A DNA stretch of 64,000 nt from Phorcus lineatus (taxonomy: Eukaryota; Mollusca; Gastropoda; Trochida; Trochidae), in NCBI GenBank assembly GCA_921293015.1, contig OV121082.1, forward strand, positions 48,876,971 through 48,940,970, given 5' to 3'. Made by a program: the position numbers and the translations under genes. Below the pieces are notes generated by a model. It had not been told where the DNA came from and did not search any database. It was given only the letters and a program-made list of their open reading frames with translations. Shown in pieces: positions 1-64,000 of the stretch (position 1 is the first letter of the stretch; every line of letters begins with the position of its first letter).

Positions 1-209
1 GAAGGTAACTTGAATGTTGCCTGCAAAATGGGAGCTGCATGGGAAAAGGACTTATTTCAAATTTCTCCAACGTTCTTCATTATCACTACTTAAAAGTGTT
101 AAGAATTTCATAATATATCAAATGAAACTTAAACCGTTATTATCAAATATACAGTTAATCTACAATTCACATGAAACTAAATCAGAGCTAAAATCAGAAG
201 AAGATGTAC

Positions 210-3200
210 CTGGTCCACCTCCTTTACAATGTAAGCCAGAGCCTCCAGGTAGCTGGGCAGTGATACGATCCTCTCCTCCAGATCTTCCTGTTGTCTGCAG
301 GGGGATCACACACATTGACATTTCAAAGTCAAATTAGGAGGAATAACATTGAAAAACTAAATATTCTTCAAAACTATTAGAAATTTTGATAAGGTTTTAC
401 TTAAATTTGACGAGACGAGTTTCTTTGAGGTTTTGTCATACATTTGTATAATCAAAAACAATTTTTTAAATTTTTTTATTTATCAATTTTGCGTTTAAGA
501 AAAGATGGGATTTGGAATAATAACGTTCAAGTTTTGGAGTCATCACTGCTTCCAAGAGTATCTAAAAAACATCAGATGACTGAGAATTCTTCAAAGGCAT
601 TTAGAAGTTAGTGTAGTGATGTATACAAGGCAATGTTATGAATGATAACTTCATTATTTATTTCTCACGATATTTCTGGGCTACTTCTTGCCCTTTCATC
701 AGGTGGATAATGAACAAAATATGTTGGTACACTATATAAAGGTATACAGGAAGCCATTGACTCAATTAATTACGTAAAATAAAATAAGTGAGATCAAACA
801 TAACAAGTGTTTGCCACTAACATGGCAATGTCCCCCGCCGTTATTGCATGAAAAATGTATTACACAGTGGTTAACATGTCATGGTGACCTTGAAAATGAG
901 GTCAAGGTCACCAATGTCAACTGGCATCTGAGTCTTCCTCCCTTGAAGGCTGTCACCAAATATGAACACTCTAGGTTCTAAGCTTTACGAGATACCACGT
1001 TAACAATGTATTACACAGTGGTCAAAGTGTCGTGGTGACCTTGAAAATGAGGTAAAGGTCATCAAAGTCGACTGGCGTCTGAGTCTTCCGCTATTGAAGG
1101 CTGTCAACAAATACGAACACTCTAGGTGCACGTTAACAATGTATTAGAAATTGGTCAAAGTGTCGTGGTGACCTTGAAAATGACGTCATGGTCACCAATG
1201 TCGACTGGCTTCTGAGTCTTCCTCCATTGAAAGCTGTCACCAAATATGAACACTCTAGGTGCTAAGCTTCACGAGTTATTGCGTTAACAAGAATCCGGAC
1301 GGACGTAGTGTCGTGGTGACCTTGAAAATAACGTCAAGGTCACCAAAGTCGACTGGTGTCTGAGTCTTCCTCCATTGAAAGCTGTCACCAAATATGAACA
1401 CTCTAGATGCTAAGGTTCATGAGTTATAGCGTTAACAAGAATCCGGACGTACGTAGTGTCGTGGTGACCTTGAAAATGACGTCAAGGTCACCAAAGTCGA
1501 CTGGCATCTGAGTCTTCCTCCATTGGAAGCTGTCACCAAATATGAACACTTTAGGTGCTAAGCTTCATGAGTTATCGCGTTAACAAGAATCCGGACTTAC
1601 CTACGTACGTACGGACAGACACCGCTGAATTCATAGTCCCCCGTTCAGCGTTGCGGCGGGGGACAATTATACAAAGAATGGGTGGTAATACAAAACTGGC
1701 TGTTTACACAGTAGAGTGGATTGGGGAAAGAAGGCAAATCTTTCATCAACAACTAGACTAGAATAAGTGCAAATAGAGAACAGGAAATACACTGACAGTT
1801 TTTATTACGCTCATTGTGAAAATTAATCATAGTTATATTTTTATATATACATACATATATATAATGTGAACATGTCAAATTTGACTAGCAGTTTTATTTC
1901 TTTGCATTAATTCTCATATTTGAGAGAGTGTGCCATCCTAAAACAACCAAGTGTTTGCCATTAGCATGGCAATGTTCCCTGCCGCTAATCATGTAAAGGA
2001 AATAGATGCTTTTCAAATATATCATTTATGTAACACAGTTGGGGTGACTAAGGAAAACATCTGCCTTCAGCCATAAATAAAAGCAAGTTTCCTATGAGAA
2101 GTAGTTAAAACAAAATTTCAAAAGTGGAGTCATGAAGCATAAGATTAAACATTAACAAGAGTTTGAAATGCAAAGTTTTGTGGTGTCTTTCAAAAAAGGT
2201 CAGGGTCACTTTAATAGACTGGTGTCCCAATAATACCCTGAATGTATACTGCCAACAAATTTTGAGACGGTTGAAGAGATGTCAGGTTAACAAGAACTTC
2301 AAAAGCAGTCATAGACACCCAAACCCTCAAGAGACAAAAACAAAAGCACTTACCACTGCACTATCCATTGCATGTAGACATTTTTATTACAATACATCAT
2401 ATAGTGATGACAAAAGGAAAAGGAAACTGGAAAATGCTCACCCCAGAAACTGCTGTTCACACTTGCTGATCATCTCTGCAAACATGAACTGGACATCTGC
2501 AGGGGACAGAAAGGAGCGGCATGGCTGCAAAATGAAAAGTTTGTCTCTTCAACACTTTTTAACTGGCATGTTAATGACTTTGATAATAAGGCTATTGTAA
2601 CAAGGCTACATAAGGAGACGATCATCATTTAGATATTTAAACATTGCTGAGCAGTTAGTGAATTATTATGCGATGGAGGAAAGGAGTTATTGGCTGATTA
2701 AGGTAAGCCTCCTGGTCACTAGTATGACTTGAAACCATCAGTCTAAGGGACGACTTATTTTTCTTAGCTAATATTCGGTCGGTTCTCTAACTGATAAATT
2801 TTACAATATGACAAAGGAAAGAGAAAAGTATATACTGCTGCAAGAAGACCATAGCCTCTGATGGCAAGGGACACTTCTTTTGATGTGGAGCTGTTGTCAT
2901 TCATGATATCTCGGAACTGTTTGATGAAAAACTGAAAAAGAAATGTGTAACATTCTTACTGAAATGGTCAAGTGAATCATTGATAATTGCACATAGCCTT
3001 CATAATGAAGAGAGAATTAATCCTTAAAATAATTTCTTAGAAAAGAGTCATTTTTTTATAATCATGCTAAAAGGAGACAAGAGGCTCAATAAACTTCACT
3101 ATGATGAGATGCATACCTTAAAAACGGCCCCTTCCTTCTTCCCCTCTTGAGCTCTGACTACCAACATATCTGCAACCTATAAATGAAAAGGAGACAAATA

Positions 3201-6200
3201 TCAATATATTTACATTCTAAATCTACTTGGAAATGTATACATCTAAATGAGGCTATTAATTGTACTCTACAAATATTATTTTCAGATAAGACTAAGAATG
3301 ATCAATGGCCATGTTCAACTTGCTTTTGAATCATCATAAACAACTAATCAATAACAACATGAGATACAAACACTTGCAATTGTCACATGGATAATTGGTT
3401 GAGAACATCAGTGTAGCAAATCAAAGGCAACAAGGTATAATAGATGTAAGAATGACCTCACAGCTTACTTGAGTATATGGAAATGTTGCTCTAGGTTTCA
3501 GAACTGTTGAAATATTTGTAAGTCAGGAAAGAGGTTGCCGTATATTTTCGGCCATAAATGAATTCTCCCCTACCTGTTTGAGGAAGCCCTCCATAGCCAC
3601 CATGCCCAGATGAGCCAGTTCTCGGTTGTGGTGCTTGTTCCAGCTGTGAAACTTCTCGTACATACCCTACAGGCAAAAATAAACTGAGTTCATTTCATCA
3701 AATTAAACAAAATAGTCTCTACAGCAAAATGTTTGGCTACAGAAAATATTACACTTTCACAAATATTAAATATTTGATAACAGATTTAAAAGTGATATCT
3801 GCCCTTGACATGCAAAGCATAGGATTTGGATTGGCCTCCAGGCAGGGTGGTCATATATGCAAAATCATAATTTTGGTGGATTTTTTTTAATATTTATTCA
3901 AAATATAGTTAAAATTTGTAATGATTAAGAAATTGTGGATCTATATGCTAATACACATCCAAAAGATGATCCTTAAGAAAATAGAATAAATTGTCATTTG
4001 GCTGATCAACCAAAATATTTATTTACAGGCAGTTTAGGAAATACCTTCTTCAGTGCAAGTGAGATGATGAAAATAAATTAAATTGTGATGTATTATTGCA
4101 GTCTTTGATTGGACTTTGTCCAGCTCTTACCTGATAATCATCAGTGATGTACTGGTCAAACTGACCACAATGTTTGCCAAACAGTCGCAGTCCTCCCCGT
4201 GGCACGTCATATCGAGAATAGTTCACTTTTGGATCAATTGCCATTCTTGCATACTTGAATATTGCATAGCTGTGTTTGGAACCTACAACAGTTATTGGTA
4301 ACTTGTCAATGAAAAAGATGAAAATATCTATCTAAAAGCGATCACTTTGTAAAATTAATTATATCAATCTAACATAACTGGTGTAACTTAAGAGAAGATC
4401 ACCAAAAAAATTAATGAAATGGGACCAAGTTCTATTGTTTAAAAAAAAAAACACACACACAAAAGTCAACCCCCCTTTGAAACCCCCCTCCCCACATATT
4501 TTGAATAAAATTCTTGGCTTTTAAATATGGAAAACAAAGGGACACTTTGTTTCATTTGCTAAAATTCTTGAATAATCTATGATGAACAGAGAAGACCAGA
4601 ATTGATATTCAAACTTTTCTAGATATATTTAACAAAATTGAAAAGCTTATAGATTTAATGGGGCCCCTTTTTTAAACGAGTTTTCTGGACAAATTGACTT
4701 AATAAAGTGAATAGGTTATCCATGATAATGAAACATGAAATGTTCCCTTCCAGGATTTATTATTTTTTAGAAATTGTATTGGGTAAAAAAGTGACTTACC
4801 CTCGCCTGCAGACTGTGTGAAGTTGACAAGATATGCTGTGAGTCCCTCCAAACATCCAGCTATGACTGGCAGCTCAGGCTTTCGGGTTTTAGCTTCCATC
4901 TGTAACAAGAGCGGCAGTTAAAAGATTATGATAAAGAAACTATATAATCAGCTAATAACATGAAGCTAAATCAAGTTACACCAAAATCATCTATACCCCA
5001 TTATAACTATTCCTATAAGGCGTCAATGCTTTTATTTCCATTATTACTTGGAAAATTGAATTTAAAAAATCCTAAAAATAATAAATTTGACTAAAATCAT
5101 TCTCAAGACATCCTGCTCCATCAGTGTATTTAAATCTGCAGAGTTCCTTCTAGTACCCTGATTTCATTCAATAAAATACATTGCCATAAATTCATACAAG
5201 ATTTAGCTCAGTTCATCACCCGGTAAACCGACGTTTGATTCTCGGTAGCATCATACCAAGAGACGTTAAAAGGTGGAACTTGTTGCTACTTGGCACTCAG
5301 GATTATAATGATAGAACAATGCTGTACTACTCGGGCTGCGGAGGCTAGGTGTCAAGGGCACAAATCAAATTTCCAAAATGAACATGTATTGAGGATTATA
5401 AAGAGTTAGTATTATTATCACTGTTATTATTATCATGATAAAAGAAACACAACCCTGAGTTATTGTGGATGTACTTACCTCTGCTTTTAGAGCATTCACA
5501 TAGAGACCGACAAGTCTCTCTGAATAGGCAGCCATCAGCTCGGGGTACACTTCGGATATCACTCCTAGTAACTGGTATACATTAGCTTTCACTAGAAATA
5601 TAAAAGAAACTAATAAGTTAACTATACACAAACTTTAACCATAAGTGCATTCGCTCAAGTAAACAATTCCTACACTAACCTCCAACCTTATACGAGCACT
5701 TCTCGGACATCTGGCAGATTCCCTAGTGGTAAATACTTGCAACACAATCTATCTGCAAGATAGCCCAATAAAGCACTTTTTGCATTGAAAATGTGCTTGC
5801 TGTCACCGAGGCCAATGCTCTGAATCTGCCACCATTGCTCAGTTCAATAAATTCCAGTCTTCCTAAAGCAAATGAAATGACTGAGGATTTATGAATGATT
5901 ACTCTTGCTAAATTGTCGCTAAATGCACAACTAAGATTGATTATCATTATCATAATCAGAGTTTTCCCTTTAGGACCCGAAGTGCTCATGGAAAAGAAGG
6001 TAGTGTAAGATTTTAAAAATTAAGCTAACTCTGTGGGATTATCCAGATTCAAATATCAATTCATGTACACAAAAAAACCAAGTAGAACAAGTATTATTGT
6101 TGACAAGTCTTCATTCAAGCACTGACAAGCAGTATAATGGCTTAGCGTGTCTCTAGCATGCTTAAAAACTTGATTACAATACAAGAATCAGTGCAAAACA

Positions 6201-9200
6201 ATGCTCTTTTAGAATATGAAGATATTGATCATCAAGAGTAATATCTTGGGAATTTGGTTTGTGTGGAGGGGAAAACACTTGAATACTAATTTTACAACCT
6301 AATGAAGAAAATAGAGCCATGGGCTCTGTAGCTCATCAGACTTTTGATAGAAATAGGTGTTTGGGTTTAGACCATGGGCTCATGGGCAGTGTAGGAAAGA
6401 TAGCCTGTCCCAACGTCTGACCCAACGTCTGAGTTATTCACGATCAAATAAAAAAGACCCATTGCCCATTTGGGGTCAAGGGGTCACCGAACCTACAATT
6501 CAGAATCCCCATTGTCCAAGGAGTCTACACACAACTATTAAGCTATCAAGACCTTTTGGAACTGGAGAAGAAGATGAAAGTAGGATTTTAAGGTTTTGAC
6601 CCCTGTGACCCCATTTGGGGTCAAGGGGTCACCGAACCTACAATTCAGAATCCCCATTGTCCAAGGAGTCTACACACAACTATTAAGCTATCAAGACCTT
6701 TTGGAACTGGAGAAGAACATGAAATGGGATTTTAAGGTTTTGACCCCTGTGACCCCATTTGGGGTCAAGTGGTCACCAAACCTACAATTTAGAATCCCCG
6801 TTGGCCAAGGAGTCTACACACACCTTTTCAGCTCTCTAGACCTTTTGGAACTAGGGAAAAAGATGAAATTAGGTTCTATAGGTTTTGACCCCTGTGACCC
6901 CATTTGGGGTCATGGGGTCACCAAACCTACAATTTAGAATCCCCGTTGGCCAAGGAGTCTACACACACCTTTTCAGCTCTCTAGACCTTTTGGAACTAGG
7001 GAAAAAGATGAAATTAGGTTTTATAGGTTTTGACCCCTGTGACCCCATTTGGGGTCATGGGGTCACCAAACCTACAATTTAGAATTTGGCCAAGGAGTCT
7101 ACACACACCTTTTCAGCTCTCTAGACCTTTTGGAACTGGAGAAGAAGATGAAAATAGGTTTTTCAGGTTTTGACCCCTGTGACCCCATTTGGGGTCACCA
7201 AACCTACAATTTAGAATCTCCAGTGCCCAAGGAGTCTACACACAACTATTCAGCTCTCTGGACCTTTTGGAACTGGAGAAGAAGATGAAAATAGGTTTTT
7301 CATGTTTTGACCCCTGTGACCCCATTTGGGGTCATGGGGTCACAAAATCTACAATTTAGAATCTCCAGTGCCCAAGGAGTCTACACACAACTTTTCAGCT
7401 CTCTGGACCTTTTGGAACTGGAGAAGATGATTAAAATAGATTTTTAAGGTTTTGACCCTTGTGACCCTATTTGGGGTCATGGGGTCACGAAATCTACAAT
7501 TTAGAATCCCCATTTGCCAAGGAGTATGCACATAAAATTTCAGCTCTCTAGAGTCATTGGTTCTGGAGAAGAAGTCGAAAAAGTGAAAAGTTTACGGATG
7601 GACGGATGGACAGACGGACGGATGCCGGACGCCTTGCCATGCCATAAGCCCATCGGGTCTTTCAGACCTGATGAGCTAATAAAAAAATCTGCTGAAAGTC
7701 ACAAACTTTCAAATATTTCTTATAAGACTGATCTGCAATGCCTTGGTGGCATGTCTCAGTAAGACTTTCAATAGTTGTAACATTGATTAATGGCTTTGAT
7801 TATCAATCTCTATGTTTTGAAAAAGACATGTTTCTCTGTCAAATCTCAAGCATTCAAAATATTACCCTCAGTGATATGTATCAATTATGTATCAATTAAA
7901 TTATGTCATAACAGAAATGTTCCTCCAAATTTGTTGACACAAAAATCCCCTTTATAACCTTATCTTTAGAGAGCATTTAATGACAACTGATACCTGTAGC
8001 CTGTAGTTTTGAGGAACTCTTGGTGAGTTCCATGAAGAGCTTCTCGATGAGTTTGCTGATCTTGAGCTGTTCTCCGAGTGATGATCCAACACTCACCTCC
8101 AGAAGCTGAGAACACACAGACAAGACTTATCATCTTTAAATCATTAATACTATATTTCCTCTGTGGCCTCATCAAACAGATGGATGGAAATGCAGCTGCG
8201 CCATGCCATGCCCAAAACATGTATGCAGATAAAACACTTTTAGTTAAGAAGAAAATTTCATAGCTTCTGAAACTTTTAATGCCAGGTCTCTTATAAGGAT
8301 CCAAGGCTGTATTGACAGCAGGTCTAAGATTCTGCCTAAGTGCTTTTTTGAGAAATGAAATTATTTTAAGTATCTGGTCAAGTTTGGCTGGTTTGAATTC
8401 TTGGAGAACATTAACAAATGTCTACTAAATATCAAATGTTAGTTGGTATGACCATGGTCTGAATTTAGTCCAACAAATAACAGACTTTGAACAGGTAACC
8501 TGGTAAGATTGTATTTAAAATTTTGTCCTAAGCTGTACAACAGTGATAGCTAACCACTCGCCATAGCTCGAGTGATATTTATAGAAACAATCAGTGGCCA
8601 GGTAGCCAATGCATCACATACCTTGATTATCACTGGAATTGCTGCATTTTTCACCTTGGCAAACCTGTCTCTGGTAAAGAGGGAAAAGCTGATTTCCTGG
8701 AAATTAAGGAGACAGCTTCACACATCAACAGTATTGTAACTATTCAACTAGCCTGTAATACACAAGGAAATGTCTTACAGATATCAAGAAGAAAATCTAA
8801 AATGTATGAACTTCCAAAAAAAAGAAAGATATGAAGTTACTTACCTTTATGTCTACGGCATACACAAGGATCTTCTTGCCAACTTTGGAGGTGAATCCAG
8901 CAAGGAGATCCAAGAGACTTGCCTTGCATCCTTGGTACTGTGAAATGTATCCATTAGCAGAAACACTTACATGGGTGACTTCATAAAAGCAAAAACAAAG
9001 TCAAGAAGATATAACCTTGTGAGAACAAATCAGGCCACTAGTTAAAGGGAGACAAGGAAGGGACTCTAGCCCATCTGGAAGTGGTAGCTAATAAAGAAGA
9101 CCTGTGTATCCTGGCCTTAGTGGCGAGACGATATATCCCGATTTTAGTTCTATTAGGCAAGACGATATATCATGGAATTATTGCCAAGGAACCTGCGAGA

Positions 9201-12200
9201 CGATTATCATCACGATACAGTGTTTGCGATACAATACGTATCCCGATTCTCTACAGTTTATAAAAGAACTATAGATAGGACATAGAACAGTAATGTTAAT
9301 CCTTAGATACCAAACTGTCATAGATATTACATGAAGGGAAGTCACAAAATTAGAGAGACTGTGAAATTACATATAAAATATCAGAAAGATCATATAATTT
9401 GTCTTTCTGTTTCTGTTCTAATCACTGTTATCTCTGAAATAGAAGAAAATCCTTTTTAGCTTTTATAGTTATTTGTTTGAAACAAATTATGTTAACAGTA
9501 TTGGGATATATTGTCTCTTATGGTGATACATCGATGTAAATATCCTGATATATTGTCTAAACATGTTTTGTATCGATGCACTCATATCACGTAGTAGACG
9601 ATGCAAACATCGATACTATTAATGAATCGTTACACCACTATAATATAGCCATATAATTTAGACAGCAAATATATCTATATGAGCATTCTGCTACTAAATT
9701 ATTATCAGCCATTTGGACCAACAGCAATTACATTTCATACGCCATGTTTGTTTCTGACAAGCCATGGGCTAAAAGACTAGCAGTAACTTTTGTATTTTCA
9801 AACATACAAAATATATTTCATGAGTACAATGATATTAGTTTATGACTTTGATGTTTCAAATCAAAAACATTAGAAAGTGTTCAGCATGTACATAATTTTT
9901 ACTTGTGAGTAACTAGCAAGATCTGATATAGTTTTACCTCATCCGCTGTGACAATTTTTTGCAGGAATCTGACGATGCCAATTTCTTTATCAAATAAAGC
10001 TGAACAGCAAAAATCTGGAATAAAAGTTAAACATATTACATTGTTGAAATTTAAAAAAACTTTAAAAATAATGACAATACTACCTGTTTATAAGAAACAC
10101 TTGAGACATGAATGTTATCATAGCGGAAAAGTTTTAATGATGTGAATAAAATGCAATATTGTTTTATGTTTTCTATTTTCAATGATTTTTATACTTTAGC
10201 TTGAATAATATTGTAAAACTATTTCATTCATTTAAAGCCACCACAATTGTAATTCAAAGAAACATTCAACTGCCTTTCAGCAAGATGAGCTCCTACCTAA
10301 AGAAACTTAAACAGAGTGTCTTCTCATATCAAATATATCAACATGAGTCAATTTTTACTTCAATCAACGAGTGTTGATATAATTTATATCAGAAGACATG
10401 AGGGTGAGATTTTTTATCATCCAAAATCATTATTCAGTTTTCAGAAACAGCAGGAATCTCTGACCTTTAAGTGCAATTAGTCATCTAGAATAGTGAGGTC
10501 ATAGAATTGTTCATCATCATTATAACATCAAGGCATTTTCACATCATTTAAATTGTGCAAGTGCAAGAGTTAAAATAACATAGTATTAAGATATTAATTG
10601 TTAACTTAAAGGAAATATGTTATATTTGTAATAAACATGTAATAACTTGATATTTCATTTATCAGTATCCTCATGTGCATGAAGTTTGTGAACCTCAACA
10701 TCATGTTAGAATTTCTCCCCAATAAATGGATATCATTCACATATACAATTTAAAAACAAAGTTACAATATTTATTTATTTAACAAGATCAGTTTGATACT
10801 TGACATGCATTGTGGAATTTCTGATCAAGGAGAAAAAGTGTTGTAAAGAATGGAGAAGAGTGGCAATGTACCATATGTTTGTGGGCTTGGTTTTGATTCT
10901 GTTTTCTGCAGGACTATAATCAAATTCGATCAGTCAAATACAATTAACTGTTGAATCCACATAAAATTCTTAAAGAATTGAAGGCATATTTCTAAAAAAT
11001 AATTGTGATTTTTTATTCAAGAGATCAGAAGTATTTATGTGTTCACTATATTATAAAATGCTCTTTCTTTGAATTATTTTATTTAAACAAGTTTCAAACA
11101 TTTCTTGACTGATGTTACAGGAGGATTAGTTTTGTAATAAATAGTGTTTGATTTTTGGTACACTGACAGATGACCTTTATAGCCAAGTATATGATAGAAA
11201 GTTTTAATTTCACACATTTTCCAGTTTATGTAATCTAATTTTCGGTTAATATGTGATGACTGCACACTAAAGGTTTAGAGTTCAAAGCCTATTTTATTTG
11301 TAGCAGCTTCCCAAAGATTTACAGGAAGGATTTTGCCTTTGAAGTCAATAAAACATTGCTCCTGATAAATAAGGCTTGGGGTACTAGACATCCATATGGA
11401 TTAGGCCTACACCATTTCAAGAATATATATGTACGTAGGTCCCTATTATCGTGGGACTTATCATTATACATGTACCTACTCATAAAAATGAATACAATTT
11501 ACACAGTGTTGATTTTTTTAGGTAACAGCACAATTATCCTTAAAAAAATATGTGAAAAATAAATTCTATCAAGGGAGTATCTAAAACCTATCTTTATCAT
11601 GAAACAAGAATTTTTTTTAAAATTCTAAACCTTTTGATATTCTCTTTATATTTTGCGTAAAAGTTAATTTTTGGATTTGGTTCTTATTTTTGTAGTAAAT
11701 TGAATGTTACATTCAATACATTTAGAAACCTTCAATGCATTTTCCATGTAAACAAGTCTCATCATTTACTATCCAACCGTTCATAAACAAAAATACAAGC
11801 AATGCAGGCCATATTTTATAAAGAAACAATACTTTTTCAATTAAGGCACATACAGTTATAGTTAAAGAGTGTGTGGTTATCATGATATCGAAACAAAAAG
11901 GATTTTTTTTTTCACCTGTTATCTTTCAGATAGAGAATTCATTTGTTTACATGGATTTGTGTCAGTCTAATAGTCAAACCTTCCAATTATCATGATGAAC
12001 TTGATATTACTGTACCTGATGAATAACATGACATTGATGTTTATGCTGTCATAATTCTTTCTTTTTTTTGACTGTCAAGACAAAATATCATTGCAATTTC
12101 CTTGTTTGTAGTTATCGATCGAAAACCGGACAATCTACAGTAGCAAAGCCGGCAGAATAACAAACAATCATTGCTTACACAGGTGACATGCAACCTACCA

Positions 12201-12343
12201 ACATCTTTTTCGGTCAATTCGTTGAGACAGATCTGTTGAATGTCAGACACGACCGTGTCAATTTGTTCCCTGGACCCACCACTGCTATTTTCATGTAAAG
12301 CGTGCAACGAGCGGAGGCTATCCTCCAACAAACTCACAGCCAT
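210..12343 (-). CDS. PRKDC: DNA-dependent protein kinase catalytic subunit, N-terminal part (12 exons, continues past left edge)
   Basis: DNA-PKcs is the giant PI3K-like kinase recruited by Ku to DNA double-strand breaks for non-homologous end joining. Exons, 5' to 3' on the minus strand: 12343-12199, 10014-9938, 8937-8845, 8696-8622, 8105-7994, 5591-5479, 4899-4800, 4282-4131, 3666-3574, 3176-3117, 2931-2836, 2524-2442, 294-210 (the last two joined in phase). All junctions are AG/GT and in phase, giving about 428 residues. Only the N-terminal HEAT-repeat region is present; the kinase domain would lie beyond the left edge. Family-diagnostic stretches as I recall human DNA-PKcs: VYQLLGVISEVYPE, PELPVIAGCLEGL, YDVPRGGLRLF, GYGLLAAPC and VSLPSYLEALA. 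I chose the ATG at 12343 because it has a strong context (AAATGG); an in-frame ATG at 12400 would add 19 residues but has a weak context. Introns carry repeats at 803-1665, 5195-5365, 6312-7680 and 9118-9640. Identity is firm by family resemblance; exon 1 is the least certain part. Confidence 0.92.
803..1665 (+). mobile_element. pearl-like composite element A in PRKDC intron
   Basis: The left end carries a TCCCCCGCC block near 831-839. It is followed by about five head-to-tail units of roughly 130-150 bp, each holding GGTGACCTTGAAAAT and TGAGTCTTCC. After these come a decayed ACGG-type stretch (about 1600-1620) and a subterminal hairpin at 1636-1664 with GTCCCCC and GGGGGAC arms. This order (fixed end, tandem core, ACGG microsatellite, hairpin) is what I recall for bivalve pearl elements, later grouped with non-autonomous Helitrons. 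No transposase is encoded. Family assignment is from memory; the repeats and hairpin are visible directly. Confidence 0.65.
1946..2310 (+). mobile_element. degenerate second copy of element A
   Basis: Positions about 1950-1992 repeat the left end of element A (AGTGTTTGCCATTAGCATGG, then a TTCCCTGCCGC block). Around 2180-2305 there is one badly decayed core unit (GGTCAGGGTCAC, then GTTAACAAGAACTTC). No right-hand hairpin is seen, so the copy looks truncated. It lies just downstream of the PRKDC exon at 2524-2442. Confidence 0.45.
5195..5365 (+). mobile_element. tRNA-derived SINE in PRKDC intron
   Basis: A tRNA-like head spans about 5201-5256. It has a box A-like TTAGCTCAGTTCATCA and a box B-like GTTTGATTCTC with usual spacing, followed by a body with GACGTTAAAAGGTGG and CTACTTGGCACTCAGGAT. 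The body resembles SINE bodies I remember from bivalve genomes, which is inference from memory. It does not fold as an intact tRNA gene and lies inside the intron between exons 5591-5479 and 4899-4800. Confidence 0.5.
6312..7680 (+). mobile_element. pearl-like composite element B with eight ~145-bp tandem units
   Basis: About eight direct units start with a CATTTGGGGTCA core near 6463, 6612, 6756, 6901, 7046, 7182, 7322 and 7469. Each also contains AAGGAGTCTACACACA and CCTTTTGGAACTGGAGAAG. The left end has the palindrome GAGCCATGGGCTC (6314-6326) followed by TAGCTCATCAG. The right end has a CGGACGG-type simple repeat (about 7597-7632), a GGTCT-TTC-AGACC hairpin and TGATGAGCTA, which is inverted relative to the left end. 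Long open frames across the array in both directions come from the repeat length and are not genes. Confidence 0.75.
9118..9640. mobile_element. hAT-like MITE in PRKDC intron
   Basis: The two ends match in inverted orientation: the left end reads TAGTGGCGAGACGAT, and the right end read on the minus strand is TAGTGGTGTAACGATTCAT. The interior is rich in CGATACGATATATC-like motifs on both strands. This TGGTGTAACGAT-type end with CGATA repeats is typical of non-autonomous hAT elements in many animals. I could not find a convincing 8-bp target duplication and there is no transposase frame. Confidence 0.5.
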
Positions 12344-13632
12344 TTCTAGGGTTTGGTCATGTGACCTTATCGGGGGAGATAATTTGACATGTTGGCACAT
12401 GAATTAAGATGACATTATTGCCAATCAGATCTTTAATATGATTATGTTTAAATAACACAATTTCAATGTAAAATTTATCAGTATTGATAATATGGTTCTT
12501 TTTTCTTGTAGACTTGTGTTCTAGGACTGAAAAAAATAGTGAAGCATTAATAAAATCTTTTAAATTTTACATTGTCAGATGATTAATTTGAGAGAATACA
12601 TGGAGGGATGATTTATGTTATTAGATTAATATTCCCATCATCATATGATCAAAGCAAATCTAAACACTTAACAAATGAATTTGAAACCTTATAAATATCA
12701 TAATATGATCAATAAAATGTGACTAAAATATATTCACAATGCCATCAATGCAAACTGCTCTAGATTTCGAAATTCCTATTGAAATCAGTAGATAAAAAAA
12801 GCTCTGTGTAAATCTGGATTTTAGCACTTTGAAAGCAGTTACTACCATTTTGGAAATGAAAAGCCAAATGGATAAAAGGTATTAGTAATTTTTTTTACAA
12901 AGAACTTAACTTCGGATCATTAGCTGTAAGAATGTATCATTGTAGAGAATAGGTAAACGTTACATCATTCGTGTTGTAATATAAAAATTAATTCCACAGG
13001 AAGTTATGAGTTCCTGATATATATCCTCAAACAAATAATCTAAAGCCAGAGTGCATTGCTGCATTGGCAGATCCAAAATCCCAAGACAGCTCTACACGTT
13101 CGTTGGGTTAAATATTAGTGATTGATGGTTTGCAGTGCTTTGCAACCAAACCAAGTAAAACTCATGTATCCCCCTGTGTTCTTGGTTTACAGACAGATTG
13201 TCCTTTTCTGAATTTTTCATGTGAAAAGAAATTGTTTAAAAATCAATTGCCCTTGAAACTAGTTATGAAACAATCAAACATGAAACATGAAGTTATTGGT
13301 TTCATTGTCCTGGGGTTCAAGACCATCCTTTTTGCCACATTTGCCAAGCACTTGAAGCTGAAAATGTGCTTAGAGCTGGAATTGGTATCAAATATCCTCA
13401 ATGTAAGACCAATGTGTGTTGTCTAATGAGAGTCTCATACCGCCAATAAGAGCTTAATGACTTGATGGGACTTCTACAAATCAAGGTTTGATAACGAATC
13501 TTCAACAGCAATCCCTGATTGACCATTTTTATATCCTGTAGTTTTGTTCATCTTTCATTTTGACTGTTTATATTCATCACATTAAACATCCAAGCAGCCC
13601 ATCTTGTGTAAAAAAAGCCAAAGGACACATAT
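12344..13632. other. intergenic region between PRKDC 5' end and KAT2 3' end
   Basis: This AT-rich stretch should hold the PRKDC promoter and 5' UTR, next to 12343. I see no clear TATA box or CpG-dense core. A 102-codon plus-strand frame at 13118-13426 has no recognisable domain and no splice context, so I do not call it. Confidence 0.6.
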
Positions 13633-14209
13633 TTTATTACTTGTTTATTATGTCACATTTAGTATATACATTTATATACAATATAAATAAACAATGAAGT
13701 GATGTATTTACAGATGAATCTTATCAACAAGGACAAACACTGTCTTTTTTCTTGATGTTATGGTAAAGATAAAAGGTTCTTGATGACCAAATCAGTCAAC
13801 TAATATCTTTCAAATGAGTGTTATACTTCTCTAGAAATTATCAATAATATCTAATGCCGTTAACTCAATATCTATTTCAAAATACTATATCATACATTGC
13901 AATCAATGAAAATGCCTCGTCATTCATGTTAAGACCCATAAAGACATAAATCTTTCAGCGTGTGTTCTGTTTCAACTGTTGACCTCCTTAAAAAATTTTC
14001 AAGGTTATTTCCCTTTGACTGAAAACCAATGCACATTAAGTCTTACTTGTCTATGTCAATACTTGCGTTACTAAATGAGGTTTCAATGCATAATGATAAT
14101 ACTATGAAGAAACATTATAATCATTATCTTAAGCATTTGCCAAAACAAGTCACAGTGCTGCTCAGTGAAACAGCACCCTAATCATCAATACTGAAGAAAA
14201 CGTCTCCAT
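13633..14209 (-). other. KAT2 3' UTR with two poly(A) signals
   Basis: Downstream of the KAT2 stop at 14212-14210, the minus strand carries AATAAA at 13649-13644 and again at 13638-13633. These imply a 3' UTR of about 560-580 bases. No open frame or repeat is evident. Confidence 0.55.
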
Positions 14210-22197
<7,988 letters not shown>

Positions 22198-23535
22198 TTT
22201 CGTTGTGGCATATCAAGGGACGTAACTCGTGCGGGCACCTGCCAGCTGTGAGTCTAAAATGATAAAAGCGTAGGTGAAAAATCCTTTACAAAATATAATC
22301 CCAACAAAAAAAAACCAGTTACTGTACAATCAATATTTGATAAATCTGTATCTTGTTTTTTTTTTCATATGATGATAAACTAGATGGAAATGTATCTTAC
22401 AGGGTACTAAAACTTACAAGACATACATGCTGCAGTAGTCGAATCAAATTCAAAGTAAGCTTTATTTAGGAAAATATAACGGGTTGAAAAAATTCAATGA
22501 ATATAGTCAACGTCTTAAACTAATTGTAAAGTCGGGTCTTACAATTCTTTCGAAAGTGATTTAACGAAATGTAAAAGGTGCATTGTTGGTGTTAAATCAT
22601 TCAAATCTTAACTTTTATATAATCATCTAATGCCAGATTTCGAAGTAAAAGATTTCACAATTATTTCCTATTAACAAGCAAATTACTTTTATTTTCAGTC
22701 ATATTTTTTTCTAAATAGAGTTAAAACAGTAAATAGAGAAATATTTGGTATATATATAAAATATAGAAGCTCTACCATTTGTACAATATAGAAGTTAAAA
22801 ATACATTTTTACTATATAACCCGTTTTTATTTAAAAAAAACAACTCTGCTTTCCTGATGATTACTGCAGTCGACCATCCCGCAAAAAGTTCTTAAGTTTA
22901 ATGTCAACACAATAAATAAAGAAGCTTAAATGAATTGGAAAGTATCTCAGTAAAGCATGCGATTAAGTCTTCACTTTAATAATGTTACTTTTAAAGTATT
23001 CAGCATGCAATAGTTCATATCTTACATGTATGTTGTACGGCCCAGAGGCCTTAAAAAACTGAAAAAATATGTCTGTCTGTTTGATTAAAAAACACACCTG
23101 AAAAGTACTATATATAACGTCTTAAGGAAGGGTTATCGCAACGCTTTATATACTGCAAAAGGATGATATATCTATGAGATTCAACTGATGTTTGATTCAT
23201 TGATACGAACCCTACTATGGAGAAGTTCTCAGACCAGGAACGCAGCGAGATACGAGTGAAAGGTAGCGCTGATTTCAACGAGATTGCCCAGATTTCACTA
23301 CTTTCGTTCTTTCTTTGAATATTTAGAAAATGTTGATGGAACTGTATCTAAAACACCAAAACTGAAAAACGATGTTATGGGGTTTAAGACTATTGACAGT
23401 AATCTAGAACTTACGTAAGAGAAGTCTTAATTACAGTCTATGACAAATCGGATTCCCCGCCATGTCAACACCGCAGGGGTCAACTGATCACGTGATTTAA
23501 TAGTCGATCACATGATCTAACATGCTTCAGAGAAA
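22198..23535. promoter_or_regulatory. head-to-head intergenic region between KAT2 and SPHK
   Basis: This 1.34-kb spacer separates divergent start codons, so both promoters must lie here or in upstream 5' UTR exons. The KAT2 side (22198-22260) and the SPHK side (about 23210-23535) are richer in CG dinucleotides than the middle, which is very AT-rich. Next to the SPHK ATG are two palindromic E-box-like sites, TCACGTGA at 23488-23495 and GATCACATGATC at 23506-23517. The middle has no open frame or recognisable repeat. Confidence 0.55.
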
Positions 23536-26500
23536 ATGGCGACGAGACGAGGCGAAGTCCTTCTGTCAAGTGAGTTTGGACTTTATCCGAAGAAAAGGGG
23601 TACTTATAAAGTGTTATTGACTCGTACAACTATAACGTACAGCCCCCAAATAGACGCTGAAAGTGCAAATGAACTTAAAATAGTTCAATTAAGTGATGTG
23701 ATTGGCTGTCGCTGTCAAAGATCGCCGGGATGTGTGTCAGCTTTTGTCACAATATTTGCTTACCCATTCAAGAAAAAGGTTTTCAGTTCGAAATCGACAC
23801 GAAAGAGATTGCCTGTAATCTTTGAAGTGAAAGGTTCGCCTTCCTTTGATGAAAACCTGCGTATTGCTGAAAAATGGAGGAATGTCATCAACTGTTTGTC
23901 TCGGGGAATCGCTTTGAACCTTTCAGGTGAGTTTGTTTACAATGTCAATAGATCTAGTTGTAACAAACACCCATAATTGTTTCATGGTCTTCATGTGTTT
24001 CCATGGTCACAGCTTGCGTTTATAACACTTCATAATTAATGCGTGAGGTGAAAGCCAGTCACTAATTAATACTCACCATAATAGTTTCTTTAGTTAAATG
24101 AATGATATAACTAAATGTCAATATTATGATGTGGATAAAAATAAATAGATGACACTATCATTTTTGTTATTTACTTATTTTGTGTCTTCTAACTTCCATT
24201 CTATAGCAATTGTCATCATATCATATCTTGCTATTGTTAGAAAAAATACAGCCATGTTTACATTTCAGTAACAATCTAAGACACCAAAATTTATTTATTT
24301 TCCCTGACTTATGTCTCTTATAATATTATGCCATGTAGATAATGAGTAATATCTACAGTAGTGTACATGCAGATGTTGCAAGTTATTTGTTTGCTGATAG
24401 TGTTATCTTCTCAGTGGGATGACAAGTTCCTAATAGATAACATCATCAACTTTTTGGCTGACATTTTATTTTTTAATTTAACAATGATTTTTTGTTATGA
24501 AAAAATATTCTGCATTGGTATCAAGAAATAGAATACAGAGAACTCAATTTTGACGGAAAATTGTATTAAAAAAATTAGATTCTAAAGATTGTTCTCTTTC
24601 ACATAAACTCTATATCTAAACATGATCATTTTCACTATTCTTTGGTAGTATCTATCAACTCACTGAACAGACATTTAGACTTGGGGAAAAACAGTCATGA
24701 AGTGTGGTTTGGTCAAATCATTGGCCAAATATTCACACAATTTACCACCCTACAACTGTAGTTAAAATCAGCTGTATCAAGATAATAACTGATAAGAAAT
24801 ACTGATAAGATAATACCATTAATACTAGTAAATTTCTGAAAGCTCACACCTAACCACCTTCCAGTAAGCCAAATACATCTTCATGATCATTGGATTTATC
24901 TAGTCCTTCAGACTTAGCAGCTATTGCATTTTATTAGCTTAGTATCCTGTCAACTAGCCATGGGCTACTGTCCCGATGACTACCTGTAACCTTACACAAT
25001 AAAGTAAATAGTTTATGGACTTCCTAAAGGACTATTTTTCAGGAAGGCTTAGTTCAGAACAGAGTTTTCTAAATAATGAATTTTTATATTGCTACATCTT
25101 CCAACACATGGCCTTAAAGAGCCACTCCGTAATTTTCATGACATATTATTTACCTTTGATACAAACCTAAATGTCATATGTGGTCATATAAAATTTAAAA
25201 AATCTTAACTTTTCATGTCCAAAAGACATATACATGACAAATACTTGTTTTCCATGAAAATCTTAAAACGGCCTTATAAATGTGTCCAATACACATGGAT
25301 ACTAGTTATATAATTTAACAAACACTATAAACTCCTACCTGCCCTCCTGGCTCTTTTAGATAAGTCTCCAAATTACGTTTGACTATTTGACGCGCGCCAC
25401 TGTCCGAACTTCGATCATTATTGCGACATTCTACCTTCATATTGTCACTGTAAAAAAACAATAAGCTTTAAAATGTGTCTTTTAGGTAACAGTCGATACT
25501 TCGTGACACCATTGATTAAGTTTGGCATATTTGACTCCAACAACTCATGGAGTGGTTCTTTAAATGTGCCAGCCCCAATTGACTGGCTAATTCAGGTCTT
25601 GCAGTATTCCCCCAACATTTCTGTGCTTGCTGTCCAGGCTGATGCAACGAATTTTGATAGTTCAATGACAAATTTTATTGAGAATTGAAAACTTAAATAA
25701 ATAAGCACTGCACTCAATGCAAAAATTTTGGTGTGTTAGCAGAAAGGTTTAGATTAACCAGTGATTGAGACTAGCACAACTGAAAACTATGCACAAGAAG
25801 TTGTTCTTGTTATAAATCAAATATACATAGTATGTTATTTGATTCAGAAATATTTGTAAGATATGCATGACCCCTTGAAGAATGACCTCGCATGGACAAA
25901 AACATTCATTTATCTCAATGGCCATCTTTAACCCTTACGTTGCTGAATATTATTTTGACCAGTTTTGCCCCCGTGGCTGAATTTTCCAGCACTCGCCTCG
26001 CTACGGTAATAACGCAATTAGCCCCTGTGGCTGAATTATTTCGCACCGCGAGTCGCGGCTGTTTTTTCGATAAATGGTGTATTCACATGGCGGATTACGG
26101 ATGAAACTGACCGTTCGATACAAAAGTAGCCCGCCAATCCCGTACACAAATGAACGATCTTTATCCGACACTTTGAATGAAATTTTTATCTTACCTAGAA
26201 CGGTTTCTACAACTGAAGTAAACTTGTTTTCAATTCGGGCGCCATAACTCAATAAATTCCAAGAGCGCATGCGCGAAATCAAAACGAAACTAAGGATGAA
26301 TTGTTCCCCTTCACATCGATATAAAAATTATTTTTATAATATGTCTGGAACGAATTTTACAAAATTTTAAAAATTGTCTTCATTTCAAACATTATAAAAT
26401 CATTCAATCACTGAGTGCACACATGCAAATTATATACGGAATTGAAGCTAATTTTTTGCTCTATATTTCACGATAAATTTTATTACGATACGCCATCCTA

Positions 26501-29500
26501 AACGAAAGATATAAATTACGAAAACAGGGTAGTGATAAATCCCGATAACGCTCTGACCCCCACAGTAATATTACTAAGCTAATAGCCCCGGGCAAACGCA
26601 CGCGCTCAGCGCGTGCAGGCGGGGTATCCCCGTTGAAACATACACTCACACACAATATAAATTGTCTTTATTTCCAACTTTATAAATCATGTTATTCGCT
26701 TTGTATACATGCAAATTATATATGGAATTGAAGGCAATTTATTCTTCTTTACGAAGAAATAAATCAAATTCAATCTTTTGCACTGTAATTAGAAGTTATT
26801 ACCAACGAAACGTGGGTATAGCTAGTAATAAATTCTTTGATAATCGCCTTACCGCAACATATGTCGCATCGTTTCCACACGTTTTATTTTGATGCAAATA
26901 TGGGCAAATTACACATGAAAATGAAGGTATTTCTTTCTGCTTTACGATGATATGAAAATAATAAATATGTACCACTTGGTTTGGAATATATAAAGTTTGC
27001 AAAGATGGTACCCTCGGGTATTTTAGAACAGATTTTGATAATTGCGACATCACTAACCGCTCCTTTATTGTCTAATTGTAATTTGCAAATTTTATATAGA
27101 ATTGAAGACGATCCTTTCCTCTTTATTGTGATATAAAAATGTCGATAATGCGCTCTGCCGTTAAATGGATAGGAAGTGTAAAAAGCAGTTGAAAATAAAT
27201 CGCTTCTCGGTAAACAAAATATGAATAGAGAAATTGCCTGTTTGTGCGATGCGCGCCGGGTCCTTTCTGATTTTCTTGTACTTACCAATTTTACATGGCA
27301 ATAAAGATTATCCTTTTCTCTATATTTTGATATATGAAATTGCAAAATTTACCGAGAAGTTTATGTGATATAAAGTGCGAGAAAATGGTAAAAACGTAAA
27401 GAATAAACAAAAGTCACAATTTTGCGGAACTTGCTGTATCTTTATTCTATATGGTGTATATAATTTTTTTATATCAAATCGAAGACAATTATTCCTTCTT
27501 TATCACGATGTAATCAATTTCAAAATACGCCTAGCTGTTGAGAAGATATGAGCGAAAGAAAGGCACATGTCAAAATCGCCGTTCAGTTTACATGATTTGA
27601 ATCGAGAAATTAGCTTTTTGTGCGGCGCTTGCTGTGTCTTTATTTATTATCGCGCATGTACACATTTTACATGGAAAGAAAGACAATCTTTCTCTCTGTC
27701 TTTCGATATAAAAATTGTCAAAATACGTTGAGCACATCATGTAAAAATTGGTGTGACAAAATGGTGTAAAACTAAAAATATGTAAAAATCACCTTTTTTG
27801 CGGCACATGCTGTATCTTCAATTCAGGTAGCGTAGTTACGTATTTTATATTGAATTGAAGACAATTTTCTGCTCTTTCAAATGATCCAACCGGTATTGAA
27901 ATCCGCCCAAGGGTTCAGAGCATAGGGCGTGCGATATAAGGTTGTACGTTTGGTGTGAGTGCAGGCTTGTAAGCAAACGATAGCACGCGCGGGGCGGTAA
28001 GCTCGTGCGAGAGGGTAGAAAGTGCCCACAGGCTATTAGCACGTGCGGCGGGGAGTGGGGGAAAATTGAGTGATTTTAAAGCTTATTTTCGGTACGATAA
28101 ACGTTATCAATCGTTGCATAATTTTCGGAACATGTACGCGCATTATTTAGAACACCAACGAAACAAAATTCGGTAGCTTAGCGACACACGGACGGAAAGT
28201 ACTAGCGTTGAACTGACACTACTGCCGTGCAACAATTGCCCGTCCTTCGCTACTGTGAACCTCGGCGTTAATGAGCTAGCGTGAGAAAAATAGAGTTTGG
28301 ATGTCGCATCTCGCCCAGAGGACATGCGGTCAAAGCAAATTTCAACCCGGACAGGCCCAGGACCCGCATCTTAAGGGTTAATGTAAGTTGTGCTACGGTT
28401 TTTGCATTTATAGGTAATCTAGGTCACAGTTTCCTATAAGATTATTTACATAGTGATCATGTTCTCATGCTGTTTTATAGTGAAGCTATAATGCCAAGGT
28501 CATAGATAAACATTCAGGTTCTTTTTACAGACCTGGGTTAGGAGTTGCAAAGTTTTACAACTAAATAAATGTGCTTATAGATACCAGTTATGGTAATGTA
28601 CCTTCATATCTATTTATATAAAGAGGAAAACTGGTTGACATCCTTTAAAATTTTGTCAATGATTTGTAAAGAATATATCTTTTATGAAGATGCTTTTAAA
28701 TCAAATTCTTGTGTTTATTCCTTATTCTTAATAGAAGTAAACTACTGAAAGGAAAAAGATTTGTAAATTACTGCTTGGATGCAAAATTAATTTTTTTCTT
28801 TTTCTTTATGAGAACACATTGGTTCATTTCAATCCATCTAAAACTACCCAGAGTATTCATTCCAACTTTTTGATTATATCAATTACAGCAAGGACCTGTA
28901 TTATATATATTACAGGTCCTTGATTACAGGGAGTTATTCAAATAGAAATTTGTACCACATGTTAATGTCATTATCAATATGAGATGAATTTAAATCAAAA
29001 GCTTAACTCATATTTTGATGATTCCGAATGGAAATGTTTTGAGGTAGACATGAAATAGTCATGGAAGCACCTGGTAATGTCATGTATATCACATGATAAT
29101 TACCCACTCCATATCACAGTGGGACTGTTAAACAGCCTAAACTATATCATATAGCTGATGGCTATGGTAGGTCTTCCTGGTTTTAGGTGCATATCGTGTT
29201 TGTGATGATCGTTTAATTGATTAATTGGTTTCCTGGTGTGTCTACTCAATGTTAATTATAAATAACTGCAAACTAATTTACATTCTGTTTGCTAGAGTAA
29301 TTATTCATCTATCTTTAGTATGCCGCAAATGTTTATGGTATTTGAGAGTCATGTTACCTCTTGGCTTGTAATGAATTTATTGCATCAGTTTGTAAAGTTA
29401 TGCTTACACTTATTTTTGATATCATTAATAAAGTCTGTATTTATTCATATGTGGAATCTCAGGTATATTGACAATAGCAGAACTAGTAGTTGAAGTAATG

Positions 29501-32500
29501 ACAACAAGCTTACCATGATAAGCTTGTAATAATTAAGTGTCTCTTTTGGTTTAATTCATGTTAGATTAAATTCTAACTTTATCATTATTATGTTTTGATA
29601 ACACAAAAACACGGAACAGCCTGTCATGACCCTCTTTAATTATCTTAGAACGCGGTTTATATATTAGACTCATTAAAAAGTTGTTAGCTCTAAATGATTT
29701 TTTACGACAAAAATCACTGATTAGAATAAAAATGTAAGTAATATTGTTAAAATTAAATGTTGTATATTTGGATGCTTTTTGTGATTACTTTACTTCATGA
29801 ACTCTAAAATGGAACCTAAAATGTTAATAAAGGCCTAATACTTTAGCTGGTATATTTTTAGATTGTCCAGTTTACAGTATTTATAATTCATGATCGCCTT
29901 TGGTGTGAAAAATTGCTTTCCAATCTTGGCTGAACATTTAAATAATCAACAAATCATCTCATGTAAAACAAAACTTAGTGCTGGAATATCACAGAAAAGA
30001 AATTGACATTACATCAAGAGATTTGTTCTTATATTCTCCAAACATAAAAGTGTTCATTATACTCAAAAGTGGTCATTTTTAAACTGAAAATGTAACATAG
30101 AAATTCATATCAAATATTCAATATTGGCATATTGAGAATCATGACACTATATCTGACTATAGATTGTCTTTATCATGATATGTACTTCTAGTATAGAATG
30201 AATATAACAAGTTGAAAAGGAATATGTTTAATCAACAAAACTATTTCTAAAAATAGCATTTACAACCATTTGAATTAAACCTGCCAATTAGAGTATACAT
30301 TGTGGCGTGCAGGGACTGTTTTGCTAAAGGTTATGTAATAGGATTTGCTTTAACCTTTTTCTACTAACTGTCTGAACTAGAGGCAATTTGATGTAACGAT
30401 TGTGTAATTCATGGGAACATGGATGCATATATTTGCTATCGACATTTAAAGAAGAATGATAAAAAATAGTCGTTTTCGGAGTTCCTAAGATCCCACAATC
30501 TTCATGAACCAAAGGTTGCCAATAACAAAAGCATGTGGGGCAAAGTAGCTGATTGGCAGATTTGAACTACGTTACGAGGTCAACCTGACAGCTTAAGTAA
30601 TTGGGCCTGGTGAGATCTAGCATACACAAGATTAAGATCTTTATTTATTGAGATTGACTATACATGATCAATGTGTTACTCAAAAATATTTTTTATAAAA
30701 AAAATGTATAGTATCATATCACATAGTTAGGAGATATTGTTGTGCTTATCATATAATGAAATGTTTGTATCGCCATGACTCTGTTCCTTAACAATGTCAA
30801 TCATTGTCTCCTGCATTCACAACCAAATTGATAAACTTTGGAGCCTTGGCAGCAAGTACTTTATTATTTCATAATACAAAGTGATTACTCTCTTAGTATC
30901 CATTACCAATATGAGAAAACATACTAAGTGACATATTCTTATAGATGTATGTGCACATGTTTACAAATCACAACTTGATTATCCATAAAATTCATTGTCT
31001 TCCTTAAACTGACAACTTGTAGAATGTCCATCAAACACAGTTGTCTGTAATTTATAAGTCTGTGACTTTATGAGACAATTAGGTGATGTCACTGTAGCAG
31101 GTCATCACAAGGGAAGCGAGCATTTTGTGGATGTCATAAGATTCAAATTGTATAAACGTATAATAAAAATATTGATCTACAGCTGGACAAAACTCACTAG
31201 CAAATAAAAAAACTTTGGGGCCTTGACAACTGTGGATTATATATAAAGTCATTCCAACATAGAAACTTAAAATCTTGATTCCAGATTTAGACAGTTGTTA
31301 TCCGGAGGCTCCAGGGCGGTTGCTGATCCTGATCAACCCCCACAGTGGTCCAGGGAAGGCTCTCCAGATCTTCAACAACGATGTGAAGCCTATGCTAGAG
31401 GAGGCAGAGATCCCCTACAGGATGCAGGTCACAGAGTATGCTGGTCATGCCCGGGACTTGCTAGCCGCTATGGAACTGTCCGAGTGGTACGCTGTTGTCA
31501 TCGTGTCAGGGGATGGGCTCATCTATGAGGTATGACTTATCTGAATCGCTCTCTCATGTAGTTTCCTCGATTCCTCTAAATGTGACTGAATCTGCAGCTT
31601 CTCCCAAATGGCTTCAGGCCGTTAGTCTCAACCATTGGCTGTTCTAAACCTTGCTGTCACCTTTTCTCTTCCAGCCCTTCAGAGAACTAGGGAAAGAATT
31701 TGTGATTGTAGCAATCATATATTCTAATTTCAGCATAAAGGAAAGTTTTACATGTTACAAAACTGTCAAATGAAGATTTTAATAATGCACTTTTCAACAA
31801 CAGGTGATAAACGGTCTAATGGAGCGGCCAGACTGGGAGGAGGCCATCAGGAAACCAGTGGGTTGTCTCCCCGGGGGCTCCGGTAACGCCCTCTGCTGCT
31901 CCATCAACTACTTGGCTGGGTGAGTACACTCAATCTATTGGCACTACTACTCCCCCCTTAATTACCCTACAAAAACTGCAATTCTCCCATTTATGATTTA
32001 TCATATATCAGACAAGTTACCATATCATTTGTTCTTAACAAATCTATTTGTTTTGTAAGTCAAATCCAATTGAAAAGCTCATAAGAAATAATGCAACATT
32101 GGTAAGTATAAAATAATAAATTTCAATTGATGAATACCAATTCTGATGATTCTGGAAGTATTTGACGAATTAAACCCCCCGGCGCTAAGAGTGTGAAAAG
32201 CCTTTGTTCTGCGTCACAAGGCATTGCTGATTTGTCTTATGATAAATTATTTGTAAATTTTTGGACATTCTGTTCTTATATATAATTTAATTTCATAATG
32301 TTGTAAAATTAGTAAAAGTACAGTGCTTTTGTTCATGTCAAAACAAGAGGACCGATCATAGTCGATAAAACAGCCTCTTCAAGTTACCGGTAATCTTAAT
32401 TGAAAAGCCAAACAACCCCACCACCAGCTCATCTGTTGGAAAGTATTTGCCACAAGTTAGTACATGAACAGCTCATATGTTTTTGCAGAGAGCCAATTGA

Positions 32501-33877
32501 GGTGAACCCAGTCCTGCACTCCACCTTCATCCTCATCAAACACAACGTGCTGCCCATGGACCTCGTTCTGGTCCAGACTCGGAAACAACGTGTCTTCTCC
32601 TTCCTGTCCGTCAATTGGGGAATCATGGCCGATGTAGATTATGAGAGTGAAAAATATCGAAGTATCGGGGAGGCCAGATTCACACTTGGCGCTCTCAAGC
32701 GTATTCTTAGTGAGTCAAAATAATCCTTATGAGTTCCAGAGAAATCCCTCTATTGAAGACATAGTTCATACTTTTGAATTACCAAAGTGAATGCGGTCAA
32801 AAGTCAATTTTAAATGTATTGTGTTTCTTTACAAAATATGAACTAAGATGTGTGATACTTTGTAAAGGAATTTTCACAGCGAAGTCCCATTCAAAGTAGT
32901 TTCTAGTTGCCATTGTAAATAAAAGATTCATTTGTTTAGAAACCGGATGAATTTGTACAATGTATTTTGATTAACTTTCAGATTTACGTTCATACAAAGG
33001 GAGAGTGTCCTTCCTTCCCGTCGCTGAATACAAACCTCGAGTGGTAGGCGGAGAACAGCAACCTGCTGTCCTGACAAAGATCCGTCGCTTCTCACTACAA
33101 AGCCAGAGTAACAGTAAAAGTACTCTTAGCTCAGGGAGCAACGATCAACTTTCTCTTGATCTCGATGTGGAATCCATGAGTTTGCCACAGTCACATTCCA
33201 GTTTAGCAGAAGAATTCCAGAACAATGAATCTCAAACACAAACTCAAGTGAATGGAGATTTCTCGCACAATAATAACTCTGAAACTGCCTCAGGAACTCC
33301 CAACAATATGGCGGATAGCAATGGACATATTGAAAAAGAAACGTCAAGTAATTCTGGGGACGTGTCAACTGTGCCAAAAAGTGACTTACAATGGAGGAGG
33401 AGCACCATCACTGCTGCAGGGAGTCGAGAGGATATTGAAATAGAAACTGAAACAGCAACTGCCAAAAAAAGTGAGAATCATTATCTCTCGACGCCGTTAT
33501 TACCTCCCCTTGATCAACCAGTGCCTGAGGATTGGGCTGTGATTGAAGACTCGTTTATTTCTGTTGCTCTTCAGTACCAGACCCATCTGAACAGTGACAT
33601 GCTTGCAGCACCAGAGGCACATCTTAGTGACGGCTTCATGTACCTAATGCTGATTCGGGATGGCATTTCCAGGAACAACCTTCTTAATTTACTTCTCTCG
33701 TTTGCTGAAGCAGGTCATGTTGACTCTCCTCATGTGGAGATAGTAAAGGTGTTGGCATTCAGGATCGAGCCTGAGGCAACTGAAGGTAACTTGATGGTGG
33801 ATGGTGAACGAGTGGACTTCGGACCAATACAGGGCCAAATACTGCCTAAACTTAGCAGGATTATGGCAATTAAGTAA
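23536..33877 (+). CDS. SPHK2: sphingosine kinase (SPHK1/2 ortholog)
   Basis: Phosphorylates sphingosine with ATP to make sphingosine-1-phosphate, at the boundary of ceramide turnover and S1P signalling. Exons: 23536-23926, 31285-31529, 31804-31919, 32489-32709, 32982-33877; 1869 nt, 622 residues, all phases consistent. The diacylglycerol-kinase-like catalytic core starts near residue 140 (RLLILINPHSGPGKA). It has the SGDGL nucleotide-binding motif at about 205-209 followed by YEVINGLMERPDWEEA, PGGSGNAL at about 235-242, and SFLSVNWGIMADVDYESEKYR. The C-terminal half (DGFMYLMLIRDGISRNNLL) is also conserved. A low-complexity Ser/Thr/Asn/Gln-rich insert occupies roughly residues 350-505 within the last exon; its presence and the overall length resemble vertebrate SPHK2 more than SPHK1. 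An invertebrate gene need not correspond to one vertebrate paralog, so the symbol is nominal. The start context is strong (AAAATGG). Confidence 0.95.
23927..25927. other. SPHK intron 1, left part
   Basis: AT-rich intronic sequence. A 71-codon plus-strand frame at 25473-25688 shows no family resemblance and is not needed to join exons 1 and 2, which are already in phase. No other feature seen. Confidence 0.6.
26400..27890 (+). repeat. diverged ~190-bp tandem array inside the piggyBac-like element
   Basis: A recurring block reads roughly GCAAATTNTATATNGAATTGAAGNCAAT, then TTCTNCTCTTTNNCGATATAAAAAT. It recurs near 26427, 26708, 26893, 27078, 27291, 27459, 27657 and 27846. Most spacings are 170-210 bp; the first, about 280, probably hides a lost unit or a gap. 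Units are strongly diverged, so the array is old. Confidence 0.6.
26599..26617. repeat. short perfect GC palindrome
   Basis: GCACGCGC, a three-base TCA loop, then GCGCGTGC form a perfect 8-bp stem inside the piggyBac-like element. It is unusually GC-rich for this AT-rich locus. Confidence 0.6.
28382..31284. other. SPHK intron 1, right part
   Basis: AT-rich intron with no coding signal. It contains the hairpin at 28889-28922, and a weak tRNA-like stretch around 30540-30620 that I do not call. Confidence 0.6.
28889..28922. repeat. 34-bp hairpin in SPHK intron 1
   Basis: CAAGGACCTGTA and TACAGGTCCTTG are perfect 12-bp inverted arms around an AT-alternating centre, forming a compact cruciform-capable palindrome. 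Confidence 0.8.
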
Positions 33878-36800
33878 TTGATAAATGTTCCAGGTTTTAT
33901 AGGTGTTTATTTTTATTACTCTTTTGTAAGAGTAGATTCATTTTTAGATCATCAAATTGAACTGTGCAGAGTGAATGTATTCAATGTAATAAATATGTTA
34001 AGTGAATTGATTGTTGACGCAAGTAGAATTACTTTATATGAACTTGGTAAAATTGTTTAATTCTTTAAAAACTCTTCAAGGAAAATGACTTTATGCAATT
34101 GTATGAGAAGTAGGTGAAACTGCTTATGACTGTCTTTTTTAATTTTTGTTTGTTTGTATTTTGATATGTCCTTAGCAGATTGAGGAAGATTTATTTAGTA
34201 AATTTGCATGTAGTCAATTCTATATTATTTAAGCTTAATGGAATATAAATTATTTCTGATAGAAAAAAGAACAAAGTTGATACATGCAGCCCATTTTGAA
34301 ACTGAAACAACAATCTTTTCATCTTTAGTGACTAGTCCCATTTTTCAATATTTAGCAATATAAATGAGTTATGATTAATTCAGGAAAACTATGTCAATGC
34401 AAAATATTTCTATTCATTTTGAAATTGTAAGCACATGATTTGATTTTTTTATTGTTTCTTATATATTATTATTGTATATGAGCATTTCATGATGAAATGT
34501 TGGACCATAGATCAGTATGTTGATGATATACTTAATTTTATAAATATGTAAGATTGTTATAAGAATATCTCTTCATAATAGATGTAAGTTTACTGCAGGA
34601 GGAAAGCCGGCAATCCTTAATGATTGGGAACTGCGGTGAAACATGTCTATGCCAGACCGAGCAAACAATAGATAGCACTGAAATGTATACAATATGAATA
34701 ATATTTTCAAATACCTGAAGGAATGTGCCAAACCGCTGCTTAAGTACAAAAGATCAAAATAGCAAACAGTTGATTGTCCTTAATTTTGTATAACTAAACT
34801 GACTGACTTTGTATTTCATGTTTGTAAGTGTGCATCATCGAATTGCTGAATCAGCAAACTTATAGTTTCTATGCAATGCCTTCTATACCTTCGTCAGCGG
34901 TTTTATCCTGGTTGCAATAAATTGTGATAGTGATTACCTGTGATAAAAAGCACCTGTCATTTATGACCCATTCTAACAGCAAAAAAATATGTAAAGTTTT
35001 ATGTAGACCAGATGCAGATAGTTCAGTATGTGTTTGAAGCTTTTGATGTCGTATTCTTTATGATTAACTAAGGTACATGCCCTAATATTGTTCATGAAAT
35101 ACATAATTGGTTATTCATGTTTGACATGTTCAGATATCTATCTCAAAGATAGAATATATAATTCCTCTGTATCAGATTAACTGTTATATATATATATATG
35201 TATTTGTATTTATTTCCTTCCTTCTTTAGGCCTGTTGAGTTACTAGACAATGAGAGAGAACTATCTACTTTATTTTACTGCTTTGCTGTGATTTAAGCGT
35301 ATGTTGTGCATTTTAAGCTTTGCTTTGCCTGATATAAGACTACTTAAGGGTTACAATGTAGTCAGAATGAAAAATGTATTGACGCTTGATATATTTGTGG
35401 GTGTGTGTATTTTAATTCTCAAACAGTACAAGGTCACACACACAAACACCTGAAGGAGCACGATAAATCAAGAATGTGTCTATTGCAAAAAATGCCTCAA
35501 ACAAAATTAAAAGACAGATTATGATATGAAAAAAAAAAGAGTTATGAATAAATTTTAAATAACCTGAATTGTTTTTGCAGGTATTACTTGGATATAATAA
35601 ATTAACTCTAAATTTAAAAGTATGTGAATACATTTCAGTAAATCATTTTAAAACATTGATATGATAAATGATATTTTGATGGTTATTTTAAAATCATATC
35701 AGTAATTCACTTGCACAAGTATGTTTGCATTGAATCTGTAAACTGTGAACACCCACTTACCTTAACTTGAAGACATGGAATTGTATTTTACTGCAACTGG
35801 TGATGGGTGCAAAAATGCTTTTATAGGTATTTCAGTATAAGTCAATCAATATTTTAAATTAAAGTGATGGATTCGATTGAATGAAAGCATTAACATTTTG
35901 TTGAAAAATTCCTTCTTATTATTTTGTTTAACTTATCATAAGTCTGAAGTCAAAGTGCAAAATATTTTATCATCTAGTATTTGATCCTTAGTTGAAATAG
36001 GAGCTAAATGGAGGTTATTTATGTGACATAAAATAAGTATTTAGGGGAGGCATTCATGGTTATTTATAACCCAGTGTTTATTGTTATAAGGCAATATAAG
36101 AGTACATTGAATATATGGCTGATGATTAGCATTTTAGGTCATATATATATCGAGTGACCCAGTGCAAATATCTTTGTGGACATTTATGTTTAAGAGGTCT
36201 TTGGACTGTGTTAAGAATAGTTTATTGCAGTAACTTGCTTCAGCTTATTATTATATTATATACATTCGCAATGATGCCATTGTTTTGTGTTTGTCATATC
36301 TTTTAAAGAATGTTAAGATGTAACAATCATCATGAAATATTATTTTTACATTGTAGTAGTATTGTAATTTGAGCCAGTAGAAATTCTTTGCTTTCATATA
36401 TATTATATACCAGGTGTTCATAAATCATAATCTCTAGATACAAATGAAGGTTAAATTACAGTATAGAGTTCTAGATTGTATTCATTGTGAAAAGATACTA
36501 CAAACATTTCTTGCGTAAAAAACAGAGTCTTCTTAGTTATGCACATCAATTTTCATGAAATTCATTTTGCAGGGCAGTTTAAGACAATTTTCAAATTTCC
36601 TGAAATAATTATATAAACATGGAAAACTCTGGTTTCTACGCAACATTAGCCTATCCTGAAAGATTTAATGTCAGGAATGATACAAGTCAACAACAACAAA
36701 TTTAATTCAGGTTTTGCAAAAGGGCATTGACAAGGAATATGATGCCCATCCGTAAACATTATAACATTTTACAATTGCTTAAGGGTGAATTGAAATCATA

Positions 36801-37859
36801 TCAAATTATATAGTCATCCAAGCAGTATCTTAGTATTTTACACTTATTGCCCATAAATTTATTCATCACAATTTTATTTTCATTTCATAAGATTTCATCA
36901 CACAAGGATGAGACTTGATTGTTTGATGTTTTCATTATTTCCTTTTTATCTAAAGTTTATTTCTTTGTTATTTAATGATAATCTTCTTACAACTGGGTGA
37001 CACCAGGAAGACAATATCAAAAGGACACACAATTCACAGTTGCCGGCTACCTGTTGTTAGGTTAGTCGTATAATTATAACTGCCATCACGTCTCCATGAC
37101 AAAGGGGTTACATACAAATATTGTTTATTAAAAATTAAAAAAACTTATAAGATCAATTGAAGAATATGTCTTATCTTGCGTCAAATTGAATTTTTATTTT
37201 TATTTTTTTTTCCTTTCATCAAAACATTATTTCTGCACAAAAATTATTTTGAAATTTGTATTGAATTTATTTATTCACATCCATTGCTCAAGTTTTGTTG
37301 TTATGTCATAGACAAATTTATACCCACTTTGTTTTCTGTCACATATTGCACCTGCATATTATGTCATACTGGGTCATACTAAGTGCCTTTAGGAATTTGG
37401 TATATTTAAGAGTTGCAGTAGCTATATGAAATGATATCATTTTTTTCAAGTTAATAACATAGTTATGTATATAGTGAGAATGTATGGTCATTTGTTACTC
37501 TTACAAACGGAAAGATTGCCAAAAGTATAACTAAATATCCTGATTGAAATTTTGGTTTAATCATTTTGGGTTGAACAAGTGTATTATATTTCTTTTTAAA
37601 AGAAGATTCAATTTAAGTGACAATTCTTTTTTTATGCCAACTTTTCTCCATTTGTTTATCAAGAAATAGAATTGATCAGATTTACATGAGATAAACATGA
37701 ATGATTCACTTGTTGACATTATTTGCAAAAATATAAAATGTACTAGAATAGTTCAAAGTTAATTTTATTTAAGTTTAACATAATCTAGGTGATGCCATAC
37801 ATTTTTTCAGTTGACAAAAAGTCATCAAGCAACATCTGCACATTTGATTCTGTAGATTC

Positions 37860-38080
37860 TCCTTCATGCCAAATACCTTGTTTTGCTGACAGCTTGTTCT
37901 TCATGGCTATTGTTATTGAGTAATTTGTTTCAGCCAGTGAAATGTCATAATGCAAGGAGCTTGAAGCAAATGTCTCAAAATCAACAGACTTGTCATCCAG
38001 GTCATGTAGCTATTGCTAGATGTGGGTTATATACCTAGTGACACAAGGCATTTTGGCCGAGATATTAGGGTACTGAAGGG
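37860..38080 (-). repeat. MITE-like dispersed repeat, inverted relative to the copy at 62850
   Basis: The block around ATGGCTATT, then GAAATGTCATAATGCAAGGAGCTTGAAGC and CAGACTTGTC matches the reverse complement of 62820-63030 with scattered differences. The right end (ACACAAGGCATTTTGGCC) resembles a decayed terminal inverted repeat of that element. Confidence 0.5.
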
Positions 38081-39638
38081 AGGCTGAGGATTAACATATG
38101 CCTGTATGGCAGGATGACCTAAAGTTGTCACCAGTTTAGTTATACTAATCAATGTCCAAGGTTTTCAGCAAATAACATTTGATTGTTTGTTATTTATATT
38201 TAGATATAGAATCATTTGTTAAGTCATCTAATAATTTTCAAACAGTTCATGAAAGTCTAATTTGTTTTGATAAATTTCAAATTTATTCAAATATTATATA
38301 TTTGTTAATTTTGCATTTCCTAATCAACAAGTAAAGCAATGTGGTAATTCTGTTTAAAAAAAATTTTGTTCATATTTGTCAAGAATAATTTTTGCATAAT
38401 TTTTACAAAAATTACCTATCGTGTTCAAATATGTTGTAGAACAGTTTAAATCTATGCTTTTGACAATTACTTAAAATTTACAGTCAAGCATCCTCTGTTT
38501 TGAACAAAGCATCAAAAGCAAAATGGTGTTTGATTTTATCAAAAATTCGCTCATCACAGATATTTGCAAATATTCTGGTGATAACATTGTCTTCTTGTTT
38601 ATCATATGAATTTGATAATACAAAACTTAACTCCAAACTGTTTTGGTAATCTTTGATTTGGTATTTCCATTTATTAAAACATTGATGAAATCCAAGATCT
38701 GACCAAATCAAATTCCAAAATTAGATTGTGGGTCGTCACCTACCCATGATCAGATGAACCTAATGTAAGTGTATTTATGTTTTCTCAATCAGTAAATACC
38801 TCATGAAAGTGACTGTAATGTCGTGGTTGACAAAACAGGATTTATTAACATGGTTGATGTAAGCTTGTACAAAACAAATAGACTTAACACATAAAAAGAT
38901 TTTGAGTTGATATCTGATTGTCCATGCATGTAAATGTTTGTGTGAATAAAAATCTGTTTGTCAATGCATAGGATGTTTTATGGATCGATACTGACTGTCC
39001 ATCCATATGATAATTAGTTAATTAATTAATTTATTATCAAAGCAAATTATGTGAGTTTTATGCCAGCTTCTTTTGTGTGCGTGCAGTAGAGATAATGCAA
39101 TTTGCACAGCATTCCTTCTATTTGAATGTTTTTATGCAGAATACTATTACATATACATTCGCCATGATCCGATTTCTATTTATTGATTTATAGTTAATGG
39201 TTTGGCTTCTTTGTGCTTTTGTTAATTATATAGATATATTTTTTGTAATTCATAGGAATAAACAAAGACTGATGATTTTTTATTGCTTTTTTCTGTATCT
39301 TTTAAAGGGGATTTTGTTAAATTAGTTGCTGCTTTTCACTTTTGATCACAGCAAAATAAAATAAAAATTCAGTAAAACATTTTGGGTGAAGTTGGAATCT
39401 AACAGCAGTTTAATCAAACTGCCCACATTAATTGATTAAAAACAAAAACATTCACAACATTGGCTCTTTTGACACAGAAAGATAAAAACATGTAAGTGAA
39501 ATCTTTGATTTAATGATGCCAAATGATGGTATATCATTAGCGAGATGAATCTAAGATTATTTCAGTTCCCAACGGCTAAAAGTTTGAATTCAATAGCAAT
39601 GTAGGTATGAAGTGCAGTGATGAAACATTAGCTAGAGC

Positions 39639-39888
39639 CAATAGGCCTTGTCTATCCTGAAAATGGTAAAGAACGCTGCTTGAGAGCTTATATAGCTTTG
39701 AAATTACAGTATAACAATCTCTTTTGTGTGTGCAACAATGTCATATGTCATTCCCTCAACATTAAATGCTCTGTAATGGCGGTAAACAGTGCACTCAGTT
39801 GTGAATGCTATTAATACTTGGATGCGAGTTGTATTATTGGCAGGTTATATTTAGCGATACAAGGCCTTGGCCCTAAGGATATCAGGTT
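39639..39888. repeat. MITE-like repeat with decayed inverted ends
   Basis: The left end AATAGGCCTTGTCTATCCTGA and the right end ACAAGGCCTTGGCC-CTAAGGATAT-CAGG are roughly inverted. The right end resembles that of the repeat at 37860-38080. Part of the interior (AACGCTGCTTGAGAGCTT, then GTGTGCAACAATG) recurs at about 56170-56270 in an FBF1 intron. Confidence 0.4.
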
Positions 39889-41639
39889 AAAATCTACATG
39901 TTTATCACTCGGCATCTCTTGATAGGTCGACTGTTTTGGAAAAAAAGATAAGATAACATTAATGAATGCACAGCCTATCATCATGTATTATCTTTCACCT
40001 ACAGTGTCCTTTGGAACCTTTGACAAGTGCTTCATTTTTTCTCCATTTAGAAAATTCACAACATGAGTTTACAATGTCAATTTAAGGTTGTTCTTCAGGA
40101 AGGCTTGATCCTGATTTGCTGCTTGTTATTTTAACATGAGGGCATTATGAGCAGTATTTTCATCAAGCCTTACCTGACTATATACCACTGATTTTGTTGT
40201 AGCTGGGATATAATGACAAAAATTTATCTCTAATAACCACAAACACCAAACGTATGTTGATATATATATTTTTATTTGTAAACCTGCTCTAGGCACTGAA
40301 TTGGTTAAGAACAAAATGATCTTTCATTCCTTCATCTAGACAAAAACAGATACAATTTCTATATTCATGTTTAATTGAAAACTATTACAACACTATAATA
40401 TTATCTCTGCTGCTAACTTCTTATCATAAAGACTAGAATAATGCTTCAATGCATGCACACATTAAGATAAATTTCAAGGCTTGGAGTCCTCATTTTATCA
40501 TCCTTTAACAGTAATGAACAGAATATGTAGGTAGATTTATTATCATGATTGAAATATGTTGTAAATAACATTAAATACACCACATTAAACATATATATAT
40601 AAAATAAATAACTTGATTTTATTCAATTATTTGTAAATTTAGTGATACCCTCAAGTTGGACTAAATTCATGTAGATATGTAATGTATAAATGTAAAAATT
40701 ACATTGCTTCATTGTGTTTTAAATATATAAAGACTCTGTAATTGTTTATCCAAATAGGTAGTTCAGAGTTACCATGATAAAAAAAAAACAGGTTGCTAAT
40801 AGTTCTCTACAATTATACATGGATTTGGCAGGATACAACATTTCATCAGTGCAATAAACCTCACATCAGTCCACAGTAGAATACTTTATGAAAATGAAAT
40901 GATTTTGATGCCATGAAACATTGGTCTGACATTATCATCTTGGGTAAAATTATGTTTGTCACTGTAGCCTGATAATTAGTTTATTTCACTGATAGAACAG
41001 AGTAGCTGACTCTAACTTGTATGATATAAGAAGGATATATTCATTATTTAAAGATTTCCCTGATATTGTTTGAAGATCCTCACTTAAACAAAAGGAAACT
41101 GAGATGTCCATGTAACATACTCGTGTTAAGACGTGAAGGCACAACAATGAAGACACTCACAACACAGGATATCACAGAATGCAGGAAGTTCATTGTAATA
41201 TGTCTCAGGCAATATTGGTCTCAACATGCTCACAAATACATCATTGTTGAAACTAAATTATGTATAGCGCTTACAGCTGAAGGTCTTTTACCCTCTGGAC
41301 TATAACTTGTAAAAGTATTTCTATATTGCGTTCATAGACAAATAGGTCATCTTTAAAACAAAGTACTTTTAAAATTCATCACCTCTTGACAGATCATGAA
41401 ATGTTTTGGAAAAAAAAAAGATAAAGAAATTAATGCACAGCCTTTTCTTTCACCTACAGTGTACTTTGGAACCTTTTACAAGTGCTTCCCTTTTTCATAA
41501 AGAAAATTAAAAAATTTGTTAATTCCATGTCAAGATAGTTCTTCAGGACGGCGTAATTTGATTTGCTGCTTGGTATTCTAGCTTGAAGGTGTATTGAGCA
41601 ATGTTTTCATCAAGTCTTGACTGATTGGCTAGTATCTGT

Positions 41640-42010
41640 ACATGCATGTGATATTTGATATGAACATAAATATCATCGTATCACATGGTTAATAAAGTGC
41701 ACGATGATGGTAGGTGAAATATACGTTATCATTTGATGATATTTGATATGCAGACGACAACATCTCATGTAAGAGAGATGCAAATTATACATGTCAGCAA
41801 TTGATGGTCAGCTTATCTCACGTGATAATTGATATCAGGGTTATCACATCAGAGGGTTAGGGATATGCAACTTATCAAATATGGTATTTGTCACGCAAAT
41901 TTTCACGAATGAATTTTGAAATATGACAGTTATACACATCTGATGGTAAGCAAGATATCACACTCAATATTTGATATGTAGATTTTCACACATCATTTGA
42001 TATGGCGATA
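41640..42010. repeat. degenerate short-period GATATTTGATATG-type array
   Basis: TTGATATG, TATCACATC and TGATAATTGATATC-like motifs recur many times in both orientations at irregular 30-90-bp spacing. The array ends just downstream of the FBF1 stop codon, so it probably lies in the FBF1 3' UTR. Confidence 0.4.
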
Positions 42011-42029
42011 ATTGAGTTTACTTCAATAT

Positions 42030-45000
42030 TCATATTTTCTGTGAGTCACCATGATAAGGTGAATGTTTTAAGGACTCAAGAAACATACTCTCTTCTTCCA
42101 AGTATTCCTTGTCCTGAAAAAAGATATGCAGTATGATGATGAAAATTTTTTGTAAGATAAATAAAAATGAAGAGATAATATTGAAAATAACAATTAAGTT
42201 ACATTTAAAATCCAACTCAATCATCGATCTGTTTATATAATAATATACACCATTTCCCCACTAATCAAATACGAAATATTTGCTTTTAAATTAGGAAAGG
42301 ATTCCTTGAATTCAACAGTTCAGAAGATTTTTAAAAAATTCATATGGAAAAGGGTAATTTACTTACTTAGAGTGTCTTGATATAATGGTGAAAGTAATGA
42401 GTTAATCAGAGAAAAAATCAAGGCACATCATATTTTAACTATCTTGAGATGTTACAATTATCATGTCTTGAAGTAATGATTCAGAGACTTACTTTGAGAG
42501 CTTGTATTTTCCACATTCTGACAGACCTATCAGCCGCTATGGACGATGTGATGGTCTCTATTGCGTTAAAGGAGAGGTTGTAGCTGCTGTTCCCATGATG
42601 CATCATGTTCCCAGCATGCATTGGCATCGGGGATCTTGTGCCGTTGATGGGCGACATCATAGGGATGGCAGTTGTTAGTGGCACTGAACGAAACATTAGA
42701 TGGTAATTTCTCATGTTTTAAGAAGCACAAGCCCCAAACACAATTATATGGACTTCAAGCACATTCTAGATGAGACAATAAATAAACACATGTCTAGAGT
42801 TACATATATATTAAGAAAAATGATCAGAGAAAAAGTGTAATACAAAAATCTATTCCTGACAGATAACATTTCCATAGGTGTAAAGTAACAATGCTTACAC
42901 ACTACTAGGTTATGCCCTGTTCTATCCCCAATTACTTTACATTTGCCAGAAAAGAATTTTATTTAAAGTCCACTCACTATGAGCCGGAACTATGCTGGAG
43001 TCAGCAGGTCTGAGAGGAGTCCGACAGTTTGTGCAGAGAGAGGAGTTCTTCAGATTTTCAACATCCTTCTTCTCCTTGGCCAGTCTCAGCTTCTCCTGGT
43101 GAAAATAGAAGCAAAAGGGTTTTGTTTGTATTCAGAGTGAAAATCACAGAACTGACAACACTACGCTTATGTAAAGAGACAACATGCTCCTCCAAATTTT
43201 GAATTTTTTTTACTTAATATTTTTTTTAAAAGGCCTGATTAAGAAGAGTAACCACATTATTGTGTAAGTGAAATGTCTGTGTCCTACTAATTAGAACAAC
43301 TTTGCTTTATAAAATAGATTTAATGGAATTTGCAAATAACAAATCAACAGAATGGTCAATAGCATCTTGTAGTGCCAGGTTTTCAAACTCTTAGCACAAA
43401 TGACCGGCTTTAAGGTTTTTTTTGTGTGGTAAAATTGCCAAATCAAAAGCCACAAAGGTAAAGCATTAGCGTAATCGCTGTAATTTCTTAGCTGCAATAT
43501 ACATTAATAGCAATTTTTTGCAACATAAGGCATTCAATAGCCTCAACAACGGGAAGATGTTTAATAGATTTATAGAATAAGTCTGAAAGACATCCTTGAC
43601 CAAAAAATATCGCTATCAAGCTCTACCTCAGCGATGTGCTCCTCCATGTTGCGTACGTTCTGCTGCTGTCTCTGCAGTTCTTCCAGACGCTGGTTGTGTT
43701 GAGCTTCAATCTGTCTCGCCTCCAGCAGCGCCCTCTCTCCCTCACGCTGGGCTTTTGCTGATAACTGGCAGTCCAAAGATTAAAATATTCATCAAATGCT
43801 AAATATGCTTAATCATTTGGACATCTTTAATCGTGTTCATTTATTCAAAGCTAAGCTAAACATACTCAGGAAGTCAATGTATCATAAATCTTTCATTTGT
43901 TTATCAAGAAGACAGCAACAATTATTCAACAACATATTCAATAGAACAATTGTCTCATACAAGATAATCTTATCCATGACAACTCTTTGTTTGAAATCAC
44001 CATATGCTTCTTGGTAACTTCTTGCCCCTTCTTCGTTTAGGCAATACATAGTCCAGCAAGAATGCATGAAATGAATAAAGCAGCTGCAATAATACTGTCT
44101 TGTAACAATACTTAAACTACTAAATGCTTACAGAACATTTACTTGTAAAAATTATTTTCGAATGCTGGACATGGGCTCACACTGATACTGGCTTTGTTGG
44201 TCTATAGAGTTAGTATTTCGAACTTGTCCAAAAGAAGATTATCCAGATCATATGGTGTTTGAATAAAAATCTCAATGAAACATCAGACTATAAATACAGC
44301 ATGAGACTCACATCAGTCAATGAATCGACCTCAGCTGACTTGTGTTTGACCTGCATGGCCATCTCATGCAGATTTGATCTCTCCGCATCTATCTTAGCCT
44401 TCTCTCTCTCCAACCTATTCCTCTCTGCTTCCATCCTGTCTTCCTCTCGCTGTAGTTCTTGTAGACGCTGAGACGTCTTAACTCTCTCCTCAGCAATTGA
44501 CTTGGTCAACACCTCATACTCTGCTTCAGCCTGAAGATTAAAAATTCATATGATGTTGATAAAGATGGCAATGAGGATATTTTATCAAGAATGTTTATAG
44601 GGAGTGAGTTATTGTAAAGAAATGCTTTGGCAAGTATGTTTGAAAATAACTGGCTAACCTTTTGTGATTATGATGAAAAAAGTTTGCTATGAAATAATTT
44701 CTTTTTAACAGGCTTACAAAATCATTTTCAAATGCAACAAGCAGACAGAGTCAGCTATATCCCCCGCCAAAGGGAAAGGGTAGTTAAGAATACTAGTTGT
44801 GGAATATTGAACAGTGATCATGTTGTTTTTCTACAAACAACCTTTAAGAAATCCTATGTTACGTTTCCATGGAAACGGGTAAAAATAAAAATGCAATGAG
44901 GTTGAAAACCCCAAAAGGCACATCTCCGCATGATGCCCCTTGCACATACCAAGTTTCGTCGAGCTAGGTCTCACCGTTTTGGAGTTGTGCTCCGGAAACA

Positions 45001-48000
45001 TTAACGGGTAAAAATAAAAATGCAAAGAAGTTGAAAGCCCCAAAAGGCACATCTCCGCATGATGCCCGTTGCACATACCAAGTTTCGTCGAGCTAGGTCT
45101 CACAGTTTTGGAGTTGTGGTCCGGAAACGAAATCCTATGTTACGTTTCCATGGAAACGGGTAAAAATGAAAATGCAAAGAAGTTGAAAACCCCAAAAGGC
45201 ACATCTCCGCATGATGCCTGTTGCACATACCAAGTTTCGTCGAGATAGGTCTCACCATTTTGGAGTTGTGCTCCGGAAACAAAATCCTATGTTACGTTTC
45301 CATGGAAACGGGTAAAAATAAAAATGCAAAGAAGTTGAAAACCCCAAAAGGCACATCTCCGCATGATGCCCGTTTCACATACCAAGTTTCGTCGAGATAG
45401 GTCTCACCGTTTTGGAGTTGTGCTCCGGAAACATTATCGGGACGGACGGACGGACGAACGAACGGACGGACGAACGGACGGACGGACGAACGGACGGACG
45501 GAGACCATTTCAATATCCCCCACCAACTATGTTGGGCAGGGGATAATGAAGTTAAAACCAGTGCACAACAATATGTTAAGGATTAAGTGTCAACTAACAT
45601 GCATGTTTGGACTCCTTAGAATTACTTTTTATAAAAGTCGGTTATGTTTTGATGGATAAAATAATTTAACCTGGGCTGCCTTGATGGCATCATGGTTCAT
45701 CCTCTCTCGGAGCATCTTCTGGTCCACGTTGAACTTGGTCCGCTCCTCGGCCAGCGCACGTCGCTCTTCATTAATCTGGTTCATTGACGATCTCTGTTCC
45801 TCCAGGAACGATGACTGTTCAGGAACAAGATTGTAGGTGTCAAAAATAGGTAAAATATCAAGTATCTCACAGTTTTTATTTGCTTTTGTATCATTTTTCT
45901 TTAAAAGATTATTTGAGAAGATATAATTCCTAAATTTCAAACATGATTTTTAAATGAAATATACTGCACCAGTGTATGGCTAAGGCTGGTAACATGGTAA
46001 ATTGTAAAATCTTTATTTACATCTTGATGACCTCTCTTTTGCCAGAAGCAAAGCAAGATAACAACATAAAGACATTTGCCGTACCCTGGCCCTCTCTATC
46101 ATGTCCCTCTCCCGAGACTGCTGCTCCACCCACACTCTCCTCTCCTCCTCCAGAGACTTCTGCTGGGCCTCCACTCTACCATTCTCCTGTCTCAGCTTCC
46201 ACCGCTCCTGCAACACAGGGAAAATTACATGTCCAATCTATATCAATGGTTCTAAACAGTGCATGGATCCCCCATCGCTTCAAAAACACACAGGGAAATC
46301 ATGTCAAATCTATATCTATAAATGGTTCTTATGGGTATAAAAGAATTAACTCCAATTGCTTTTACACTCAGGGAGAATAAAATCTATATCAATGGTTCCT
46401 ATGAGTGCATCAACCTCATCACTCCTACAAATCAAAGAGAGAATACAAGGTTAACCCTTATCAATGTTTCTTATTATGTTTTTACAAACTTCCATTGCTC
46501 CAGATTAACACAAGAAGAAGCAAGGTTTATCAATCTTCTATTGCAAGGCAATCAGTTAACATCACTAAAGCCAATCTGCCAACCTCATCGAGCATGCGAG
46601 TCTGTTCACGGAGCTGCGTCTCCATACGAGAGATGAGTTCCTCCAGCCTCTTCCTCTCGTTCTCATTGTCAGCCTCCTGTCTGCTCAGTCGCTCCTGGAG
46701 GACTGGCAACACACATAGTCATTTTGGTGCAGGCGGTTTGTAAAAAATTTCAAATGATTTCCATAAAAGATTGTTAAGGGGATCAAGCCCAGCGTCATGT
46801 ATCTTTACATAAGAAAGCAATATCTGAAGTGTCAACGTTCAAATTTAAATATTCAAAAAATTGTTTTCACTATTTCTCAAACATGTTATCAGTGCTTTCT
46901 TCACTACATCCTATTCTATGGATACACATTACTAAGATATTTGAAACATATTGATATTATTTGTACTATTACATCAATCTAAATTCTGCTCAATCTGTGA
47001 AATACGCTGAGTATGGTCCAAATGTTATTAAAAACTTTTGAAAGCATATTATTGAGATTACAGTCCTAATAAGAATAATGTAAACTCCTTACTTCTGAGC
47101 TGTTCATCTTTAGACTTGAGAGAAATCTCCCTATCGTCCAGCCCCTGTCTATGCCAGCTGTCTACCTTGTGTTGCAGCTCACCCAGATCCTTTGCATTGT
47201 TCTGGATCTGTTCAACCACTGCTGTCAAACTCCTGTACATAGAACAATAATTGTTTGTTAATTACAGGAATTGCTGTTATAAATTGACTCATGCCAAGGG
47301 TAGTATGAATCCAAATGCATTAAAAGATTATTAAAAATTTGAGCCTGTTTGTTTATTACCCTTTCACCCTAAAGAAAACAGAAGAAATATGTTTACGAGC
47401 CTCATTTCAGGCCTGTAGGGGTGAAAGGGTTAACTTGACAATTTTAGTGTATCATAATAAAAAGTTCAGGCTTATATATAAGCACTGATAGATAAACATG
47501 TACTTATTCTACACAACGTTACAGGATCAATCAGAAACTTTTGCATTGGCACCTTTCTTATGCAGTAAGTTTCAGTTTACAATGAAAAGTGTAGTCTTTT
47601 CAAATGTAACTTTGTGTCAAATATCGTCAGACCATACCTTGATGTGTCATGAGCATTTGCCACAGCTTCTATTTCCAAATTCTTTGCCTTCTTCATTTGA
47701 GCCACCATTTCTTCTTGTTCTCTTTTCATCTCAGCTATTACTGCCCTGCAATCCAGGCAAAATATTATATTTAATTAAACGAAATCTGCATTTCACCATG
47801 AAATCACATTATTACCTTTGTGATAAAGAAAAACAACCACATGAATCTTCTATGTTAATGAAATATCACTTTTGACAACCTTAATGTTCAATTCACTCAA
47901 AAAACAGATGAATTCATTTTCCCTTCTTGTGGTAGAGTTAAACAAACAATTATCAAGGTTACTCACCGATGTGCTTCCTTGAGTTTCTGCATCTCCTGCC

Positions 48001-51000
48001 CCTTTCTGGTTTCCAGCTCTTCAAGACTGCGGTAGTTCTGGGTGGCCAGGTCGGCTTTTTCTTGTTCCATTTTCCTGACTCGTTCAAGGTGTTCAGCCAT
48101 CAGCTGCTCACTCTCATCTCGTAATCTTAAACCCAAAACAAATACAATTGTTACAGAAAAAGATCATGCTAATAAAGAATATTGTCGACAACAGGGTTAC
48201 AAAATCAAGCCGCCTTAAATAGAAAATTTCAACCTATCAGTAAGCAACAAGTCCGCAACAATAATAGATGCAGATATCCTTGAGAACAACCTTTGAGTTA
48301 ATTAGGAAGAGAACTCAGTGAACTATTTGTGAGATATCATGCTTACAATATGCATGTTCAAATGCTGAAAAGTTCAATACTTTAATGCAACCTAAAAAAT
48401 AAAGTCCTAAAATAGATTTCAATTGAGTACCTTGTCTCTTTCTTCCGATGAGCATCATCAAGAATCTGCATCCTGTTCCTATAACACATATAAACAAATA
48501 AATGAATCAGATCATCTGAACTTATCTTACAACTAAACTTTATATGATACTTGATACAGCCATCCAAAAATTAAGAAATTAACCAAAATTGAGTGAGTCA
48601 AATTCTAAAGTTTGTTGGTTTGGTGTTGAAGAATTGTCTTATTACATACTCTTTAAAACTAAAGATTCGATCCAATGTAATGCAAATGAAAGAACTGTAA
48701 AACCGAAGTGCCTTTGACAGCCTAGTAACTAACCTGTAGGAGCTTTCAATGGCAGCTATCTCCTCGTCGTATCTCCTCTTGGTACTCTCCAGCAGGGACT
48801 CTGCATAGTGCTTCTCTATCTCTAGCTTTCGGATCTAGTAACAGAGTGGCAGGATATATCATCTGGTAATATAAGCTACAGAGTAAATAGTCTGGGAGTG
48901 AAAGAATGATAAAAACTCATATTTGCATAACAACATTGAAACCTATTTCGTATTTGTTACATAAACTTATGTATCTTCATGTAGCCTACTTTACAACAAA
49001 ATTGAAGCCAATCATCTTATTATCAACATTTGTATCATAATTGCTTGCAGAGTTTGTCACAAAGAGCTGAATATCTGTCACTCACCCTTGCATGAGCTTC
49101 ATCCAATGCTGCAGGTACATCGTCCAGTCGGCTGCCGAGGGTTGAGAATGCTGGCTGGGAGGGGAGGGAAGAGCTCAGTGCCGGTATGCTTGGTGTTGAC
49201 TGGAAATGATATAGAATTGTGTGAACTAACTGTGAAATACCTTCTAGCTTACTTTGAAAAAGTGAACTTTTATGGTCATGTTGACTTAACAATGGTTCTC
49301 GAGTAAGACAGACACAGTACTAAGATATCTTTCAAGATTTATCTAAGCCTTGATTGCTTCAGGCTAAAGTCAGATATTTATCATTTTATCAAATACTATT
49401 GTACACTTAGGCTTGTAATACAGTGCAATACAGTTTCCATGGTGGATTTTTGATGGTATGATAAATTCTATATTGCACAGCTGCCTTTTCTTTAGCACTC
49501 TTCTCTTAAGTTTAGAAGAATTAAAGAACATCATGCTTGTGCATTTAGATGGTTTGTATTGACACAAGGATATCATGGAAGGAAGGTAACAATGAGTTCC
49601 GACCAACATTTCTCATGTACTATTAAGATCGATGTTTGTTGATATCCCGACCAATGATATATTCAAATCTCTCATTTCAATAAGATGACAACAGGATATG
49701 CCCAAGTCAGACAACCTTTTAATTCAATTCTACCTGATGTGAGTTATTATACTGAGCCTGTAGATCCTGCATCATCTTCCTCATCTGAGCCTCCTGTTGG
49801 AGCATCTGCTGCTGCTGTGTTTGCTGCTGTTGAAGACTGGGAAAGTCTGGCTGGAGTTGGGGTCGCTGGCTTGGTGCTGCCATGGGCTCCTCCAGGAAGT
49901 CTTGCATTGTCTGACTGTATCCTGGACTCTGTGAACACATAGGGGAATTCTACAATTTATTATATACACAAAAAATAGTGAATTTTGAGTAATCAAATCA
50001 AAATGGAAACACTCAGGGAGCGCTTATTTCTTACACAATTTGGATTAAAAGTAAATATCAGCTTAACACATATCCTGCCAGAATTTGATCTTTCATAATA
50101 GTCTCATCAAAGATTCCTATGGATCATACACCATAATTGAATCATGTACCTGTCACTAATCAAGTTAATCTCATTAGTCCAAGTAATAAATCAACTTGAC
50201 AGCCTGTAGAGTTGAGGGTTCTACCTTTATAGATTCTGCGATGGGTATAACTGACTCTTGTGCCCCTGATGGTCCAGAGTATTGTGTCACATCTCTCTTC
50301 GGCTGATAAACCTGGGACAGTATGGGAGGGTGGCTGGGATCTAGACCAGAGGGACCTGCATCAACTACGTCTTCAGCGTCAATTGACCGATGCCGTGAAA
50401 ATCCCCCTGCCCCTTCTGAAAAAAGAACATTTGCAGGTATATGTCATGAGACTCATCGTTCCCATAATATTCAATTTTTCAATCAGATTTTCATTGAGAA
50501 ATTTCCTTTTCTCACATATTTGTAGAAGTTTGATTTCTGTCACCAATTATTTTGTTTCAAAACATAGAAAGCAGGTCCAGTGAATTGTTACTTTTTTTCA
50601 ATGTATCAAAATGTCTCAAATACATTTAAAATGTTGAAGTCAAGCTTTAACATTCCTATCATTGAATTATTTACCCTAAAAAACAAATAACATGAAAACT
50701 TACTTCTCGCAGATGTGAATCTGTCATTCTTCATAGGATTTGATGCTGGAGTTGGTTTAGTCTGAGTTTCAAAAATGGCAGGTCTGGGAAACAAAATTGA
50801 TCAAACATTGACTCATGTATCCCTTCATCAAGTTTTGAGCAAAGATTAATTAAGTTGTGCTTGAGGACATCATATCATTAACTTCAGTAAACTAAACAAG
50901 TCACTCAGTGGTAAGTTATTCTATATCATCTTACATACCCAGTCTCCCTGGAGGTTGGTGGAGTGAAAATATCTCTGCTTTTGTCCTCCTTATTGAAAGC

Positions 51001-54000
51001 TGATGGATTTCTACCATGGAAGGCAGGAGAATCAGGTTGTTTTCTGAAAAGGAAAGAAAGGATAGGTTATTGAGACCAAAACTACTGAAAAATGATGTGC
51101 CAACCAATACTCAGTGGCCAATACACTGGATTCACATCCTCTACTAAACAGGATAATCAGGGATAGACCCCTGACTTAAAAAGAATGGGCTACAAAAATT
51201 TGGAATCACAGGTAATATTGTTAAATTAAAAAATTAATTCATAAAAATCCTTTTGTACAGCTTTTGTGTACAATAAAATAGAACATTGCTACTCACACTT
51301 GTTAAAATTCAGTTTTTATGTAAGGATAAAAGATATTCTAGTAAACTCACGTAAGGATATCATCCAGATCCACTTCTACTCCGAGACCTAGATAATCATC
51401 CTCCTTTTTGGGGGCAGAGGTAATGGTTTGAGCAGGAGGCTTATCAACAACAACCTCTTTCTTTGCTGGTTCAGTCTTCTCTGTAAGACCTAACCAGTCA
51501 TCTACACTGTTTTTCTTTTGAACTTTGGGGGGTTGAGCTCTACGTCCCATCTGACTTGATGGAGGTGGTGTTCTCTTTGGTCTGAAAAATTCCTCATCAC
51601 TGGATTCTTCTTTCAGTCCGAGCCATTCTGCTGCACTTGACTTAGGTTTTGGTTCAGGAGGTTTTGATTCAGCTGGCTTTTGTTCAACCTTTTCTTTTTT
51701 CGGAGAATCCGGAGTTTTGGTTGGGGCTGGTTTCTCATTCATGAAATCTAGCCAACCCATGTCGTCTGGGGGCTTTTTTGTTTCGCCATCCCTTGATGGC
51801 GGTTGGTCAGTACCGAATAGATCATCATCTTGAAATCTGAAATTTTTGTTTTGAATGTTACTCAGACATAAGGACAGAATTATACAAAGGTTTATAAACA
51901 TGTTCCTGACACAATAGTCTTCAAATTTGATTTTACCCATGTTGAAGTCATTGGATAAATAAATTGTTGCTTGTCTGATCTATCAGCATCCTGACTGCCA
52001 TTTTGAAAATGACAGGAAAAAAAGCGCTGTACTTGAATTAATTTACACCATTATATAAATAAACTATATGTTTGGAAAGAATATCCACACATTTGGAATG
52101 ATCTATGATAAAGCTTATTAACAATGCCTTTTAGTGCTGTAGCAAAGCTTTTCACACTCGCAACGCTGATGAATGGCTTAACTTGTAATTTTTGTCTGAG
52201 TATGCACTCTTATTCATCTAGTTGTCAATCTAAATCAACTAAAATGTTACCCTCAGTAACATGTTTCAATTGGGTTATGCCATAATCATTAACTAAGAAC
52301 ACACATGTATAAACTGGAATGTCCCTTTGAATTCATTAAACAAACCTGACAGATCGACGTGAACCTGGCCTTGACCCTGAAGCTGCCGAAGGCTGGTAAC
52401 TTCCAAACAGGAAGTCCTCTTCTTCAGGTTTTTCCTCACCTGCCAAAGAAAATAACTTAATTTAGACAATTACAACAAATTATTCAAAAAGACTAATGAC
52501 GTGACAGTGAATGTTTTTTTAAACAGAAAGTATGATTTTTGCTACAGGGAAATAACATTTTCCACGGTGAAATATAAAGCAAATCTTTTCATATAAGGAA
52601 GGGAAGATTTTCAGGTTTACCTTTAGTATACTTTGTATCGAGTACAAATGGTTTCTTCTCTTTGGTCTCAAGCTGTTTGTTAGTATCCCCTTTTCCCAAC
52701 AGTCCATCCATAAAAGACTTTGCTGATCTCTGACTGTTTTCAAGATCAGCTGATTTTGGACGTGCTTCTTCGACAGGTTTACTGGACTTATCTTCTAATC
52801 CAAGGAGAAAGTCATCTTCATCACTGAATATTACTTCATCCTTCTTCTTTATAGCTGAAACAGAAGTATGTCCTTTCGTTTGAAATATGACTACTTGTAC
52901 TTGAGATTTTTTTCCCAATAATATTTTCGTTCATTTCAAATCACATGAACAAAGCTTACAATTATTGTAACTTCTTTGAATTTCAATGAAGAATCAAGAA
53001 TAGAGCAAACAATTAATTTCCTACACGAAAAAATGTCAGTTTTATCATGCCAAACTATGTGGTTTCTCTACACTCATCAATTTTACCCTAAACTTCACAG
53101 ACAATACATAGTTAAAACATCTTTATTTCTGTTACAAATTTGGTTGAAAAAACACCTGGTTTAGGTTTGGCAGGTGTTGGTTCAGGTTGAGATTGGGGTT
53201 CCTCTGCATCTGACTTGATACTTCCACTTCTTGTCGGTGGTCTGTCATACAGATTTCTCTTTCTTGGAGATTCTGAAGGTTCACGTTGACAAAACATATT
53301 TTAGCATTCTTATTTGTTGAATACCCTTAAAAACAGCAATTTCTTCCTCCTATTGTAAATGCAAAATTCATATACAATTATTTTATTTATATATGTTCTA
53401 CTCTTTAAATCCCATTATCTTCATCTACATAACTATTTCTTTCCAATTTGATATTCTCATGTCTCATCCCTGTCTCCATAGCACAGTGCAACTTTGTCCT
53501 TGTATCATTTATTACTTCCTTTTGCTGTTGGTACTTTTGCCAGCTAGAGTTCAAGCCCAGGGTTCTGTTGAAATCTTTTGCAGATCTCATAATTATGATC
53601 AAATCCTATCCATAAAATGCCCATATCCTGTCACATGCCCTCTAATAGTGCTTGTAATGCCGGTATCACTTGTTCAGTGTGTGAGAAGCCTCCATTATGG
53701 AAAGAAGTCTCTTTCCTGACTGTAGACTTAATGTAAGTAGTACACAGAAACACAAACATTAGTGTTGAATTCACTATTGCTTCATTATTTTTCTATACTG
53801 AACATGCATTTTCAATATTCTTTTAATGAAAATTGTCATTGTCTCTTGTTATATATATATAACTGTGTGCAATGTTGCTAGATAACTTTCATGTGAAAGT
53901 CATAGTAGATAAATATTGTTGCAAGTGCTTTATCAATGCATTGAACCTTGTATTAAAGTTAAATATTATGAATATAAGCAATGCAAGCTATTTTTCGATT

Positions 54001-57000
54001 TCATTCTAGTTTGTCAAACATCATGGAATCAAAGCTTCTAACGTGCAACAAGATACAAATATTGTCAAAATGTATTACCTATAAAAAAGAATAAATCCCT
54101 GTGGATGCGAGTGATGAACTTTTGTATTACTTGCGTCTAAACCTTTTAATCAATTAGATAAATATCAAGAAAGATTGCCATTTGAACACTGTTAATGTAC
54201 AGTCACCACTGACTACTATTAGTAAAAGTGCCAATAATGGTGGACATTTAGATTGCATCCTCATTATTATGTAAGCATTTCTATTCCTTCATTTCAACTC
54301 ACGAGGTTCTTTGACTGAAGCAGCTGGTTCAGCCTGTACAGGCGCTGGTGCTTGTGCTGGTGCAGGTGCTGGAGTCTCTTCGTTTGATTTCTGTTGCTTC
54401 AGCGCTGATTTCCTTGGTGTTCTCTTTTGACTCTGTGACTCATCATCCGATAGACCAAGCCCTGCTAGAGGATCGTCTTCATCAAACTCTGGAAGGAATA
54501 GTTGACTATTAATTGATAAGCATGTATGATTTTGAAATAGAAAATCATATCTATTGTTTAAGGCGGGCTCAAGAATCATGATTTTAAACCATTTCTTGAC
54601 ACTCATTCAATCTAGCAGGTCAAGAACTTAACACTTTTACAGTTATTAAATACAACTTTTATGTTATGCTTACCTCCAAAATCAAATTTGCTTTTAGCTT
54701 TTGGTGTTGTCCTTGGACGATCTGTCTCAGTTTTTACCTGTCCTGGTTTGAGACTTTCACTGGCTTTATAAAGGTCTACAAAAGAACATAAAATGAATGA
54801 CAACAAAAAAGAAAGGCAGATGAATGGAATGGCTCAGCCAACAATCATGATAAAAGACCACTCAGTTTTGAAAGAGAGCATCTCTTTGTAGCAGTTGCTT
54901 CACGATAAGGATTTCCCTCAAGATGAACATTGACTTAAAATTAACTCATTAAATTGCGAAAAAATTGCATCTTACTAAAATCCAAGAGAGAGGGAGGGAG
55001 AAAATAATATTGTTGCATAAAATTTACACACAAAAAAATTTTTGAAGACAAAGATAAGAGGTTCTTCTAGGCTATTTACCTGTCATTTTGCCAGGAGCGG
55101 TACCCGGTTTAGGTACAATTTGCTGGCGTGGCGAGGTGGGTTTGGAAGGGGTTCTCCTCATCTTGTTACCCCGAGGACTTGTAGGACTCTCACTCCGAGT
55201 TGGGGAGGCAACTCGCTGTGGAGAGCCAGGCTTGTTCCCACTAGTTCGTGGGGTATTGCTGTTGGAACGAGGGGTGCGGGGAGTGCGACGTGGGGTTGAC
55301 TGTTTTCCAGATCGCCCACTCCCGCTCTTTATGCTGCCTTTCTTCTTAGGAAGCTGACCACCGAACAGGTCGGCATCCATGTCATCTAGACCCTGTTGAT
55401 CACAAATTATAAAATTTTTAAAGGAATGATTTTAAACTTCTTCTCAATCCTAATTGGTACCATACGTTACACTCTTTGATAGTTAATGTCTCTCATAAAG
55501 AGAAAATTTAGATTAAGGTAAAATACATTTAGGCAATGTTAAACACTTCTTAAGAGTTTATTCCGATGTTTCAAACAGTATATCCATAGCCAACCAACTA
55601 AACATGACAAGACAAAAGCTGTTACCCCAAGATCTCTGGCCATCTTTCCTGCATCAGCATCAGACACCTCGGAGTCTGCATCATCTCCTGCCTGGGCTGC
55701 CAGGTTACTGTAGAAGTTATCATCTAGACCACTGTAGAACATAACTTACACTTTATGCATTTGACTTTTAAATTTCACTCTTCTATTCTATTTTGCTCTT
55801 GCAATTTGTCATTAAGTTGTCACCCATAAGATAAAACATAAAACACATATTTTCTTCATTACTTCATTCTTAACTAAGACATTATCATAAACTAATAACA
55901 ACATTTACATAAATACTATAGTTTATTGTACACATGCAACAAAATTACTCTTATAAGAAGAGCCATTTTGAAAAGTTGATACCATCCTGCTACATCAACG
56001 TATTAGTATCTGTGTATAGCTCCTCCAAATACCAACATCCTTTGTGCCTAAACCCTTGTAAAGCTGATGGCAGGTTACTCAACGCTATTTATAGCCTTCA
56101 ACATGTCAGCCAATGAAAACAAAACATTTCTAATTCAATGCACAATGTCTAGAACAGTCTCTCGTGTAAGAGGTATAGAATGCTGCCCGAGAGCTTGGAA
56201 TTGAGAAAACAAGGCCTATGTGATGGCTTGAAAATAAAACGATCTTGTTACTGTGCAACAATATATCTGGGTTATTTGAAGGAGCTAAATGCGGATAAAA
56301 TATGCTGATACAGGAGGAAGAGTGGATACATTCATGCTTGCCAATATAATCTAAGTTTTTCCTTCATTAAGTTAAAATACCTTTTAGATAATACATTCCT
56401 AACACTATCCCAGACTGAGAATCCTTGGTTAATTTTCTGCAAATCATGGCCTACATGAACAAGTGCAAAGTGTGTGTAAATTAATAATAAAAAAACTATG
56501 TATACAAGTCATTGGTGGTGAACTAACCTTTTTCCTCCTCTCTTTCCAACAGCCTGAAGTGTAAAAACATTAAGAATTGAATTAAACAAAAAAGCAAAAA
56601 TTATATCTTGGATGATATAAAAAATAAAATCATTTTACATTTTATCATTTACTCTTTTGAAGTATTAAATTTAAAAAAGGTTAAAATATAGAAATAGAGT
56701 TCTTAATATCAAATCATGAAGCGTTTGATAAATCTAGCACCCACTTACCTTTTGAGGAGTTTTTTTCTTCTGTGCAGGTGGTCCTATTCCAAGAGAAACA
56801 ATCATATATATATTAAAATCATTTCATTTATTAATATTAGTTAACACATTCAAAACATCAAAGAAAGGCAGATAACACCGAATTGAGTTTGAAATTCAAT
56901 TGATGTACCCTGATTACTTGCCTGGATGAAAATAAATCTAAGGTTTGTATAGTATATCAACCTAAAATCTGTCTGACAGTCTTCCTGGTAGTGAATGTCC

Positions 57001-57187
57001 AGGCTGGAACCTGTCTTAGATGTATCATTTATTTGGCATTTCAACTACCAAAAATCACTATTCATGAATCAATCTGCCCAGTTTTTAAACTTATATCTAA
57101 CACTTCCATCTATTTTTTTCAAAATTTTATATATAAGAAATTGGTATTACCTTCAGCCAGGAGATCGTCTAGATCAAAGTCATCCAT
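42030..57187 (-). CDS. FBF1: Fas-binding factor 1 (FBF1), centriolar distal-appendage / ciliary transition-fibre protein
   Basis: FBF1 sits at transition fibres at the ciliary base and gates entry of ciliary cargo. Exons: 57187-57151, 56783-56749, 56553-56528, 55731-55626, 55392-55080, 54775-54674, 54488-54303, 53272-53156, 52854-52621, 52439-52346, 51836-51351, 51043-50939, 50783-50704, 50415-50225, 49928-49734, 49199-49086, 48834-48734, 48478-48431, 48125-47967, 47745-47638, 47232-47093, 46702-46584, 46207-46085, 45814-45671, 44530-44312, 43764-43627, 43095-42978, 42683-42493, 42113-42030. The 4113 nt give 1370 residues, longer than human (about 1130). The N-terminal half is acidic and disordered, with DDPLAGLGLSDDE, EDFLFGSYQP, AAEWLGLKEE and VDDWLGLTEK. 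From roughly residue 800 a long coiled coil runs to about 1280. The end, DKEYLEEESMFLESLK, matches the family's C terminus. The acceptor of exon 53272-53156 (CTTCAG) has a poor pyrimidine tract and is the weakest junction. Upstream non-coding exons are possible. Confidence 0.93.
44755..45546 (+). mobile_element. pearl-like composite element C in FBF1 intron
   Basis: The left end has ATATCCCCCGCC (44757 on). Four core units of about 130-150 bp follow (GGTAAAAATAAAAATGCAA near 44878, 45007, 45160 and 45312), then a long (ACGG/ACGA)n run at about 45440-45500. The right end is a hairpin at 45514-45544 (ATCCCCCACCAAC and GTTGGGCAGGGGAT). Three units include GTTTCCATGGAAAC; the second lacks that segment. 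It shares its end structure with element A but not its core sequence. Confidence 0.75.
45440..45502. repeat. (ACGG/ACGA)n microsatellite
   Basis: About fifteen tetranucleotide units, mostly GGAC with interspersed GAAC, lie between the core array and the right-hand hairpin of element C. Confidence 0.9.
46208..46505. repeat. ~76-bp degenerate tandem repeat abutting an FBF1 splice acceptor
   Basis: Four imperfect units begin near 46214, 46291, 46369 and 46438. Each holds CAGGGAAAAT, then AATCTATATCAATGGTTC and a variable tail. The first unit begins right at the acceptor of the exon 46207-46085. Confidence 0.6.
47356..47433. mobile_element. piggyBac-like mini-MITE in FBF1 intron
   Basis: TTA plus CCCTTTCACCC (47359 on) on the left faces GGGTGAAAGGG plus TTAA (47430-47433) on the right: 11-bp perfect inverted ends around about 50 bases. 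The right side keeps a full TTAA; the left reads TTAC, as if the last A was lost. The end sequence and TTAA target fit a piggyBac-derived MITE. Confidence 0.5.
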
Positions 57188-58432
57188 CCTGTCCACTTAT
57201 CTAACGGAATAGAAACGAAGAGGTACTAAGGAGAAGAAACATTAGCATAAATAATTTGAAGACTTCATGATAAATACCAAGGTAGTTTTTGTTGATGAAC
57301 ATACAATTTACATTATCATTTGAAAATGAAATTTTTAATGATTATGCAAATATAAGATTGCTAAATATTAATTCGGTCAGTCAGCTGTTACCTAAATGGC
57401 TATACCAATTATTGTCAAATTTTCCGTTTTTTTTTAAATGTTGTTTTCAATAATTACAACTAGCTGTGATGTAACGTGATGATCAAGGATTATCTGTTAT
57501 TGCATGACCTTTGGATGTCTTGACTATCTAGCTCATCTGGAATGTAAATGTCATAGTATGCTATTCTTATTCTGATCTAATAAGTAAAAATAATCCGGCA
57601 AAATACTGAAGCAATTTGATCTCAGCATTTGTTTAATTAAAAATCAATATATGCTCCAAGTATAGGTTGTGCAGACATTTAATACTATCATAATCAATGA
57701 ATCATATTCAGTGATTGGGAAAGGCAGGGGCCATGGGCCATTGGCTTACAAAATGTCCCATTAACATTTTGAAGTTTACTATTGACATTATGGGCAACGG
57801 CCCATTTTAAATTCCAAAAATTACTAAAACTCTTAAAATGGCCCATTATGGAAGGTGTCTTTCCCAATCCCTGCATATTTTATATCTGTATTGAGAAGTT
57901 GTTAAACTTTGTGTACTCATTGGCCATGACACTCAAAGGAAATATTTGATTTTTTCTTGGTTTCTAACTGTAGTCCCCGATATTGTGTGTAAAAAAACGA
58001 ATATTGTTCATTGCATAAGCAAAACAGTAATTTCAGGTCATTATGATGATGAATAAAAGATGTCAATGCTGCTGAAATTGCAAGTGAAAAACATGTAACA
58101 TAACATGTCAGAACTTATTTTTCAATTTGTCACCAGTATTGTATTTTTCATTGGTTCGTATTGACTGAGAACGATATTTGATCATTACCAATTTCAAAAC
58201 AGTCGTCTAATTTATGAAGATCATTCTGTTGGTAGCCATTAAGGTTATAATTGCTCCATTGTTTGTTTTGAAAAATATTCATTTGCTGGTGACTACGGAC
58301 GCCATACTGCCGCCATGTTTTGAACGCCAACGTGATTCACGAGAAATCTCGTTTATCCGGAAGCACCAGCTGGTCGCCAAGCGACGGTGTAATCGAGGGC
58401 AAGTAAAAGGGCTGTGGTAGAAATCAAGCAAA
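57188..58432. promoter_or_regulatory. head-to-head intergenic region between FBF1 and NME5
   Basis: This 1.25-kb spacer separates divergent ATGs of two ciliary genes. The part nearest NME5 (about 58150-58432) has a CCAAT-type ATTGG (58151), a YY1-like GCCGCCATGTTTTG (about 58310), an ACGAGAAATCTCGT palindrome (58338-58351) and an ETS-like CCGGAAG (58356-58362). The FBF1 side has possible acceptor sites (CTCCTTAG, CCGTTAG) just upstream of its ATG, so an FBF1 non-coding first exon could start nearer the NME5 side. I found no perfect RFX X-box in this spacer. Confidence 0.5.
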
Positions 58433-61400
58433 ATGACGGGCGAAAACGACGAACCTATCAAGATGGAAACTCCACACATTTATGTAGAGCGAACGTTGGC
58501 AATTATTAAGCCAGATGCTACGTTTAAAGCAGAGGAAATTGAAGATATTATTCTCAGATCAGGGTTTGCCATTCTTCAGGTGAGAAGGTGTTTTGTAAAT
58601 GTAAACATGTTCTGTTGTCAATGACGTATTATGAAAATTGTTATTTTTTGGTGGTAAAATATGATAAACCTTCCTTATAATTACCCTGTAGACAAATGTT
58701 TCTCTCCATAATTTCTCTTTGGTTTCTACCAAATGGTCAAGATTAATAATTAAATGAAAGTAATGGAAGTTACTTATGATATTCTCAAAATATTGGAGGG
58801 TATTATCAGGTGAGATTGTAGGCAAATTTTGTTCCAATAATTTGTCTTATTTGTTTGCTGAAAACCATGTAAATGATCAATCATATTTCACCCTTCATTA
58901 TTCATACTACAGTTTATAGTCATAATTTACCAGTAGACATTTCAAAAGCAAAATTAATTAGGAAGGAAATATTTCAGTCAAGTTAAATCATGAGTTTGGT
59001 CGTAATTTTACCTGTCTCTTCAAGGAGATTACTTCATACTTCAAAAGTAATATATTCCCAAGTAATTAACCGGTAAAGAAATACTCCAGTTTCTCCATGG
59101 ATAACTAGACAGTCCATGTCTTGTTGATATAAAACTGTCTTTGATTTAACAACCAGGATCTTGTATTTTTAGACCAAGAAAGTGCTTTGCTTTTTAAAGA
59201 TGTTCCTCTTTCGTCCTTTTTCACTCAAAGTTTCAAACATGACTCTTTGGTTTGATTTTCAGAAAAGAAGAGTACATCTAACACCCGAGCAAGCAAGTGA
59301 TTTTTATGCTGAACACTATGGCAAACTCTTCTTCCCCAGTCTGGTTGCATACATGAGTAGTGGACCAGTGATTGCTCTGGTTCTTGCTAGAGACAGAGCG
59401 ATCTCTTACTGGAGAGAACTTGTTGGCCCAACTAACACCATCAAAGCAAGACAGACACATCCAGATTGGTATGCTAACGTCTGTCATCATGTCTCCTAGA
59501 CTCAACTTTCTTCAAGTTTAAGTCAAATAGAAGGGTACAATAAGTGTAAAGTACATATTGGGCATTAACTTGCATATCCCGTGTTAGCAGTGTTTAGTAC
59601 AAAAGATGTAAAGAGAGTTGATAATGAATTTGCAAGGGCTTATGAAGGAATGAATTTACATTTGCATCTTGGGTTGATAGGAAGTAATTAAAATATATAC
59701 CAAATGCGTAACAAAACACAACAATTCACCAATGAAAATTAATATTAACAACAAAAATGTTCGTCAAGATCTTTTAGTATGCTACTGTCATCACTTCAGT
59801 ATTTATACAATAAAAGACACAATAGATCCCTCACCATCATGTTTCTGACACAAGATCTGGTATGTTTTTATTATCCATTTTCAGCCTCAGAGCTATCTAT
59901 GGAACTGATGACCAGAGAAATGCACTCCATGGAAGTGACAGTTTCTCTTCAGCCCAGCGAGAGATCAGATTCTTTTTCCCTGACAGTAAGCATCATATTA
60001 TAACTATGTTCTCGATGACTTTTTAATATGCACTAAATCATGTAGATTTGATATTATTTGCTATGCTTATATGTAAATCTAACAATATCTCCCTCACAAA
60101 CAATGTTGATTTTAATTTTTTTGGGCAATAATCTTTTTCATATTCCTATTTGTTGTTTTTTTAAATTATTTTTTTTGTCAAGGAACAACCTTATATGTTT
60201 TATACAAATTTTGGGTGAAAAATGCTTCTCTAAATTCTTCAGAATAAAAAAATATATAACCAAGTTCACCTCTAGCTATGATTGTTGTTAACTAGTATAT
60301 TTATTCAGTTATCTCAATATATTATGTTCTTTCAAATGTGTTTGAGCATTTTGAAAAATTATCACTTTTCAGGCATTGTTGAACCAGTTGCCATTGGTCA
60401 AGCAGCTAAAGATTATTTGTCAAAATCTGTCAATCCAACACTCCTGAAGGGGCTTACAAACCTCTGCAAACAGAAACCAAAAGATCCAGTGGTGAGTTTT
60501 AAGTAATAATAAAATATTTGAAAAAAAATTAGGTTATTTTTAAACAATTCCAGTACAAGTTACCACCATGAATATTATTAGTTGAGATAGTTAAGAAAGG
60601 TTAGGACCACCCCTGTGATAGATGTATTAGACTTGTATAAAATAGAGGTTGTTATTTTATAAATTCAGAATTTGAAATCTAAGCTAATTGCTTTCTTCTG
60701 ATTGGACTGGTCATGGTCATGTGACTGGTATTCATTCTAATAAACCCTAAACTGCAGTTTACAAACGGTGTATTTTGACGTTTAGACACAATGCAGCCTT
60801 CTGATTGGACAAAACAAGGTCATGTTAACATCTACCGTAGACTACTTTAACAATGTAGCATTGCGTAGTGATGAAACCCTCATAACATGCTGTCTTCACA
60901 AATATCTTTTTGAAAGCGTTTAGAAAAGACTAAATAGTCATAATTGAGTGGATTGACACAATTTATTTGGAAAGTATTTAAATACTTTGCATTATCTTTT
61001 CTATGAACTTTCTCTACTTTGTAATCTCTCATGAGTGAAGCAGCACCAATGTGGGAAGAGCTTAGCAAGGGCCGTTGCATAGAATTCAAAATAGTTTTTT
61101 TCCTGTAATTTGTTTTTGCATCTTATTGAAAGTTTCAATTTAATTAGAAAAATAAAACTTCCCTCATTTTCTGTTGTTTGAAAAGTTCAATTTTAACTGT
61201 ATTAGAAATGCTGTCCACAAGCTCCGTTATTTATACCAGTTTACTTTGCACTCTTCAAAACACATTATGAAATCTATTTCTTTAAATTAACATTGTGGCA
61301 AAATATGTCATATTTTTTTAATGTGCACTTAAAACTTATTTTTAGCAATGAGTTTTTCAATGTATGTTTCAATATTAACTTGAATGTGACATCATAAACC

Positions 61401-61819
61401 AATTTAAAAATTGATGTAGCAGAGTATTGCAAGGGAAGTCGCTTTTGGTTATTTTGAACAACTAAAAAGAAATAGAATGGGTAAAAAGAAATTATTTCAA
61501 TTGAAAGTCTATCATGTGAGCACTTACAACTTTTTAAAGAACATAAATATTACCCTCTTGCAAAAGATGTTATATGGAATTTTAAATGACTTTAGTAATC
61601 CAGGAGGGACGAGAATGCTGATGCTCACACTTGAGGTATTCTTTAGAAATGACACAATGTTAAAAATTAGAGTGGTCCATGGTATTTGGATTGCATACAG
61701 CCGATAAGTCACTTTATTAACAACTTTGTTTCTTCTAGATCTGGCTAGCTGATTGGTTGCTGGAGAACAACCCAAACAAGCCAAAGGTGAATCAGCCATA
61801 TGTGACAGAGCCCCAGTAG
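58433..61819 (+). CDS. NME5: NME5, nucleoside diphosphate kinase-like ciliary protein with DPY-30 motif
   Basis: NME5 is an NDK-family protein of motile cilia and sperm flagella, linked to radial spokes. Exons: 58433-58579, 59263-59468, 59885-59985, 60373-60491, 61739-61819; 654 nt, 217 residues (human 212), all in phase. The NDK domain (residues about 15-150) starts YVERTLAIIKPDA and includes YMSSGPVIALVLARDRAISYW. The active-site-type histidine is kept in RNALHGSDSF (about H133). The C-terminal DPY-30 motif follows (GQAAKDYLSKSVNPTLLKGL, then IWLADWLLENNPNKPK). Whether the protein has kinase activity cannot be read from sequence; vertebrate NME5 is generally considered inactive. A poly(A) signal AATAAA lies at 61928-61933, 109 bases after the stop. 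An in-frame possible intron-retention read-through at exon 1 hits a stop at once and is ignored. Confidence 0.97.
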
Positions 61820-64000
61820 ACTCATATTTATGCTCCACAAATAATAACAATTCTTGTCTTGTACATATCATACTCTACTGAAATTACAAACCATTGTACA
61901 GAATGTCTTCAAGGTGTTTTTACTGGTAATAAATGATATACCAAAAATGTTTTTTTATATGACTTTGGTTATTATATAATTATCTAAAGCAATAATTCTT
62001 AAATTTAGAGATGTATAAAAGATGCAATTTTTAATGTATCCCCTTTTACAATGAATCATAAGAAACAGTAGATTGACACTGATATCTATATATATATATA
62101 AAAAGACATTGTTTCAAAATAATTTTATTAACATGCATATACACAACTTTTCATTCATAATATTTATACAATAATCATGTTATAACAATGTGGACAAAGT
62201 GGTCTGATTTACGCCAACCTTTCAATTTTGAATATTCAAACATAGATGAACGTAATTTTCTTCTTTCTGGCTTTGTTACTCTTTTCTTTTACTAGACTTT
62301 TAAAAAGAATGGAACTTAGAATTTTTGTAGCTGACCAAAGTATGAAAAACCACCTTTTTGTAGCAGGTGCAATTTGGCAATAGCTCCATCTACAGCTTGT
62401 TTAAATGAAGCTTGTTCATTATAAATAGTCTAATATCTATATACACAGAGTTGATATACACTCTATATCTATTCACAGTAAGTAAAACAGATTAACACAA
62501 AAGCATATTGTCTTAAACGTAAGGCTAAAGGTTTATATTTTTATGCATATTAAGGCAATAAAACTTTTTTTGAAATTCTTTGTAGTGCTTTTTTTTACCC
62601 TTTCTTTAAAATCAAAAATTTGTTTTATGAAAATGCTAAGAATTATGCACAAATACAATTGCAGTACACTTCACTGATACTTAAAAACTGTGCTCTTAAA
62701 GTTAACAACAATGGGCCAATTACAAGAAATCTATATGATTGGAAAGACTATTCATAATCATGCCTGAGAATTCTATCTACTAAGAGGTAAGTCATCTTGT
62801 TAAACCAGTGTATTTGAATCCACAGAGCTCCTTCAAAACCCTGACATCAATCAGGCAAAATGCCTCGCATTTAGCCATGACGACACTACATAACTGACAG
62901 GACAGCAGAGTTCAAGATTGTGCTTCAAGCTCCTTGTATGACATTACTTCATTGGCAGAAAATAATTGAACACTAAAAATAGCCATGCATAACAAACTGT
63001 CCGTGGTATGAGGCATTTTGCCTGATAGAATACAGGGAAATAAAGATATATGTTGGTTGTCTGTTAAATTTTAAAGAATGTATGGTAACTGTCATTCCTC
63101 CTAAAACACCCCTGAGCATCACACCAGTAGAGATTCAGCACTGCCTCTTGTCATATTCATTGCTTACTTCATCGATTTTAATGAAAGTCAAACAATTGGC
63201 AGCTAAGAGATAATCAAGATGAACACTTGTTTGTTTTTAATATTATTTACATCTAAAGCAAGTTTATGATAACAAATATGTCATTAAAGTTAATTATGAG
63301 TGCATCTACTCCAAATATATTGTTTCTACTAAAATATTCATAACTTACTTAAGAACAATGAATGCAAATGATCTACCAATACAGGGAATATATTACATAA
63401 CATGTTGCATGTACAAGGTAACATTCTACTGAATTATTTTATTACACAGACAGAAACTAATAAACCATGGTGATTTGATTAATCTCAACATTCTCTCCAA
63501 CAGTCTTATAATTTTATGCTTTTGAAATTTGAAAAAGAGTAAGTCCATCATATATGTCCATCAGCATAAAATAACTTTACACGTCATAATTTAATTCACA
63601 ATAACATAACATATAACACATTTATCTTTTTCATACAATTCATAAACATGACATTATTTCATTAATGGTTCTAGTTTTTCACAAATGATTGTTTATAACT
63701 AAAAGGCTGTCTACCATCACGATGAACAGAACACATTGCACATGCCCTATTCACAGCACATATTCCACTTTGAACTTTGAAGCTCTTGAGTAAATCAATG
63801 GATATGACGATATATAAGTATTGACACTAACCCAATGATGTTAAGATGAATTGTTATAATCCTTTCAGGTTTTAGTTGATATATTAATTGACACTGATTT
63901 TATAAGAGCATCAAATGATTTGGACACTTGTAAAACAAATTTGTTAATGAAAGCTTTATTATAGTCATTAAAGGGGTGTACCAACAAAAACTGCACCCCT
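61820..64000. other. region downstream of NME5, no gene recognised
   Basis: The NME5 3' UTR probably ends shortly after 61933. Beyond it, a minus-strand AATAAA at 62129-62124 could mark the 3' end of a convergent gene lying past the right edge; that is speculation. The stretch contains the MITE at 62850-63026 and no exon-like open frames. Confidence 0.55.
62850..63026. mobile_element. MITE with 17-bp perfect terminal inverted repeats
   Basis: ATCAGGCAAAATGCCTC at 62850-62866 is repeated exactly in inverted form at 63010-63026, around a 143-base interior without a frame. Each end contains its own small palindrome (AGGCA...TGCCT). A diverged copy lies inverted at 37860-38080. Confidence 0.75.

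Follow-up and report, generated by a model that had tools for sequence, protein, structure and literature searches.

We analyzed a 64-kb stretch of the Phorcus lineatus genome (64,000 nucleotides of contig OV121082.1, hereafter the window), in which a 300-amino-acid frame (32975-33877) has a sphingosine kinase 1 match at E 3e-21. The host gene had been called SPHK by an earlier sequence-only reading, rightly so because of this match; the position in intron 1 given there is putative. A further frame at 23521-23976 had no Pfam or PDB match. Within this locus lies a 2454-bp element at 25928-28381 with TTAA at either boundary. Its features are listed below; units were recognized by HMM and grouped as left- or right-type by a unit tree.

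25928..25931, + strand: TTAA target-site duplication, left (empty sites for L029 and L032 have one TTAA)
25932..25943, + strand: terminal inverted repeat (TIR), left, CCCTTACGTTGC (10/12 versus the right end; identical in 14 other subfamily A copies)
25928..26209, + strand: left end module (282 bp, 97.9% identity to autonomous L050)
25964..25992, + strand: subterminal direct repeat, copy 1 (79% to copy 2)
26018..26046, + strand: subterminal direct repeat, copy 2 (79% to copy 1)
26361..26546, + strand: unit u1 (groups with left-array units)
26547..26646, + strand: spacer between u1 and u2, containing a GC-rich stretch
26647..26839, + strand: unit u2 (groups with left-array units)
26840..27020, + strand: unit u3 (groups with left-array units)
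27021..27219, + strand: unit u4 (groups with left-array units)
27220..27397, + strand: unit u5 (groups with right-array units)
27398..27595, + strand: unit u6 (groups with right-array units)
27596..27773, + strand: unit u7 (versus the next-to-last right unit: 87-88% in L050, L051 and L054, 78% in L052)
27774..27959, + strand: unit u8 (versus the final right unit: 82-84% in L050, L051, L052 and L054)
28015..28381, + strand: right end module (97-100% identity to autonomous L050 and L051)
28366..28377, - strand: TIR, right, CCCTTAAGATGC (pairs with the left TIR, 10/12)
28378..28381, + strand: TTAA target-site duplication, right (read in the window copy; single TTAA in empty sites)

The terminal sequences TTAACCCTTACGTTGC and TTAACCCTTAAGATGC match at 14 of 16 positions when TTAA is counted and at 10 of 12 over the inverted ends. 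An end match of at least 10/12 was found for 7 of 29,189 TTAA pairs spaced 60-6000 bp in the window (the element's own pair among them), and thus the inverted ends alone are weak evidence. When CCYT tips were demanded as well, one pair was observed, and simulation produced any such pair in 3 of 200 windows. Another TTAA pair (46451/47433) was rejected, as likeness barely extends past its tips. The piggyBac superfamily is described as having TIRs of 12-19 bp with a CC[C/T]T tip (PMC2872659), and the ends of the window copy, CCCTTACGTTGC and CCCTTAAGATGC, are of this form; the left tip is CTCT, not CC[C/T]T, in 22 of 24 subfamily B copies. An asymmetric piggyBac-like subterminal repeat (13/17 match, a length at which 7 of 1000 shuffles do as well) was not counted, since 390, 303 and 114 of 1000 shuffles match at lengths 12, 14 and 20. 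The observed/expected CpG ratio is 1.47 within the element and 0.26 and 0.10 in the two flanking 500-bp stretches; other 500-bp windows average 0.38 and reach at most 1.37, at another tandem array. Unsupervised change-point analysis placed the edges at 25938 and 28397 (28366 within 0.5 lnL), with 3-lnL intervals of 25376-25999 for the start and 28328-28397 for the end.

At least 38 further full-length copies were found in the same genome at 96.8-99.8% identity, every one TTAA-bounded, such that TTAA stands at both tips in all 39 of the best-scoring full-length copies (the window copy and the 38 read). The sequence-only reading had proposed a TTAA-bounded element of about 2.45 kb and had staked it on a second copy with both ends and a boundary at TTAA; all 38 copies share both ends and TTAA. 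Their flanks are mostly unrelated to one another. Two copies (L029 and L032) had inserted in tandem repeats, by which empty sites, sought by that reading in related genomes, were available within the same genome; these match at 63/64 and 61/64 positions, respectively, with one TTAA each. Across the genome, a 33-bp left-end pattern gave 1481 matches and a right-end pattern 440, with none for either reversed control. On contigs 1 and 2 there are 95 exact left ends, of which 55 have an exact right-end partner, giving 30 elements of 2440-2460 bp and 10 of 6165-6509 bp. The exact right end is missing for the other 40, and the three of these that were read proved to be two full-length elements (89% and 94%) and one truncated autonomous element; in the older copy at 94% (L062) the right tip is not recognizable. 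CpG transitions make up 18 of 185 private changes, on which basis the element is expected to lack methylation. A viral source was rejected: the exact core and right-end patterns matched no contig, and a left-end 18-mer matched one, with similarity reported only across those 18 bases.

The window copy contains no transposase (longest stop-to-stop frame 154 amino acids, no Pfam matches). Like MITEs, the element is non-coding, TIR-bounded and present in many copies of homogeneous length, as seen for the 30 of 55 end pairs above. MITEs are under about 800 bp in size, and we have therefore named this 2454-bp sequence a large non-autonomous element.

Six elements of 5.3-6.8 kb that share the ends of the window element were read (L050, L051, L052, L054, L057 and L058), and each carries a DDE_Tnp_1_7 transposase (PF13843) in an open frame of 653-668 amino acids, which bears out the piggyBac assignment first made from the ends. 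The L054 protein matched piggyBat with an E value of 2.4e-74 and piggyBac with 3.3e-39; in this one protein, the three catalytic aspartates align with those of PDB entries 6x67 and 9c0f. The genome holds at least 116 scored PF13843 matches, all over the cut-off and each without internal stop. Eight of the 116 loci were read: the six above, all array-bearing, and two piggyBac loci without arrays (L049 and L053). In each of the six autonomous elements read with these ends, the transposase gene is flanked on either side by unit arrays in the same orientation; the full-length layout runs from the left end through 5 or 6 units, a transposase gene on the opposite strand and 4, 6 or 8 further units to the right end. 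The variable unit number that had been predicted is thus seen in the right arrays; it extends to a non-autonomous copy with seven units (L059), for which reason an invariant number, suggested by eight units in 39/39 best copies, was dropped.

Taken together, these results identify the element, at a probability of about 0.9, as a large non-autonomous piggyBac that inserted recently by TTAA cut-and-paste, is kin to array-bearing piggyBac elements, and is moved in trans by an active family of the same genome. Observed directly were the duplicated TTAA, numerous near-identical copies, and open transposase frames in same-ended elements; the family's transposase presumably mobilized the window element, as judged from the shared ends.

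For all eight window units, an HMM built from seven recovered the one left out (E 2.5e-9 to 1.8e-22), and pairwise identities of 41-67% agree with the earlier description of at least eight strongly diverged units of about 190 bp. Units are spaced at 178-199 bp, with the exception of u1-u2 (286 bp). The same description had a satellite array take the place of a transposase; this holds for the window copy, which lacks the gene, but the array is probably not cargo, because arrays flank the transposase in all six autonomous relatives read. For the same reason the satellite-like array is more likely ancestral than captured, and the repeats probably came down by inheritance within an active piggyBac family.

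Sliding identity showed the element to be a mosaic: relative to autonomous L050, identity is 95-100% over the outer ~280 bp on the left and ~365 bp on the right, and far lower in the array. The left end module differs from that of subfamily B by ~20% overall and by 28% within 26005-26197. All four combinations of left-end types and body alleles occur at 4 of the 15 biallelic sites right of 26350. We infer gene conversion and a direction for the end exchange, in which ends would have been swapped with those of active copies, as a later step, and the old array retained.

In the unit tree, the window copy comprises four left-type and four right-type units, with moderate support. As both arrays of an autonomous parent would be direct repeats around the transposase gene, recombination or slippage between them could have deleted the gene and left a fused array, and four units of each type is the pattern that such a loss predicts. 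None of the autonomous elements read has a closely matching interior; u1-u6 reach at best 60-69% identity to their units, so this deletion origin rests on the tree, in which the nodes joining u1-u6 have support of 0.39-0.97. We give roughly even odds to the arrays being mainly recombination substrates derived from an autonomous ancestor. Somewhat short of even is the fuller proposal that the element is an end-tracking parasite, which would keep an old array and repeatedly swap its termini with those of the active autonomous lineage, using the arrays as a recombination platform. If so, the arrays would be a native device of the piggyBac lineage for making gene-less derivatives and keeping them mobilizable.

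The arrays may also act in cis during transposition, although in our judgment this is unlikely to be the main explanation: they would be repeated subterminal sites to which transposase or a host factor binds, aiding or restraining movement. Such a role is consistent with the arrays on both sides of all six transposase genes, with retention of the array in the non-autonomous form (all 55 end-paired elements of contigs 1 and 2 measure at least 1705 bp), and with the restraint of piggyBat by subterminal binding sites described in PMC11707139. Also in its favor, a 54-column core is 65% identical among the window units versus 44% elsewhere (0 of 5000 column shuffles). By contrast, core and remainder diverge alike over 11 orthologous unit pairs of L051 and L052 (98/592 versus 186/1019 differences, P 0.42), and likewise between non-autonomous copies. 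Of the 10-mers in the outermost 110 bp of the ends, none is repeated at 9/10 in as many as 7 of 32 units. RNAalifold predicted zero pairs for the unit consensus; single-unit folds were suggestive of a conserved hairpin, yet its covariation score was reached by 173 of 500 shuffles, and the hairpin was rejected. Rfam gave no match in the window at gathering score and one at chance level (E 0.3).

Capture of a host satellite, still exchanging with its source as Daphnia Pokey does with rDNA spacer repeats (PMC3849761), has that precedent and a satellite-typical monomer length to recommend it; we consider it improbable. The nearest relative of most units is the same-position unit of another autonomous lineage, with no homogenization with an outside source; a capture in the distant past is conceivable. 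Strict position-by-position evolution was nonetheless dropped, since in L052 the pairs l4/l5, r2/r4 and r3/r5 are nearest each other (91-95%). Unit arrays outside elements were not found: among 100 core sites listed on contigs 1 and 2, all exact matches to the u8-type core, no two lie less than 1 kb apart. Seeding of satellite DNA elsewhere, suggested by the sequence-only reading, was likewise not seen among these u8-type sites. A Kolobok-type non-autonomous element, like the Xstir-bearing T2 elements of Xenopus, would share the TTAA target, and Kolobok is reported from bivalves (PMC10294476), but its termini are given as starting RR (PMC6004289), those here start CC or CT, and the autonomous copies with the same ends encode piggyBac transposase; this reading is refuted and scarcely credible. 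The near-chance TIR and a CpG-rich stretch upstream (22.1-23.6 kb) might suggest that there is no insertion and that a CpG-rich regulatory island of the intron happens to lie between two TTAA sites, a reading that the empty sites and 38 further full-length copies, identical in boundaries and mostly unrelated in flanks, refute.

The preferred reading, a non-autonomous member of an array-bearing piggyBac family, joins kilobase-scale satellite-like arrays to autonomous, apparently active piggyBac elements, two things usually seen apart. It opens to testing the question of how a changing transposase can still recognize large non-autonomous elements, by end swapping, and whether satellite-like arrays carried by transposons serve as cargo, as cis elements or as recombination handles; open transposase frames flanked by paired arrays offer a direct experimental system. 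In the portions of the openly licensed PMC literature consulted, no piggyBac was found whose transposase lies between two unit arrays.

Among known systems, piggyBat (PDB 9c0f) is the closest solved transposase by sequence and has repeated subterminal sites; its described active ends measure 153 and 208 bp, and kilobase arrays are not mentioned in the passages of PMC11707139 consulted. Xstir on the Xenopus T2-MITE likewise concerns a TTAA element with element-derived internal tandem repeats; it differs in its Kolobok-type RR tips and in that free-standing repeat arrays also occur (PMC6004289, PMC12628747). The oyster Cg_HINE Helentrons carry a short array of monomers, mostly 140-180 bp, in a non-autonomous element, but are described as rolling-circle, with subterminal repeats, a 3' palindrome and no target-site duplication (PMC7492417), whereas TTAA is duplicated here. 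The coral CMITE elements resemble the Phorcus element in TTAA, in CC[C/T]T tips and in an interior better conserved between families than the ends; they are ~100 bp long, form tandem arrays of whole elements and, as far as that account goes, lack a ~190-bp internal array (PMC2872659). Pokey, the piggyBac of Daphnia, likewise has several ~200-bp repeats beside its transposase, variable in number and recombining, as well as non-autonomous derivatives (PMC3849761). Its 2-5 repeats lie upstream of the transposase, derive from the rDNA spacer and are homogenized with the spacers, and its non-autonomous mPok is described without repeats (PMC3849761). The Phorcus non-autonomous form, by contrast, keeps eight units, and its family has arrays on both sides, with most units diverging position by position.

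The window was found to hold a TTAA-delimited element with eight ~190-bp units.

25928-28381: non-autonomous element, TTAA at both edges, tips CCCTTACGTTGC and CCCTTAAGATGC (inverted, 10/12 match)
26361-27959: units u1-u8, all on one strand

Each unit was retrieved by an HMM of the other seven (8/8 units, E 2.5e-9 to 1.8e-22), with pairwise identities of 41-67%. Spacing in the right half of the array switches between ~199 and ~178 bp, and u4-u5 aligned to u6-u7 at 67% identity, a pattern that reads as dimeric order. The inverted tips on their own would not convince; matches of at least 10/12 were detected in 7 of the 29,189 TTAA pairs of the window, the element among them, although with a CCYT-tip requirement added such a pair was present in only 3 of 200 simulated windows. 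The element was convincing ahead of the genome search because its CpG observed/expected ratio is 1.47, compared to 0.26 and 0.10 in the flanking 500 bp (elsewhere in the window, by 500-bp windows, mean 0.38 and maximum 1.37), and because unsupervised change-point analysis set its edges at 25938 and 28397, close to the tips.

Three more tandem arrays were observed in the window, at 1019-1596, 6465-7581 and 44874-45433 (units of 129-152 bp, matches 82-95%), the first and third likewise CpG-rich. A CpG-rich stretch at 22101-23600 (ratio about 1.0-1.1) extends to an open frame at 23521-23976; together they could be the SPHK promoter and exon 1. A small hairpin at 47358-47433 (arms CCCTTTCACCC / GGGTGAAAGGG) adjoins TTAA and is possibly a separate tiny TTAA element.

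The sequence-only reading had listed as support further copies with the same ends, variable unit number and empty sites in related genomes; copies, variation in unit number and empty sites were all recovered within the same 958-Mb genome. The best 40 of 2972 candidates were scored and comprised the window element, 38 more full-length copies and one interrupted copy; TTAA was present at the start and end of all 38 fetched full-length copies, in mostly unrelated flanks. Two copies, L029 and L032, lie in tandem arrays (56-bp and about 100 bp, respectively), and their flanks, rejoined with one TTAA, matched adjacent units of the repeat at 63/64 and 61/64 positions; thus, the empty site has a single TTAA. 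A 33-bp left-end pattern (up to one mismatch) gave 1481 genome matches and a right-end pattern 440, with reversed controls at 0. On contigs 1 and 2, 55 of 95 listed exact left ends could be paired with an exact right end in the proper orientation no more than 15 kb away, at lengths of 2440-2460 bp (30 pairs), 1705-2412 bp (9), 2519-4545 bp (4) and 6165 bp or more (12). Three of the 40 left ends lacking a partner were read; two belonged to full-length eight-unit copies (89% and 94%, the latter without a recognisable right tip) and the third to a truncated autonomous element. Two paired elements were also read, an eight-unit copy (L060) and one of 2252 bp (L059) missing 196 bp, or one unit. The family is therefore of several ages, and the window copy is a member of its youngest group seen. 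Among private changes of the copies, 18 of 185 were CpG transitions, and 18 of 60 C>T or G>A changes fell at CpG compared to ~27% of C and G positions in CpG; by contrast to the CpG-poor host flanks, these changes displayed no CpG excess. The copies would therefore be young and, in the germline, probably free of methylation. Nested in one subfamily B copy (L048 1393-2159) is a ~767-bp sequence that starts CAGGGTTCGCAC, ends TGAACCATG and has ATCGA at both junctions, possibly a hAT-like non-autonomous element.

The assignment to piggyBac held by the features tested. The best 116 of 1060 candidates for the piggyBac transposase family PF13843 were scored, all over the cut-off with no internal stop. 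Eight loci were read, and six carried the ends of the window element around an open transposase frame.

Autonomous elements (length; transposase frame; right and left units, some edge units matching only in part)
L050: 5553 bp; 664 aa; 4 and 6
L051: 6430 bp; 662 aa; 6 and 6
L052: 6789 bp; 653 aa; 8 and 6
L054: 5295 bp; 668 aa; 4 and 6
L057: 6130 bp; 662 aa; 6 and 5 (one partial)
L058: 6429 bp; 662 aa; 6 and 6

The L054 protein matched the structures of piggyBat (E 2.4e-74) and piggyBac (E 3.3e-39) and aligned with them at the three catalytic aspartates, and L051 and L058, on different contigs, share 99.8% identity over 6.4 kb. In all six, ~190-bp units in the same orientation flank the transposase gene on both sides. 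Thus, of the earlier proposal of a satellite instead of a transposase, the gene-less, array-bearing window element stood, but the units also accompany the gene. The other two loci, L049 (G000:C32:9831581) and L053 (C7:59501959), represent two more transposase lineages (frames from ATG 561 and 447 aa), with no ~190-bp unit within the stretch read.

Copies of the family have recombined, as shown by aligned sequences with mosaic identity, sites with four allele combinations, joined types and uneven divergence of ends and array. Measured in 40-60-bp windows, identity over the first ~280 bp of the window element was 95-100% to L050 and 85-97% to L051; over the last ~365 bp both autonomous elements matched at 97-100%, whereas identity in the interior compared fell to 35-92%. 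Subfamilies A (15 copies) and B (24 copies) have mean pairwise differences of 0.25% and 0.41%; their consensuses differ at 66 positions, 62 within 25928-26360 and 4 in the other 2 kb, and the first ~80 bp of B, CTCTTAAG tip included, are those of L051. All four combinations of left type and body allele were found at 26455, 26724, 26928 and 27406 (4 of the 15 biallelic sites to the right of 26350), and in two copies (L022 and L023) a left end of type A is fused to a body resembling B. Compared to the non-autonomous copies L060, L062 and L061, the A consensus differed by 19.6, 19.2 and 18.6% in the outer left 282 bp, 0.5, 7.8 and 13.8% in the right flank, and 0.3-0.7, 2.4-3.5 and 6.2-7.7% in the array, such that the left end was faster than the array in 3/3 comparisons and the right end in 2/3. 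We infer the direction of exchange and gene conversion as its route. Autonomous copies exchange too, since a 520-bp segment next to the right array (L050 element 3908-4427, L052 element 4119-4638) is 97.9% identical between these two lineages, which share 84.4% identity in the 3.9 kb before it.

A tree was built of 54 units, drawn from the A consensus and four autonomous elements. In it, the nearest relative of most units was the same-position unit of another lineage (the first left units grouped together, as did the last right units); units therefore mostly descend position by position. Exceptions inside L052 (l4/l5, r2/r4 and r3/r5 mutually nearest, 91-95%) and right-array counts of 4, 6 and 8 agree with a block of two units having been duplicated or exchanged. 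Units u1-u4 clustered with units of the left arrays and u5-u8 with those of the right arrays; u7 and u8 share 78-88% identity with the final two units on the right. Were the transposase gene deleted from between two arrays in direct repeat, such a fused array of four left-type and four right-type units would remain. The actual parent was not seen, as u1-u6 reached at best 60-69% identity to any unit read and node support linking them to other units was 0.39-0.97.

The suggestion that the element might seed satellite DNA elsewhere was examined with a unit core pattern (up to three mismatches; 7975 genome sites, reversed control 50). Among 100 exact core sites listed, none lay <1 kb from another; 47 had an exact left end upstream on their own strand, with 43 of these at the 1.84-1.98 kb expected for u8, and the remaining 53 lacked any exact left end within 4 kb. 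In this limited view, no unit array outside elements was seen.

We consider the array likeliest to be a recombination substrate inherited from the ancestor (probability roughly 0.5). A cis element linked to transposition ranks next, as a tentative reading: arrays lie on both sides in 6/6 autonomous elements read, the array is kept in the non-autonomous form, 0 of the 55 end pairs on contigs 1 and 2 are under 1.7 kb, and the core is conserved across the units within a single element (matched in 0 of 5000 shuffles). However, against a cis or RNA role, the units displayed no consensus RNA structure, none of the 10-mers in the 110 bp next to the tips recurred in at least 7 of 32 units, and the 54-column core was not slower between orthologous units (98/592 vs 186/1019 elsewhere, P 0.42) or between non-autonomous copies.

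Among the systems compared, the nearest precedent is Pokey, whose repeats lie upstream of the transposase rather than on both sides, derive from rDNA spacers and are kept homogenised, and whose small derivatives are without repeats, compared to eight units here (PMC3849761). Coral CMITEs similarly are better conserved in their interior than at their ends (PMC2872659). Xstir of Xenopus (PMC6004289, PMC12628747) and oyster Helentrons (PMC7492417) likewise hold an array within a mobile element, but of other superfamilies.
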